Shown here in pieces: positions 1 through 64,000 of a DNA stretch of 64,000 nucleotides (its first letter is position 1; every line of letters starts with the position of its first letter). Source of the DNA: Parietichytrium sp. I65-24A (lineage: Eukaryota > Sar > Bigyra > Thraustochytrida > Thraustochytriidae); the NCBI GenBank assembly GCA_012862575.1, contig BLSF01000010.1, positions 248,001-312,000 on the forward strand. Reading direction: 5' to 3'. The notes under the pieces are model-generated. The model was not told the DNA's origin and searched no databases. It was given only the letters and a program-made list of their open reading frames with translations. A program made the position numbers and the translations under genes.

Positions 1-1
1 A

Positions 2-445
2 AGGTCTGAAGCTGCCCGCCACCTTCTGGAGCACAATCGCGAGCAGTACCAGCTTCGAGAGGCTCTAAAGTCCTTGGCGGCTCATCACATGGGACACCAG
101 GAGCAGCAGGTGCTTGCGCGAAATGCACTTTGCTCCAGAGGAAGATATCTCACTGACCACTTCGCAAGTCAAGTGGAGTTTCGACGACAGTTTAGGGTAC
201 TTGCGCGTCGAGTTGCAAAGCAGCAAGCGTTACAAGCTCAAGTGTCAGGGGAGCTTTCTAAGCTTGCGAAACAGGCTCAAGCTCATCAAGAACTTCAACG
301 AGTTATCATTTTAGAACTAACAGGCAAGGCGCAGCACACCAAGGTGCATCTGTTCAATCAAGCAAGATGCAGGTCTCAGTTGATCTCTCTCGCCGAGAAA
401 GCGAAGGCGCGTTTGCAGACCGAACAACCAGGACCTCCCAAGTAA
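2..445 (+). CDS. 3' part of a helical, Gln/Lys/Ala-rich protein (5' end outside window)
   Basis: The frame is open from the left edge to a TAA at 443-445, and no start is needed inside the window, so this is the last ~147 residues of a longer gene. The sequence is rich in Gln, Ala, Leu, Arg and Lys with almost no Pro or Gly until the final QPGPP, which suggests long helices or a coiled coil. Only 67 bp separate its stop from the stop of the converging kinase-like gene. I do not recognise a family. The reading frame is supported by length, composition and the tight convergent spacing, not by homology. Confidence 0.55.
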   Translation, partial: RSEAARHLLEHNREQYQLREALKSLAAHHMGHQEQQVLARNALCSRGRYLTDHFASQVEFRRQFRVLARRVAKQQALQAQVSGELSKLAKQAQAHQELQRVIILELTGKAQHTKVHLFNQARCRSQLISLAEKAKARLQTEQPGPPK

Positions 446-512
446 AGGTTCACGGGATGATAAATAATGTATAAATATGGCTTTTCGAAATGTTTTAAAC
501 TATGAGACGTAC

Positions 513-1748
513 TTACACCCGAGGTTGGCCGATCTGGTCCACTCCAGCTTTTCCCGGAAAGTGATCTTCCAAGAACGCTGCAAGCTGATCCACAAAGTAT
601 TGGCCCATGTGTGCCGGCATGTGCGTAATCAAGTACGGAACAAACCAAATCCAACGACCGGCCCCTCCTTGTTTGTACTCTTCCCAGACCATCTCCACCG
701 AGGGGCTCCGATCTCCTAGAAGAGTCGAAAGGCGGTTGTAGTACGTGTCGCATACAAGGTCCTTTTCCCAAGCCCTTCGATCTTCCGGCCGAGTATTGGA
801 GATGAGGTACTGGCCCAGATCCTGTGGTCCTGACCCGATGCCCACCATCTCAAAATCCAGCAGCTTGACATCTCCGTTCTTGAGAACGAAAAGATTGTTT
901 GGGTAAAAATCCCCGTGCACCAATGTCCACTCGCCACTATAGTAGGTGGCCCAATCAATTTTGGCGATGGAAGCGTCTATGCATGCTACGAGATGCTCTG
1001 GAAGACGCACATTTGTCCATTTAGTCACTTTCTCAGCAAGCAGGTCTTTAGGGGCCTTGCGCTCGCTGGAGGAGTTGAGGTTGTTGTCCAGGAGCTTTTC
1101 GTGGATCTCTGCCCAGGCCCCCTTTACCATATTTTGCGCATCGGTCCAAGCTTTGTCGGCTTCGTCCGATCGATCTCCGAACCAGGCACGTCCGCGAAGA
1201 AAGCTCCACTCGTTCCTCACGTAGTCGTCCATCCAAAACCCAGCGTGCAGAGTTGCCGCGATTTCGAAGGATTTGTTCACCAATTCTTTCTCGTACTCGA
1301 CCGAGTACACGAACCCTTCAGGCCGCTTGCCTTCCCACGCCGCGGGGTGATGGTCCGCCATCATCGAGCCCATGTTGGAACCTTCAAGTTTCTCCATTAG
1401 CAGGAGCTTCTGCCCCGTGGCAAAGTCGCCTTCGGCATAGAACACTTCCGGCAGGCTCTCTTTGAGCTTTTTGGCAGCTTCAAGCTCTTCCACGTGATCC
1501 CCTTTCAAACAATTGAAGAACATTGGTTCGCGCACGAGCCCCAGCCACTTGGACGTCGCTAGCCTTCTCTCATTGTCCCCGGAGAAGGTCTTGATGATCC
1601 TTCGCTTCTCTTGCCCGTCCTCGTGCTTGGTGATGAGGGTCAGGATGTCCCCAGTGTACCCGCCTGACGCGCCGCTGGAATCTTCCACTTGCGCCGACAC
1701 GCAGTCCTTCTCTCCCACCGTCTCGCGAACCCACTCCGCGTCAAACAT
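513..1748 (-). CDS. CHK/APH-type small-molecule kinase-like protein
   Basis: A 411-residue protein with the protein-kinase-like fold of choline kinases, aminoglycoside phosphotransferases and the CHK/EcKL (DUF1679) group. The catalytic loop reads VHGDFYPNN (residues 277-285: His-Gly-Asp plus the Mg-binding Asn) and the DFG-equivalent is LLDFE (residues 297-300), followed by a DLGQYL helix as in the CHK family. Family members phosphorylate hydroxyl groups of small molecules; the substrate here is unknown. The start at 1748 is the first ATG; the frame continues upstream only through an 8-bp tandem repeat with no ATG. It converges on the gene at the left edge. Confidence 0.85.
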   Translation of the reverse strand: MFDAEWVRETVGEKDCVSAQVEDSSGASGGYTGDILTLITKHEDGQEKRRIIKTFSGDNERRLATSKWLGLVREPMFFNCLKGDHVEELEAAKKLKESLPEVFYAEGDFATGQKLLLMEKLEGSNMGSMMADHHPAAWEGKRPEGFVYSVEYEKELVNKSFEIAATLHAGFWMDDYVRNEWSFLRGRAWFGDRSDEADKAWTDAQNMVKGAWAEIHEKLLDNNLNSSSERKAPKDLLAEKVTKWTNVRLPEHLVACIDASIAKIDWATYYSGEWTLVHGDFYPNNLFVLKNGDVKLLDFEMVGIGSGPQDLGQYLISNTRPEDRRAWEKDLVCDTYYNRLSTLLGDRSPSVEMVWEEYKQGGAGRWIWFVPYLITHMPAHMGQYFVDQLAAFLEDHFPGKAGVDQIGQPRV

Positions 1749-1782
1749 GGCTGCTCTTCTACCTCCTGCTCTGCCACGACCT

Positions 1783-1838
1783 CCACTCTTCCACTCTTCC
1801 ACTCTGCCACTCTGCCACTCTACCACTCTACCACTTCA
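1783..1838. repeat. 8-bp tandem repeat (CCACTCTN) upstream of the kinase-like gene
   Basis: About seven copies of CCACTCT followed by T, G or A in ordered pairs (TT, GG, AA). It lies 35 bp upstream of the ATG of the leftward kinase-like gene, so on the sense strand it is a purine-rich AGAGTGG array, probably in the 5' UTR. Confidence 0.85.
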
Positions 1839-2626
1839 AACTACTAGCTAGAGGTGTACTCGAGTACCAAAGAAGTATGGTATGTCACGGGTGTCACGGG
1901 ACTCGAAATCAAAGCTCTTTCTTTCCCTCTCTCTTCCTCCGTGTCTCCTTGTCTCAGCAAATCTTTGTGATGAGTGTGATGAGCTCAATTTGGACCACTA
2001 TGGTATTTTGATACTCACCAGTAGCAGGTGTACACATTGCGGAAGAGGCCAATGGAAAATTGTAGTGTATAATACAGTGAGTGCATACTATGTTGTTTAC
2101 TGTTCGCCGAGAAAGCTCCTCATGTCTCGGACTGAGAGGCGTTTCCGGAATGGTGCGCAATGGAAATGTGGTGTGCTGGTTACTCCTAAGTGTGCAAACG
2201 TACGTGTACGTGTACGTGTACGTGTACTCGCATACTCACAGTCAGTTATCGATTTCTGACTCGGACTGACAGTGTTGTTGTTCTTGTTGGTGGTGTCATT
2301 GAAGGCGAGCAATGGAGGGCGTCGAAAGTGCGGGAGACAAGGGAAGAGATGGGAAGGGGATGCAAGAATTGTTTGTCAGATGCTGCTTTGGTTCTCTTGC
2401 GTCCAAGATGGAATGCGTCAACGCAAAGCGTAGAGTTCTTCACGATTACATCAATCAAGTGTGGTAGGATCACGGTCATAGCAGTCCAGAATGGGGCCGG
2501 ACTGAAAACACAAAAGGAAGCCTCAAGGCAAAATAAGAGTGCCGGCACCGATACGGTATCTTTGGGGCTCAAGTTGAGATTGAATGCCTCTGCTCGAGTG
2601 TTCATGGCGGGCTATCTTCTTTCAGA
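1839..2626. other. Intergenic spacer with TACGTG tandem repeat
   Basis: No convincing gene. It holds a 12-bp perfect palindrome GTACTCGAGTAC at 1856-1867 and a TACGTG tandem array at 2199-2227 followed by GTACTCGCATACTC. The open frames here are short, lack coding character and overlap the repeats. Confidence 0.6.
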
Positions 2627-5332
2627 TTAGAATGGCATCGAGATCAGGCTGTGCACGAGTTTTCGCCTCTCGGCCTTTTCGTCAAACTCCTTGGCCCGCT
2701 CTTTCGATTCCTCAAACACCACGGCATCGGAGAGGTCCTCCTGAAGGGCAAAATCCAGCTCTGCGGCTTCGCCTTCGAGTGCGTCTTGCCTTTCGCTCGA
2801 CCCATCAGTGCGAGAACGCCTGGAATGCTGAGAGTCTTTCGTGGCGGGTGATTTGGTTGACCTGCGTCTCGGCGATGGGTCCGTTCCTGCCTCCTCCGCT
2901 GAAGCCATATCTTGCAGTTTGGCATGGTCGAAAGGGACGTTCCAGTATGGACTCCGCGACAGCCCTCGCCCGGCTCCATTCACCAAGATTCCCCAGTGCA
3001 CTCCACTGTCCAGGCTAAATGCCCGCACGCAACAGTCAAACCCTGCCGTCAGGACAAGGTTGAATTGAGGAGCAAGGTCGATTGTGGTTATCCCATCGTC
3101 GTGAGCTTGCACAACGCACCAGCTCTCGGTCAATTTCAACTCTTCGTCCACAAAGTGGGTCCGCAGCGACCCATATTCGTCGCCTGTTACAAGCTGCTTG
3201 GTTTCGCTTGACCACGCTACCGCCAGAATGGAGCTCTTTTCCCCAGCTTTACGTTGCTCGCACTGCCTTAGGTTTGTGTATACATTTTCATTCTTCTTTT
3301 CATCGTCGGGACCGATAGGAAGGCGCCAAAAGTAAAGCCTTCCGGAGCGATCGGTGGCGCAAAGACTATCCTGCCCTTTCAGAAATAGAACTGCTGTGAG
3401 GTCTGCATCGCAGATGAGCTTGTTCAATAGCTTACCAGACACAAAGTCCCACACCCGGACTGAATTATCCAGGCTACCAGTTGCAAGGATGGACTTGTAA
3501 AAGTCCGCGCAAGTAATATCTTCCTTGTGGCTGAAATGGCTATCCATTTCTCGGAGCCGGACTCCGTGATCAGCTTCCAGCTCCGAGTGGACCACGATCG
3601 CGCGATCCCAACTCACACTAACAACGACTTTGTGTCCCGCACAGTAAATCAATTTTGATACTTCAGCTTTGTGTGAATCCATCGCTTTCATGAATGCCCC
3701 ACTCGAGTAGTTAAAAACTTGGATGTTTCCGGCGTGATCACCAAGTAAAAATTTGCGCTGGCGGTCATCCAGGCACATTGTGGTCACATCCGAGTCAGTC
3801 AGGTTGTCGTACTTTCGCAATTGCTTGCCTGTAAGCAAGTCCCAAATCTTGAGGCTCCTTCCAGAGACCGTTGCAATACTCATGGACACTGTGTTGATGC
3901 AAGCTGAGATCACGGGAAAGTCATCCGCGACCATGTCCATCACCGGATCGCATTGGTCGAACACATAGAGCTGCTTGTGAGCCGCAACGATGCGAGTTAT
4001 GTAGGGCGGACGATTGGAGTTTGACGGGGCATAAGATTGGTCGGCTCCTGCAGCAGATTCGTGTCCTGCTTGGGTGTCTATTCCTTTCGCAATGCCAAAG
4101 GTAGTCATTCGATCCAAAGCATCAGGCGGTTCTGACGTGAAGGTCTGCAGACAAGAATAGTTGCGAATATCCCAAACCTTAAATGTTCCTGCCATATCCC
4201 CGGAAATGACCTGATGGTCCGAACCGGGAACAGTGTGAATTTCAACGATGCTGTCCTTGTGACCGCGAAGTTTGTATATGACATTTCGCGAAAACGGGCT
4301 CCACACAAATCCGTCGTGGTCGACACCTCCGGAAAAGAGCAGCTTGTGGCTCTCGTTATAGGCCAGCGAATACACACCATTTTCGTGACCGATGAGGTTT
4401 TGTCTTTTTGAGCAGTTGTGAACATCCCAGATTGATATCATGGCATCCATCCCGCCCGAGGCAATGCAGTCAAGCCCATTGAGGTACTTGAGAGAGCTGG
4501 CGATATCGTTGTGAGCGTCTGTGATGCATGCAGATTCTGATCGCGACTTCAGATCCCAGACGTGAATGAGTCCCATCACACTGGCGCTAAACAATACTTT
4601 GTGTTTGTCCACCCAACACAGAGCTGCTTGCGCGTGCGGAACAGACCAACACGATTGCACCTGGAACTGCTGCTCGCCAGGCGCGAGATGCCATAGACAT
4701 AAAGTCAAATTTGAGCACGATGTAAGCAGACGACCGGCCGTGACGCGCGAAGAGTTGCTCGTTGTGTTGGGAATATACTCTGCACAAATTGGAATCCCAT
4801 TGTAGCCAGAAAGCCTGCCAATCTCATTGGAGAGGTCTCGAGCATCGTAGAGTCGAATTGTTTTGGTGTGGTTGCGCAGAAGAGCAAAAGCATCAAGCTG
4901 TTCCATGTACTGCATCTTTTGCACCGCGTTCTCATTCTGAATGCACCGAAGTTCGGCGTCCGCTTTATACTTGAAAGGCACCGAGTAATTGTCCAATTTG
5001 CTTTCTTCGTACACGGAGGACTTTTCCACGAAAAAGGCATTCAACTCGTCCCACTCCATGGTGCCATCTCCGTTCACGTCGATTTCCATGAACAGCTCCA
5101 CGAGACTGTTGCGTTGCAAGTAGGGAAGGTGGGCTTGCATGATACGAACAAACTGATTTAAGCTCACCTCGCCATCCCCAACGCGCTCAAAATCTTTTCG
5201 CACTTTTCGCACAAGCGCCGGGTCAAACTCCTTCATAATCTCCGACACAAGGTCCTGCGAATATGCCTTGGACCGCGACAGTCTTGTGCGTGGTGTATAG
5301 CACTCCTCGACCGACTCGCTTTTTCCTTCCAT
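2627..5332 (-). CDS. EF-hand plus WD40-repeat protein (WDR49/WDR64/EFCAB8-like)
   Basis: A 901-residue protein with an N-terminal EF-hand pair followed by two WD40 propellers. The second EF hand has a canonical loop DVNGDGTMEWDE at residues 85-96; the first (VGDGEVSLNQF) is degenerate. WD units are visible from about residue 150 to 790, including WDLKSRSES, SGGMDAMISIWDVH, SGDMAGTFKVWDIR, SGRSLKIWDLLTGK and TGSLDNSVRVWDFVSGKL. The tail is acidic and serine-rich. This EF-hand/WD40 order is typical of the WDR49, WDR64 and EFCAB8 group, whose members are mostly linked to cilia and sperm. The start is the first ATG; the frame extends 55 codons upstream without one. Assignment within the group is uncertain. 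Confidence 0.85.
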   Translation of the reverse strand: MEGKSESVEECYTPRTRLSRSKAYSQDLVSEIMKEFDPALVRKVRKDFERVGDGEVSLNQFVRIMQAHLPYLQRNSLVELFMEIDVNGDGTMEWDELNAFFVEKSSVYEESKLDNYSVPFKYKADAELRCIQNENAVQKMQYMEQLDAFALLRNHTKTIRLYDARDLSNEIGRLSGYNGIPICAEYIPNTTSNSSRVTAGRLLTSCSNLTLCLWHLAPGEQQFQVQSCWSVPHAQAALCWVDKHKVLFSASVMGLIHVWDLKSRSESACITDAHNDIASSLKYLNGLDCIASGGMDAMISIWDVHNCSKRQNLIGHENGVYSLAYNESHKLLFSGGVDHDGFVWSPFSRNVIYKLRGHKDSIVEIHTVPGSDHQVISGDMAGTFKVWDIRNYSCLQTFTSEPPDALDRMTTFGIAKGIDTQAGHESAAGADQSYAPSNSNRPPYITRIVAAHKQLYVFDQCDPVMDMVADDFPVISACINTVSMSIATVSGRSLKIWDLLTGKQLRKYDNLTDSDVTTMCLDDRQRKFLLGDHAGNIQVFNYSSGAFMKAMDSHKAEVSKLIYCAGHKVVVSVSWDRAIVVHSELEADHGVRLREMDSHFSHKEDITCADFYKSILATGSLDNSVRVWDFVSGKLLNKLICDADLTAVLFLKGQDSLCATDRSGRLYFWRLPIGPDDEKKNENVYTNLRQCEQRKAGEKSSILAVAWSSETKQLVTGDEYGSLRTHFVDEELKLTESWCVVQAHDDGITTIDLAPQFNLVLTAGFDCCVRAFSLDSGVHWGILVNGAGRGLSRSPYWNVPFDHAKLQDMASAEEAGTDPSPRRRSTKSPATKDSQHSRRSRTDGSSERQDALEGEAAELDFALQEDLSDAVVFEESKERAKEFDEKAERRKLVHSLISMPF

Positions 5333-6759
5333 CTTTGGTGCAGTCGCGCTCTTGTCTCTCCGCCCTCGATATCTATGGCGATTATCAACTCTCGCTTCAA
5401 ATTCAGCAAAGTGACATGGCAGTCCCCGGTCCCTTCCACGGCCTTCGATTCTCGCCGCTCTTGCGGTGTGGGCGGCGCAAAACAGACTTGTGCGCACTCA
5501 CTAGTGCAGCAGCGTTCCTAAAGTCTCTCTTTACACTCTTTACCTTCCAAGTCAACTCTTGAGTGATTCTTGGTTTCCCGATCTGTCGCGCGAAAGTGAC
5601 TTTTCGGAATTCACATCAATTCACATCAATTCACAGACAGTAACTTCAATATTCGATCTGCGTTTCACTGCTCGAACAGCGAACGAGAAGCAATGGAAGA
5701 AGAATGACTCTCACACGCTCAAGCTCGCGGTCATCATAAGCTGGCGATCGTCGTGATCATGATAACTTTCTGACTCGGACTCCTCGGAATGAGTCTCATC
5801 AACGGTCCTATTTTGTCTTGTGCGAAATGCCGCGCTGAGAATTGTAAACGTCACAAAGCCCTATCTGTGACGCAAAAGAGCCATAAAATGTGGACTGTAA
5901 GCGTCACACAAGCCTCTGCGTTTACTCCGCGTGCACACCCTCGTAGCACTGGTCCTATAGGTACAGTAGCCACTCCTATCAGCACCGGCAGCCGCACAGA
6001 GTACAGAAGCCTGCTGGTAATGAACCCTGTAGGTATTACACTATTTTTACCTACACACGCTACGCCTCCTCCGCCTAGCACTCCGCTACGAGCAGCACGC
6101 GCGCTACTTGATACGTCTAGCACCCCTAGCACCGCGACGATGTGCAAAACCACATCAGCACACATGCCTAGTCCACCACCTAGTCCCCTCGCATCAGCTA
6201 CGACCCGGCTATCCACTCTTACACCCATCGCTGTGCCTCCTAGCGCCCGCGGCTATCCAAAACCCGTACGACAGCGAGTGCTCATGTGCCGAGTATGAGC
6301 TGCGAGAGATGTGAGAGATGTGAGAGAGATTGATGATGATTGATGATTGATGATTGATGATTGATGATTGATGAGATCAACTCAACTCAAACGACACAAC
6401 GACACAGAGAGAGAAAGTGAGTGAGAGAGAGAGAGAGCGAGGACGCTCTCCTTCCTTCGCCCCTGTTCACGCACAGTAGAGTAACCAGTAGGCGCGCCTT
6501 CCTCCCAACGAACGCAGGAAGGGAGCCACCTCACCTTTGGCAAGTGTGTGTACTCCGTCCTCTGTCTCCTCTGTCCTCTGTGTCCTGTGTGTCCTGTGTG
6601 TCCTGTGTGTGGCCCGTGTTGTGTGTCTATATCGTGGAGGCGAATAGGAGGAGGGGTTGGTTGCGGAGCGCAGGTCGTCAAGTGGCAAGGTGGTAAAGTT
6701 GGCAGGCCAACAATCGAACAATCGATCGGGCGAACGGGTGAACGGGCTGTTGTTTTGAG
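5333..6759. other. Divergent promoter region with several tandem repeats
   Basis: A 1.4-kb spacer between two divergent genes. It contains a 7-bp TTGATGA array (about 6330-6375), a GA-rich tract (6405-6440) and a 9-bp TGTGTGTCC array (about 6578-6612). The part at 5930-6260 is unusual in composition, rich in CCTA, CTAC and TAG words. A 169-codon open frame at 5789-6298 has no recognisable protein character. Confidence 0.6.
6330..6375. repeat. TTGATGA heptanucleotide tandem repeat
   Basis: Roughly six copies of the 7-bp unit TTGATGA, about 380 bp upstream of the PQQ-propeller gene start. Confidence 0.85.
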
Positions 6760-9171
6760 ATGGGTTCCCACTCTCGGAGGAGGTACAGCAGCGCCACGCG
6801 TAAGGAGCTGGAGAAGCGGCAGGCGAAAGAGGAGGAGGAGCTGCGCAAGCGTGCGGAGCGACGATGGAAGAAGCGCGAAGAGCGGCGCGGCAGGCCCGGA
6901 AGGAGTCAGAGCCGGAGGGCCAAGCGCGAGGCCGTGGCATCGGACTCTGACTCGGACAGCATGTACTCGTCGGACTCGTTCCTGTCCCAGTCCGACGTGT
7001 CAGACGTGTCAGAGTCCGACGCCTCCGATGTCTCGGACGCTTCGAGCGATGTTGGCCGCAGACACAGGTCCAAGTCGGCGTCCTCGCAAAAGTCGCGAAA
7101 GTCGAGGGCCTCGCGCGTCTCCAGGAGCTCCAGGGTGTCTACCAAGTCACGGAAAAGCGACAAGAAGAGCAGCAAGAAGAGCAGCAAGAAGAGCGCCAAG
7201 AAGAAGCGGTCCAAAGGAGGGTCCGGCGGTGCGTTGGGGTCTGCGGCCATGCTCGGACTAGTAGGAGCTTTGGCATGGTCGCTGATGGGCCTTGCGGGCC
7301 ACGCCTCGGGAGACTTTGATGCCGCACTTTCATACGAGCTGCCAGCGGCAGTGGAGTGGAGCTCGGTGCCTGAATCACGGTGGACCCCAGCGCAGCTGCG
7401 ACGCGTGTATGCAGACACGCAAGCGCCCTCGCTACAGGCGTTCGGACACGGAAAGGTGGGCGTTGTTCAGCCCAAGCTGGACTCGCCTGTCTCCGTGTAC
7501 GAAGACCTGGTTATCTCAGGGGGCATCGCGTCGTCGCCGGACGGTGGCATGGTTTGCTTCGTTGGACGCCGAATGGATACAAGCCACTACACGCTCTCTT
7601 GCATGGATGCGGAAAGCACCAAAGTGCGCTGGACCACTGAGCTTTCTAGAGACTTTCGGGAGCGAGGCGGCGCGCACGAGTTGAAGACCCGCCGCCCTCT
7701 AGTTCTTTCCGACATGGTAGTCTACCCAAGAAGCTGCAGCTCGGTTGATGCGTTCAGCCTGCTTGACGGCTCTTTACGATGGTCAGCGCACTTTCCGGGG
7801 CAGGTTCAGACCTGTAATGCAGTTGACATTGTGTACGATGCGGCGCGAAGCACCATCGTCGTTCCCACTTCAGACGGATCTCTCATTGGTCTCAATCCCA
7901 TGGACGGCTCCAGCATGGCACAGACGCGAAGCCTTTCTTGCAATAGCCCTCTTGCGGAAAACACGCACAATTGTATTGAGAGTTTTATGGCTTCGCACAC
8001 GGGAACAGGCTCCTTCTACTTCAAGGGGCGGGCGTCCAAGGCCCTGCTGGCGCATCTCGCCAACAGTGCCTCAAATTCTTGGTTCGGCCGCTCTCGTGCC
8101 GAGAGCTCAGCGCCCGTCACAGATGGCGTGGCGCTTTACCACGTCAAGCTTGTTCAGGCCGATGCAGACATGTCGGAGCCTTTTATGTTTAGGGTCGAGA
8201 GCGCACGAGCTATGGCCTCGGGACACACATTGGACTCAGGACGAAATGCACTGAATGGCATTCGCAACTCGATTGGCGCCGCCCCTGATGGCCTCGCAGT
8301 TATTGTGTTGGACGGATGCCAGGTCCGAGGCCTATCGACGCCCTATCTTGAGGAAGTTTGGGCACTGGACCTTTCCAGCCAGGAGAGCTACTTTTGTCAT
8401 CTTCAGTCAGTTGAACCCACCGAAGATGGCGAAATCTTCATTACATCGGACAGAGCTCTCTATAAGTTTTCTGCTCCTGGCGATAGCACGTCAGCACCCA
8501 AGCAAGCGTGGCGCCTCACAATGACATCTTTGTACAGCGCGTTATATGCCGGCGAAGAAGCCCGCGTTCTTTCCTCGCCTGTTGTTACTGAAAATGGAGT
8601 TGTGATTCGCGTAGGTACCTCGCGTGGTCTGAACAGATACGTTGTACAAGGAGGTGTCGTCGTAGTAGACCGCGAATCTGGGTCTTTTCGCAGCTTTTAT
8701 TCAAAGGGCCAGATCTCCGAAGGCGATCTAGCAGTGGACGGGTTCGGTAATGTATACTCTGGAAGCGACGACCTGGCCCTTCTGACTCGCGATGCGCTCC
8801 GCGAAATCGGTCGGTACAACGCCGGAAACGGTGGTGTTCAAGTCTTAAGCTCAATGTCGAGCAGCGAAGCATTGAACGAGGTTTCGAAAGCGATGGTGCT
8901 GCGGGCCAAGAACTGTGTTGCGTCTGCAGGAGGCGGTTGGTTTGGACGCGTGAGCGCAGCTGGAGAGGCTTCCGCAATGCACGACCTCGCCCACCTACGA
9001 TTGATGATATTGCAAACTCTAAACTTGTCGCGTCGTCTTCGCGCGGACCGAAGTGTGCAGAACCTTCGTTCAGTGTACGAAAGTCAGATGAACGAAAGGC
9101 CGGTAGACTACTTGCGCACCAATGCGAAGCAAATTTGTGAAGCGATTCAAGCTGCAGCAGAAGCGATCTGA
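6760..9171 (+). CDS. Single-pass membrane protein with PQQ-type beta-propeller
   Basis: An 803-residue protein in three parts. Residues 1-150 are extremely charged: a basic helix (1-60), an Asp/Ser segment (61-98) and an RS/KS-rich stretch (100-150). One hydrophobic helix follows at about 159-180. The remaining ~600 residues read like a pyrrolo-quinoline-quinone-type propeller, with repeated strands such as DAFSLLDGSLRWSAHFPG, GSLIGLNPMDGS and VVVDRESGSF. The positive-inside rule predicts a type II protein: the basic tail in the cytosol and the propeller in the ER lumen or outside. No PQQ-binding residues or calcium site could be assigned, so it is more likely a scaffold or receptor than a dehydrogenase. 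The ATG at 6760 is the first in frame. Confidence 0.75.
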   Translation: MGSHSRRRYSSATRKELEKRQAKEEEELRKRAERRWKKREERRGRPGRSQSRRAKREAVASDSDSDSMYSSDSFLSQSDVSDVSESDASDVSDASSDVGRRHRSKSASSQKSRKSRASRVSRSSRVSTKSRKSDKKSSKKSSKKSAKKKRSKGGSGGALGSAAMLGLVGALAWSLMGLAGHASGDFDAALSYELPAAVEWSSVPESRWTPAQLRRVYADTQAPSLQAFGHGKVGVVQPKLDSPVSVYEDLVISGGIASSPDGGMVCFVGRRMDTSHYTLSCMDAESTKVRWTTELSRDFRERGGAHELKTRRPLVLSDMVVYPRSCSSVDAFSLLDGSLRWSAHFPGQVQTCNAVDIVYDAARSTIVVPTSDGSLIGLNPMDGSSMAQTRSLSCNSPLAENTHNCIESFMASHTGTGSFYFKGRASKALLAHLANSASNSWFGRSRAESSAPVTDGVALYHVKLVQADADMSEPFMFRVESARAMASGHTLDSGRNALNGIRNSIGAAPDGLAVIVLDGCQVRGLSTPYLEEVWALDLSSQESYFCHLQSVEPTEDGEIFITSDRALYKFSAPGDSTSAPKQAWRLTMTSLYSALYAGEEARVLSSPVVTENGVVIRVGTSRGLNRYVVQGGVVVVDRESGSFRSFYSKGQISEGDLAVDGFGNVYSGSDDLALLTRDALREIGRYNAGNGGVQVLSSMSSSEALNEVSKAMVLRAKNCVASAGGGWFGRVSAAGEASAMHDLAHLRLMILQTLNLSRRLRADRSVQNLRSVYESQMNERPVDYLRTNAKQICEAIQAAAEAI

Positions 9172-9450
9172 TAAAAGTGCAAATGAACAAAATTTATAGT
9201 GTTGAGTAGTGTTGACGACCATAAATTTGGGCGGTAACCAGGAAAACATTGCTTTCCCCAACCGACCGTTTTTCGAATGTTGCAAGAACACCCGTACGCT
9301 CCTTTCAGACTTGTGGAGGCTTCTTCCGTCCTTTCCTCCTACACGAGCTAGCGCTCGACGCAGTGAGCCCTTCATCCGAAGACCGACAAACTTTCGGAAA
9401 AATATAATTCATGTTTAAAATCACGGGTCTACAGCGGTCTACAAAGTTGT

Positions 9451-11091
9451 TCATTCGGCTGCAAGCTCAAGAGCTTCCACCTCCTTAGCCGATTGCAGAA
9501 AAGCGCACCACGAGGCTTGGTGCTCTTCGATATTGACGTACCGCTGGAAATTGTCCATGAAGAGGAGCTCAAGCTGTTCCCTGTAAAGATCGTCGAAGCA
9601 AAGCGCGGTAATATCTGGACGCTCAAAGTTGCTGAAAATATCGTCAGACACTGACTTCTCGTTGCTGGAGCCGCCTCCAATCTCCGGAAAGGAGAAAGGC
9701 AGTACTTTGTTCTTGGGTGGAGCGGCATTGGAAGCTTTTCGCTTGGTTTGGCCGTTTGGAAAGAGGATGCGCTCCACTTGCTCGATATTTCCAGCTTCCG
9801 TATTAATTTGGTTTGGCGCATCCGTAGCCAAATACTTGTCGTATATAGCCAACGCTGCTTTCCGAATCGCAATCTCTGCCCTTCTTTTCTTCTTCGGCGT
9901 CACAGTTCCTGATGTATTGCTATTTTTTGACTCTCCTTGATCCGAGCTCTCGGACTCTGACGCGTCTAAAACCGAATTTGAGACGTTAACACTTGTGTTG
10001 TCCTTCACACTCAAGTTGTCGTATAGTCTCCCAGAGTACTTTGACCTGAAATTACGAACCACCTTCAAGAATTGCAGTGCATCTTCGCTCAGTTCAGTTT
10101 TTAGGAATGCAAGCATGCGCTTGAACCCATCGAAACTCTTAATATACTGCTCAAAGTAAAAGAGTTCATAGTTGGTTTCATTGCTTGCAGCGAGAGTGTT
10201 CTCCGTGGAATACGTGTTTCCATGAAGCAATTCTTGCAAAATCGGGAGGTCCACGAGGGAGAAGAACATCCAAATCGTTGCCAAACTTGGCAGAGATGCA
10301 CACCAGACTGGGAACTTATCTTCATCCATTGTGTTTTGCATCGTGGACGTGATCAAATACAGCACCACCCCCAAGATGAGCGCATTGTTGTTTAGTACCG
10401 TCAACTTCTTGATGCCAAACTGGTCCCCAAATTGAAACATCCGTCTAAACTGCATGACGATCCCGCGACCGAACAAGATTGAAACAGAAAACATGAAAAC
10501 ATTCCAGACAGTGCTCAATGCCATGAGTGGCTGCGCCATGCAATAGGTTTGGGTCTGAGGCACGGCTCCGACGTCGCCAACAAGATATACAGCAAATGCG
10601 AGAACGGCAAGAAGAAAAACCTCAAGTATGCGAATCTCGATCGGGAAAGTGCGGCGAAACGCGCAATACTTGAGTGAAAACCTCTCCCAGGCGTGTTTCT
10701 TTTCGATATCCTTTTGGGTCGACATTAGTCCCATGCGATACCTCAGATACATGTCCCTGTACAGCAATAGATAAGAAAACCATATTTTTCCAACTGCGAG
10801 CCCGGTGATGTATACTCGAACAGTGCAGTTCATGGACTTTGCGGTCGCGCCAAACAATGCGTCCGTAACTTCAATCGAATTGTATATTGAACTGAAGAAG
10901 GCAAACTCGATCACTAGGGAAACATTTCTGATGCGTATCAGTCGTCGCCGCCGAAATGCGTACAATACGAACAAAGGCAGAATGAATGTGGCTTGCACGA
11001 TTCCATAGGTTATCCAATATGTTTTCCTCAGGCTTTCTTCCTCTGCCAAGGCATCATTCGCGTCTGTCAAAGCTGAATCCATTTCCGCCAT
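9451..11091 (-). CDS. Seven-transmembrane receptor with C-terminal RGS domain
   Basis: A 546-residue protein. About seven hydrophobic helices lie between residues 28 and 288 (for example 28-46, 56-80, 92-112, 153-172, 185-208, 236-250, 268-286). An RGS domain follows: FEQYIKSFDGFKRMLAFLKTELSEDALQFL (helices near 312-345), then IAIRKAALAIYDKYLATDAPNQIN (near 407-430), then ITALCFDDLYREQLELLFMD (near 494-513). Two low-complexity inserts interrupt it: 361-405, Ser/Asn/Asp-rich, and 446-486. RGS domains accelerate GTP hydrolysis on G-alpha; the layout is that of plant RGS1-type 7TM-RGS proteins. The Asn of the NQIN motif matches the catalytic-site Asn of RGS proteins by position. The start is ATG at 11091. 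Confidence 0.8.
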   Translation of the reverse strand: MAEMDSALTDANDALAEEESLRKTYWITYGIVQATFILPLFVLYAFRRRRLIRIRNVSLVIEFAFFSSIYNSIEVTDALFGATAKSMNCTVRVYITGLAVGKIWFSYLLLYRDMYLRYRMGLMSTQKDIEKKHAWERFSLKYCAFRRTFPIEIRILEVFLLAVLAFAVYLVGDVGAVPQTQTYCMAQPLMALSTVWNVFMFSVSILFGRGIVMQFRRMFQFGDQFGIKKLTVLNNNALILGVVLYLITSTMQNTMDEDKFPVWCASLPSLATIWMFFSLVDLPILQELLHGNTYSTENTLAASNETNYELFYFEQYIKSFDGFKRMLAFLKTELSEDALQFLKVVRNFRSKYSGRLYDNLSVKDNTSVNVSNSVLDASESESSDQGESKNSNTSGTVTPKKKRRAEIAIRKAALAIYDKYLATDAPNQINTEAGNIEQVERILFPNGQTKRKASNAAPPKNKVLPFSFPEIGGGSSNEKSVSDDIFSNFERPDITALCFDDLYREQLELLFMDNFQRYVNIEEHQASWCAFLQSAKEVEALELAAE

Positions 11092-11392
11092 GATTCTTTT
11101 GTGTTCGCGCCAAGCGCCGCAAGTGAGCCACAGAGGAAATCGCGTTGCTTGTCGCCAAGCAAGCGACTCCTGCGATCCCTTTCCCGCCTATGCGAAAGGT
11201 GGAGTAGCCCTCGGCGCCAGCGGAGGCGAGAGTGAGGCGGGCAGCTGCCACCTTCTTCTAGACCGGTTGCCTGAGCTCGGGACGACACCGAGCTCGCTGC
11301 GAGTTCACTTGTGCGGCTTCTCCAAGGTGTGATGAGCAGCGTGTACAACATACATACATATGGGGAGCTTGTGAAAGGCAGAAGGGATGAAG

Positions 11393-11423
<31 letters not shown>

Positions 11424-13086
11424 GCTCACTTGCGGTGGGGCAATAGGAGCGCCTGTAGGCAAGCGCGTCCGTGTACTCTCAGATAATCCTACCGGAAGTG
11501 ATTTCCAAAGGTCAGCTACCGACTTTCCACTCTGCTTATTCCATTCTATTCAATGAGATTGAACAAGAACAACGAAGACCAGAGAGGAGTCTAGCGCTCT
11601 CGCAACCTTGCACGTTGCGAGCCAACTATGCTTAGTAAGAAAACAACGTAACGCATCAACGAAACAGAAACACCCGCTTCATCCAGTTGGCTCCTTACAT
11701 GCTAGCTCCGAGCTTGTGCTGAGCATGAGAGACTCTTGCGTTGGGACGACCGCATCGATTAGGTTGAGTTTCCCGACCTACTGCATGAAAGACAGCGGAG
11801 TGGCGAAGGGGCGCGTCTTGGGCAGGTGATATCGCTCATCGTACATTTTCCCGCCAGACGGCAGCGTGCAACGACTGTGAGAGGGATGCCCTACAGATTT
11901 GAAAGATTTTGCATAACCTTCTTTGGCGCCATTATGACTTGTTACCTGTAATTTGTAAATTGTGAATTGTGAATACTGAATTCTGCAAAGCCGATCAGTC
12001 GACTCTGCTTTCAAGATTCGCCACGTAACATTGCCTGTCGCTCTGCTCTGCTTAGGGTTCCACAGGCTTCTCATCCATCTGTACTTTGTACAGCTTGGGC
12101 ATTTCCCGTAGCGAAACGTCACCCTGACTGCTCTTGAGCGCAGACATGCACTCGAGGGAGGAACACTTGATCGCGCTCAAAAGTTCTCGTATGATCGCGA
12201 AACTGGGGCTCTTGGCGGCCTAGAAACCGGGTTGAAATGAATGTGTTTTGGCTCTCACTCGCCGTTGAGTCAATCATTCGTTGCCCTTCTCAACATTTCC
12301 AACTTGCCGCCAGCTTAATTTTTTTCCTTTCGTTACAAACAGACTTTATGCCTCAGTACTTTGGGTCGATCATAGAGTGCCATAACTTGAACTTCGAATC
12401 CGCCAGTTCAACGGATCAATTTGTCGGCGAATCCTGGGGGCTGCTGGTAACTTTTCTATACCCCCAAAATTGACATAGCCGTTGAGTTGATTTTTTCCCG
12501 AATTCCGACCGGGCCGGGTCCATGCCCGGCAAAAGTGAGGAATGGACGTGAGGCTTGAAGCGAAAGTTCTCAGGTCGTGCCCGCGAAGCACGGTCAAGTG
12601 CAAGGGGAACACGGTCTTCTTGCGAACAGCAATGCTGATTTAAAATATTTCTTTTGCTTTAGAAAACACCAAAAACCACAATCCAGAAGTGCTCGTACGG
12701 TAAAAAAGGGATAAATACCAAATTTTGATTCCGATGGTGCCGGGAACGGCCTGAGCGAGCAGAGCCCAAGTTGAAATTATGTAGCAGCCACAAACGCATC
12801 GCCTAATGCGATTTGGGAAATGCACGAAATCATGGGTTTGGGAAATAAGCTCGTCATGAAGAGCTGATTCACCTCTCATCTCTCGCGGATCAGCGAGAAT
12901 CGGTGAGGGGTGCCTTCTAAACGACGTAATGTTAGCGAACGCCATTCTGTTCGTTGTGCATCTGTGATCACCATTACATTTGGCCCCGGCGGAACAGGGG
13001 CAGAATATACGGAAAGAACACACTCTGTGAAGTACATTGCACCACCACCACAGCACAGCAGGCCATCTTGGCTGACAGCCGGGCGA
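11092..13086. other. Long divergent spacer, no supportable gene
   Basis: About 2 kb between the divergent 7TM-RGS and ankyrin genes. It holds a GAAA tandem array at 11391-11421. Open frames of 70-156 codons occur on both strands, but none shows domain signatures or continuous coding character. The stretch 12360-12610 has several GC-rich short inverted motifs (CCGGGCCGGG...CCCGGC) that I could not assign to a known element. Confidence 0.5.
11391..11421. repeat. GAAA tetranucleotide microsatellite
   Basis: About seven copies of GAAA, 300 bp upstream of the 7TM-RGS gene start. Confidence 0.9.
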
Positions 13087-14262
13087 ATGAGGCAAGGGGG
13101 CCCTCTTCACGGCGCGGTGCGCCCTGAAACGACTCGGCTGTTGACGAAAAAGCTCAGCAAGCTTTCTTTGCAGACATTTCCTTCACAGTCATCGTTGGCG
13201 AGCACGGATCAGCTGCACAGCCAAAAGTCTTTGCGAGCCCAGAGCAGCAGCAGAGACCTGAGCTCCGAATCCTCCAAGGGGTTCGCGAAGAAAAATACAA
13301 CGAAGCGATCGAAAGAGCGAACTGGACGCGTGGAAATTGCCGAGTCACCGAGTGCACTATGTGCGGAGCCATCGTGGAACGACGGCTTGCTTTCGCCAAT
13401 CGTTGATGCCGGGAGATCAATTTGTACGGAGCGCACATTTCCGAGAGGACCACCTGTACCGAATGTGCAGAATGCTGCAGCTTGTTGGAGTTGCACTATT
13501 TGCACAAAAGCGAACGATGTACACAATATCCAGTGCGTGGTGTGTGGAAGGGCAAGAGGTTACTTGAGTAACAGCGCATCTCTTCCTTTCCATCCGCCGT
13601 ACACCACGTTTGATGGAGCCCGAAAGTTTCTCGACCGTCGCAAGATCGAGGCATTCTTGCGTGCTGGTTTCGACCCGAATGTACCCGACAGCGAAGGCTG
13701 GACAGGGCTTCATTGGGCATGCGCTGTGTCTCGTCTGGATTTGGTGGTTCTTTACCTGGAATATGGAGCAGACATCAATAGCCGGCGCAAAGACGGATGG
13801 ACGCCTTTGCACGTGGCGTGTCAAGTTGGGGACGAGGATGGCTGCCAGCTATTGCTAGAAAATGGCGCTGATCCGGATTTAGGCTGTTTTGTGGAGAACG
13901 AAACACCTTTGCATGTCGCTGGGAAAGAAAATAGACCAAAGTGTGTGCAGTCGCTCGGCATCGCCGGGGCCAATCTCAACGCGCGAAGCAAAGTTTCCCA
14001 ATTTACGGCACTTCACGTGGCATCCCTTGCTGGTTCTCTTGACGCAGTTGTCGCTATGATTGCGATTTCGGATGATCCTCTGCGCACTACCCATGAGGAC
14101 TGGCAGAGACTTGATTTTGAGGCGAAGGATGCTGATGGCTGGACCGCGCTTGATCTCGCCAATGTTAGAGGACACGACCAGATAATTCAGTTGTTACGCT
14201 CGCAAAAGCTTGGCTACGCAAGTCACACCAAGCTGCTTCATGACTTGCTTAAGAACTTTTGA
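13087..14262 (+). CDS. RanBP2-type zinc finger plus ankyrin-repeat protein
   Basis: A 391-residue protein. Residues 1-125 are serine- and lysine-rich and probably disordered. A RanBP2-type finger lies at residues 134-153: WSCTICTKANDVHNIQCVVC matches W-x-C-x2-C-x3-N-x6-C-x2-C exactly. About six ankyrin repeats fill residues 175-385, with clear units DSEGWTGLHWACAV, RKDGWTPLHVACQVG, NETPLHVAGKE and KDADGWTALDLANVRG. RanBP2 fingers bind ubiquitin or RNA in known families, and ankyrin repeats bind protein partners, so an adaptor in ubiquitin signalling is a reasonable guess. The frame is open 59 codons upstream without an ATG; 13087 is the first ATG. Confidence 0.85.
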   Translation: MRQGGPLHGAVRPETTRLLTKKLSKLSLQTFPSQSSLASTDQLHSQKSLRAQSSSRDLSSESSKGFAKKNTTKRSKERTGRVEIAESPSALCAEPSWNDGLLSPIVDAGRSICTERTFPRGPPVPNVQNAAACWSCTICTKANDVHNIQCVVCGRARGYLSNSASLPFHPPYTTFDGARKFLDRRKIEAFLRAGFDPNVPDSEGWTGLHWACAVSRLDLVVLYLEYGADINSRRKDGWTPLHVACQVGDEDGCQLLLENGADPDLGCFVENETPLHVAGKENRPKCVQSLGIAGANLNARSKVSQFTALHVASLAGSLDAVVAMIAISDDPLRTTHEDWQRLDFEAKDADGWTALDLANVRGHDQIIQLLRSQKLGYASHTKLLHDLLKNF

Positions 14263-14705
14263 ACTATAGTACTGACAGTGAACAATAATTTAAAACTGTG
14301 ATAGAAAGTTGACTGTGATTTTGAAGACGAAAGCGATCTTCTGTTTCGGCTACGGACAGGGATGCAGGGAGTAGGGCTACAGCTCTGCACGCGAGAAGAG
14401 GGACGGTTTCCTCTTTACCGTGTTCCGTGAAAACTCGCGCAGCAATATCTTTCCGGTAAACTGTAAAACTTTATATTGTTGTGTTAAGTGGATGAATCGA
14501 CCGATTGATATCTATCAAACTAAGCGCGCCATACCTCTCTCCATCTCTTTTTGACTCCCACTTTGCAGTGCGGCTAACTTTATTAGCGCGGTCACACTTG
14601 CAAACAAATTCACACTGTCAGTACACAAACAGGGCTCGCATGGTGCTGGCTGAGGCCATAAAAAATTGACTCTGTAAATAAGGCACCTCAAGATGCTTGC
14701 CCAAA
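14263..14705. other. Convergent 3' spacer
   Basis: 443 bp between the stops of the converging ankyrin and eIF4E-like genes. I see no gene or repeat in it; it presumably holds both 3' UTRs. Confidence 0.6.
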
Positions 14706-15314
14706 TCACTTCAGGTTCCTGCCACTGCCACGCTTGCCGCCACCGGCAGGGCCACCATGGTTGGTCATAGCCACGTTGTGCTCCATGTACTCCTTGAGCA
14801 AATTTTGTCCAATGCATTCAGTCAAGTTGTGGCGGAGTTTATCCAAAACCTCCTTCTCGCGGCCGCGAAACCACATCTCCAGACGGTAGGTCGGCCGGCC
14901 GCCTTTGCTCTTGTCCACAATACGCGCGCCGCAAACTTCATCAGCAGGATCAATCGTTTCTCCAACGAGACCCATCAAGAGCTTTTCCCATGCCTCATCT
15001 AGCTGTGGCGGGGTCAGCATTTGCCTGCAGAAGAACTCGGCTCCGTACATATTGGCAGGATCCTCCCACTCTGGCCTGATTCCAGCCTTGAACATGCTAA
15101 ATCCATCCACCTCTCGGTCAGCAAACTTCTTCAAGCCGCTTGCTGCGGTGAAGAACAGCGAGCTCGGGTTTGGAATGTTGTTCTTGAACCGCCAAAACTC
15201 CTCCACGCTCTGAAACTCCCCGAGCTTGAACATTTTCGAGCCGTAGTCGTTGTTGCTGCCCTTGCGGTGCTCCCAAAACGCCCATGCATTCTCCAGCTTG
15301 TGTAGGTCTCCCAT
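14706..15314 (-). CDS. eIF4E-family cap-binding protein (divergent, with insertion)
   Basis: A 202-residue eIF4E homologue. Landmarks line up with animal eIF4E: NAWAFWEHRK (W11, W14), SVEEFWRFKNNI (helix 1 with W41), IRPEWEDPAN (W83 and E84, equivalent to cap-binding W102/E103), LVGETIDPADEVCGARI and LEMWFRG (W148, equivalent to W166). The first cap-stacking Trp (W56 in human) is replaced by Tyr24, as in 4EHP/class II proteins. About 10-12 extra residues (54-68) sit between the first helix and the W83 loop. The C-terminus is short and Gly-rich. It may act in general translation or as a repressive cap-binder like 4EHP. The start is ATG at 15314, directly downstream of a GAAA-rich leader. Confidence 0.9.
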   Translation of the reverse strand: MGDLHKLENAWAFWEHRKGSNNDYGSKMFKLGEFQSVEEFWRFKNNIPNPSSLFFTAASGLKKFADREVDGFSMFKAGIRPEWEDPANMYGAEFFCRQMLTPPQLDEAWEKLLMGLVGETIDPADEVCGARIVDKSKGGRPTYRLEMWFRGREKEVLDKLRHNLTECIGQNLLKEYMEHNVAMTNHGGPAGGGKRGSGRNLK

Positions 15315-16213
15315 CTTTGCCTCTCTTTCTTTCTTTCCTTTTTTCCTTCGTTCGCTCTCCTCCTCCTCGTCTCTTCGCAGCCCTATCTATACCTAATGCG
15401 CTATCCGCACCCCCAGATATCTATGCCCTGCTCGCTTCCTCAGCAGCGCGCACTGGCAATCCCTCAAATTTGAGATTCACAGGCGGGACCGATCTGGTCT
15501 TCCTTCCTTCCTTCCTTCTTTCTTTCTCCTTCCCCTCCTTCTTCCCTTTCCTTCTGCACAGTCGCGCGAGGACCTGGCGGTACTCTCTCTCTTTCTCATT
15601 GACTCCTCTCTGCCGCCAGTCTTAGAGGCGGCCGCTAGTCTCGCCACTGGCAGTTCCACTTGGGTGGAGACTGGCCCGCTGACGTCAGACTGAAAATACG
15701 GGAGGGTGAGTGCCGTCATCAGAGGGACGGTCTCCCTGCCACACGATGCCACTCCCGGACGAGAGGAACGTGGTTCGAGTTCTCCGCCTGTTCCTCCTTT
15801 TTTTGACTCCTGGGACTCCCCCACCTAGCCCTTACCTTTAGACCACCTCTAAGACCACCGTGGAGAACAAAGAATGAGTCGTGAACAAGGAGCGCGAGGT
15901 TAGGGTCCTGACGAGCCGTCGGTTAGGGTTTGCAACGGTCATGAGGCATGAGAGAGTTGGAGCTTTGGAAAGTGGTTGAAGTTGCAAAGAGTGAATGAAC
16001 GATTGATTAAGTTAATAATCAGTCAATGCGCAAGGCGACTTGGATAAAGAAAGAAAGAAAGAAAGAAGGCAACGAGGTGTTTGGAAGAGACGCAAGTGCC
16101 CTTTGATAAGCTCGAGCGTAAGAAGGAAAGCGCGAGCTGAGAGCAGAGGAAAGGGCTTGAGCGAGCGAGAAGTGAGGTGAGCTGGAGCGGCGCCAGGCGG
16201 GGAAAGGGCGAGA
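15315..16213. other. Divergent promoter region with pyrimidine/purine tracts
   Basis: About 0.9 kb between divergent eIF4E-like and IFT56 genes. It has CTTT/CTCC tracts at 15315-15370 (purine-rich on the eIF4E sense strand), a CTTC-rich tract at 15500-15555 and an AAAG array at 16046-16068 (purine on the IFT56 sense strand). No gene is apparent. Confidence 0.6.
16046..16068. repeat. AAAG microsatellite upstream of IFT56
   Basis: Five copies of the tetranucleotide AAAG, ~150 bp before the IFT56 ATG, on its sense strand. Confidence 0.85.
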
Positions 16214-17878
16214 ATGTTGTTGAACCATACCAAGTCGGGGGGCGGCGCCAAGTTCGGTGCCCGCAACAAGAAGAACAAGCAGGCGAAGAAGCCCGAGAGA
16301 GATGAGTACATCCGTGCGAGAGACTATACCGGAGCGATCGCGCTGTTGGAGTTCAATCGGCACGCGGACGATTTCGACGTGGAGCAGGAGCTGTGGCTGG
16401 CTTATTCGTACGCTCACCTCGGGGATTACAAGAAGGCGCTCGATACGTACGATCGCATCACAAAGTATGGCTCCAACGGCAAGGAAATTCACTTGTTCAA
16501 AGGTGTCTGCTTGTACTACTTGCAGATGTACGACGAAGCAGAGGACGAAGCCCTTAAGGGCCCGGCAGGACAGCTGCAAAATCGCCTGCTCTTTCACGTG
16601 GCGCACAAACAGAACGATGAAAACAAGCTCATGGTGTACCACCAGAAGCTCTCGGACTCCAAAGAAGATCAGCTCTCGCTAGCTGCTATTCATTTCCTCA
16701 GATCGCATTTCCAAGAGGCAACTGATATATACAAGCGCCTGCTGCTGGAAAACAGAGATGACCTCGCACTGAACGTGTACGTCGCAATGTGCTACTACCG
16801 TCTCGACTACTACGACGTGTCGCTCGAGATTCTCTCGGTGTACCTCCAGTCTCACCCGGACAGTGTGATTGCGATCAATCTTAAGGCATGCAACCACTAT
16901 CGCTTGTACAATGGAAAAGCTGCAGAGGCCGAGCTCAAGGTCCTCGCTGAACAGGGTCATGCTTTGCATGACAACGACCTCATGCGCCATAACCTTGTGG
17001 TTTTCAAGAACGGGGAAAATGCTCTCAAAGTGCTCCCGGGACTGGTGGACTTTCTTCCAGAAGCGAGACTGAATCTTGTTATCCACTACCTTAGAACGAA
17101 CGAGGTCGAGGAAGCCTTCCAGCTCATGAAGGACGTTGAGCCAAGCACTCCGCAGGAATACATATTGAAAGGAGTTGTCAACGCCTGCTTGGGCCAGATC
17201 AAGGTTTCCCGCGAGCATCTCAAGATCGCCCAACAGTTCTTCCAGCTCGTGGGCGCATCTGCAAGCGAATGCGATACCATTCCTGGCAGGCAGTGCATGG
17301 CTTCCTGCTTCTTTTTGCTCCGGCAGTTTGAGGATGTTAATATTTACCTCAACTCCATCAAAGCATACTTGTACAACGACGACTCGTTCAACTGGAACTA
17401 TGGCATCTCTCTCGCAGCGACTGGGCAGTACCGCGAAGCTGAAGAGACCTTGCAGCTCGTCCAGGATGAGTCCTACAGGACAGACTACACCTTCTTGTCT
17501 TGGCTGGCGCGCTGCTTCATCATGAACAAGAAGCCCCGCATGGCTTGGGACTTGTATCTAAAGATGGAGACCTCCAACGAGAGCTTCAATCTTCTTCAAC
17601 TTATTGCCAACGACTGCTATCGGATGGGCGGAGCCGCGTTCTTCTTCGCAGCCAAGGCTTTTGACGTTCTGGAGCGTCTCGATCCGGACCCAGAGTACTG
17701 GGAGGGCAAGCGCGGTGCATGCGTCGGCGTGTTCCAGATGGTGGTGGCTGGCCTCGAGCCGAAGGAGTCTCTTTCGGACGTGCTCACTATGCTCCGCAAC
17801 ACGTCCAATCCGCAGGTCGAGTACATTATCCGTATCGTCAAAAAGTGGTGCAAGGAGAACGCCGTAAAGGTCGCTTGA
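16214..17878 (+). CDS. IFT56: IFT56 / TTC26 / DYF-13, intraflagellar transport B subunit
   Basis: A 554-residue TPR protein matching IFT56 over its length. The N-terminus is basic ([18 protein letters not shown]) and followed by [14 protein letters not shown] and [16 protein letters not shown], the same order as animal TTC26. TPR-like helical pairs run to the end, including [51 protein letters not shown] and a C-terminal [15 protein letters not shown]56 sits in the IFT-B complex and helps load motility-related cargo into flagella. The length is the family's usual ~550. The start is the first ATG, preceded by a leader with an AAAG array. Its presence shows the organism builds a motile cilium. 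Confidence 0.95.
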
Positions 17879-18131
17879 TCATACCAACCGCCGATGTAAT
17901 CTCCCCGATCTAAACCAGAACCTTTGTGCTCTCCGTAAATACAACGTTCATCTTTCACTGTCACTTGTGCGATCTGATCTATCCTCCTTCCCTATTTCAT
18001 CGCAGCGCCACTCCACCCATCTCTCCTGCCTCCCGTGTCTCTTTCCCACTATTTCAACAGACTGCACTTGCCCACTTGCCCACTTGCCCTTGGACCTTTC
18101 GTCCATTTTCGTCCACTCCCAACTTGTGCGC

Positions 18132-18719
18132 ATGGCGCGTCAGTTCGTCGCCGTTCGCCGCGGCGAGGCCCCGGTCCTCGCGTGGCGGCAGCTGCTCTGC
18201 GATTCCGGTCCTCGTGCGCAGAACTGGCCCGCCCTGGACCCCGGGGACGCCTTTGACCCCGTCTCCGTGGTGGCCGCGGAGGTCCTGGCTCATTGGGATC
18301 TCGCCGTCGCCGCCGGAACTGGAGCGCTGCAAGGCGCGTTCCACCTGCCCGGCGCGCGAGAGGCGATGGCGGTGTGGAGGCAGGCGACGCGGCAGGTGGC
18401 CGTGTGTCTGGTGTGCGACGGTTCGGAGAACGTTCTCGCGGCGGCGCAGATGGCGACGCTGCTGCCGGCGATGATCGAAGCGGCGGTGGCGCACTTGGCG
18501 CTGCCGAACAGGGACCGCACGCTGGACGAGGTGGTGGACTTGGGCGCGCTGCTGGCAAAGTGCGCGCGACAGGACCTACCGCTTCCCGGAGTGGACGCCA
18601 TGGACCTCCACGCGGACGCAGTGGACCTCGCGTTGCAGTTCTTCATGCCTGGCGGAGTGCTCAGGTGCGTCTCCATGGATGCCGTCGAGCAGCTGTACAG
18701 GGAGATGGTTCGCGGCTGA
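18132..18719 (+). CDS. AP5S1: AP-5 complex sigma subunit-like protein
   Basis: A 195-residue protein with the longin-like plan of AP5S1 (about 200 residues in mammals). Matching blocks, in order: RGEAPVLAWRQLLCDSG near the N-terminus, a GAFHLPGA segment (animal: GAFRLAAE), VWRQATRQVAVCLVCDGSENVLAAAQM (a strand then EN-L-LA as in the animal protein), a long amphipathic helix, and LHADAVDLALQFFMPGGVLRCVSMD (animal: LRADRIEGILTRFLPHGQLLFLND). AP-5 is an adaptor complex acting at late endosomes and lysosomes with SPG11/SPG15. The gene is more GC-rich than its neighbours. The first ATG at 18132 was chosen; the frame is open upstream. The call rests on eye alignment of a fast-evolving family. Confidence 0.65.
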   Translation: MARQFVAVRRGEAPVLAWRQLLCDSGPRAQNWPALDPGDAFDPVSVVAAEVLAHWDLAVAAGTGALQGAFHLPGAREAMAVWRQATRQVAVCLVCDGSENVLAAAQMATLLPAMIEAAVAHLALPNRDRTLDEVVDLGALLAKCARQDLPLPGVDAMDLHADAVDLALQFFMPGGVLRCVSMDAVEQLYREMVRG

Positions 18720-19021
18720 ACTTGGCGCAAGGGGCCGAGGGTTCGGGATCCCGGGCGGAGGTAAAGTTGCGGTGGGACATTAAAGAAAGGATTGTTGACT
18801 CGGGGATACAACTGCTGCTGTGCACGCAGGTGCTCGCTGCGAAGAACATGTGGATAATGAATGGGCTTGGACGACGCATTACTCGTCTTGATGTTTGGTT
18901 ATACTGCGCTGTTGGTGTTCAATGTGTCAGTGTAGGGGGGGGCGACGCAAGGTCTCGCTGGAGACGCCGCCAATTGTACAGTGTCGAATGTTGGGGGGAA
19001 AGCGCGTCTCCTCAGGATGCC
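18720..19021. other. Convergent 3' spacer
   Basis: 302 bp between the stops of the AP-5 sigma-like and K+ channel genes. It contains a run of eight G (about 18937-18944) and nothing else I can support. Confidence 0.6.
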
Positions 19022-20515
19022 TTACACGATCCGGAGACCCAGATCGCTTGCTGCGAAGCGAGGCGGGGGGTCTTGATCCTTCGCGTCGAACTTAATCGCG
19101 GTCGAGGAGTCGGATTTACTCACAGAATCGGAACGAGAAAATCGGGCGGAATGAATTGGCGAGGTGTACCTGTGCTTTGGTGCCTGAACACGTTCGGTCA
19201 CCGACCCAATGACTAGTGCCACGAGGCCGAGCAAGATGAAGAGTGGAATGGTCATCCATACGCGGGCCCGAAGAGGTGGGGTGATGTCCCCGAGTCCAAC
19301 TGTTGTCAGCGAAACGACTGAAAAATAGATGGTGTCGACCACGCCCCCCTGAGTCGAGTAAGCGGCAATCAAGCAAAACAACGCAAAGAAGATGACAAGT
19401 GTCAACACGGAGTAGCGCATTTTGAGTTCCTGACGTGCTACCTTACCCACGCTGACTTCCAGCTGAGTTGCGGCAGACACAAACTCATTAATATCGAGGA
19501 CGTTGTCTCCATTGTCATCGTATTCTTCAAAGAGATAGGTGATGTCTTCATCACTGAGCTGCAAACCCAAGTCTGAAAATGCAAGTTTCAGCTCATCTCT
19601 ATCTAAGGTCCCACTGTGATCTGCGTCGTATTTTCTCAGCACGGCCTTGAACTCCTGACTCTGCTTCAGAATGAGACGCATTGCGATGTTGGACAAAAAG
19701 TCTGCCACGCGAGTGTATGTGATGACAGCAAAAGGGATAATAACAAGAACTGCAAGGCATGTGAGCAGCTTTCCTGCGGTGGTGTATGCGACAATATCCC
19801 CGTAACCGATGGTTGTCGATATGATGAATGCATAATAGTATGCTGATCCGAATGCTAACGGCGTAAATAATTCCCATGTGCCCGTGTCAGAATTGAAGGG
19901 TGCGAAGCTCTCTTTACCAGTGGTGTCGTTCACACCAATGTAACCCACCAGCTCGTCGTACAGATCCTCGTCCAAAGTTGCCTTTATCTTGCTCATCATC
20001 GCTACGTAAGCTTTGTTTCGCTCTATCTCTGCATCGCCTTCTGCAAGCTGAAAGAGAGCTGCAAATATGATGAGTAGAATCACAAATAAAAGAATATACA
20101 AACCTGTGGCGACTGCCTTGCTATGTACAATGAAGCAGAGGAAAGTTGGCGGGTTCAGCTTCACCGTAGGTCGCTTATGCATCATAATGCTGTTTCTCCG
20201 CTCCGCTCGCGAGCTAATTTGAGAACTGCTGATGGGTAATGGCACAAGGTCTGGAGCCGACGCTGCATGAACGGGCTCCACCATATCGCTGGCCTCCCCG
20301 ATCGACTGAAAATCGCTGCCTTCGGAGCTGTACCCATCCAGGTCATCCACATCCACCTGAATTGCGTCAGACTCGTCGTTTCTCTCGACCGTACTCTGTG
20401 CATCCTTTGTGTCTCCATTGGCCGAGCTCGGTGTGCTGCTCTCCGACTTCACCTCGTCATCGTTCAAGCCTGCCCGGTCCCAAATGAATGACTTGACCAC
20501 CTCAGCGAAGCTCAT
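19022..20515 (-). CDS. Two-pore-domain K+ channel with EF hands between the pores
   Basis: A 497-residue tandem-pore channel. Residues 1-120 are acidic/Ser-rich and cytosolic. TM1 is at about 134-154, the first filter TTIGYGD at 234-240, TM2 at 247-267. A cytosolic linker then carries two canonical EF hands: DADHSGTLDRDE (297-308) and DDNGDNVLDINE (333-344). TM3 is at about 368-386, the second filter TTVGLGD at 404-410, TM4 at 421-439, and the tail is Ser-rich. Two different filters, GYGD and GLGD, are seen in animal and plant two-pore channels. Plant TPK channels put their EF hands after the last TM, so the placement here is different and suggests calcium gating through the inter-pore linker. 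The start is the first ATG; the longer frame upstream has none. Confidence 0.9.
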   Translation of the reverse strand: MSFAEVVKSFIWDRAGLNDDEVKSESSTPSSANGDTKDAQSTVERNDESDAIQVDVDDLDGYSSEGSDFQSIGEASDMVEPVHAASAPDLVPLPISSSQISSRAERRNSIMMHKRPTVKLNPPTFLCFIVHSKAVATGLYILLFVILLIIFAALFQLAEGDAEIERNKAYVAMMSKIKATLDEDLYDELVGYIGVNDTTGKESFAPFNSDTGTWELFTPLAFGSAYYYAFIISTTIGYGDIVAYTTAGKLLTCLAVLVIIPFAVITYTRVADFLSNIAMRLILKQSQEFKAVLRKYDADHSGTLDRDELKLAFSDLGLQLSDEDITYLFEEYDDNGDNVLDINEFVSAATQLEVSVGKVARQELKMRYSVLTLVIFFALFCLIAAYSTQGGVVDTIYFSVVSLTTVGLGDITPPLRARVWMTIPLFILLGLVALVIGSVTERVQAPKHRYTSPIHSARFSRSDSVSKSDSSTAIKFDAKDQDPPPRFAASDLGLRIV

Positions 20516-22140
20516 CTCCCCCACAGTCCCCAGCACCAAACGACCCCCAACTGATCCACCGCCGACGCGCCCAACGAGCCACCCACTGGCGTATCTCTCC
20601 TCCTTCTTACTCTTGTTCGCTTCGTCAGAGCCCACACCACCCGAGTGGCCAGACCACCATCCACAAAGAAAAAGAATTCAATACTGAGTCGCTGGCTCTT
20701 CCAATGTATTGCTGCTGCGTAGCAACTCCTGATGCTGTTGATCTTCCTTCTTTTATTATTGTCCTTCTTCGTTTGTCTTTGTTCGTTGTTGCTGCTGTTG
20801 TTGCTGCTCCTGTCGTTATGTTGTCGCTGTCTCTGTTGTCTCGGTTGTCTCGGTTGTCTCTGTTGTCTCTGTTGTCTCGGTCGCAGTGATTGTGCACTTC
20901 CTTTCTTTGGTTGCAATGTTGCAAACTTGTATTGCATTATTGTATTCTCGTATAAAATGACTAGTGCTGAGTGCCGGTACGCTAGCAACAAAAGCAACAG
21001 AGTTGGAAGTTGGTTTCTCTTTGGGGACGCTGGAGACTCACGCCACTGCGAACTCTAAGTGAGAACTCCTAACCGTTCCTATGGGAAAGTGCTGGGGTCG
21101 GTACTAGAGGGGCTAACGCGAAAGAGGGAAGTCACTGCGAAAGAGGGAAGAGTGCTACTGCGAAGGAGTAAGTGAGGCTAGTGTGAAGCGCACATGTATA
21201 AGAGCGTTATGGTTTACGCTAATCCAGTCACGTCTGATTGTGTATAGGAGGACATAGAGGTTGGCGCGCACTTCTGTGGGGCGATAGAGAGAGATAGAAG
21301 GTCCTACTACCGGCCTCTTACTCCACCCCTACACGCCGGGTGGATTACTAACTCATTGTTTAAATGATGGTTAGGAATTGGTCCCCCAGTGCTTGTTACT
21401 CACAGTCAGTACTCAGCCTGGATTATTTGATGCATTTTATTTGATGTGGCATAAATGGAACAAACGTTGTTCACGAACAAAGAACAAGATATATCCGGTG
21501 AGCGTGGTGTGCACTGCACTGCCACTGCACTGCACTCTGGCGATGCGTTGCACCGTGGTGGCGCTCATGACAGAAAGATGGTGAAATGATCGAGATGATC
21601 GAGATGATTTATCTATCCCTCTTATTCGAACGAGTTGTTTTTGCCAGATCACATGCCATTGCCACGTTTAGAGAAAAGTTAATCATGGCGGACGGACACA
21701 ATTCACGGGAGACGAGATGCACTTCTTCGTTGCACGCTGATCATCGCTGATCTTTGTAGAGGAATGTGGCTCGATGGCACACAGCCTGCAACAGCTCCAG
21801 TGAACGAAATCTCGTCGGCGTGGACTGCTCTTAGTCAATTGCTGGCCCGACACATTCGGAGAAACGTCAGGAGGCTCTCAGAGGCTTGCGCTAAGAGAAA
21901 CGAATCAATTTGTATTCTTGTACTTGCCTGAAACGGACCAATGCTAAAGATGTTGTCCATAAAGAAAGACTTAATCATAGACGTAACTTCTGACGTTCCC
22001 AGTGATCATTGATCACGGAACGACTGGGCCAAAATCTGGCTGTGAAAGTGTGCTCGTCAACTCAGGACTGAATCGGCGCTCGAGGACGCACGCGGGCAGC
22101 TGGTGAGAGTGTCCGACGGCTAAAGGTTACTGGGAGCGCG
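20516..22140. other. Divergent spacer with 9-bp tandem repeat and CTA/TAG-rich island
   Basis: About 1.6 kb between divergent genes. It holds a 9-bp array (TTGTCTCGG/TTGTCTCTG, 20834-20881), near-repeats of GCGAAAGAGGGAAG at 21117-21155, and an island at 21060-21350 with unusual CTA/TAG-rich composition. An open frame on the minus strand across the 9-bp array (20512-20997) encodes Arg/Gln and Asn/Ser runs only and is best read as repeat, not gene. Confidence 0.55.
20834..20881. repeat. 9-bp tandem repeat (TTGTCTCGG / TTGTCTCTG)
   Basis: Five copies of a 9-bp unit in two variants, about 320 bp upstream of the K+ channel start. Confidence 0.85.
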
Positions 22141-24108
22141 ATGGCGGACGGAGGCCAAGGAGAACACGAGGAGCCTTACGTGCGGCTCATCCGAGAATTT
22201 TTCGCGGGGGCGGAATGGCATCAGATGCTCACTTTGTATTTGAATAACCACAGCTCGGCGTTTGTTGCCCTGGAGGCCGCTGCGGAAGAAGAGGGAAGAG
22301 AAGAAAAGAAGGAAGATTGCTTTAGCCACGAGCAATATGGGCTTTTCCTGGAGTTCCAAGCTTGGGCAGATAGCGTGGTGAAGAGCCAAGTCGAAGTTCT
22401 CCAGATCTCGGAGTCTGAGTTCTACGATATGTTGAAGAGAAAACTGAGCGACAAGGCCACTTCCGAGTCCCTCAAGCAGAGCGTGCTTACTCTTTTGGAG
22501 GTTGTTCGCTCCATCAATGACTTTGATAACTTTGTCAGGCTCATGCGCAGCAGTCACGCAAGGATGATCAAAGAAGACTACGAGCAGCTCGAGTTGACAA
22601 GTACACAACTACAAATGAAGGAGTGGGATCTTCAGGTCGCTCTGGCGCGCACCCTCTTGGATGCGCATGATGGTGGCTCCGCTTTGGCAGAAAATGACGT
22701 CTTGCTGGTCCCGTGGGCAAGGGCAGTAGTCAAACTGCAAGATCTGCTGGAATATGCCAGCGCCCCTGGAGGCAAGTCTGGAGATGAAAAGTCTGAAATT
22801 GAGCGTCTAACCGAGGAGCTTCTACACGAGCGAGTGCAGGTGGAGTACCTTATCGCACAAAGGCTTGAAGAAGACGAGGTCACCTCGTCTTCGACAGGAG
22901 AAACGAACAACGTGACGTCGGGCGACGAGGAGACTACTCTTGCAAAGCTGCTGAATGATAGTGGGAGAACACAACTCGCGATAAATCAGCAAAGAAACAT
23001 AATTAAATTGTCGAGGCAGTCGCTCAGTCATCCAGACTATGAGATGTTGTATCTGGTGGTCCGCGAAGAAGTCCGAAAGTTTGGCAGCCGAGCAGATCTT
23101 GCAGCTTTGCACGAATCGATGCTTGCAAAAGTTCCTTCCCTCTACACCCAAAGCACTCTTGTGCAGAACCTAGCCGGACTGGTCAGACTGGAGGATCGAC
23201 TACGCAGGTTGAATCGAGACATACAGCAGGAGCTCAGTGAACCTGGTTCCGTCAAGTACGCTCCACTATCAAGCGAAAACTCGGTGGGCCAAATTAATGC
23301 AGCCGGAGGAAAGCGCGGCCTGTTTGTGTCAGTAGGAAATACTTCCGATGCTATGCGAGATATTTCCAACTATCTTGAATCACCTTCCAATCCTCTCAAG
23401 CCAGGATCTGTTGTGACTACCCCGAAAGAAGCGCGCGACGTGATCCGCCAGATGCACGAGAACCTTCGGAGTATCACGCAAGATCGCGAGCTCGGCCGTC
23501 TTAAGAGGCAAATGCAAGCCGAAGCAGCACACGCTCGTCACGACCCAGAGAGTATGAAAAGGATGCAAAAATTGGCATCTGAGGCTGCAAAGCTGGAAGC
23601 GATGGGCTTTGCAGAAAACGGGCAGCTGTACACCATGCCTTTGGAGGATTATGTCGGTGAAGACCTTCTCGCAGGCAACGAGACCAATGCCAATGCCGCT
23701 GACGATGATGATGACATGTGGAGCGTGGGAACCGAAGAAGACGACTACATGCAAGAGCCTTCTTCGGATGCGCAGAGCGCGTCGGAAGAGCCCAAGGGAG
23801 CCAAGAAGCGTGTTGGGCTCCAAATTGTTGCCAAACAAGCAGACACCCCGCAAGAGTTGTTAAAAGAAACTGAAAATCTGAGAAAGCAACTTTTGTTGCG
23901 CTCGACACCTGGGGCTGCTGGTACAGTGACTGGCAAGTCCAAGCTCATGCAGCTCAACTCCCCCAAAGTTACAGGAAAGGCAAGGTTATCGGCACCCAAG
24001 ACGGCAAAAGAGTTCACACTTTCGCTTGCACCCACAGAGGAGCTCACCATCAATCCAACCAGTCTGCGGTTTCTTGCCAACAACTTGGACAAGTCGAAAC
24101 AGATGTGA
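22141..24108 (+). CDS. BART-domain protein with long coiled-coil region
   Basis: A 655-residue protein. Residues 12-150 fit the BART domain of ARL2BP and CFAP36: YVRLIREFFAGAEW, then FLEFQAWADSVVKSQ, then ISESEFYDMLKRKL, and INDFDNFVRLMRSSHARM, which corresponds to the domain's final helices (animal ...DFLAFKEMFLDYR). BART domains bind the GTP form of ARL2/ARL3, GTPases that release lipid-modified cargo in cilia and mitochondria. Residues 150-500 are mostly helical with coiled-coil stretches (RLTEELLHERVQVEYL, QDRELGRLKRQMQAEAAHAR). An acidic Asp/Glu segment (525-545) and a Lys/Ser-rich tail follow. It is larger than ARL2BP (~160) or CFAP36 (~340), so it is a distinct member. The start is the first ATG; no intron is needed. 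Confidence 0.7.
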   Translation: MADGGQGEHEEPYVRLIREFFAGAEWHQMLTLYLNNHSSAFVALEAAAEEEGREEKKEDCFSHEQYGLFLEFQAWADSVVKSQVEVLQISESEFYDMLKRKLSDKATSESLKQSVLTLLEVVRSINDFDNFVRLMRSSHARMIKEDYEQLELTSTQLQMKEWDLQVALARTLLDAHDGGSALAENDVLLVPWARAVVKLQDLLEYASAPGGKSGDEKSEIERLTEELLHERVQVEYLIAQRLEEDEVTSSSTGETNNVTSGDEETTLAKLLNDSGRTQLAINQQRNIIKLSRQSLSHPDYEMLYLVVREEVRKFGSRADLAALHESMLAKVPSLYTQSTLVQNLAGLVRLEDRLRRLNRDIQQELSEPGSVKYAPLSSENSVGQINAAGGKRGLFVSVGNTSDAMRDISNYLESPSNPLKPGSVVTTPKEARDVIRQMHENLRSITQDRELGRLKRQMQAEAAHARHDPESMKRMQKLASEAAKLEAMGFAENGQLYTMPLEDYVGEDLLAGNETNANAADDDDDMWSVGTEEDDYMQEPSSDAQSASEEPKGAKKRVGLQIVAKQADTPQELLKETENLRKQLLLRSTPGAAGTVTGKSKLMQLNSPKVTGKARLSAPKTAKEFTLSLAPTEELTINPTSLRFLANNLDKSKQM

Positions 24109-24437
24109 TTACTAGCCAGCTCTTTAAATTATAAAAACACTTGGTAGAGATGAAGTATTAATTACGAGGAAGAACTTGCCTGCAGGGTTGATTGCGCAAA
24201 AACCCAAACAAAGCCGCCCAAGCGAAAACCATTTTCAAGTTCCGAGTCCAAAAGCCCTGCTGTCAAATTTGGAATTACGGTCATATTTAAAAAAAAAGTC
24301 ACTAAATACAGTTCGTTGATGTCCGAAGGTACTGGCAACCATTATCGAGCGATTGGCGAGTGGAGTATACATGGTGAGCAATACAAATTTAAGACAGGTC
24401 AAAATGACAAGTCCGTCCATCCACCGAACCGAGTCTA
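24109..24437. other. Convergent 3' spacer
   Basis: 329 bp between the stops of the BART-domain gene and MCM5; nothing identifiable beyond A/T-rich 3' sequence. Confidence 0.6.
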
Positions 24438-26666
24438 CTATCTTATTCGCTTGATGAGTTTTTGCTGATTCGCATGCCTAATCTCGCCACGCTCGAGCAG
24501 AATTTGAATCGCTTTCTGAACCGCAAATTGACTATAGCCTTGAAGGACCACAAACTCGTCCATGATGTTCTTTTGCGGAACACTTGAGTTGATCGGAACC
24601 CTACGCTTAAACTGGTCTTCCACTGCTTGAACTTCGCGCACCTGATCAGAAGTGAGCGAATTAAGGTCGCCCGGGTTGGCGCCGTGATTGGCAGCACTGA
24701 GCGTAGAGACTTTAAAAAGGCGAATCGCCTCCGTGACATGCTCAGTAGTGGCTTCGTGAGCAAGTTCCATCTTGGCCAGCGATTCGGCAACACGGACGAG
24801 TGCCTCGAGCTGTCGAACAGTAATCGGGACCGAGGCTTTGCCGCCGCGCAGATCCCTAGTTCGCTTCCGATGGTCTTCACGAACTCCTACATAATGGTTT
24901 CTCAGCATTTCCGCTGCGGACGACGAAAGCGCTGGAGCACACTTTTGACGACAGTACTTTATGTACTTTTTTAAAGTAAACAGGTCAATCTCTGCATCAG
25001 CATTTTCCAACGCGGCCGGAGCCGATTGAAAGTTCCCAGCGGATGTTGACGCCTCCACATGCACGCCAATGACGTGTCGAGCAATACTCCTATCCTTTTC
25101 CTCGTCCCGGATGTCACGAACGATGAAAATAAGGTCAAATCGAGACAAGATAGTGGGCAAGAAGTCGATGTTCTCCGCGGCAGACTTCAAGTCGTTATAG
25201 GTTCCGTGGACCGGATTCGCGGCCGCAAGCACCGAGGAACGAGAGTTAAGCACCGTGGTGATCCCCGCCTTCGCAACTGATATCGTCTGCTGCTCCATTG
25301 CTTCATGAATGGCAACGCGGTCTTGTTCTCGCATTTTGTCAAATTCGTCAATGCACACTACCCCTCCATCTGCGAGGACCATTGCACCTCCCTCGAGGTA
25401 AAACTCCCCACGAGAATCCTTGATCACATTCGCAGTCAGACCGGCGGCCGAGGACCCCTTGCCAGAAGTGTACACGCCAATGGGCGAGACTCGCTCCGTG
25501 AACTTTAGAAACTGTGATTTGGCGGTGGAAGGGTCTCCGAGAAGGAGCACGTTGATGTCTCCTCTAAGCTTCATGCCGTCGGGTAACTGGCGCTGTGAGC
25601 CACCGAAAAGCAGGCATGCTATGGCTCGTTTGATGTCGTGAGTGTAGTCTCCCGAGATGGCAGGAGCTATAGATCGTGCGATCTTGTTGTAAATGTCTGG
25701 GTGGTGTGCCAGGTCGTGGAATGTCTGCTCTTCCTCCGGAGTGAAGGTGGTGGACGACCTCCCCGTTTCCTCGTCCATGTACTGGATGCCAACAACGTGC
25801 AGAAAGCTCTGCTTTACGTGTTTGACAGTAGGGCCGTTCTTGTCCGACTTCTTCTCCCCTTTGTCTAAGACAGACCAGATGCCCATCACCTTGACTCGAG
25901 CGCCCGGCGAGACCTGGTCAACTAAGTGCCTTGCTACGTGCAGCATGATGCTTCTCGGCATCTCTCCCGTCGGAACTGCTTCTGGGGCCTCCTGGAGTTT
26001 GAGCCGCTGGACATCAATGTATTTGCCATAATCTGGGACAATCTTGAACGAGTCTTTTGCCTCGCAGTTGTCCGCCGAGCACTCTCGTGGCAAGCGTACG
26101 GACGTTTCGCCCTCTTCTACGGAGATGTTTACATCGGCGTTGCAGCTTGTGCATATGGCCCTCACAGCGACCGCTTTCGAGTCCACCTTGTATGCGGCAG
26201 TGATGATCCCTGGGATCAACAGGAGTCTATTCACCTCTTGTGCCGAAATCACTCGCATAGGCATCGGCTTTTGTCTGCTGCGGAGCAACACCTGAAACTC
26301 TGGCATGGCGCTGCTGTCCTCTGCGCTCATCCCTGGGGTCGTGAGGACCAGTGCATCCCTGGCAGCTTGTTCAAACAGCTGCAAGTAGACCCTGGGCGCT
26401 TTGAGCAAGAAGTCCAGTAGCTCTTCATCGTAGTTGTTCAGGTGCTCCAGCTCCACCACCAGTTTGAACTCTCCGCGCCGATACCTCTCTATAAGCTGCA
26501 CTCTGTACGGAAACGTCTGGCTGCTCACCTCGCGAAAATTCCTAATAAACTCGCGAAACCTCGCCTTGACTTTCTTGTGGTTCGCATTGCTGTGCTCGTT
26601 CACCTCCAGTCCGTCCGCGCCCTGTCCCTCGAACTGCCGCGAGTAGAACAGCTGTGCGTCCGCCAT
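24438..26666 (-). CDS. MCM5: DNA replication licensing factor MCM5
   Basis: A 742-residue MCM helicase subunit. The N-terminus FYSRQFEGQGADG, VSAQEVNRLL-type linker with LLLIPGIITAAYKV, and GEMPRSIMLHVARHLVD match MCM5 rather than other MCMs (animal MCM5: GEMPRHMQLYCDRYLCD). The zinc-finger Cys pairs are CTSC and CSADNC. The AAA+ core shows Walker A GDPSTAKSQFLKF, Walker B VCIDEFDKMREQDR, sensor region and the Arg-finger motif LSRFDLIFIVRD, then the C-terminal winged helix. MCM5 forms part of the MCM2-7 hexamer in the CMG helicase. The length is as in other eukaryotes. The start is ATG at 26666. An 18-bp palindrome lies 460 bp upstream. Confidence 0.97.
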   Translation of the reverse strand: MADAQLFYSRQFEGQGADGLEVNEHSNANHKKVKARFREFIRNFREVSSQTFPYRVQLIERYRRGEFKLVVELEHLNNYDEELLDFLLKAPRVYLQLFEQAARDALVLTTPGMSAEDSSAMPEFQVLLRSRQKPMPMRVISAQEVNRLLLIPGIITAAYKVDSKAVAVRAICTSCNADVNISVEEGETSVRLPRECSADNCEAKDSFKIVPDYGKYIDVQRLKLQEAPEAVPTGEMPRSIMLHVARHLVDQVSPGARVKVMGIWSVLDKGEKKSDKNGPTVKHVKQSFLHVVGIQYMDEETGRSSTTFTPEEEQTFHDLAHHPDIYNKIARSIAPAISGDYTHDIKRAIACLLFGGSQRQLPDGMKLRGDINVLLLGDPSTAKSQFLKFTERVSPIGVYTSGKGSSAAGLTANVIKDSRGEFYLEGGAMVLADGGVVCIDEFDKMREQDRVAIHEAMEQQTISVAKAGITTVLNSRSSVLAAANPVHGTYNDLKSAAENIDFLPTILSRFDLIFIVRDIRDEEKDRSIARHVIGVHVEASTSAGNFQSAPAALENADAEIDLFTLKKYIKYCRQKCAPALSSSAAEMLRNHYVGVREDHRKRTRDLRGGKASVPITVRQLEALVRVAESLAKMELAHEATTEHVTEAIRLFKVSTLSAANHGANPGDLNSLTSDQVREVQAVEDQFKRRVPINSSVPQKNIMDEFVVLQGYSQFAVQKAIQILLERGEIRHANQQKLIKRIR

Positions 26667-26982
26667 CCCGGCCTCGATATGAGTCTGCTTGATAAATGTA
26701 TGTATGTATCCCCTGTCCTGTCCTGTTCTGTTCTTTCTCGACTCGACCAGCCGCCTCCACTGCCGTCACTGCTCGCCGTACTCTCTCCGCCTCGATCTCT
26801 TCAGGGTCTGCTTGCCTTTTGCCTCCTTGCACGCGAGAGACAGATGCCCACACGGAGAGAGACACAGGATGACACTGAGAGAGACACTGAGAGACACTGA
26901 TGGGCAGAGAGCCCAGCGTCCGACGTTCTTGGGACCTCTGCAGAGCTTGCTCACTCTGTTGTCTGTCCACTTTGAAAGGGAA

Positions 26983-27017
26983 TGAGTGAGTGAGTGAGTG
27001 AGTGAGTGAGTGAGTGA
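26983..27017. repeat. GTGA tetranucleotide microsatellite
   Basis: About eight copies of GTGA/GAGT, ~320 bp upstream of MCM5. Confidence 0.9.
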
Positions 27018-27123
27018 ATGCTTTTGGGCTTTTCAAGTTGAACTTTTGAATTTTGAATTTTGAGAGAGAGAGAGAGAAATGAGAGAAATAACTGGTACTG
27101 TTTTCTGGCACTGTCTATTAGAA

Positions 27124-27141
27124 CTGGTACTCGAGTACCAG
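27124..27141. promoter_or_regulatory. 18-bp perfect palindrome (candidate binding site)
   Basis: CTGGTACTC followed by its exact reverse complement. The 12-bp core GTACTCGAGTAC recurs at 1856-1867 upstream of the kinase-like gene. It lies between divergent MCM5 and Sec61 genes, followed within 40 bp by CAGTACTCAGTACT. Function unknown; a dimeric transcription factor site is one possibility. Confidence 0.4.
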
Positions 27142-28230
27142 CACGGGGTGCTCAGTACTCAGTACTACTAATACTGGTATACAGTCTGTGTTTTCAAATT
27201 CGAGCCCGCTTTTAACGAGAGCTAGGGTATCTTCATGATGCCAGAAACCTTAATGGTACGAAGTACCTTAGCTTTAGTATTTTTGAATTTTTTTGGGGGG
27301 AACAAACGAATTTGGATGGAAACAGAGCAACGAATTCCAGCGAATTCATAAAAAAGAAGAGGAATAAAAAACCCATGAATGAGTAGCTCCGCGTAGATAC
27401 CTGGTAAAACGTTGTTAATGATTGTGAGACAATTTCTTAAGGGTCTGATCTGCGAGGAGGTGGGATGTGCTCTGCGATGCGTTGACCTGTTAACCTAGGG
27501 TAGGGTCTCGGCAATTCTGGGGGCATCCATAATTATCTCGGGGGCTTTCAATGCCAATCTGGCAGCGATCCAGTTCTTACTGCACCTACTATTCTTTCTC
27601 TTACACTCCGTGTGAAAGTACTGCTGACGTCACTTTGTCCCCTGCAAGTATCCACATCGTCATCGCCAGCACCTTACCCTCACCAGTACAAGTTACTCAT
27701 TAGGGCTACTCTTAGGCCTCCACTTGTGTAGTAGGATAGTTCACGGCGAGGCTATTGGTACTTCTACCTCCCCGACTATCCACGTACTGTACCATGCGAT
27801 TAGGGCTAATGCATATACATGGCTATACGAAACGCTATCCGCGAGGCAGTAGCGGCGGTTGGAGCACGGGTAAGACCTTGCAGCCGCACAACGAGGAAGG
27901 GAGGGTAGGTCCATCTATCCAAAATGGTAGAAATGCCAGGTGGAAGCGGTAGATCAGCGTAGGCTTGGTAGGTAGATGGATTGCACAGATCGCAAGTTGG
28001 CCGTAGGGGAGGCTAGGCGAAAAACTAGGAGCGAAACAAAGTGCCTTCAGTCACTTGAGTCGTTGACGCAGTGTGCGAGACAGGTTGTCGTGCGCAAAAG
28101 GTTGAGACGTAACAGAGTTTGCGCGGACGAGGAAACGAGGAAAGGAGGAGAAGGGATAAGAGGAGAAGGATAAGGAGAAGAGGAGGAAGAGCGAGGTTAG
28201 AAGTAGTGGGAAAAGAGAGTTGTCGGCAAG

Positions 28231-29661
28231 ATGGTGCGCTTCTTGCACTTGGTGAAACCGATGATGTTTATCATCCCGGAGGTCGAGAAGCCTGACCGCA
28301 AGGTGCCCTTCAGGGAGAAGGTGCTCTGGACCATCATCACGCTGTTCATCTTCTTGGTGTGCTGCCAGATTCCATTGTATGGTGTGTCAACTGGAAAGGG
28401 CGGCGACCCACTCTACTGGGTTCGCGTGATCCTTGCTTCCAACAGGGGCACCCTGATGGAGCTCGGTATCTCCCCAATCGTGACGTCTGGAATGGTCATG
28501 CAGTTCCTTGCTGGAATCAAGATGATTGACGTGGATCTCTCCGTGAAGGAGGATCGCGCTCTCTTTGGTGGAGCGCAGAAACTCTTCGGCATCATCATGA
28601 CCATCTTTAATGCGGTCGCTTACGTGTTCTCTGGAGCTTACGGAGATGTCTCCGAGATCGGTGCCGGCAACGCAATCTTGATCATCCTGCAGCTTGCATT
28701 TGCTGGAGTCATCGTCATTGTTCTCGACGAGCTCCTCCAGAAGGGCTATGGTCTGGGCTCCGGTATCTCTCTGTTCATTGCCACCAACATTTGCGAGAGC
28801 ATCATCTGGAAAGCATTCAGCCCAACCACCATCAACACTGGAGCCAAGGCCGCAGAGTTTGAGGGTGCCATCATCGCTCTCTTCCACTTGCTCATCACCA
28901 AGTCTAACAAGCTCAGCGCTCTCAAGGAGGCATTCTACCGCCAGAACCTGCCAAACCTCATCAACTTGCTCTCCACCGTGCTCGTGTTCTGCATCGTCAT
29001 CTACTTTCAGGGCTTCCGCGTGGACATTCCCCTCAAGAGCAACAAGGTTCGCGGCCACACCACCAACTACCCAATCAAGCTGTTCTACACCTCCAACATC
29101 CCAATCATTCTCCAGGCAGCTCTCGTGTCCAACCTCTACTTTATGTCGCAGCTGCTCTACAGAAAGTTCAGCCACAACATCTTGGTCCGTCTTTTGGGTC
29201 GCTGGGAGTCTGTGACTGGCGCACCTGGCCAGTCCAAGCCAGTTGGAGGTCTAGCTTACTACTTGTCTCCACCAGCTAGCTTGATGGACATGCTCTACGA
29301 CCCATTCCACTTCGTCATCTACGTTGTGTTTGTGGTCTCTGCGTGCGGACTCTTCTCCCGCGCTTGGATCGACGCGTCTGGCTCCTCGCCAAGAGATGTC
29401 GCTCGTCAGCTCAGGGACCAAGGCCTTGTCATTGGTGGATACCGTGACAACAGCATGATTTCGGTTCTTAACCGTTACATCCCTACCGCAGCCACCTTTG
29501 GAGGCATGTGCATTGGCGTGCTCTCTATCGTTGCCGACATGCTCGGCGCAATTGGCTCCGGTACTGGTATCCTTTTGGCTGTGACAATCATCCACCAATA
29601 CTGGGAGACCTTCATCAAGGAGACTAATGGAGCTGGTGGGCTCGGAATGCTTGGCATGTAA
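28231..29661 (+). CDS. SEC61A: Sec61 alpha, protein-conducting channel of the ER translocon
   Basis: A 476-residue Sec61/SecY-family protein of standard eukaryotic length with ten predicted membrane helices. Hallmarks include the N-terminal [20 protein letters not shown], the plug-region [54 protein letters not shown] and the ending YWETFIKE. It forms the ER translocon with Sec61 beta and gamma. Codon use is strongly biased (C/G-ending, few rare codons), as expected for a highly expressed gene, and this bias leaves a long spurious open frame on the opposite strand. The start is the first ATG behind a purine-rich leader. Confidence 0.98.
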
Positions 29662-30652
29662 ACCAAACTTAGATCTAGCGGGGCTTTCTTGCACTTTTAG
29701 AAATACCTTGTCCAGGTTTATAAACGACGTTTTTCTCTATATCTCTTGCGTTTCTAGTTTTGCCCTTCTGCTAGGGCATATCCAAAATTTCCATTTTCTT
29801 TCGGATTGCACATCTTCTTTACGCTGTTTTCCTCTTCCCAAGACTGTGATTCACAATTCCATTACCCCCGTCTGCTTAATTAACTACCTCCTAGCAAGCT
29901 GTCTACTGTCAGCATTGGCACTGTACTACGTTAGTAAATGCAAATGTCAACGGATCATCCTATTGTTTTCCTTGTCCGAGGCCTATCTCGCCAACGAAGA
30001 TTATTGCATTTGGGAATTGCGTGATGCAGCGCGAATTTGACTGCGAATCATTCATTGCGTGTAAAATTGACAACTAGAAAGAGCACCAGAGACGCGCATG
30101 CAAACCAAAGAGAGGGAGCGGCCCTGCAAGGCTGTATGTAGTTGATCATCAGCGAGTGCCATTCATTTTGGATGGGAGGTAGGCAGGTGGGTAGGTCGGT
30201 CGTGCATCTTGTATAAGAAACCAAAGAAAGATTGTCGACTCGATGGACGTGAAAGAATAGTCCTGCGGCTAAACTGCTTTAATACTTGCGATACGAACTC
30301 GTGCAAACTATGCCATTGACTGACTGACAGTGAGAAGGTATTCCATTTTGCGGGAAACTCCCGACTCTAGCGCCTCACAATGATCTGCCAAAGCCTCTTA
30401 GTTGGTAGGGAATTTGATAAGGGTATATTCGTTTCTGTCACAAGCTGGCAAGCTCGCTGAGCTGGGTTAACTGAGCTGAGCAGACTCTCATCAGCGCGTC
30501 TGAGACCAGCAAGTTTCCGCGAGGCGGCTGACTGAGCGTCGACGATATCCACGAAGCTGAACCGGGTTGGACTCGGCAGCATTCTGGTGGAGGTCCTTTG
30601 ACGCGCGCTGCCCACAGAACAGCACTTGCCGAGCGACTGCTGATGATGGAAG
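29662..30652. other. Intergenic spacer
   Basis: About 1 kb between Sec61 and the next rightward gene. It contains the A/T-rich Sec61 3' UTR and no repeat or gene that I can support. Confidence 0.55.
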
Positions 30653-31471
30653 ATGTACTCGCTGTACAAGCATGAGCAGCTTCATAAGGCTAGCTCGTCG
30701 CAGGCGCGAAAGAGCGAGCCGGAGTCGTGCAAGGTTAGGCGTGCCCGCATTCGCAATACGTATGGCATCGAGGAGCGAAGGATGGTTGAAAAGAGCAGAG
30801 CTCGATACGATGTTCACCAAGAAGAGTTGAAGGATACTTTGTCAGGGCTTGTAGAAGAAAAACTACCGTGCCATCACAAGTTTCGGGATGAGGATCAAGA
30901 AAGGCATCTTGGCAGAGCCTACGTCTCAACCAATTTGAACACTCTTCCGAGGGCTGTCTATGTTGGAGGAGGCTTGAAACTCCCAGAACAATCCTCTAAT
31001 GCAATGAAGCAGAGACGCAAAGTTTTTAACAAAAAAATGGAGCGCAAGTTCTCACCTCTGCCCAAGCCACAGTACAAGACCGAGGGGCCTCACACTTTTC
31101 GCGAGCGAGACAATAACAAAGAATTGTATGGAGATTTCAAGGTACCGACAAAGCAGGAGCCGAACTTGATTTGGCGCCCTGTCATAGTGTCAGAACCGAC
31201 CGTACCGGATTGGCCCTTCTTGAAGGCGTGCTCAAACAGAACATCTTACTTCCTTGGAGGAAAAGATTTCGAGGTTGACTCGCGCCAACAGCTGTCCAAG
31301 CCCAGCTTGGATGAACTTGCACTCTTTCGGGAACCTTTCGCCGCTCGGATCGAAGCATCCGAATTGGGACGACCGCGGATGCGGGACCTCGAACTGACGA
31401 ACCATTTCAGATCCATGTTTCCGCAGCGTCTTCTCACTGACACTGAACTGCGCCCCAAAACAGCACCGTGA
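30653..31471 (+). CDS. Unrecognised basic 272-residue protein
   Basis: A continuous frame from ATG to TGA. The N-terminal third is charged and helical (RKSEPESCKVRRARIRN, ERRMVEKSRARYDVHQEELK). The middle and C-terminal parts are rich in Pro, Phe and Arg with short motifs such as FSPLPKPQYKTEGPHTFRER, LIWRPVIVSEPTVPDWPFLK and LTNHFRSMFPQRLL. There is no signal peptide, membrane helix or known domain. Codon use and amino-acid composition look coding, and the gene converges on Rrp6 with 369 bp between stops. Its Pro/Arg-rich, repeat-free style resembles some axonemal microtubule-associated proteins, but that is only an impression. Confidence 0.65.
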   Translation: MYSLYKHEQLHKASSSQARKSEPESCKVRRARIRNTYGIEERRMVEKSRARYDVHQEELKDTLSGLVEEKLPCHHKFRDEDQERHLGRAYVSTNLNTLPRAVYVGGGLKLPEQSSNAMKQRRKVFNKKMERKFSPLPKPQYKTEGPHTFRERDNNKELYGDFKVPTKQEPNLIWRPVIVSEPTVPDWPFLKACSNRTSYFLGGKDFEVDSRQQLSKPSLDELALFREPFAARIEASELGRPRMRDLELTNHFRSMFPQRLLTDTELRPKTAP

Positions 31472-31840
31472 AGAATGTGTTTGAATCACATTACATCCAT
31501 GAGTTTGTTTAGGAGGTGAGGTAAATCTTCAGACCTTTGTCTCTCGTTGCTAAGCCTCAAGCCACAATTGCGCAGAGAAAAAGACTCGTAAAATCGCGCG
31601 GCTTGAGCACCTAGGTCTCAACATATATAAACACGAGCTATGATGATTCCCAAGTTGTAGAATTTAGGAACACGTAAAATTTAAATAAAAAATGTAGTAC
31701 GTAGATCCCCGATTGGACTTTCCCGCAACTTTTCGAGAAGGTCAGTTGAAGCCTTCAAAGGTGATCACGATAATGCTCGGATTGGTGGCAGCAAATTTAC
31801 TTTTCAGATAATGAGGAGACATAATAGCAAGTTTAAAATC
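31472..31840. other. Convergent 3' spacer
   Basis: 369 bp, A/T-rich, between the stop of the 272-residue protein and the stop of Rrp6; nothing identifiable. Confidence 0.55.
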
Positions 31841-34800
31841 TTAATTCTTGAAAGACATCGATTTGTAGTTCCCAGCAGAAGACCCACCTTTTCCGCGATA
31901 CAGATTCGGCTGCTGGGACTGTGTTCGCGTTCTATGCTCTGTGCGCTTCTCGGAATTCGAGCCGGCGGCAGGAGCGCCGCGCACGTTTGCTGCACTTGCA
32001 GCTGCCTGTGAATAGCTGAATCCAGCTGGCGAAGCTTTGACACCGGGAGCAAGAGGACCACCCCAAGCAGATTTCGCAGCAGATTGTGTAGCGCTACCCG
32101 TTTTCGACCCTTGCGAGGACGAGCTGTTGGCTGGCCGCCGCTTCGGGGATGCTGGGACTTTACGGTTCCCTCTTCCCTTCTGGGCACCGCCAGCAGCGCC
32201 TTTGCTGGAAGAACTCTGACTAGAAGTCGAGTGGGTCGTGCGGCCAGCAGCTGCAGAAGAGCTTCGGTCGCCAGCGGCTTGTTCCGAGGATGCACCAGCA
32301 AGGTGCGCAGGTTCGTCAGGGGCGCCTTCCACAAGCAGCGTTGCAACTGGCCGAGACTCTCCGTCAATCCATCCGATTCCCCGCATGAATTCGATTGCGT
32401 CGTCGTTTCCACTTGCCATAACGCTGTCGTTCATGTCATCATCATCCTTTGAGCGCTTTCTCTGAGAGGAAGACGCTTGCGAGGCTTCATCCCCGGAATT
32501 ATCGTTACGCGAAGAAGACTTGCCACCGACATAAGTGCCATCCTCCTTGAGCTTCTTCTTATCTTTGTTGCGCTTGCGATTCCGATTTGAGATGCGATAA
32601 ATCTCGGCCATTGACTTTGGAATGTCCTCACTTTCGAGAGCATCTGCGTTGGCTGGGGTGTCAATGTCTATAACGGCATCCTCCTGGACGGTTGGAATAC
32701 CCTCAGGCCCGACGTGGGTAATTGCGTCAGCAGATGCGACACCATGTCCCAGCACCCCACCGGTGCCACTAAGCCCCACAGACTCAACTTTGCTTCCGGA
32801 CCCACCGGACATAGCCGTGGCCATGGCAGCAAATGGAGTCTTACCTGTCAAAGCGCCAAATGCGCTGCCACTTTTGTCTAGCTGCTCCTGTCCAATCTGA
32901 GCCTTCATCGCAACGGCAGTCTTGTAATTCTCCGATTCAACATCCATGGGCGCTGCTACTCTATTTTTGTATGTTTTCGGCGAGCCAGAAGCAGAGGATG
33001 CCTCTTTGCCACCATCGGCACCTATTGAGTTCCCTTGAAGGGCGTTATTAGCTGTGCGAGCAACGACTGCAGCCTTCCAGTTGGGGTCAGCAATGTCTTG
33101 CCATCCGGCCGTGTCATAGAGTTGGTCTGTGGTAAGAACAGGGCTCGGGGTGGCTCTCGCGGTGGCCTCGTCCCTCAGGATGGAGCCTCTCCTATCTCCG
33201 CCCTTCAAACTGCCCTTCGTGGCGTCGGCAAAACTGACGTGCTGCTTTTTGGACTGCTGAGATTGTTGGGCCGGAGTGAGAGAATGGTTGATCGGCACAA
33301 AAGTTGACTTTGAAGAGTTGAGGCCCATTTGCACTGTACCTGGTGCTGCACTCGCCAGAGCCTCTATGCCTGGTGTTGGCGAAGCCGAGGATGAGGACAA
33401 GCCATGAGCGGAAGCGCTATTCGTCAGAACCCGGACTTCTGAATCCTCTTCCTCTTCGTCATCTTCCTCCATACACGACTCCTTGGCGGAGCGAACGAGC
33501 GCGAGAATTTCCGTGACACGAGTGCGAACGATTGGAGGAGGCGGATTGCAGCATCTTTCCAGGTCTGTTGCGAAGCTGGGCATCTCTTGCGCAATTCGAA
33601 TCAACATTCTGTCCGGAAGGACGTACTGCTTCGACTCATCCTCGCGGCGCGCGATGGCATCTCGCCAGGCATGTATTGCCGAGAGCACCTTTGTCTGGGG
33701 GGCAGAGAGTTGTAAGTTCTTCGAAGAAATGAGCCGTCTGTACGTTGTGGGCGTGAAGATGTCCTTCTCGTAGGTGGCCAGAGCAATGTCAGCACTCCGT
33801 CTCAAAACTGAGAAGATGGCATCTTTCCCCCCTTGTTTCATAAGTTCGTCTCGCATGCGATCGTATACAAACAACAAGTAGTGCGTATCCTCCCGAGCAT
33901 ACCTAAACATCTCTTCGGTTAGGGGTCGCAGACGCCAATCCGCTAGCTGATATGCCTTATTCACCTTGACTTTGCAATGTCTATTCAGAGCGTGGGCAAG
34001 GCCAGCAGACGGGTACTTGAGCGCTCGAGACGCTCGCCCTGTGTCGAAAAGGGAGGTCACATAAATACCAAAGTCGCGTTGAAGCCAGAGAATATCAAAG
34101 TCTGAACCATGCAGGACTTTGACGATAGAAGGGTTACTGAAGACGACGTTCAACAAGTGAATGTGCTCACGAAGAGCTAGAGTGTCCACGAGGAAATCAG
34201 CCTTGCGAGTCGAAATCTGCATAAGGCACACGAAACCTTGAAACGACCGGTGCGAATGATTCTCCAAGTCCACAGCGATCTCCTGTTCGCTCTGCAGCTC
34301 TGAACAAAGCGACTCCAACTCGCTCAGCGTATCCACCCAGGTGCAGGGCACCGCGTCCAGCTTTGGAACAGAGCCGCTATCAGGAACTTCAAACACAACT
34401 GCAGGAGGGTTGGTGAGTGCCGAGTGAATCTCATGCGCATACGGGTTGGGATACCGTGGAAGGCGGTTATCTCCCTTGGGATCTTCATCCGGCTCCACTA
34501 GAGCTAGCCCGCCAGGAGGCAACGGGACGATAGCATTTGGCTTTTCCGTAAGCTTTGGTTTGAAAGGGTTCCTCGAGTTATCAACGGGTGTGGCAAATTT
34601 ATTCTGTGGGCGTTCAATATTAGCGTGGGTGACGACGCCGTGCAACCCCGCCCGGACGTCTCTGACCAGCTCGCTCTTAGACATCATCACTTGCTTGTTC
34701 GCGCTGCCTGACTGCCCTTCAGAGGCAGCTGCTGCAGCTGCGAGTCGGAGAGCGCCGCCAAGCGCGTGCTGCTCCTGTTGCCGGGCATCGTCCAGGTTAC

Positions 34801-35101
34801 TATCTACATTCTCCAGCAGTAGCTCGATAATGTTAGCGATGGGTTCGAAGCTCTCCAGCTCTGAAGGGTCCGCATCTCTCAAGTACGCCAGATTGAAGAG
34901 CTCTTCGTTGCTGTCCACATTCGATGCCAGCTCGGAGATGAGCCGCACGATGCGCTCTCTGAACTCTGTGATCCTAGTCTGAAATTCTGGGATGCTCTCA
35001 AAGTAGCTCAGATCGTCTTCCTCCCCTGGAAACGAGTTGGACGCCAGAGTGCCGTGCACCAGCGCCTCGAAGAGCTTCTTCTCCACGTCCTCCTCCGCCA
35101 T
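31841..35101 (-). CDS. RRP6: Rrp6/EXOSC10, nuclear exosome 3'-5' exoribonuclease
   Basis: A 1086-residue protein. The PMC2NT domain (cofactor Rrp47/C1D binding) is at about 8-100. The DEDDy exonuclease spans about 240-430, with catalytic D278 and E280 (IAVDLENHSHRSF), D336 (LHGSDFDILWL), and Y401/D405 (RYAREDTHYLL). An HRDC domain follows at about 475-560 (LSAIHAWRDAIARREDES). The remaining 500 residues are a low-complexity tail with basic patches such as RNRKRNKDKKKL and Ser/Ala/Gly-rich stretches, likely exosome-binding and nuclear-localising. Rrp6 trims rRNA and snoRNA precursors and degrades nuclear RNA. The start at 35101 matches the PMC2NT N-terminus; an ATG at 35242 is in frame but adds 47 residues encoded by a CT microsatellite, so I take it as leader. 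Confidence 0.95.
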   Translation of the reverse strand: MAEEDVEKKLFEALVHGTLASNSFPGEEDDLSYFESIPEFQTRITEFRERIVRLISELASNVDSNEELFNLAYLRDADPSELESFEPIANIIELLLENVDSNLDDARQQEQHALGGALRLAAAAAASEGQSGSANKQVMMSKSELVRDVRAGLHGVVTHANIERPQNKFATPVDNSRNPFKPKLTEKPNAIVPLPPGGLALVEPDEDPKGDNRLPRYPNPYAHEIHSALTNPPAVVFEVPDSGSVPKLDAVPCTWVDTLSELESLCSELQSEQEIAVDLENHSHRSFQGFVCLMQISTRKADFLVDTLALREHIHLLNVVFSNPSIVKVLHGSDFDILWLQRDFGIYVTSLFDTGRASRALKYPSAGLAHALNRHCKVKVNKAYQLADWRLRPLTEEMFRYAREDTHYLLFVYDRMRDELMKQGGKDAIFSVLRRSADIALATYEKDIFTPTTYRRLISSKNLQLSAPQTKVLSAIHAWRDAIARREDESKQYVLPDRMLIRIAQEMPSFATDLERCCNPPPPIVRTRVTEILALVRSAKESCMEEDDEEEEDSEVRVLTNSASAHGLSSSSASPTPGIEALASAAPGTVQMGLNSSKSTFVPINHSLTPAQQSQQSKKQHVSFADATKGSLKGGDRRGSILRDEATARATPSPVLTTDQLYDTAGWQDIADPNWKAAVVARTANNALQGNSIGADGGKEASSASGSPKTYKNRVAAPMDVESENYKTAVAMKAQIGQEQLDKSGSAFGALTGKTPFAAMATAMSGGSGSKVESVGLSGTGGVLGHGVASADAITHVGPEGIPTVQEDAVIDIDTPANADALESEDIPKSMAEIYRISNRNRKRNKDKKKLKEDGTYVGGKSSSRNDNSGDEASQASSSQRKRSKDDDDMNDSVMASGNDDAIEFMRGIGWIDGESRPVATLLVEGAPDEPAHLAGASSEQAAGDRSSSAAAGRTTHSTSSQSSSSKGAAGGAQKGRGNRKVPASPKRRPANSSSSQGSKTGSATQSAAKSAWGGPLAPGVKASPAGFSYSQAAASAANVRGAPAAGSNSEKRTEHRTRTQSQQPNLYRGKGGSSAGNYKSMSFKN

Positions 35102-35170
35102 CTCTCCTCGCTCTCTATGAGGACAAACAATTCCTTTTCTCCTTTCTCCTTTCTCGCTCGCCCCGGCACA

Positions 35171-35220
35171 CCTCTCTCTCTCTCTCTCTGTCTGTCTCTC
35201 TGACTCTCTCTGTCTCTCTG
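35171..35220. repeat. CT-rich microsatellite in the Rrp6 leader
   Basis: Interrupted CT/TCTG dinucleotide array; purine (GAGA) on the Rrp6 sense strand. Confidence 0.85.
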
Positions 35221-35658
35221 CACAGGCGGCGCCTCTTGTCATTCCGAATTCTCACTCCGAATTTGATTTGCCCACTTTGCGAGGACTTTCTCCTACTTTC
35301 TCTGCGCCAATCGCGAGATGGGAGTTCCAAAGTGACGCGACAGGACCCTCCGTTACGACGGACTACTTGGTTTAGCGTGACCGTGGACTAATTGTTACAC
35401 TATTTGTTATACTTTGACCTACATTTTCACATGGTAACACAACAGCAAGTTGGCTGTGATGTGGTGGAGGAAGCAGGGGAAAAAAATTGGTTGGAGGAAA
35501 CGTCCACTAAGAGTACGTTAAGTGTAGTATTTTCGAAAGTATAGGACATATCTGTAGGGAAAGGGTAAGAAAGAAGCGCTGTTGGTTGCTGCGTGAAATT
35601 GATAGTAATTTGTGGGTAGGCGACAGGTAGAAAGAAATTCACCGTCAGTTCAAGACTA

Positions 35659-35679
35659 GAGTACTGAAACTCAGTACTC
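35659..35679. promoter_or_regulatory. Perfect inverted repeat GAGTACTG-(5)-CAGTACTC
   Basis: Two 8-bp arms that are exact reverse complements around AAACT. Located between the divergent Rrp6 and EF-hand genes. Similar AGTACT/GAGTAC words occur in other spacers of the window. Confidence 0.4.
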
Positions 35680-35910
35680 ATTCAATATTCAACAGTGTTT
35701 GTTAAAACGCTGGAAACCGTCCTCGAGGACAGTACTGAGTAACTGGTACTGTACTCCTGTGTCAGGTGTCAACAAATTTGCTGAATTTTGGTCAAAGGAA
35801 AGCGCAACTCGAGCGTGTCATTATTGCTGGACCAGTCGCGTGAGACTAGCGAAAAGAGTTTCCCTCTGGTCAAGCTTTACGTGTAAAAACCTTCCCTGGC
35901 CAAATAGGAG

Positions 35911-36478
35911 ATGGAGCAGCTTGCTGATGAGCTCGTCCCGAGGCAAGCGCAAGAGCTATTACGGAGGCTGTTCGATGAGCTCGATGAAGATGGAGATGGC
36001 TATCTGGTAAGTTGTGTGGTCACTGGAAACGGTTGGGCTGAGTGAACAAAACTCCGCTGACCTTGCGTCGACTTGTTATGATTAGAACCATCGAGAGATG
36101 AAACTCTTGGGTTACGTGACAACCGGCCGAATTCCAACTCATGACGACACACTATACGAGATCAACCGTGCGAAGCGGTTTTGCCTGGATCAGATTCGGG
36201 TGGAAGGAGTGGTGGAGCTAAACAGGCACTCCCAAGGGACGTTGGACTCAAACGAACTGGAGAAGCTGTCATGGCACGAGTTCCTGATCTTCAGCAAAGA
36301 TCTTGCGAATGTTGACCTCTCACAGCTGGATTTGGTTCTCGGGTCCATGCTTGACAAGTTGGAAAGGCTCAACTTAACAATTCCTCCCGAGAGTCAACAG
36401 AGACTTCAGCAGCTCCACGCGAAGCGATCGGTCTACCTGCCGGAAAACAGGCACACAGGACGAGAATCAAGCCACTAG
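35911..36478 (+). CDS. Two-exon EF-hand protein (loop split by an intron)
   Basis: Exon 1 is 35911-36006 and exon 2 is 36086-36478; together they encode 162 residues. A TAG codon sits in frame two codons before the ATG, so the start is secure. Exon 1 ends ...LFDELDEDGDGYL and exon 2 begins NHREMKLLG; joined they give a canonical EF-hand loop DEDGDGYLNHRE (acidic or polar residues at positions 1, 3, 5, 9 and Glu at 12). This is strong evidence for the phase-0 intron. The rest is helical (ELEKLSWHEFLIFSKDL, LDLVLGSMLDKLERL) with no second canonical loop. It is probably a small calcium sensor; the specific family is not recognised. Confidence 0.8.
36007..36085 (+). other. Intron (79 nt) in EF-hand gene
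   Basis: The donor is GTAAGT, a CTGAC branch-like motif lies 25-30 nt before the end, and the acceptor is TTAG. Phase 0. Confidence 0.85.
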
Positions 36479-36984
36479 CGTCTCGAGCAAACAGAGCAAA
36501 CAGTTCCTCAGCGCTCCCGCTGTTCGCGCAGCACTATCGATGATAGCCCACATTCAAACGCGCCCACTTACTCATGGATCTGTGGATCTGCGATCTGATG
36601 AATGCTCTTGAAATCAACGCACGCCGTTTCAGAACACGTCGTGAACCTTGACGCGGCCTCAATTTTGGCAATGTTTGTGTAACCTATGTACTACGTAAGA
36701 TGTGTTGTGTTCATGAAATGTGAATCATGATCCAGTGATCAGCGGTAAGCCCTGCCGTAGTGGGTTGTATAACACCCCAGAGTATCCTCTAAGAGTTACG
36801 GTGTGAAGCGGTAGACCAGAAACCAAATGAAGAAGGTAGGACAATTCCTCACTTGCTTGCATGCATGAGTCTTCACGGCCAATGCACGCGCAACAAGTCG
36901 TGAACATTGGCGCGCTGAGTATTTATTGAGGAAAGAAAGCGAAAGGCTTTGGGCAACGGTGATCGGGAACTGGAATTCGGAGGA
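36479..36984. other. Intergenic spacer between two rightward genes
   Basis: 506 bp holding the EF-hand gene's 3' end and the flavoprotein gene's leader. Nothing else identifiable. Confidence 0.55.
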
Positions 36985-38868
36985 ATGCACAGGGTAGTGC
37001 AGCTGAGAAAGCACTTTGCTGAGAAGCAGACTAGTGACGGGGATCGAAAATCTAGACCAAGGCTGTTTCGCGATGAAACAGCGGGGATTCGGATGGGCGG
37101 CGCCGTGGACGCGACGGAAATTAAGCGCAGAGTAGCATCTTGGCACAAGTACCTGGAGGATTTCGTTCCGAAGAAGATACAAAGCTTCGAAGAGCAGCAC
37201 CCAAAGATCCAGTCGATTAATGTTGGGGAGGACTTTGATGTGGTTGTGGTCGGCCTTGGAGCAGCTGGGGCAGCAGCGGCTCTTGAAGCAGCGGATAATG
37301 GATGCAGGGTTCTTGTTGTCGAACGGTTTGATGGAGGAGGTTCCACGCGACGTAGTGGCGGGGTCTACTATGCCGGAGGTGGGACCCGAGCTCAAAGCGA
37401 GCTTGGAATTGCGGACACCCCAGGGGAGATGTTCAAATACATCCGAATGGAGAACGGTGGGGCAGTAGATGACGACGTGATTCGGGAATTCTGTGAGCAG
37501 AGCCCGGCAAATTTCGCGTGGTTAGAGGATAGAATTGGAATGAGTTTCCGGAATACCCTTGGTGCTCGAATCTCGTATTCCACGAAAACCAGCTACCCAC
37601 CGAGCAGCGTAACGCTATATCAGTCCGGGAACGAAGGGTCGCATCCATACGCGGCTGAATCGGTGCCCAGCATGCGCGGTCATCGCGTATTCGGGGAGCA
37701 TCTGACCGGAAACCACTTTTTCACAGCACTTCATGATAAAATCGACCTGCACCCGAACATCACAGTTTTGTACCATTGCATAGTGACAGAACTGTGTAAG
37801 GATCCCAGTCAGAAGGAGCAAGTGTCCGGCGTTGGCATCTGCGCGCTTCCCGGCGACTTAGACGGGCTCCACTCTCTACATGTGATGCTTCACGAAATTG
37901 GGTCAAGCTCGCCAATGTTGAACCCAGATAGAAAAATTGACACCAAATGTTTTCATCTCGAGAGACAGCTCTTTTCCAAGTTTGGAGTGCACTTGAGAAT
38001 TAATGCGCAAAGCGGCGTCATACTTGCAACCGGAGGGTTCTACTTCAACCGCGAAATGGTACGCAACTTCGCCCCGAAATACTCTGGTTTCATGCCACTC
38101 GGAAATTTGGGGGACGATGGTTCTGGAATCAACCTCGCTCAACAATTTGGCGCCAAATTGGATCGCATGGACCGGTGCAGCGCTTGGAAATTTATTAACC
38201 CGCCACTTTCATTCGTAAGCGGTATCCTTGTCAACGAGCACGGGGCGCGTGTGGGAAGTGAAGATGTGTATGGCGCTACTCTCGCAGACTACCTTATTCA
38301 GAATCATGGTGGTAAGGGGTGGTTGATCATAGACCACAGGATCTGGGAGAAAGCAAAGAAAGATTGTCTCGACCCTGAGTCTGGCTTGCAAGACGACCAG
38401 CGAATGCAGGGACTCGCAAACCTTCACAAAAACAGGAGAACGGCCAAAACTGTTGAGAGATTGGCCAAAGAGATTGGAATGGAACCTAGCGCACTTGAAG
38501 AAACCTTACGAATTTACAATGAAGGCGCAAATGCTGGCTGTGATGGAGCGTTTGGAAAAAATCCGAAATATCTGTGCCCGCTTGTCCGTCCCCCGTTTTA
38601 TGCTATAGACTTGAGGATGACCGGGTCAAAGTATTGGCCCACGCCGTGCATGACCCTTGGAGGAGTTGCCGTGAATGGACAGTCAGGCCAAGCCATCTCT
38701 GAAGAAAGCGGCCGTCCAATTCGCGGCTTGTATGCAGCCGGAAGATGTGCAGTAGGGATCGCCTCCACATATTATGTCAGTGGATTGAGTTTGGCGGACT
38801 GCATTTTTTCCGGGCGAAGGGCTGGCCGCCATGCAGCTGAACGTAAACGCAGTCTGCAGAATGCTTAG
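36985..38868 (+). CDS. FAD-dependent oxidoreductase (KstD / fumarate-reductase flavoprotein superfamily)
   Basis: A 627-residue FAD_binding_2 family enzyme. The dinucleotide-binding motif DFDVVVVGLGAAGAAAALEA lies at about residues 84-103, followed by the ERFDGGGSTRRSGGVYYAGG segment that wraps the FAD pyrophosphate. SGVILATGGFYFNREMVRNF marks the second FAD contact, and the C-terminal GGVAVNGQSGQAI, IRGLYAAGRCAVG and YYVSGLSLADCIFSGRRAG match KstD and fumarate reductase relatives. Such enzymes dehydrogenate steroids or reduce alpha,beta-unsaturated acids; the substrate here is unknown. There is no membrane helix or clear targeting peptide, though the N-terminal ~60 residues are basic. The first ATG was used; another in frame at 37093 is possible. 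Confidence 0.9.
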   Translation: MHRVVQLRKHFAEKQTSDGDRKSRPRLFRDETAGIRMGGAVDATEIKRRVASWHKYLEDFVPKKIQSFEEQHPKIQSINVGEDFDVVVVGLGAAGAAAALEAADNGCRVLVVERFDGGGSTRRSGGVYYAGGGTRAQSELGIADTPGEMFKYIRMENGGAVDDDVIREFCEQSPANFAWLEDRIGMSFRNTLGARISYSTKTSYPPSSVTLYQSGNEGSHPYAAESVPSMRGHRVFGEHLTGNHFFTALHDKIDLHPNITVLYHCIVTELCKDPSQKEQVSGVGICALPGDLDGLHSLHVMLHEIGSSSPMLNPDRKIDTKCFHLERQLFSKFGVHLRINAQSGVILATGGFYFNREMVRNFAPKYSGFMPLGNLGDDGSGINLAQQFGAKLDRMDRCSAWKFINPPLSFVSGILVNEHGARVGSEDVYGATLADYLIQNHGGKGWLIIDHRIWEKAKKDCLDPESGLQDDQRMQGLANLHKNRRTAKTVERLAKEIGMEPSALEETLRIYNEGANAGCDGAFGKNPKYLCPLVRPPFYAIDLRMTGSKYWPTPCMTLGGVAVNGQSGQAISEESGRPIRGLYAAGRCAVGIASTYYVSGLSLADCIFSGRRAGRHAAERKRSLQNA

Positions 38869-39029
38869 TTTCTTGGAGTTGTCTTTCAAATGAATTTTTA
38901 TGTTTCACCTTTAACCGTCTTTTATTTTCACTTGCAATAGTCGTCGTTGTCGTGCAACAGACCTGCTTATATACAAAATCTGATCACTATTCTACGGTCC
39001 TTCCAACATGTACTGCGTTGGCAAGTAAA

Positions 39030-41996
39030 TCAATGGGTTTCATTGCAGGTCGCAAAAGAGAAATTTTTGGATTGCAACATGCACTCCTCGGAACATTCGT
39101 AGTCGAGCGCAGAAGAAGACACGTGTGGGACAACGCAAACGGTTGCTCGATCAGTGTGCAAGTAGTACAATTGATTGAGAAACGGGATTTCGCACAAGAA
39201 AGTCGTTGCCAGAGAGCCGACCTGCAACCACTCTTTGGTTGCGTCCTGCACAACGGAAACAATTTCTTGTACAGAAGGATCGGGCTCGCATTGCTCAAGC
39301 GCGCAAAAAGTGACAAATTGCATTCTCGGCAGCGTGTCGACGAAAATTGTGTGCAACGTGGGCACAGAGAGTGCGATTCTCCGTTCTACTTCAGGATCAG
39401 CCCGCTTCCGATACTTTTGTGCACGTGCTTTCTTTTTTCTCGACGCTGGAGGCAGACCTCGATTTTCGTCCGACAAGACCTGCTCCAACTCTTCAACTCG
39501 CCGTTGACAATCCTTCAAAGATTTTCCACACACCTGTGTCGAGCGATAAAGCACCGAGCAGCACGCAGTTTCGAGAGCCACCTTCTCGAGACACACGGTG
39601 TGATTTGAGAAACCAATATTCTTCGTCAAAGCAAAAAGCACGTGTGCCAGTATCCCGGGATCATTGGCGGTTCCAAGAAGGGAAACCGTGTGGTCACTTC
39701 TCTCGTGTCCCATGAATATTGCACAAAATGTGCTTTCGACCTGAAGAGTTGCAAAGCAATACGGAACTAGGTGAAGAGCGCTTAAAAATGCGTTGTGCTT
39801 TTGATGACTGTCAACCAGCCCGTTGATTGCGTGTTTAGATGAGCGCCCGTTTTTGCTGCACAACTCCACAACTTTCTGATTCGCAACCAATATGCCGCTC
39901 TCTAAGATGCCATGCTGGCGAGGATGGATTCTGCAGATCAAATCAACCCTGCGCCGGCTATCCGCATGGCGATCCGCAACTTCGGGGACTAGGTTCACCT
40001 GCAAATTATGCTTCTTCTCGATCGCAGTTTTTGCTCTTGCTAAGTCCGAGAAAATGTGCATGAATTCGGTCTGAACGGTGCTTCGAAGATCCAGAACGCA
40101 AGACTTTGCGGCTTTCAGTTTCCGAACGGAGTGGTCAATTCGCAGAGCCTTGAAGCGCTCGATTGCCTGCTTCCTTTCCTGTTGCAAGAGATTCTCGAGG
40201 TCTGCTACTCGCGACGATAGTTCACCACGCTCTTGCACCCACGTTTCTCTCTCTTCCGTTATTCTGGCGGATATCTCCAGCGACAGATTGTCCAATTTGG
40301 CCGCTGACATTGAGGCGGCCGATTTAGCATCTGCCAAATCGTCTGTCATTTCCTGTATCACTCTTTCTAATTCTTGTTGGCGAGCTTTCATTTGAAGGAG
40401 CTGCAGCGACAGGGCTTCGATTTCGTCATCTTTGCTTTGAACGGCGGTTGTCAGCTTCTTCTGCAGTTTATCGAAGCGATCTTGAATCTGATCTCTATGA
40501 GACGTGATCTCTTGCGTCTTGGCAAGTTGTTTGTTGAGCTCCTCTGCGTGCGCGCTGGATTCCTTCTCAAAAATCTGTAAGCGATCTAGATAGCTCTTGG
40601 CTCTTGAATCCGCATCCACGACCTGGATGTTTAAAATCTCAATTTGGGACTCAAGCTCCTCTCGCTGCTTCAGAAACGGCACCTCTAAATCTTTCGAAGC
40701 TATGATCTCTTCCAAACCTTCGGACTGAGTGTCAACCGATCTCGTTTCCACGCCATTTTTTCGATGCAGTTTGTCAAGCTGCAACTGTAGATCTGCAATT
40801 CGTGCTTCATAATCATTCTTCATACCGGAGATCACGGAGCTTGACTCCGCCAGACTGTACTCGAGTGAGGTAATTCGCCTCTGAGAGAGAGCCTTTTCCT
40901 TTTCAAACGCAGAATTGCTGTTTCCCACCTCAGTCTCTTTCCGCTTTAGCGTCTCGACCAAATCATCCTGTTTGGTCTTGTACGAGCTTGCGGCTTGGAG
41001 TAAAACGCTTATTCTTTCCTTCAGCTGCTGGTTGGACTGTTTTGTCGAGTCCCTCTCCTCCACAAGTCCGGCTATCTTTGCCTTCTGAGCTCCTATTTGA
41101 TTCGACGATTGCTCAGTTAGCTCTTGCAGCTCTTTGCGAAGGCAAGCCACGACTGAAGTAAGCTCAGCCTCACGGACTTTAATATCTTCGCTCTCTAGCA
41201 GGGCCATCTCCTTGTTCTTGGCAAAAGTTTCAGACTCTGCCAAGGCCTTTGCCTCCAAGGCATCCATCTCACTTTTTAAAATCTTATACCGCTCGCGTTC
41301 CTCCCGAAGAGATTGCCGAAGTCCAATGACTTTTTCCTGAATGTCCAATGCACCTTTAGTTTGCTCGCCGAGCTCCAAAGACTCTAAAACATCTTCCTTC
41401 ACGACATTTGCGGTTTCGAATTCATCGCAAACCATCTCTTGCATCTTCTCAAGCCCGGCACGCAATTTGTCCACCCAAACCCCGACGCGCTTATCTTCTA
41501 CAGGCAGAAGCGCAAGATCGTCCAACCGCTCAGCGATGTCCTTTTGCAGAGCTGCTACCGACTTTCTATGTCTCTTGTGCACCGCAGCGCGCATCGCGAC
41601 GCTTCCTCGCGCGATCTCCTCTGTAAAATCCGCGTCCACCTTCCTCTCCAGGTCTTCTGTACCGTCCATCTCCTTGCGTTCACAAGCTTGTTCGCCCTGT
41701 GGTTCCTCCGCACCCTTTGCGTCGCTCTCATCTCGAGTGACTCTTTCGCGACCTGAGGATTCGCCCTCCCTTACGTCTTCCAAATCCCCGGCCGGTCTTG
41801 CAGCAGCGCCGTCATCGTCATCTCTGAACGCTTTGTCCAGCTCACGCGCATGGTCAATCTCCACGGCAAGCTTGGGGCGCTCTTTCTCCTGGGCGGTCAC
41901 GCCCTTTGGCAGCTCCCACGTACTCTCTTCCGTGCTCGGGTTGAAGTAGTACACATTGCCGTCCTCGTCCTCGCACTCCAGCCAAGTCGATTCCAT
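39030..41996 (-). CDS. WW-domain, long coiled-coil protein with unrecognised C-terminal domain
   Basis: A 988-residue protein. A WW domain opens it (residues 4-31): W5, the YYFN strand (16-19) and STWELP (25-30) with the second Trp at 27 and Pro at 30. An acidic disordered stretch follows (60-125), then about 450 residues of continuous coiled coil (roughly 200-660; heptad-rich with many Glu, Lys, Leu and Gln). The last ~300 residues are different: Cys-, His- and Val-rich and globular in appearance (SGILVANQKVVELCSKNG, VPYCFATLQVESTFCAIFMG, LPRMQFVTFCALEQCEPDP), interrupted by a basic helix. I do not recognise this part. WW domains bind Pro-rich motifs, so it is probably a scaffold or tether. 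It converges on the flavoprotein gene with 161 bp between stops. Confidence 0.75.
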   Translation of the reverse strand: MESTWLECEDEDGNVYYFNPSTEESTWELPKGVTAQEKERPKLAVEIDHARELDKAFRDDDDGAAARPAGDLEDVREGESSGRERVTRDESDAKGAEEPQGEQACERKEMDGTEDLERKVDADFTEEIARGSVAMRAAVHKRHRKSVAALQKDIAERLDDLALLPVEDKRVGVWVDKLRAGLEKMQEMVCDEFETANVVKEDVLESLELGEQTKGALDIQEKVIGLRQSLREERERYKILKSEMDALEAKALAESETFAKNKEMALLESEDIKVREAELTSVVACLRKELQELTEQSSNQIGAQKAKIAGLVEERDSTKQSNQQLKERISVLLQAASSYKTKQDDLVETLKRKETEVGNSNSAFEKEKALSQRRITSLEYSLAESSSVISGMKNDYEARIADLQLQLDKLHRKNGVETRSVDTQSEGLEEIIASKDLEVPFLKQREELESQIEILNIQVVDADSRAKSYLDRLQIFEKESSAHAEELNKQLAKTQEITSHRDQIQDRFDKLQKKLTTAVQSKDDEIEALSLQLLQMKARQQELERVIQEMTDDLADAKSAASMSAAKLDNLSLEISARITEERETWVQERGELSSRVADLENLLQQERKQAIERFKALRIDHSVRKLKAAKSCVLDLRSTVQTEFMHIFSDLARAKTAIEKKHNLQVNLVPEVADRHADSRRRVDLICRIHPRQHGILESGILVANQKVVELCSKNGRSSKHAINGLVDSHQKHNAFLSALHLVPYCFATLQVESTFCAIFMGHERSDHTVSLLGTANDPGILAHVLFALTKNIGFSNHTVCLEKVALETACCSVLYRSTQVCGKSLKDCQRRVEELEQVLSDENRGLPPASRKKKARAQKYRKRADPEVERRIALSVPTLHTIFVDTLPRMQFVTFCALEQCEPDPSVQEIVSVVQDATKEWLQVGSLATTFLCEIPFLNQLYYLHTDRATVCVVPHVSSSALDYECSEECMLQSKNFSFATCNETH

Positions 41997-42675
41997 CCTT
42001 GCCTACTTGCTCGCCGGTGACATCGTCCGCGGCACAGACAGCTGGATTACCCTCTACTCACGCCGCGACCTTCTTTGTCATCCGAGGGGCCGCTCTCTTT
42101 CGCTCTTTCGCTCTTTCACTCCTCTCACGATGCAAAGTGCCTGAGCGGTGAATTGATCAAGACAACGGGACAAGGAAATCACACACACAAAAACAAACAG
42201 TCAACTCGAGAGCGCATTTGTTCGCTGTCAATGGTTTTTTATGAACATTGATTGAAACGTTCGATCGATACTTGGTGTGTTTCGCCACAGTCACCAGATG
42301 ACCGTTAACGGCTAGGTTGACTTGGAGTGGGACTCGGAACTTGAACCTTAACATTGCTTCAACTTCAAGTTGCACTTTGGACAGATAGAAAAAAGTGCTG
42401 GTACTTCGGAGTAAGAGTAAAACAGGCTCTACTCGATTGAGTACGTGCACATGGAGAATGGCGTGGACAAACGCGAGTGGTTGAGGGGCTCGAGTGGGCT
42501 GTTCCGAGTTGCCGACGGAAGGGCATCGCTGCTTTCGCTACGAGTGGTACGATACTTGTGAAAGAAGTTATTTGCGCTCAAGTGGGAGCGAAGATAGTTC
42601 CAGATTGGTGGAGCGCAACTAGCTCGGTTCGGGATTGAACTCCGAAGAGAGGTGAAAACAAATTTTGTGTTAGTT
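41997..42675. other. Spacer upstream of the WW gene and downstream of receptor copy A
   Basis: 679 bp, no gene or repeat that I can support. Confidence 0.5.
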
Positions 42676-44859
42676 CTAATCTGAGTTTACACTCGTGCTA
42701 GGCAATGCGGTGTCGGTTTTTGCGGTTGGTACAGGTCTCGATGCTGTTCTTTGAACCTTCTCATCACTTGATGGTGTGATCGAGTGTTTGCCCTGAATAT
42801 ACAGCTGGAACTTTGGTGCAAAGATGATAATAATTGTGCCCCAGTTTACAACCAACGCGAATAACGCCTTGACCAAAATGTCCATCGACGGCATGCTTGA
42901 AGTGATGAAGAGGATTGGAACACAGAGCGCAAAACACTCCAAAAAGTTGATCAGAGCAACGGCAATCCACTTCCCCTCGCTGAAAGCCACCGGGACCTTT
43001 CGAACTTTGTAGCTCAGATAGTTTCCTGCGATCAGAATCACCACGATGAATAGCAAAAGTGGCGACAGCCAGAACATGGGTGACTCACACACACAACGGC
43101 CTTGCGATTTGGTCGGCAGACCAGTAAATTCATCCGTCTCGAGTATGTCTCTCGACCATGTGAGAGGATCCATTACAGTCCAAGCTACGAGGATGCCAAC
43201 AATTGGTGAGATGATTACCAGCTCGTATTTCAGAAGTAATGACGTAGGAATGGAGATTTTCTTCAACCTGTGGTTGTTGAATAGCGTCTTGATTCTCCAT
43301 GTCTTCAAAAGTAGAGGGCAGAATAATAAAGCTAAAATGAANNNNNNNNNNNNNNNNNNNNNNNNNNNNNNNNNNNNNNNNNNNNNNNNNNNNNNNNNNN
43401 NNNNNNNNNNNNNNNNNNNNNNNNNNNNNNNNNNNNNNNNNNNNNNNNNNNNNNNNNNNNNNNNNNNNNNNNNNNNNNNNNNNNNNNNNNNNNNNNNNNN
43501 NNNNNNNNNNNNNNNNNNNNNNNNNNNNNNNNNNNNNNNNNNNNNNNNNNNNNNNNNNNNNNNNNNNNNNNNNNNNNNNNNNNNNNNNNNNNNNNNNNNN
43601 NNNNNNNNNNNNNNNNNNNNNNNNNNNNNNNNNNNNNNNNNNNNNNNNNNNNNNNNNNNNNNNNNNNNNNNNNNNNNNNNNNNNNNNNNNNNNNNNNNNN
43701 NNNNNNNNNNNNNNNNNNNNNNNNNNNNNNNNNNNNNNNNNNNNNNNNNNNNNNNNNNNNNNNNNNNNNNNNNNNNNNNNNNNNNNNNNNNNNNNNNNNN
43801 NNNNNNNNNNNNNNNNNNNNNNNNNNNNNNNNNNNNNNNNNNNNNNNNNNNNNNNNNNNNNNNNNNNNNNNNNNNNNNNNNNNNNNNNNNNNNNNNNNNN
43901 NNNNNNNNNNNNNNNNNNNNNNNNNNNNNNNNNNNNNNNNNNNNNNNNNNNNNNNNNNNNNNNNNNNNNNNNNNNNNNNNNNNNNNNNNNNNNNNNNNNN
44001 NNNNNNNNNNNNNNNNNNNNNNNNNNNNNNNNNNNNNNNNNNNNNNNNNNNNNNNNNNNNNNNNNNNNNNNNNNNNNNNNNNNNNNNNNNNNNNNNNNNN
44101 NNNNNNNNNNNNNNNNNNNNNNNNNNNNNNNNNNNNNNNNNNNNNNNNNNNNNNNNNNNNNNNNNNNNNNNNNNNNNNNNNNNNNNNNNNNNNNNNNNNN
44201 NNNNNNNNNNNNNNNNNNNNNNNNNNNNNNNNNNNNNNNNNNNNNNNNNNNNNNNNNNNNNNNNNNNNNNNNNNNNNNNNNNNNNNNNNNNNNNNNNNNN
44301 NNNNNNNNNNNNNNNNNNNNNNNNNNNNNNNNNNNCCCGGAAGACATCCGGGAATGGTGTCATTGTTGCACTTGCGAAAGATGGCTGCGAGAACCTCGGG
44401 GCTGAGCACCAACTCGGTCACTCCAACATGCTCGAGATTGAAAATGGGAACCACTGCGCCGGCCATGAACGGGTACATCTGGAGATCCGAGTACTTTTCG
44501 TAGTTGGCAGTCTTGAGTAAGCTGTCGCTGCAGGCAAAGTCGACGTTGCCTGGTATTTTGAGATCTTTTGTAGTGTCACACTCGGCGCAATAGTCCATGA
44601 CCCTGCATTTCCCAGACGAGCTCCCGATGGCTTGGTAAGAAGCTGCGATTCCTGGATGGCTTGATGCAAAAGCAAGCAGAGCGGACTGCATGACAACCCC
44701 GGCGAAGGTGGAACCTGCACCTTGGAGCACGATCTGTCCAAATCCGTTTATGCTATCTTTGGTGGTCTCATAGAATGACTCGCAGGCGACATCTTGAGCG
44801 CCCGTCGGATATGGGGTCAGTGCTGCCGCGAAGAGCAAACAGGCTGCATTGAATATCAT
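42676..44859 (-). CDS. PstS-like/class C GPCR, copy A (interrupted by assembly gap)
   Basis: The two ends of a receptor gene around 994 undetermined bases. The 5' part (44859-44336) encodes a signal peptide (MIFNAACLLFAAALTPYPTG) and the first half of a PstS-like domain with GAGSTFAG, YQAIGSSSGKC, FACSDSLL and SPEVLAAIFRKCNNDTIPG. The 3' part (43331-42676) encodes the second half of a GABA-B-like class C 7TM domain, from LLFCPLLLKTWRIKTLF onwards, with AWTVMDPLTW, the Cys-rich extracellular loop and a short Ser/Thr-rich tail. The 3' splice site (TTTTAG) of the intron seen in copies B and C is preserved at 43332. By comparison with copy C, about 2 kb of coding sequence should lie where 994 N are placed. 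The first-domain DNA is nearly identical to copy C. Confidence 0.85.
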   Translation of the reverse strand: MIFNAACLLFAAALTPYPTGAQDVACESFYETTKDSINGFGQIVLQGAGSTFAGVVMQSALLAFASSHPGIAASYQAIGSSSGKCRVMDYCAECDTTKDLKIPGNVDFACSDSLLKTANYEKYSDLQMYPFMAGAVVPIFNLEHVGVTELVLSPEVLAAIFRKCNNDTIPGCLPXXXXXXXXXXXXXXXXXXXXXXXXXXXXXXXXXXXXXXXXXXXXXXXXXXXXXXXXXXXXXXXXXXXXXXXXXXXXXXXXXXXXXXXXXXXXXXXXXXXXXXXXXXXXXXXXXXXXXXXXXXXXXXXXXXXXXXXXXXXXXXXXXXXXXXXXXXXXXXXXXXXXXXXXXXXXXXXXXXXXXXXXXXXXXXXXXXXXXXXXXXXXXXXXXXXXXXXXXXXXXXXXXXXXXXXXXXXXXXXXXXXXXXXXXXXXXXXXXXXXXXXXXXXXXXXXXXXXXXXXXXXXXXXXXXXXXXXXXXXXXXXXXXXXXXXXXXXXXXXXXXXXXXXXXXXXFILALLFCPLLLKTWRIKTLFNNHRLKKISIPTSLLLKYELVIISPIVGILVAWTVMDPLTWSRDILETDEFTGLPTKSQGRCVCESPMFWLSPLLLFIVVILIAGNYLSYKVRKVPVAFSEGKWIAVALINFLECFALCVPILFITSSMPSMDILVKALFALVVNWGTIIIIFAPKFQLYIQGKHSITPSSDEKVQRTASRPVPTAKTDTALPSTSVNSD
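43342..44335. other. Assembly gap (994 N)
   Basis: Run of undetermined bases inside receptor copy A. It sits in the part of the gene that is most similar among copies, so repeat collapse is the likely cause. Confidence 0.98.
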
Positions 44860-47204
44860 CTGGCTGCGATCGCGACTGATCTCGCAATGTGTTTGGGGAT
44901 TTCAACTTTCGGCTGTATGTATGGCGAAGACGAGTTTTAGATTTGCTTCCCAAGCGATGCATTGGGAACTCATTTGTTCCTGTGACAAGAGATGCTAAAC
45001 TCCTTCTTTAGGCTCCTCGCTAAAGTCAGGTTTGCAGTCGCAAGGCGTCGCAAGTATGATAGTTTGTGATTTTACGGAATTCAGGTAGTCCCCTCGGGTT
45101 TTGGGAAAGTATTTATTGATATCACTTCGACGTTGCAGTCATTTTGCGTGTCAAGAATTTGCTAAAACGTCGAGTTTCGAACTAACAAGTCCCTGAGCAC
45201 TGGCCTCTGCGACCGCCCCCACCGACGGCGCCGCGCCGCGTGACCGTATTTCAACGGACACGCATAGAGATCTCACTAAGGGAACACTGGTATGACGAGA
45301 TGAACTCCTATGAAAAAGAAACTTGCTATCCAACTGTGAATGTATTTCCTATTTTCTTCTTCTATTTCAACTCTCACGGCGAATGCCTGCAGATATATCA
45401 TGAGACCTACTGGCAGGTACAAAGGAAGGCTTTCGAAAAAATGATTGTTGGCACATGGAATTTGCGGACCTGTCGTAAGCAAGCCCCATCGGAGATGTAG
45501 ACGCTTTGCTAAGCGCGTTCGAAGGACGGATGGCCAATTATCTCCAAGAGTCGCGGTGGTTAAAGTTTTCATTGAGCAATGACCATCGAATATATCGTGT
45601 TTCTTGCGGAGTAACGGGCGCAAATGATTCGGTCATTACTTCTTTGGATGGCGACGCCCAAGTGCCACCTTTCTACTTTTTCGAACCAAGACAGCAATTA
45701 GTTTCGTCACATACTCTCACAGATTCTGGACATCAAAAGAGTTCGCCACTCTCATCTTTAAGACAAGTCTTGCTTTACATTTCCTGCTTACCCTGCTCGC
45801 TTCCGCCCACTTCTCAATTTGCGTCAAGGACGCTTAACCTCAATGTAAGCCCCTAAGGATTGCAACCGCACTGAAAACGGCCGTGACTGATGCTGAGGCC
45901 TGCTCTTTCATGTGAAGAAGAATGACGTACCTAGGGCCATCTACCCCGGCTCCACGGCTCCACGGAAACTGAGAGGGGTTGGCCTGTCGAAAAGCCTGAG
46001 CGGTGCCAGGCTGTACGAGCTATCAACGCAACTTTAAGTCGTTGTTACTGTTCAAGTTATTACCTGTCGTAACGGATACGTTGGGAAAGAAAGCCACTGG
46101 CATGGTTTGGCGAAGCAACATACGCTTTGTGTGCGACACCTCCAAGTTTCGACCACACTTTCAACCGCAATGAAATTCAAGTGAAGTTGGCCATAAAGAC
46201 TGTACCCTTTAACACGAGACACAGCAGCCGTGAAATGCTATTATGAAGTTTCCAACTCGGAGGCACGTCGTAGAAAAAAAAACGCAGGAGTGAAGCGATG
46301 CGTGGCGATTATTGCCAGGTGCAAGTTAGGTACCAGTCGGGCATGTCTTCAGGCTCTAGAATGCAATCACGCACCTTTGAAAATGTAACAACTCAGCATC
46401 ATTGGCCACCTTCGCATTGCGTCACATTGCGCAACGAACAAATGTGAGATCGATTGTGGCTGTGTTAATCTTCGTCTGACAAGAAGCCGAGATACTGGGG
46501 CGAGAAATTGCTTAGAGATTAAGAAGACAAGCCGTGCGGAGGTTCCTAGATTGTAAAAGCCTGGGAACTTGAGAATGCGTCAACCTGGCGATGTCGACTC
46601 GTTTCCAAGTCTTGCCGCCTTACCTACCGAGAGTACTCAAGTTGGGCCATTTTAAAAAACACTTAGCGCTTCTTCAGCTTCTTTCCACGCCCGTGAAGCT
46701 CATTGCTCAATTTTTACTGCTCATCGATCGGTACTGTATGACAAGTGCCACTTGTGGCCCCATCCATCCGTTGTAGTGCTATTAACTGAGACAGTTGTGG
46801 TGTATACCCCCACTCTCTCTCGACACTCTCGACCGATTTTCACAGTTTGATCGGAATTGTTTTACGGAGTGTCGGTCTCATGGAGAATTTGAATTGAAGT
46901 AACCAGTGGCTGCTGTATCCTCATGCTGGCTCAAAACGACTGTGTTTTTTAAGGGATAATGCTTATCAGCGGGGACTTGGGAAGAAGAATCGGACAGCGC
47001 AATGGAACAGCGGGAAGTGATACACGCGAGCGAAAAAATATGTCCTTGAGGTGAAACGTGTGCGAATTTGGTTTCCTCCTACGCGTTGCCTGTTGGGGTG
47101 CCAAACATTTATTCTTCTCCTTCCAATGTACTCCTTCTGCCGTGGGGAAAACGGAAAGAGTAACATTTTCTTCATTCATTTAGTGATTGACGAGAATTCC
47201 TTTT
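44860..47204. other. 2.3-kb spacer between receptor copies A and B
   Basis: The first ~55 bp upstream of copy A resemble the matching region of copy B (GCGATCGCGACTGATCTCGC is shared). The rest has only short open frames without protein character and no visible repeat or mobile element. Confidence 0.55.
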
Positions 47205-49364
47205 CTAGTGGTGATTTGAAGGTTGACTTGGTCTACTTGTTGCCCATGCCACATCTTCTCGTCCTGTGTTCGCACATTTGGTATTTCTCGATGCTGTTCT
47301 TGAAGTCTTCTCATCACTCGACGGCATAATTCTATTCTTCCCTTGTAAATAAAGCTGGAACTTGGGTGCAAAGATGATAATAATTGTGCCCCAGTTTACA
47401 ACCAACGCGAATAACGCCTTGACCAAAATGTCCATCGACGGCATGCTTGAAGTGATGAAGAGGATTGGAACACAGAGCGCAAAACACTCCAAAAAGTTGA
47501 TCAGAGCAACGGCAATCCACTTCCCCTCGCTGAAAGCCACCGGGACCTTTCGAACTTTGTAGCTCAGATAGTTTCCTGCGATCAGAATCACCACGATGAA
47601 TAGCAAAAGTGGCGACAGCCAGAACATGGGTGACTCACACACACAACGGCCTTGCGATTTGGTCGGCAGACCAGTAAATTCATCCGTCTCGAGTATGTCT
47701 CTCGACCATGTGAGAGGATCCATTACAGTCCAAGCTACGAGGATGCCAACAATTGGTGAGATGATTACCAGCTCGTATTTCAGAAGCATAGACGTTGGAA
47801 TGGAGATTTTCTTCAATTTGTCGTTATTGAAGAGCGTCTTGATTCTCCATGTTTTCAAAAGTAGAGGGCAGAATAATAAAGCTAAAATGAAGTGGCATGT
47901 AGTATGTCAGTTGTCCGCCTGCTCTTCGCAAAAATCATTTAATGCGCACTCAAACTTACCAAAGCCGATGAAAAATAAGAACGGAACTAGCCGGCAACTG
48001 ATATCCAGATGCTTTTGAACATCCTCCTGCGAATATGAGCTCCTGTTCTCTTCGTAGAGGACTCGGTCATCAGCCACCAACGGCAGTATACAAGTCGTTG
48101 AGAGACAGGCCCCAAAGATGATCTGAAGCATAAACGTATACGTGGATGCACGGATGATGGTCACTTTGCGCTTCAAGATGATCCACACAGAAAGCACCAC
48201 TCCAGATAGAAGCGACAGCACGACGAGGGCGACAAAAGCTCGTTTCGCGCCTGAAGAGAGCAAGTCGAGGTCGTGGGCTGGAAGCATGACTACTTCTCCT
48301 CCGCACACTACACTGGCTTGACGAATGAAAAGATCACTGGCATCCATGTGGGCGGTCAAGACGACGGCATAAATCGACTGTGCCACACTGCTAAGAGTTG
48401 CTGGGTCGACTATCCAATACACCATCTTGGCGAATGCGTTGCCTACAAGAGGGTTTCCGTCGCTGAGATCAAAGCCACACAGATTGTCCGAGAAATTGGT
48501 CCGAAAGCCGATTGACAAGTTTCCGATAATCGGATATGTACCTTCTTCAACGGTTTGAGGAAACGCATAAAGTGTGCCATTTTCCATTGTGAGGTCCGCC
48601 GCTTTGGAAAGATAAGACAGTGTGGAGATCTGAGGAGTCATAAGGAATGCTCCAACGGTCGCGTAAACTCTTTTGCGTCCCTCGTCAAAATCTCCAGCTT
48701 GTATGTCGCTGGCCGTAAATCTGAACTCAGGGTCGATCTTTTGAAGACTTTGCTCGACGATCGAGTCCCACATAGCGTCGAGCTCATCCTTGACCCGAAC
48801 AACTTGAATCTTCGTATCGGGAAGAGACACGCGACTTCCTGCAAGTGTGCCAACTATTCGTTCGTCGGACCACATTGTTATCTCACCCGAAAGAACGCCC
48901 ATAAGAGCTTCGAGGTTGAGCTCAACGTTCACCTCGCTTACGTTGCAAAGAGAGTGCGCAACACCGCAGAGAGAATACACTGGAAGGACTGGAACAGCAA
49001 GCACCGGAAACGCCATGGTGCCATCCATATTTGCGGGAACTCTTGACNTGTTGCCTGGCATTTTGAGATCTTTTGTAGTGTCACACTCGGCGCAATAGTC
49101 CATGACCCTGCATTTCCCAGACGAGCTCCCGATGGCTTGGTAAGAAGCTGCGATTCCTGGATGGCTTGATGCAAAAGCAAGCAGAGCGGACTGCATGACG
49201 ACTCCGGCGAAGGTGGACCCTGCTCCTTGGAGCACGATCTCTCCCGCATCATTGATGCTGTCTTTGGTGGTCTCATAGAAAGATTTGCAGCCAACATCTT
49301 GAGCGCGCGTCGGATATGGGGTCAGTGCTGCCGCGAATAGCAAACAGGCTGTATTGAGAATCAT
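47205..49364 (-). CDS. PstS-like/class C GPCR, copy B (internally shortened at a one-N join)
   Basis: Exon 1 is 49364-47960 and exon 2 is 47881-47205, about 693 codons as assembled. A signal peptide (MILNTACLLFAAALTPYPTR) and the start of the PstS-like domain run to ...TKDLKMPGN, where a single N at 49048 joins directly to the second, degenerate PstS-like domain (LAVPVLPVYSLCGV, GEITMWSDERIV). By alignment to copy C about 370 residues are missing at this join. The second domain and the full 7TM part are intact, with RASTYTFMLQIIFGACLS (TM2 region), LVPFLFFIGFALLFCPLLLKTWR (TM3) and VPVAFSEGKWIAVALINF. The phase-1 intron has GTAAGT and TTTTAG ends. Most simply this is an assembly join, not a real deletion. 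Confidence 0.8.
47882..47959 (-). other. Intron (78 nt) in receptor copy B
   Basis: On the minus strand the donor is GTAAGT and the acceptor TTTTAG, with a CTGAC motif about 27 nt before the end. Phase 1; splicing restores the conserved TM3 segment ending KTWRI, as in copies C and D. Confidence 0.85.
49048..49048. other. Single undetermined base at a probable contig join
   Basis: One N between the first-domain fragment and the second-domain sequence of receptor copy B. Confidence 0.9.
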
Positions 49365-51657
49365 CGGGCCGCGATCGCGACTGATCTCGCAATGTATTTG
49401 GGGATTGCAACTTTCATCTGTACAAAAGACAAGCAGCTGGTTATGACGAGTCATGGCTTGGTAGTATACATTCACATGCTCACATGGAAAGTCGATTGCG
49501 ATGCGTTCGTGTGTTAGCCTTTCTCAAAGTACTTGGAAATTTTTGGGCAATAACGGAAACACCAAGACGAAAGTCAAACATTCAAGCCAAAAAATACTGA
49601 TACCTAAGCAGGAAGTGTCTCCCTGCCATTTCTGTCAATTCACATCTATCATCTGCAGTGCAAGCAGATGTACTCGTTCAATTGTTGACCGAAAGGCCAA
49701 ATAAAGTACATGGAAATCAAGACCCTACAAGGCCTCGGGCTTTCTCAACTTGCAGCGCAGTATTTGCTTTGAGATCTTGAGGGCCGAGAAATGAATAAGT
49801 CGTCGGGTGGTATGATGGGTGACCGGCCATCTGTACTACTTGCCAAGGACATGGCATCTTCGTTCTAACTTGTGGAAGAGTGAGCGGCAATCAAATTCAC
49901 ATTGTACATCGCCTCTCTCACATTCAGTCCTTCGCGATTTCTGTCTTCTGAGTCCACCTTGGCTCACATGTCCACATTCCAGAGCGTTTCAGCGGCAAGC
50001 CGCCGTCGCTTGTTCCCACCGACACTACATGATACTCGAGCCTTCTATCCCTTTGCTGATTTGCCGTGCCAAAGTTTGTTCCTGCGTTGCAATTTGTTTT
50101 TCGGCACACACTGTGGCATTTCACTGTCTGAGTCCGATTGAAAATATAACGGACAGATTAGCAGTGTGGAAGTGCCAACGCACAAAAGCCTAAGGATGGA
50201 TGCCTCACCACGTCTGTAAGGTGCTAATCGCTTCTCCATCCACTGATTGATGTCTGCGGCAACATGATTGATCAATGTCCCAACCGGATGCGTGGGGAAA
50301 TGGAGTGGAAGGGATTCTCTACTCGCTAGTCCAAAGTGAGTGGCAAAGTTGTGCGTCCTCGGTCAAGAACAAGTTCACGAACTTTAACGCGGAAGAATGT
50401 ACACTTGTTCTTTCCCCCGTAAACGAACGTCAACGAATGAGAAGACACGGAGCTTCTTCTCAATGCTACAAATGCTACACCTCTTCAATCATAACCTTCT
50501 CCTTGCACGAAAGCAAAAAAGACCATTTCGTATTGCAAACGGTACGAATCCTGACTTACCGGTAACAAACTTCAGCGTCGGAAATAAGGCAGACAATTCA
50601 AGCGACTTCGTGTGCATTCTGTAGTTCAAAAACCTCACTCCTACGTGTACGTTGGACTCGGCTCCTAGTACCCCGTTCAATTTTCGTTGAACCGGTCGTT
50701 CGAATGCTGCAAACCCGAGAACTCTGAAGTGGCGCGGGGAGGTAGCCAGGCACATTGAGTAGTTGGAAGTCAAAGCCTCCGGAAGTTTTCAGGACAATCC
50801 AAGAGAGCGCAGATGCTTCCAAATTTTGTAAATCTTCTTGAAGCTGCCTAAGCCGTGAAACGCTTTTGGCGCCGCTCGCAGTGAGACATTTACGTTTGTG
50901 TGTGAACTTACTTAATTTGTTCGTCAATCGTGTCGAAGTACAAGACTAGTGTCAATCAGCCGAAATCATAAAACTACGTCATTTGAGATGCGTTGAACTC
51001 CTAGTGACCGTGACTCGGAACGTAGCCGTGAAGTGTTGGCAAGAGGATCATGCGGGAACGAAGAAGGAACGCAACCTGGAGGTTGGCTAAATGTCCCAGT
51101 GCGTAGTAGTGCAATCTAGCGCCAATCACGCTTTCCCGCTGCTGGACTTTTAGTCGATGTTTCGGCCCTTAAAGAGCAGAATTCAGAATTCAGAAACTAT
51201 GGACTGCGATTCAGGCATTGCTGCTCAAGATTACGGTGGAGCGCCACAGTTGAAAAATGCAAGAAACGAACTGATTTTCTGCATAAGAAATTGCGATGCA
51301 GTGTAAATGCGCTGACATCAGCGCTATACAGGTAGAAAAAAACGGAGAGTTAGGGGTTGAGAAATTGGACACCGCTGGGACAAATTTCTGCAGAAACATA
51401 GAATGCCAATTACCTTCCGGTCGGACAGAACTTGCTTTTGACCTTGGCCATCGTCATCTCGCAAAGCATTTCGTCAAGAGTTCGCTCGATCTTCTAATTC
51501 TATGAGCCAGATCCGTGCTATCATACAGGTGGTTAATAGCTCTTCAGTCAACAATGAGTGCGAGTTCACAAGATGCCCTCAACCACCATGAATGCAAACG
51601 CCGGAAACAAACACCAATCGACGTTCATTTGCTGCATGACTTCCTTCAACGCGCAAA
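49365..51657. other. 2.3-kb central spacer of the receptor array
   Basis: Separates the divergent copies B and C. Short open frames only, no domain signatures. Upstream regions of B and C do not look alike beyond the coding start. It presumably contains both promoters. Confidence 0.5.
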
Positions 51658-54600
51658 ATGCACTTTGGCACGACTTGTATGCTCTTCGCGGCAGCACTGA
51701 GCTCATATCCGACGCTCGCTCAGGATGTCGCCTGCGAGTCTTTCTATGAGACCACCAAAGATAGCATGAATGATGCTGGAGGGATTGTGCTCCAAGGTGC
51801 AGGTTCCACCTTCGCTGGGGTTGTCATGGAGTCCGCTCTGCTTGCTTTTGCATCAAGCCATCCAGGAATCGCAGCTTCTTACCAAGCCATCGGGAGCTCG
51901 TCTGGGAAATGCAGGGTTATGGATTATTGCGCCGAGTGTGACACTACAGAAGATCTCGAAATGCCAGGCAACATCGACTTTGCCTGTAGCGAGAGCTTAC
52001 TCAAGACTGCCAACTACGAAATGTACTCGGATCTCCAGATGTACCCGTTCATGGCCGGCGCAGTGGTTCCCATTTTCAATCTCGAGCATGTTGGAGTGAC
52101 CGAGTTGGTGCTCAGCCCCGAGGTTCTCGCAGCCATCTTTCGCAAGTGCAACAATGACACCATTCCCGGATGTCTTCCGGGGTCCATCTCTCATTGGAAC
52201 GACGAACGGATCGTGGAGCTCAACCCAGGCATAGCCAACGAACTTACTGAGGCAGGAGAAATCTTCGTGGTGGTCCAGGAAGGAGGAAGCGGTACATCAA
52301 GCGTATTTCGAGATGCTTTGAAGCTCTATGACGATCAGTTCGAAGCGCAAACCATGCAGGACGACGAGGAGTGGACAAATGTGGACGCTATTGACGGAGA
52401 GACCAATGATGGTGTAAACGCAGTAATCCGCTTTACAAAATCTGGGATATCATATTCATCTTTGCCAGCAGCTGAGCACTCAAAAAGCCGAATCGCGACA
52501 CTCCTTCATGATGGTTCAAGACCGATTTTGCCCAACTCGAAATCGACCATGTTTGCGACGATGGAATCCGGCCTTGAGTTTGGGAATAATGGGGATGATC
52601 CCGAGCATCTCACTGCCTCACTTCTCGGATCTAAGCAAGCAAGCGCCTGGCCAATATCATCCTACACTTACTTTGTGGTCCGTAAGGAGTCGTTGAGGTA
52701 CGGCGCGGCATGCGAAAATCGGAAAGCACTGCTCACATTCATCACCTGGTTCTTGACAAGCGAAATAGCATCTGAGGTCATTCAGTTTCACGGGTTTTCT
52801 TCCCTTCCCGCAGAAATTGCTGAGCCTGTGCTGGAAAGGCTCCGTGGTGATCTCAAATGCAGCGGAGAGAATCTGTACGTATCTCCAAGAGTCACGAACA
52901 TCCATTTTGACGTAGCCGATGTGCTCGTAGAGACACTCCAGCCACTTCAGGTTCTTCACAAACTCGTTCAGCCGAGCGTGGATCTTCATATTGAGGGAGT
53001 TCATGACGAAGATCTCGGCGAGGAGCTGGGGGAGTTGGAGGAACCACATCTGTTCATCGATCTCAGTTCCAATTTCCCCGAAAGTATAGACGGCGCAAAG
53101 ATATTCGAATTCCTCGCAGTGCCGATTTTGCCAATATTTTCAATCTGTGGTGTGGAGCTCGAAGAATGTGAATACAGCAACGTGAAAATTGAGTGCAATG
53201 TGTCGACCCTGTTGAAAATTCTGCGCGGTGAAATAACCGACTGGTCCCACGAAAGCATCTCTGCCACGGCCAATGGTGAACATGTGCAGCTTCCAGAGAT
53301 GGAAATTCTTGTGATTCGAGTGAACGATGAGCACGACGTGGTTTGGGAGACCCTCGCTCAACAAGAACTGCAGAAAATCGACCCGAGTTTTTCCTTCTCG
53401 GCAAGATCGATTGACGTTGACGGTTACAGTGAAGGTAGATCAAAGGTGTACACAACAGTAGGAGCTCTGATGCTCGCACCTCAGATTGCGCCTCTGCCAG
53501 AGTTGGCGAGGGAATTGAATCTGAGGCTGGACGACGGAACTATGGTTGCGGTACCTGCGTCCGTCAAAGACGGATCATATCCTCTCATAGGTAATTTGTC
53601 AGTTGCGTTTCCTGATTCGTTTTCTGATGATTTGTGCGGTTTTGACGAAGCCGATGGAAATCCGTTGGTTGGCACTGCTTTTGCAAAACTTATCTTTTGG
53701 TTTCTGGACCCAATGACGCTCCGCAGCTTCACAAGCCGTCACTCAGTTCTTCGGACCGATGAACTCGACGAAGAGGAACTCTTGCACTTGCGATCGAGTA
53801 TCTCTTGTGGGGGATCATCTGTGATGCTTCCAACACATGACCTAGACCTTCTCTCAGAAGGCGTTCAAAAGAGCTTTATTGCATTTGTCGCAATCTCGCT
53901 TCTTGCAGGATTTGTTTTGGCACTATGGGTCTACAAACATCGAACGAACCCCATTATTCGTGCCTCCACGTATACGTTCATGATTCAAATTATCTTTGGA
54001 GCTTGTCTGTCAATCTCGACGATCATCCCACTCATTGCTGACGACAGGCAACTATACAATCATGAAGAAGATGATCACGATGAGGAAGCGGAGCTAGACG
54101 AGGCGGCTGTTCTCGATTATCTAAATCTGAGCTGTCGTCTGATCCCGTTCCTCTTTTTTACTGGATTTGGTAAGTTGAAGTATTCTCATTGCTTTGCTGA
54201 GCTGTCGGTCTGATCTAACGGTTGTTTTGTATCTTCTTTCCCACAAAATAGGGCTCGTCTTCTGCCCTTTACTCCTGAAAACCTGGAGGATAAAAGAGCT
54301 CTTTAACAATCGAAAGCTGAAAAGAATTGCCATCCCCACAAATTTGCTCCTCAAGTACGAGCTCGCGGTTCTCGCCCCAATTGTCGGTATTCTTGTGGCT
54401 TGGGTGGCTGTAGACCCTCTTACATGGAAGAGAGAAATCACTGAGACCGACTCTTTCACTGGCTTGCCAACTAAATCTCGTGGAAGCTGCGTTTGTGAGA
54501 CTCCGATGCTGTGGCTAGCTCCTTTGATCATTTTCATCGTGATGATCCTCATTTATGGCAACTATTTGAGTTATTCAGTCCGAAAAGTGCCGGTTGCCTT

Positions 54601-54925
54601 CAGCGAAGGAAAATGGATCGCTGTTGCTCTTATCAATTTTTTAGAGTGCTTCACGCTTTGCGTGCCCATTCTATTCATAACGTACGATATGCCATCGATG
54701 GACATCCTTGTCAAGGCATTGTTTGCTGTAGTGGTGAATTGGGGAACAATCATCATCATCTTTGCTCCAAAGTTTCAGCTTTATGTTCATGGCAAGTACT
54801 CTGTTACCCCAAGTAGCAATGATAAAGGGTCCGCGTCCAGAGCTGCTAAAGGCGGGGCTTCCTCCACAGTTGCTGCAGAGACAGATGTGGCCTCGAGAGC
54901 AACACAGCGGAGCACAAGCTCTTGA
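51658..54925 (+). CDS. PstS-like/class C GPCR, copy C (complete, one intron)
   Basis: Exons 51658-54169 and 54252-54925 encode 1061 residues. A signal peptide (1-22) precedes PstS-like domain 1 (about 43-415). This aligns with E. coli PstS throughout: GAGSTF (48-52), AIGSSSG (77-83), IDFACSES (106-113), MYPFMAGAVVPIFN, SHWNDERIVELNPG (178-191), GGSGTSSVF (209-217), AWPISSYTYFVV and FSSLPAEIAEPVL. Domain 2 (about 470-735) keeps LRGEITDWSHESI and the overall plan but lacks the SGT motif. A GABA-B-like class C 7TM domain follows (about 738-1010): RASTYTFMIQIIFGACLS, GLVFCPLLLKTWRIKELF, AWVAVDPLTW, GNYLSYSVRKVPVAF and a final FAPKFQLY. The tail is Ser/Ala-rich. Likely a surface receptor for phosphate or a similar oxyanion, coupled to G proteins (inference). 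Confidence 0.9.
54170..54251 (+). other. Intron (82 nt) in receptor copy C
   Basis: The donor is GTAAGT, CTAAC is at 54215-54219 and the acceptor AATAG. Phase 1, inside the TM3 coding region, at the same site as in copies A and B; absent from copy D. Confidence 0.9.
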
Positions 54926-55466
54926 TCAAGAGTTCAAAAGTTCAATTTTTATCATTTTTCGCTGCCACCCCTTTCTCTTAAAGTTCCTTTTCGTAGTACC
55001 TATTTTCACCTTCACACCAAATAGATCATTGAATCTACTAGCTAGTCTAAACAGCGTCACATCACGGATAAGGCGTACCGTATGTAGATTCTCGCCTCCA
55101 TGGGATTCGAATCCGCTTCTGTATCATACCCGTGCTGCCAGTCAGTCAGTGTAGTCTATGTCAGTTATGTCAGTGGAAACCCAATTTGTGGTCGGACTTT
55201 CTTACCGGTAACACTCAGAGTATGTAATAGATCCGCTCTACGCTCGAAAGTCACGGTCACGATTGTCACGATGACGATTGACAGTGAGTACTGAATACTG
55301 AGTACTGAGTGAAGTGAGTGATTGACAGTGGGTACCGATTGGAGGGAAAGGTCGCGATGCAAATGGGGCTGAAAGAGGCGTCTCCGGCACGTTTTTATTT
55401 GACAGTAAAAGCCCAGGCTGGAGACACTGAAAACGGGCCCGGGCTTGCCAGGCCGTCATTCGTGAG
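54926..55466. other. Spacer between receptor copies C and D
   Basis: 541 bp. It contains a cluster of GAGTACTGA/GATTGACAGTG near-repeats at 55270-55335 and a GATTCGAATC palindrome near 55103; no gene. Confidence 0.55.
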
Positions 55467-58400
55467 ATGGGCGTTCACTTTCTGCGAGCGACAACAAATG
55501 TTTTCATGCTTCTGAGCTTGGCCAGGGAAGCGAGCGCATGCGAGGCGGAAGCTTCAGAAGGTCTGAGTGGAGGCAAGGTCGTGGTGATCGGGGCAGGCGC
55601 CTCTTTTCCAAACCGGCTGTATCAAGATGCACTGTTCACGTACGCGTTTAGCGAGGACGGCGCGTCGTTTAGCTATTCGGCAATGGGGAGTGGCAAAGGC
55701 AAATGCAGGATCATGGACTATTGCACGAGGTGTGATGTTGAAGACGACCTTGCGGATCCTCAGGTGATCGACTTTGCCGGCTCCGACTCGCTGCTTACTG
55801 ATGCGGACTATGAGGAGTTTCCAGACGTGCAAATGTACCCCTCAGCCGCTGGAGCGGTAGTTCCAATATTTAACTTGAAGAGCGTTGGAATCAATACCCT
55901 CGTATTGAACACCACCGTACTGAGTGCTATTTTCCGTCGGTGCGAGGATCCCCTACTTGAAAGCTGCTTGCCAGGATCTATTGCATTGTGGAGTGACCCA
56001 GCAATTGTCTCGCTGAACCCAGACCTTGAGGACAGACTCGTTGCTGCCGGAGAAATTAATCTTGTTGTCCAAGAGAGCTCAAGTGGAACCACGGAAATAT
56101 TCAAGCGAGCATTGTCCAGCTTTGACGCAAACTTCTTTGCACAGGTGGGTGAATCATCTTCAGCAACGTGGAACAATGTACGCGTCACCAAGGGCGACAC
56201 AAACACAGGGGTAGCCTCCGTGGTTGCAGTGACCGAGTCCTCAATTGGGTACAGCATCCTTGCGGAAGCAAATTCCATGGGGCTCTCCACCGCATCGCTT
56301 CTTATGCATGGTGCATCGACTCCTGTTGAAGCATCTGTCGAGGCAATCAGCATGGCTGTGATGGAGAATGGCTTAAATTTTGGAAACAATGGAGATTCTG
56401 CGTCAAGGCTGACCGCCAACATCCACAACTCTCTCGGATATCGCTCTTGGCCTATTTCTGGTTACACCTATTTTGTGCTGCGCAAAGAATATCTTCGGGA
56501 TGGAGCGTCGTGCGAGAATCGTGTAGCATTGTACAATTTTCTCGAGTGGTTCTACACCAGCTCCGTTGTCACCGATTTAGCTTCTGCTCAAGGATTCGCG
56601 GTTCTGCCGGCTGAAGTGAGCGCCTACGTCTTAAAGCAGCTGAGGTCGCAGCTTAAATGCAATGGAGAACTATTGTATCAGGCAGATGTTTTCTTCAAAT
56701 TTCAAATGGATCTTACTCCAGCTGTGTACAATATGCTAAAATCAGTCGCCCCAGTCTTTTCGCTCATAGATGAGCTCGTTATGGTCCAGGTGGGGAAGAT
56801 CTCCGAGTCAATACCAGCCCTCTCGTTAGAAGTTCCTCACGTTATTTTTGACGTTCGGGATAGACTGCCATCGGGCGATAACTTGACGGTAGTTGACATG
56901 TTTGGTGTTCCGCTTGTCGTGTTGTATTCAATCTGCGGAGCACAGACTCAGCAGTGCTCTACAGGGTGGAAAAAGCTCAACGTCAGTATTCCTATTTTGG
57001 CAGATATCCTCTCTGGAGAAATCACAAATTGGGCGGGAATACTTTCGGACCTACCTGAACAGGAAATAAAAGTATATAAATACGTCGGCAGCGACGGTGC
57101 GCTTTGGACGGAAAGCTTTCAAAGTATGCTTCAGCTGTACGTTCCGCAGTTCGAGTTTACAGCAAACGCGACATCTGCTGAGAGTCTAGAGGCTATAAAA
57201 GCCCATGTCTACTCCACCCCGGGTGCGATCACTGTGATTCCACACACGGGCAGCCTGACGGACTTGGACGTCTACCTTTCCCTCGAGATAGGTGGCATTT
57301 ACGTCGATTATTCGTCGGAGCAGTATCCCTTTGTTCAGCATGTGTCCATGGCATTCTCCACGCAGTTTCCAGAGACATCTTGTTCCACAAACTCGCTGGT
57401 TGGAATAGCAAACAGGTTTGGAAAGTTCGTTTTCTGGATCACATCAATAAGCACGCTCGAAAACGCGATGTCAACCTACAACATGCAGCTGCTTTTAGAA
57501 AAACTTACAGCGAGCGAGCTGCGGGAGATCCAGCTCGCGGTCAAGTGCAATGGATCCTCTATTATGGAACCAGAGCATGAATTAGACTTGCTCCCTAAAG
57601 GCACAAAGGCGGCAGTACATGCTATAGTTTCGATTTTGTATGTATCTCTGAGCTTGATGCTGATTGCAGCGGTGATATTCAGACGATCTTCTGTGGTTCG
57701 CGCAACATCTCTCACATTCATGGTGCAAATCATATTCGGCGCGTTGCTTAGCGTTTCCAGCATTCACCCTTTGCTGTTCGATGATAGAGACATATATGAG
57801 CTGCCGGAAAGTGTCGATGCAGTAGCTCTGCAAAGTGCGCTAGATCAAAGCTGTATGGCGGCTCCGTACCTGTTCTTCATTGGATTTGGCTTTATGTTTG
57901 TTCCAATGGTTTTGAAAACCTGGCGAATCCTGCAAATATTCAAGAACAGGAAATTGAGGCGGGTGATCATCCCGCTTTCCACTATGCTGAGGTATGAATT
58001 GTTCATACTGGCACCCATCGTGACGCATCTCATCCTGTGGAGTCTGTGGGATCCATTGACCTGGGTTCGAACGGTGAAAGAGGTCGACAGCTACACCGGC
58101 TTGCCGACTTCGTCTATAGGGCGTTGCGAGTGTAAACGACCATGGGTCTGGCTCTCCCCGTTGCTGGGTTTTATTGTCCTGGCATTAATTGTTGGAAACT
58201 ATTTGAGTTTTCGCTCGAGGCACATACCGGTGGCGTTTCATGAAGGAATGTGGGTTTCCCTAGCCCTGCTAAATTTCCTGGAATGTTTTTTGCTCTGTTT
58301 ACCGCTCCTTGTCATAACCAGCGAGTCATTTCGGCTGGGTGTACTAATCAAATGCGCGTTCGTGCTGATGTCCACTGTGGGCGCTGTTATGCTCATATTC

Positions 58401-58562
58401 TTGCCCAAGTTGAAGCTATTTTGGACTGGGCACTATGTCATGATATCCTCAGAGCACTCGGCCGTACTTCATGGCCCTTTTCTTCAAGGCTCTGCACACA
58501 CTTGGAATCATGCAAGTGAGGTCATCACAGATGTCAGGTTCCAGCCACAGAGCAAACGGTAG
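55467..58562 (+). CDS. PstS-like/class C GPCR, copy D (complete, intronless, divergent)
   Basis: A single 1031-residue open frame with the same plan as copy C. A signal peptide (about 1-25) precedes PstS-like domain 1 (about 35-415): GAGASFPNRLYQ, SAMGSGKGKC, IDFAGSDSLL (Asp kept), YPSAAGAVVPIFN, ALWSDPAIVSLNPD, ESSSGTTEIF, SWPISGYTYFVL and FAVLPAEVSAYVL. Degenerate domain 2 (about 480-700) has VDMFGVPLVVLYSICG and LSGEITNWAG. The class C 7TM domain (about 712-985) has RATSLTFMVQIIFGALLS, GFMFVPMVLKTWRILQIF, SLWDPLTWVRTV, GNYLSFRSRHIPVAFHEG and FLPKLKLFW. The tail is short. It is clearly diverged from copies A-C in DNA and lacks their intron. The start is the first ATG of the frame. Confidence 0.92.
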   Translation: MGVHFLRATTNVFMLLSLAREASACEAEASEGLSGGKVVVIGAGASFPNRLYQDALFTYAFSEDGASFSYSAMGSGKGKCRIMDYCTRCDVEDDLADPQVIDFAGSDSLLTDADYEEFPDVQMYPSAAGAVVPIFNLKSVGINTLVLNTTVLSAIFRRCEDPLLESCLPGSIALWSDPAIVSLNPDLEDRLVAAGEINLVVQESSSGTTEIFKRALSSFDANFFAQVGESSSATWNNVRVTKGDTNTGVASVVAVTESSIGYSILAEANSMGLSTASLLMHGASTPVEASVEAISMAVMENGLNFGNNGDSASRLTANIHNSLGYRSWPISGYTYFVLRKEYLRDGASCENRVALYNFLEWFYTSSVVTDLASAQGFAVLPAEVSAYVLKQLRSQLKCNGELLYQADVFFKFQMDLTPAVYNMLKSVAPVFSLIDELVMVQVGKISESIPALSLEVPHVIFDVRDRLPSGDNLTVVDMFGVPLVVLYSICGAQTQQCSTGWKKLNVSIPILADILSGEITNWAGILSDLPEQEIKVYKYVGSDGALWTESFQSMLQLYVPQFEFTANATSAESLEAIKAHVYSTPGAITVIPHTGSLTDLDVYLSLEIGGIYVDYSSEQYPFVQHVSMAFSTQFPETSCSTNSLVGIANRFGKFVFWITSISTLENAMSTYNMQLLLEKLTASELREIQLAVKCNGSSIMEPEHELDLLPKGTKAAVHAIVSILYVSLSLMLIAAVIFRRSSVVRATSLTFMVQIIFGALLSVSSIHPLLFDDRDIYELPESVDAVALQSALDQSCMAAPYLFFIGFGFMFVPMVLKTWRILQIFKNRKLRRVIIPLSTMLRYELFILAPIVTHLILWSLWDPLTWVRTVKEVDSYTGLPTSSIGRCECKRPWVWLSPLLGFIVLALIVGNYLSFRSRHIPVAFHEGMWVSLALLNFLECFLLCLPLLVITSESFRLGVLIKCAFVLMSTVGAVMLIFLPKLKLFWTGHYVMISSEHSAVLHGPFLQGSAHTWNHASEVITDVRFQPQSKR

Positions 58563-60003
58563 TGCCTGCATTTGTTTGGAAGCTGCGCCTATTCTGCTGG
58601 CAAATCATCCTTGCCCAACTTTGCTTTTGATTGTTGTCTCAAATTATACCGCCGCCTATCTTCCGCAGAGCCCTGTACGTTCCTTCTCTGTTTCTTTACT
58701 GAAATCAATCAAAATTCAGCAAACATTGAAAAGACATTGTGGTCACAGTCAACATAATAAGCGACTCTGTAAAATTTGAACCAGTGTGTTTCGAGGCTCT
58801 CTCTTTATCTTGCCTGAGGTTCGATAATGTGGAACTAAACAAAAAAACATTGTGTATCCATGGGTAAACCAACACATTATAAATGAGACGCGGTCCCTGG
58901 AGTGCCACTCGCCCTCGCTCGCGCCCGACTTGAGGTTCCACTACCTAATCGAATCCTATAGTCCTGAAGTGATAGGAGGTGCTATCGCTTACTACCTCTT
59001 ATTACATGGGGCTATACAGGCTGTCATAGTTGTCATAGTCTATGTACTTTTCCTCCTCTCAGGCTCTACTAGAGTCTACGTCTTTAAGTGTAGCTGGTTA
59101 GCGGACCACGCATAAGCAGCGTTTATGGTAAACCATATCGATTTCCGCCTCCAGTAGGCCAGCTATAGAACTACATATGTTATATAGAGAGACTAATAGA
59201 AGCACTATCTAGCTACTAGACTTTGATAACATAGAGTACTACTAGCCTAGTAGAGAGGCGCGGCGGCAACATGCGGCAACGGACAAATAGGCGCGGAAGT
59301 GTGAGTTGAATGGAGGACTGAGAGATTAAGCGCTGAGAGTGACTTGTTTGATTTTAAGCAAGGAAGGCGAAGGTTTACTTGTCAATTGGCTGAAATCAAG
59401 AACGATTGAGTGCGGCATTCGTAACTCCGCGTTGTACCGTCGAATGCTCTCGCAAGCCACGCACCTGCCAGACAGCTTTGCAAAACATGGGGATTACTGT
59501 AAAAGGTTGGATGGGAGCTTTACTGGCTCCACATTCCGCGTTTTTCCCAAGTCTACGCGGCGCTCAATCTGTTGACATTGAAGCTCTAGGCTTTCGCCGT
59601 GATTGCCGCCATGAAACAGAGTCCCTCGGGCAAGGAAGACATTACAGGCACTCTTTTCTAATCCCGTCGTAGCGGAAAATGGGATGTTCCCAAGTCTTTC
59701 CCATTCGCCAGCCCCGCGCGGAGCAATGATTTCACCATGCGCGCCGAACAAAAGTAGAGACTCTCTACATTCAGCTACGAAGGCGGTAATGCGATTTGTC
59801 AGAGTTTATTGGGCAAGGATGAAGATAAAGGCCAGGAAGAGGCAACCAGATCTCAAACAAGAGGCTGCGAAGCGAGAGGTTGGAAGCCACAAAGAGGCAG
59901 GGGTGATCAAGCAAACACCAATCGGTGGGGCGCGATCGTATCATCTCGCCAGTCAGCGCAAAGTTCGTTTGGTGTGTGGTCAATTTAGTTCTCAGCAGCA
60001 AAG
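58563..60003. other. Spacer downstream of the receptor array
   Basis: About 1.4 kb without a supportable gene. A CTA/TAG-rich island spans about 58960-59270. An 87-codon frame at 58852-59115 has a hydrophobic run but lies in this island and has no other coding sign. Confidence 0.5.
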
Positions 60004-61248
60004 ATGGGCAGCGAGTGGGTGTTCGAGTACATGTGCCAGGTGCTGCAGTCGCCTTCGTGGGAGGTTCCGATCATGACCTTCATTGATGAAAACTGCGCCA
60101 TCTTTGACAATGAGGACGAGAACAAGCTCACGCACATGGAGGCACACATGGAGTTCAAGAGTGTCGTGGAGAACCTCCTGACTCAGCACCTTACCGAAGT
60201 TGGGATCACTTCTGACGACTTTTACGAGGCCTGCGAGATGGCCTACCTTCGCAATGACAACAGCGACTTTGCAAAGAAGATCATTGAGCAACTGATCGCG
60301 TGCGACGATTTTCTCATCTTCAAAGCCATCATGTTCAAGCGGAATAAGGAGCTCGAGTTGGAGGCCCTCATGAGCCTCGAGGACGACTTTGACGATGAAG
60401 GTGATTTTGAACTTCGCACTGCCAGGAAGGAGTCCTTCAAGGAGTCAAAAGAGTCCGAAGCTCGCGACCGCTTGGACGACGAAAGTTTGGATGCTGCCCT
60501 TGCTCTTAGCGAGGAAACGGAGCGCCTCAAGGAAATCTCCATGCTTGAGAAAGAGCAGGCTGATCTGGAGGCAGCCATCGCTCTTTCGCTGGCAATGGAG
60601 GAGGAGCGCCTGCGTATTCTTGCCAGCTTGGAAAACTCGGAGAGCAAGTCCGAAGAGAGCAAGGAATCCAAGAGTGATAAGGAGTCTAAATCTGGAAGCA
60701 GCAAATTGCCGCCCCTCGGAGGGCAGTCATACTCAGCTCAGCTCGAGAATCTGCGCGAGAGCCGCGTGCAAGCTGAGCAGGTCCTTGGCAACATGGGCCC
60801 GAGCGTCAAATCGATGGGATCAAACGCAAACTTCGACGAGTATGACGTCGCACAGAGGAAGAAGCACCTCGAGGCACAGCGCAAGAGGATTCTTGCCAAG
60901 AAGCAGAAGGAGCGTGAGCAGCAGCTGCGCGAGTACAATGACAAGAAAGAGTCAGCCACAAAGGCAGGCAAAACAGCAAAGGATATCCCTGTGCAACGCA
61001 AGATCACTGCTGAGCAGGGGCAATTGACCTTTGCACTTGCTCGTCGCATGAAGCAGGAACTATCGGACACGAATGACGATGGCGAGGATGTGGTAAGTTT
61101 CGAAACAACGAGTATCGAGTCATGCATTATATGTCACTAACTTTTGATCCGGTGGTCTCTCCCCCCATCATAGCTCTCCTCTCTCGACGCGAAGCTTCGC
61201 CAGGTCGAGCAGCTCCGCAAAGAGCGGGCAAACCTGCTTCGTGGATAG
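60004..61248 (+). CDS. CFAP36: CFAP36 (CCDC104/BARTL1), two exons
   Basis: Exon 1 is 60004-61092 and exon 2 is 61174-61248; 387 residues. Residues 4-115 are a BART domain very like that of CFAP36: FEYMCQVLQSPSWEVPIMTF, ENCAIFDNEDENKLTHMEAH, EFKSVVENLLTQHL and FLIFKAIMFKRN. CFAP36 binds ARL3-GTP and is a ciliary protein. Two UIM-like motifs follow: SLDAALALSEETE and DLEAAIALSLAMEEE. Then a Ser/Lys linker and a basic coiled coil (KHLEAQRKRILAKKQKEREQ). The second exon adds LSSLDAKLRQVEQLRKERAN and a stop, continuing the helix; without splicing the frame ends in an unrelated 16-residue tail. The start is the first ATG. Confidence 0.92.
61093..61173 (+). other. Intron (81 nt) in CFAP36
   Basis: The donor is GTAAGT, CTAAC lies at about 61137-61141, followed by a pyrimidine tract (TCTCTCCCCCC) and acceptor ATAG. 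Phase 0. Confidence 0.85.
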
Positions 61249-61744
61249 GTTTCTCCCAATTCATAGAGTGCCTCATTGCATGCTTGAAGTTTGCTCATGA
61301 TTGCACGCCCGATAGTGTTTACAATGTTCAATCTTTTTTGTTCTTTTCTATAGAGAAAATATGTATGTACCAATTTCGATTGATTCCAGTTTGCCTTTTA
61401 TTTTTCACTCGCAGTTCAACAATTTTCATTCTCACGCGCAGTGTTCTGCCGTGTATTTAAACCTGGTCATTCCTATATTCGGAGCTTAAGCACACACAGC
61501 CTCGATTGTCTTGCACATCCATGTGTCTCTCTGGTTGGACAAAGTTTACTCCTAGACAAAATGCATCCCTCATGCAAGGAGCTTGCAAACACGAGATCGG
61601 GTTGCAATCAAAGATCTGCAAGCATATTCAATCAAGATCCAGATATTTATTATTCATTTTACATTGCCTACTTCATTTCCCCCGTTTTCGAAGGACTTCT
61701 ATTGATTGATGCGTTTGAACACCGATTTAAGCACATACTAAATG
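61249..61744. other. Convergent 3' spacer
   Basis: 496 bp between the stops of CFAP36 and the PGPGxY-repeat gene; A/T-rich, nothing identifiable. Confidence 0.55.
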
Positions 61745-63721
61745 TTAGAAAGCAAAGCTCCCGAATGTATTTCCAACCACCGGTCTGGTATTATTCATGG
61801 TCACATTGTGCGATTTTTTTACCATGGATCCGCCAATGTCGTAGGCGCCTGGCCCCACGTCGGCAGTTGCAGGTCGAGATTCGGCGAATCTATCAGTTTC
61901 AGGCCTGGAAGTCGGAGAATTTTTGACTTGTTGCGCATGGTTTTGAGCTGTGTACTGGCCAGGTCCAGGTGTCTGAGCGGAGCCGTCGAGGTCTCCAAGT
62001 GCCGAGTTGTGCGCCACAAATCTCTTGGACGAACTGCCAAAGCATGCGTCTGACTTGGCTTGTTTCGACTGTGAAGCCGCGGTCGCAGCCATCTTTTCGA
62101 CTGGGCCTGCTCTTTCGTGTAGGGCATCTGTGGGCTGGTAATACTTGCGTAGTGGCTGCGGGTCCTCAGGACCAGATTCAAATCGCTTCGTCTGCGATTG
62201 GAACATGTGGGATGCCTGCGCGTTTTTCTTTTGCTTTTGCTTTGGTTTCAAGCGAAGTTGTGGGCTATCTAAGGCAAATAACTGGGCGGGATCGAGCTGC
62301 ATCTCGAGTTGCAGCTTGAGGGATTCTTCCACTTCCTTGTCCCAGAGATCAAGCTGTGAGTCATCGTCAAAACTCGTCCTCAGCAAGTCATAGTCGCCTG
62401 GCCCCGGAATGCCCATCTTCTCAGAGGCATATTGGTCGAACATAGACTCCTTTCGGGAGGAAGTGCCGAAAACGGTTCTTGGTCGACTGCCTTCATTTCC
62501 AAGATTTAATTTGTCCCCCAAATGCCCTCTGCCCGAAGATGAGTGTGGCCTCTGACTAATGTACATGTCTTGCAAATAATCCTCAGACTTCTCAGATCGC
62601 TTGACCTCGTCCAGCCCGCGCTTGGACGAAGAATTGAAACCAACCTGCTTCTTCTCTCTTTCTAGCTTTTGCTTTATTTGAAGAGTCATCCAGCATGTTT
62701 TCGGTGTCTTTCCGTAACTCCCCGGGCCTGGTACAGCAATTGTGGCAGGTTTGCTGAGCCCTGCAGAGGCTATCGTAGCATCACCTCGCAAAGCTGTAAT
62801 ATTCGGGCGCTCAGAAGTGCTCCCAAATGGAATGTACTTTGCCTGTTTCCTATCGCTTTGCTGAGCCTTAGAGTTGGCCCGTGTGCATGTGTGGCTTCCT
62901 ACTTTGAGACTTGACTCGGTGTATGGAGATTCCAAGCTTGAGCCATGCCTTTTGGCTACCTTGAGTTCATGGACCATTGGTACTTGAGACGCAAACGCTG
63001 CAGATCCTTTGGTCGAGCTCTTCGCTCCGCTTGCCAGCAAAGTCCCATTGTATGCTCCAGGCCCAGGTGCTGTTGAGAATTTAGACTGAAAAGCGCTTCT
63101 TGTTGTCTTTGACCTGCTGAACAAGACTGCTCGAGAAGGCGAAGCTGGTGCACTTGATGAGTAGGCACCTGGCCCGACGGAGTCTGAAGCGGTTCCAGCA
63201 TGAATCGTGATTGGGCATGGGTGCATGACGACGGAGTTGGTGTTTGCGTCAATGTCGTAGCCGTAGTGCTTGCCTGGAATAGGGATCGCAACCGGAGTGC
63301 TTCCCTGCCCGGTTAAGGTCGAAGAGAGAAATACCCTTGCGTTGGTATTGCTTTGTTGTTTATGGTTGCCAGACAAGCTTTTCGCTACCTTGTACTCCCC
63401 AGGACCAGGAACCTCTGCGTGCTCCTTGAATTCGTGGTACTCTGGGAGTCGAGAGACCGAGCTGGCCATTGCAGAATAACCTTTGGTGCTCATTAGTGAA
63501 GGGACAAGCTTCTCAGCATTCCCGGACTCGTACAAGCCCGGGCCAGGCAACTCTTTTTTCCCCTTTGTAACATCATGCCTCTGACTCGACGTACTGAAAG
63601 GCACGCGACTCTGAGGCACATAGTACTGCGAGTGCCCCGCATACGACCCAGGGGCAACACCAGCTGGCGTTCGGTTCAACGAAAAGTCCGCATTCTTCTC
63701 GGCTCTGACCAGGAGTGTCAT
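61745..63721 (-). CDS. PGPGxY-repeat protein (SHIPPO/ODF3/STPGR family)
   Basis: A 658-residue protein with about nine spaced copies of the sperm-tail PG-rich repeat: VAPGSYAG, LPGPGLYESG, VPGPGEYKVA, SVGPGAYSSS, APGPGAYNGT, VPGPGSYGKT, IPGPGDYDLL, TPGPGQYTAQ and DVGPGAYDIG. Between them are Ser/Lys-rich linkers with F-S-T/R-S-motifs such as VPFSTSSQRH, AVLFSRSKTTR, FGTSSRKES and FGSSSKRF, as in the family. These proteins lie on or inside axonemal and cortical microtubules. Members with many repeats (STPG2-like) are of similar length. The frame is open 60 codons upstream of the ATG at 63721 but contains no other ATG and includes a 9-bp tandem repeat. It converges on CFAP36, so two ciliary genes are neighbours. 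Confidence 0.9.
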   Translation of the reverse strand: MTLLVRAEKNADFSLNRTPAGVAPGSYAGHSQYYVPQSRVPFSTSSQRHDVTKGKKELPGPGLYESGNAEKLVPSLMSTKGYSAMASSVSRLPEYHEFKEHAEVPGPGEYKVAKSLSGNHKQQSNTNARVFLSSTLTGQGSTPVAIPIPGKHYGYDIDANTNSVVMHPCPITIHAGTASDSVGPGAYSSSAPASPSRAVLFSRSKTTRSAFQSKFSTAPGPGAYNGTLLASGAKSSTKGSAAFASQVPMVHELKVAKRHGSSLESPYTESSLKVGSHTCTRANSKAQQSDRKQAKYIPFGSTSERPNITALRGDATIASAGLSKPATIAVPGPGSYGKTPKTCWMTLQIKQKLEREKKQVGFNSSSKRGLDEVKRSEKSEDYLQDMYISQRPHSSSGRGHLGDKLNLGNEGSRPRTVFGTSSRKESMFDQYASEKMGIPGPGDYDLLRTSFDDDSQLDLWDKEVEESLKLQLEMQLDPAQLFALDSPQLRLKPKQKQKKNAQASHMFQSQTKRFESGPEDPQPLRKYYQPTDALHERAGPVEKMAATAASQSKQAKSDACFGSSSKRFVAHNSALGDLDGSAQTPGPGQYTAQNHAQQVKNSPTSRPETDRFAESRPATADVGPGAYDIGGSMVKKSHNVTMNNTRPVVGNTFGSFAF

Positions 63722-64000
63722 GGCGAAGCGCTTTTGGCTTGATCGCAACTTGCCTTGGCGGCCGCTCTTGCTTCGACTCCTTTGCACGTCGTCGGTGTCT
63801 GTGTCCCGGCTCAGCACATTAGCATCCTCCGCACACGCCACCTCTTGCTCAATCGTAGATGCAACTGGGTCCGTGCTCACCACGCTCACCACGCTCACCA
63901 CGCTCAGAACTGCACAAGTCGCACGACTCTACCAACAAGAAGGGTTGACTCTGCTCATGGGCTAGCTCCGCGGGAGTCTCTGCAATCTTTCTTTGTGCGG
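63722..64000. other. 5' flank of the PGPGxY-repeat gene with 9-bp repeat
   Basis: Contains about three copies of CACGCTCAC (63877-63903). No other feature; the window ends here. Confidence 0.6.

Follow-up and report, generated by a model that had tools for sequence, protein, structure and literature searches.

Phosphate limits production across much of the sea and, to our knowledge, the measurement of extracellular phosphate by free-living eukaryotic cells is poorly understood. Among class C G-protein-coupled receptors (GPCRs), both GABA-B and the calcium-sensing receptor have a type I flytrap as their head, LIVBP-like in the former. Phosphate is described as acting directly on the calcium-sensing receptor, a class C GPCR, and as an inhibitor that works via R62 of an anion site, in the accessible text of that report (PMC6795806). 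Protist class C receptors include the Dictyostelium Grl proteins, which have BMP or ANF heads and among which GrlD is a putative polyphosphate receptor; the abbreviation table of the same paper includes PBP_like_2, with the receptor left unspecified in the accessible portion (PMC10445921).

Two published fusions are closer by description. In the chytrid Spizellomyces, SPPG_06488 was described in 2012 as PBP_like_2 with a glutamate-family GPCR, the available text naming it once and without a PstS assignment (PMC3251606). In Plasmodiophora brassicae, 7tm_3 joined to PBP_like_2 was reported in 2016 in proteins termed 'transporters' and called unique to the species. Four of these fusions were predicted to act on phosphate, and the transcriptome is reported to show the fusions as single coding regions; phosphate and sugar transport was predicted from sequence homology, for which the authors want experimental confirmation. 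In the accessible part of that account, neither a tandem arrangement nor the pocket residues or further outputs are discussed, and PstS may be named among the homologies given in its Figure 3 (PMC4815078).

Here, we describe a cluster of receptor genes in a window of 64,000 nucleotides from Parietichytrium sp. I65-24A, which is likened to both fusions by description only. A sequence-only reading had taken the architecture to be undescribed. That does not hold for PBP_like_2 with a class C seven-transmembrane (7TM) domain, which the Spizellomyces (PMC3251606) and Plasmodiophora (PMC4815078) papers had already published; the tandem PstS head and its recurrence on cyclase, phosphodiesterase and glutaminase proteins were not found in print, the accessible text of these papers included. 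Nor were the grouping of domain 1 apart from bacterial PstS and the retention of Arg135 except in copies C and D. The BMP and ANF heads of the Grl receptors differ in sitting in another Pfam clan of binding proteins, and the calcium-sensing receptor would meet a similar need in another way.

The receptor cluster and its gene models

Features are given with their positions in the window.

51658-54925, + strand: copy C, whole gene; two frames (51658-54213 and 54194-54925), spliced to give 1061 residues
51658..54169, + strand: copy C exon 1; signal peptide, PstS domain 1, PstS-like domain 2 and TM1 to the start of TM3
54170..54251, + strand: copy C intron; 82 nt, GTAAGT...AATAG (GT..AG), inside TM3
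54252..54925, + strand: copy C exon 2; remaining 7TM part and C-tail; 7tm_3 E 2.1e-21
51781..52860, + strand: copy C PstS domain 1; approximately residues 42-401, PBP_like_2 at 44-368
52894..53808, + strand: copy C PstS-like domain 2; approximately residues 413-717, boundaries set by hand, from alignment and profile comparison
51991..51993, + strand: copy C Glu112, standing for E. coli PstS Asp56
52276..52278, + strand: copy C Gln207 (CAG), standing for E. coli PstS Arg135
55467..58562, + strand: copy D; single open frame, 1031 residues
55467..55538, + strand: copy D likely signal peptide; residues 1-24, judged by eye
55575..56660, + strand: copy D PstS domain 1; residues 37-398, with Pfam, TIGR00975 and PDB PstS matches
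56070..56072, + strand: copy D Gln202 (CAA), standing for E. coli PstS Arg135
56679..57566, + strand: copy D PstS-like domain 2; residues 405-700, boundaries set by hand, phosphate motifs lost
57612..58409, + strand: copy D class C 7TM domain; residues 716-981, with 7tm_3 and GABA-B2 matches and seven hydropathy peaks
47205..49475, - strand: copy B; probable start codon (Met) at 49364, one N at 49048, intron at 47882-47959
42676..44859, - strand: copy A; N run 43342-44335 covering later domain 1, domain 2 and TM1-3

Copies C and D had been read as complete genes, and this was confirmed, D in one frame and C after removal of its one 82-nt intron. The gapped copies A and B adjoin them (in B, a portion of domains 1-2 is absent from the assembly at the single N at 49048), and the 42.5-Mb genome has a fifth copy, C38, at another place. 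Divergence is uneven between parts of copies A, B and C. The introns of B and C are in the same place, and the cluster has the eukaryotic genes MCM5 and Sec61 as neighbours.

The gaps in A and B, together with the uneven divergence, are what would speak for an assembly or gene-model chimera or for bacterial contamination. This was rejected, and we regard its likelihood as negligible, on the uninterrupted frame of D, the five copies in the genome, the introns in B and C, the eukaryotic neighbours MCM5 and Sec61 and the presence of the same PstS head-7TM fusion in records of other organisms, Hondaea and Heterosigma.

Two PstS-related domains and a seven-helix membrane part

PBP_like_2 (Pfam) was matched in both complete copies, in D at E 2.4e-19 (residues 37-364) and in C at E 1.5e-20 (residues 44-368). 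It is the only family seen in these heads, ANF_receptor being absent from C and D at E up to 1 in Pfam; other receptors in the genome bear ANF heads. Copy D, the one copy scanned against the NCBIfam PstS model TIGR00975, matched positions 2-311 of 315 (E 2.1e-43) with a score of 148.6 bits, below the equivalog cut-off of 205. The top hits in a PDB sequence search were the PstS chains 8ods (1.2e-18) and 2z22 (5e-18), and GABA-B2 ranked after the best PstS chains. Domain 1 also aligned over its full length with bacterial PstS (E 1.7e-85, profile to profile). The proposed PstS-type (type II) ectodomain is thus borne out by Pfam, TIGR00975 and the PDB.

The best prokaryotic loci for a receptor query were PstS proteins of Chloroflexota/Anaerolineae (79 loci returned), in a scan tilted to Anaerolineales because the query alignment contained two Anaerolineales rows. 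The tandem form was not seen in these prokaryotic loci, none of the 79 matching past query residue 393. Domain 1 of D matched 64 phage records, and the five listed show 26-27% identity. A viral origin was rejected, no relative having been found in one scan of viral contigs.

With domain 2 of D alone, nothing significant was found in the PDB (best E 0.3, one PstS chain). The second PstS-like domain that had been proposed is supported by profile comparison: in one comparison, 22 aligned second domains matched 60 bacterial-type PstS rows with an hhalign probability of 99.8 and an E of 2.7e-28. All 90 bacterial-type PstS rows were hit, at E up to 10, by a model built from 17 GPCR-type second domains alone, with the five best at E 2e-35 to 2e-33; the model also matches first domains, so that it shows kinship to PstS and not the identity of domain 2. 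Past domain 1, this model matched all 15 cyclase-type rows (our own grouping), one phosphodiesterase, one glutaminase and eight of 11 other proteins, the second match being unclear in the remaining three (P0020, P0029 and P0034, two of them shorter than 450 residues). With hand-set boundaries, domain 2 stops approximately 20 residues ahead of TM1.

The membrane part of copy D matched 7tm_3 in Pfam at E 1.2e-29 (residues 716-981), above the cut-off. In copy C the match is divided by the intron, with exon 1 under the cut-off (2e-6) and exon 2 over it (2.1e-21). Searched alone against the PDB, the 7TM part found GABA-B2 (9jqx, 2.8e-10) and then GABA-B1. Seven hydropathy peaks follow the head in C, D and C38, with one extra peak within the second domain. 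The TM3-ECL2 cysteine pair is defining for class C GPCRs, and both cysteines of D align to those of GABA-B2. Class C membership was judged by the 7TM part because glutamate-family receptors with type II heads are published. A GABA-B-like class C 7TM domain, as first read, is upheld by the 7tm_3 match, the GABA-B2 match and the hydropathy peaks. The motifs KTWRI, DPLTW and FxPK reported earlier are present in the translations; GAGSTF was found in C, and D reads GAGASF.

The likeness to GABA-B thus lies in the nearest solved 7TM part by sequence, in KTWR after TM3 and in the lack of a cysteine-rich domain before TM1, whereas the head of C and D consists of two type II PstS-type domains and is not of the GABA-B type. 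From bacterial PstS, C and D differ by the added second domain and membrane signalling part and by the loss of Arg135.

Family spread and trees

The same head was found on Guanylate_cyc proteins (P0012, P0021, P0035 and P0036), on a PDEase_I protein (P0019) and on a glutaminase (P0136). In P0012, P0019 and P0035, one strong hydropathy peak lies between head and enzyme. That cyclases, a phosphodiesterase and a glutaminase share this head speaks for sensing rather than transport. Copies C and D could be transporters of phosphate or other solutes, as was proposed for the Plasmodiophora fusions, which were predicted from sequence homology to be phosphate and sugar transporters in the accessible text (PMC4815078). 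With a membrane part that is a class C GPCR domain, and with the head also on cyclase and phosphodiesterase proteins that have a single strong hydropathy peak, we consider transport unlikely and give it very little weight.

A quick tree of domain 1 was calculated from 45 of 91 bacterial-type rows and 41 of the 42 of receptor type, a single fragment falling under the length limit. The receptor-type rows separated from the bacterial rows with an SH-aLRT of 100; P0051 and P0078, labelled bacterial by list order, were placed within the receptor-type clade. With bacterial rows picked for their similarity, this tree does not decide between one uptake and several, or on the donor. The head probably came from bacterial PstS and may have been taken up once.

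For the 7TM tree, 42 fetched loci of the genome (including C38, some overlapping) were offered from 82 7tm_3 matches, together with 14 of the 16 7tm_3-labelled hits of P0001-P0039 (P0007 and P0010 were omitted); 58 rows were reduced to 49 once near-copies had been removed. Of the 17 sampled PstS-type 7TM parts, twelve fall into a single clade (99/99) that is separate from 32 other class C 7TM parts of the genome. The suggestion of a fusion separate from the other class C receptors of the genome agrees with this clade; the remaining five of 17 were placed elsewhere, which makes repeated fusions or deep loss possible.

The phosphate pocket and its interpretation

We take the phosphate contacts of PstS to be T/S10, F11, S38, D56, R135, S139, G140 and T141, and Asp56 presumably serves to tell phosphate from sulfate. 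The phosphate-clamping Arg135 (E. coli numbering) is present in 40 of 42 receptor-type and in 91 of 91 bacterial-type rows. The sole exceptions among these rows are C and D, both of which have Gln; in C, Asp56 is also replaced by Glu. F11, S38, S139, G140 and T141 are retained in both copies. C38 has all of the listed contacts, so phosphate binding would be expected of it. Position 135 is unreadable in copies A and B because of assembly gaps. Position 137 is Ser in D and Gly in C and varies in Arg-bearing relatives too (Thr, Ser, Glu), so that the Arg change alone is telling. In the domain-1 trees D groups with the Arg-bearing P0001, and holding C and D together was not rejected (p-AU 0.279); Arg may have been lost once in their common ancestor or separately in each.

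Phosphate binding by C and D, part of the sequence-only reading, is unsupported as written, given Gln for Arg135 in both and Glu for Asp56 in C. Judged by these letters, weak phosphate binding, another ligand or a role as non-binding partners is more likely for C and D. GABA-B2 is not known to bind ligand, and C and D could similarly keep the fold without a ligand and signal only when dimerized with a binder such as C38. The replaced Arg135 in both copies and Asp56 in C, the GABA-B2 part (then GABA-B1) as nearest solved 7TM and the intact pocket of C38 in the same genome fit such a role, but a dead pocket need not retain F11, S38, S139, G140 and T141, and we consider it doubtful. Domain 1 of C and D could also sense another anion or a neutral ligand at full strength (another oxyanion, a phosphonate or a metabolite), in keeping with the lost charge of Arg135, the change at 137 (Ser in D, Gly in C) and a pocket otherwise mostly kept. 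Sequence names no ligand, however, and 137 varies in Arg-bearing relatives; we rate this reading as rather improbable. It overlaps the explanation that we prefer, and the likelihoods of the readings do not add up to one.

The explanation that we prefer, and think reasonably probable, is that these are tandem-PstS-headed class C receptors with phosphate sensing as the ancestral role, C and D being derived and C38 phosphate-binding. The reuse of the head on other signalling outputs makes extracellular phosphate sensing the most likely ancestral role, and phosphate sensing by the receptor family and by C38 is likely, as read from the pocket. C and D are most likely derived forms with a low affinity for phosphate or with another ligand. 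They would be cell-surface receptors in which two type II domains stand where a type I flytrap is usual. Domain 1, N-terminal and membrane-distal, would carry the pocket, and domain 2, its phosphate motifs lost, is probably a spacer, relay or dimer surface that leads through a short linker, without a cysteine-rich domain, to the GABA-B-like 7TM bundle. Closure of domain 1 would make the 7TM part activate one of the G proteins of the cell. The genome has 24 G-alpha matches, 17 above the cut-off (some being exon pieces), and 52 RGS matches, so that coupling is possible. Against this explanation stand the replacement of Arg135 in both complete copies of the window and of Asp56 in C, the score of D under the PstS equivalog cut-off and the five of 17 PstS-type 7TM parts outside the main clade.

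More tentatively, and with some doubt, we propose that the tandem PstS module, of bacterial origin, may be a general extracellular phosphate sensor in several deep lineages of microbial eukaryotes, with GPCR, cyclase, phosphodiesterase and glutaminase outputs; the cluster in the window might then consist of lineage-specific copies retuned to lower affinity or a new ligand through loss of the clamping Arg. A near-intact PstS pocket in GPCRs, cyclases and a phosphodiesterase provides concrete proteins for probing eukaryotic phosphate sensing, and the PstS-headed receptors are part of a broader group of probable nutrient-sensing proteins in a single-celled eukaryote. With Gln in two copies and Arg in another at the clamping position, the genome offers a natural experiment on a change in affinity or ligand. 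The receptor copies are under constraint, with a dN/dS of 0.37 for the 7TM parts of A and B and with pN 0.43 and pS 0.86 for C and D.

Receptor genes and their domain make-up

Four copies (A–D) of a class C receptor gene with a PstS-type head lie in the window, and a fifth (C38) lies elsewhere in the Parietichytrium genome assembly (172 contigs, 42.5 Mb).

Receptor gene copies
42676-44859, minus strand: copy A, with an assembly gap (N run 43342-44335)
47205-49475, minus strand: copy B, with an assembly gap (single N at 49048)
51658-54925: copy C, 1061 aa once the intron is removed
54170-54251: intron of copy C, 82 nt, GT..AG, within TM3
55467-58562: copy D, single frame of 1031 codons
G000:C38: C38, fifth gene, 1131 aa, Pfam PBP_like_2 and 7tm_3

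The intron position is common to B and C, C and D are 40% identical (993 aligned positions), and the neighbouring window genes, which include MCM5 and Sec61, are eukaryotic. A and C are near-alike over the first 174 codons at the N terminus (dS 0.12) but saturated across the 7TM part (pS 0.85), a contrast reflecting either gene conversion between the copies or misassembly.

Pfam matched PBP_like_2 and 7tm_3 in A, B, C, D and C38, which bears out the sequence-only reading of C and D as PstS-headed class C receptors. In a PDB sequence check of D, PstS was nearest and GABA-B2 next; the 7TM part alone was nearest to GABA-B2, as the GABA-B-like label implied. The NCBIfam PstS model matched domain 1 (the N-terminal PstS domain) of D (E 2.1e-43) and C38 (E 3.7e-50), both below the equivalog cut-off. 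Seven hydropathy peaks follow the head C-terminally in C, D and C38.

The genome contains 82 7tm_3, 24 ANF_receptor, 24 G-alpha (17 above cut-off) and 52 RGS matches. Other type II heads were found in frames with 7tm_3, and such heads on class C bodies are therefore recurrent in this genome.

Frames with SBP_bac_1 (one frame) or OpuAC (three frames) and 7tm_3
G000:C10:638961-641021, minus strand
G000:C69:133517-135571
G000:C10:82271-84331
G000:C13:437477-439531

Two receptor frames at G000:C8:550194-553952 and 540466-542832 (1847 and 1976 aa) carry three and two ANF_receptor matches, respectively. A weak RGS-like match (E 3e-4, below the Pfam cut-off) lies at 9454-11091 (minus strand) of the window.

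PstS-type pocket and second domain

The pocket was read in E. coli PstS numbering, with geometry taken from the alignment only, at residues that we take to be the phosphate contacts of that protein (T10, F11, S38, D56, R135, S139, G140 and T141). The survey comprised 42 receptor-type rows (C, D, C38 and the protein search matches P0001–P0039) and 91 bacterial-type rows; several rows are fragments that do not cover the first contact sites. Arg135 is present in all 91 bacterial-type rows and in 40 of the 42 receptor-type rows, the two others being C and D, with Gln in each. Asp56 is replaced by Glu in C; it is kept in A, where site 135 falls within the assembly gap. C38 keeps every listed contact. 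T10 is Ser in most receptor-type rows and F11 is Leu in P0024. Position 137 (Ser in D, Gly in C) is weak evidence because it varies in Arg-bearing rows as well.

By these residues the receptor family looks like a phosphate binder, as had been proposed from C and D, but those two source genes are themselves the exceptions, and their loss of Arg is the chief result against the simple form of that proposal. For C38, phosphate is the expected ligand. For C and D we would expect weak phosphate binding, then a changed ligand, then a role as non-binding partner, in an order that is nearly even.

The second domain, too, is PstS-like. That of C38 has its own PBP_like_2 match (E 1.4e-7). In single profile comparisons, 22 aligned second domains matched 60 bacterial-type PstS rows (E 2.7e-28) and the first domains (E 8.1e-27). 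All 90 bacterial-type PstS rows scanned with a model of 17 GPCR-type second domains gave a match at E ≤10 (best five, E 2e-35 to 2e-33); since the model also hits first domains, it indicates PstS kinship and nothing beyond. In the alignment domain 2 lacks the PstS letters at the GAGxxFP, GSGxGK, SD and RxDxSGT sites, and it should therefore not hold phosphate in the PstS manner.

Beyond the observed parts, pocket letters, tandem head, head reuse and trees, a mechanism is proposed in which domain 1 would close around an anion, domain 2 would relay the movement via a short linker to TM1 and the 7TM body would activate a G protein.

The head on other outputs and earlier descriptions

Behind the head, Pfam places Guanylate_cyc in P0012, P0021, P0035 and P0036, a Guanylate_cyc match below cut-off in P0131 and P0135, PDEase_I in P0019 and a full glutaminase domain in P0136 (an MMETSP transcript); the cyclase label of P0037 is a precomputed annotation. 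The second-domain model matched past domain 1 in 15 of 15 cyclase-type proteins (our own grouping, some members being without a Pfam cyclase match), in the PDE and glutaminase proteins and in eight of 11 others, the second match not being clear in P0020, P0029 and P0034. One strong hydropathy peak (>2) separates head from enzyme in P0012, P0035 and P0019, the last having an additional weaker peak. Because the head recurs on enzymes that make or break cyclic nucleotides and on a GPCR, it is best explained as a sensor.

Two further proteins carry a PstS-type domain. In P0033 (a Prymnesium parvum record) the PstS head leads into a membrane region that gives seven hydropathy peaks but matches no Pfam family. 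An 849-aa frame on G000:C95 (L059 2042-4591, minus strand) combines Kelch repeats with a PstS-like PBP_like_2 match (E 1.2e-24); it has one C-terminal membrane helix by eye and no 7tm_3 match.

The architecture had been thought undescribed. Within the literature searched this holds for the PstS name and the tandem head, but the pairing of PBP_like_2 with a 7TM body is in print. As far as the available portions of these papers go, Spizellomyces has one glutamate-family GPCR with PBP_like_2 and Allomyces has other type II heads on receptors (PMC3251606); in Plasmodiophora, 7tm3 is fused to PBP_like_2 or SBP in proteins named transporters and called unique to the species, with phosphate predicted for four and homologies given in Figure 3 (PMC4815078). 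No paper text found in the literature search connects class C receptors with the name PstS, describes the tandem head or mentions that cyclases and PDE share it. In the accessible text of the remaining sources, PBP_like_2 appears in an abbreviation list (PMC10445921), the words PstS, PBP and periplasmic are absent by word search (PMC12716839), PstS is handled as cyanobacterial and phage (PMC3429862), phosphate acts on the calcium-sensing receptor (PMC6795806) and a pstS-labelled prasinophyte transcript is up under nutrient restriction (PMC11217555).

Distribution and trees

The holders named in the search results are Hondaea, Heterosigma, Prymnesium, Cymbomonas and Hanusia; some further transcripts are presumably from Euglena, judging by their labels. 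Among the search results the best match to D outside the window is P0001, and the thraustochytrid Hondaea fermentalgiana holds close relatives of the window receptors. P0008, from a record titled Batrachochytrium salamandrivorans, may be contamination or genuine.

The best prokaryotic loci are Chloroflexota/Anaerolineae PstS. A quick tree of domain 1, with bacterial rows picked by similarity, splits receptor-type rows from bacterial PstS (SH-aLRT 100). The 7TM tree places 12 of 17 PstS-type rows, among them C, D, C38 and the two Hondaea proteins, in a single clade (99/99), and 32 further class C 7TMs from the Parietichytrium genome lie apart from it. The PstS-type 7TMs of Heterosigma (three rows), P0022 and P0038 also fall outside that clade.
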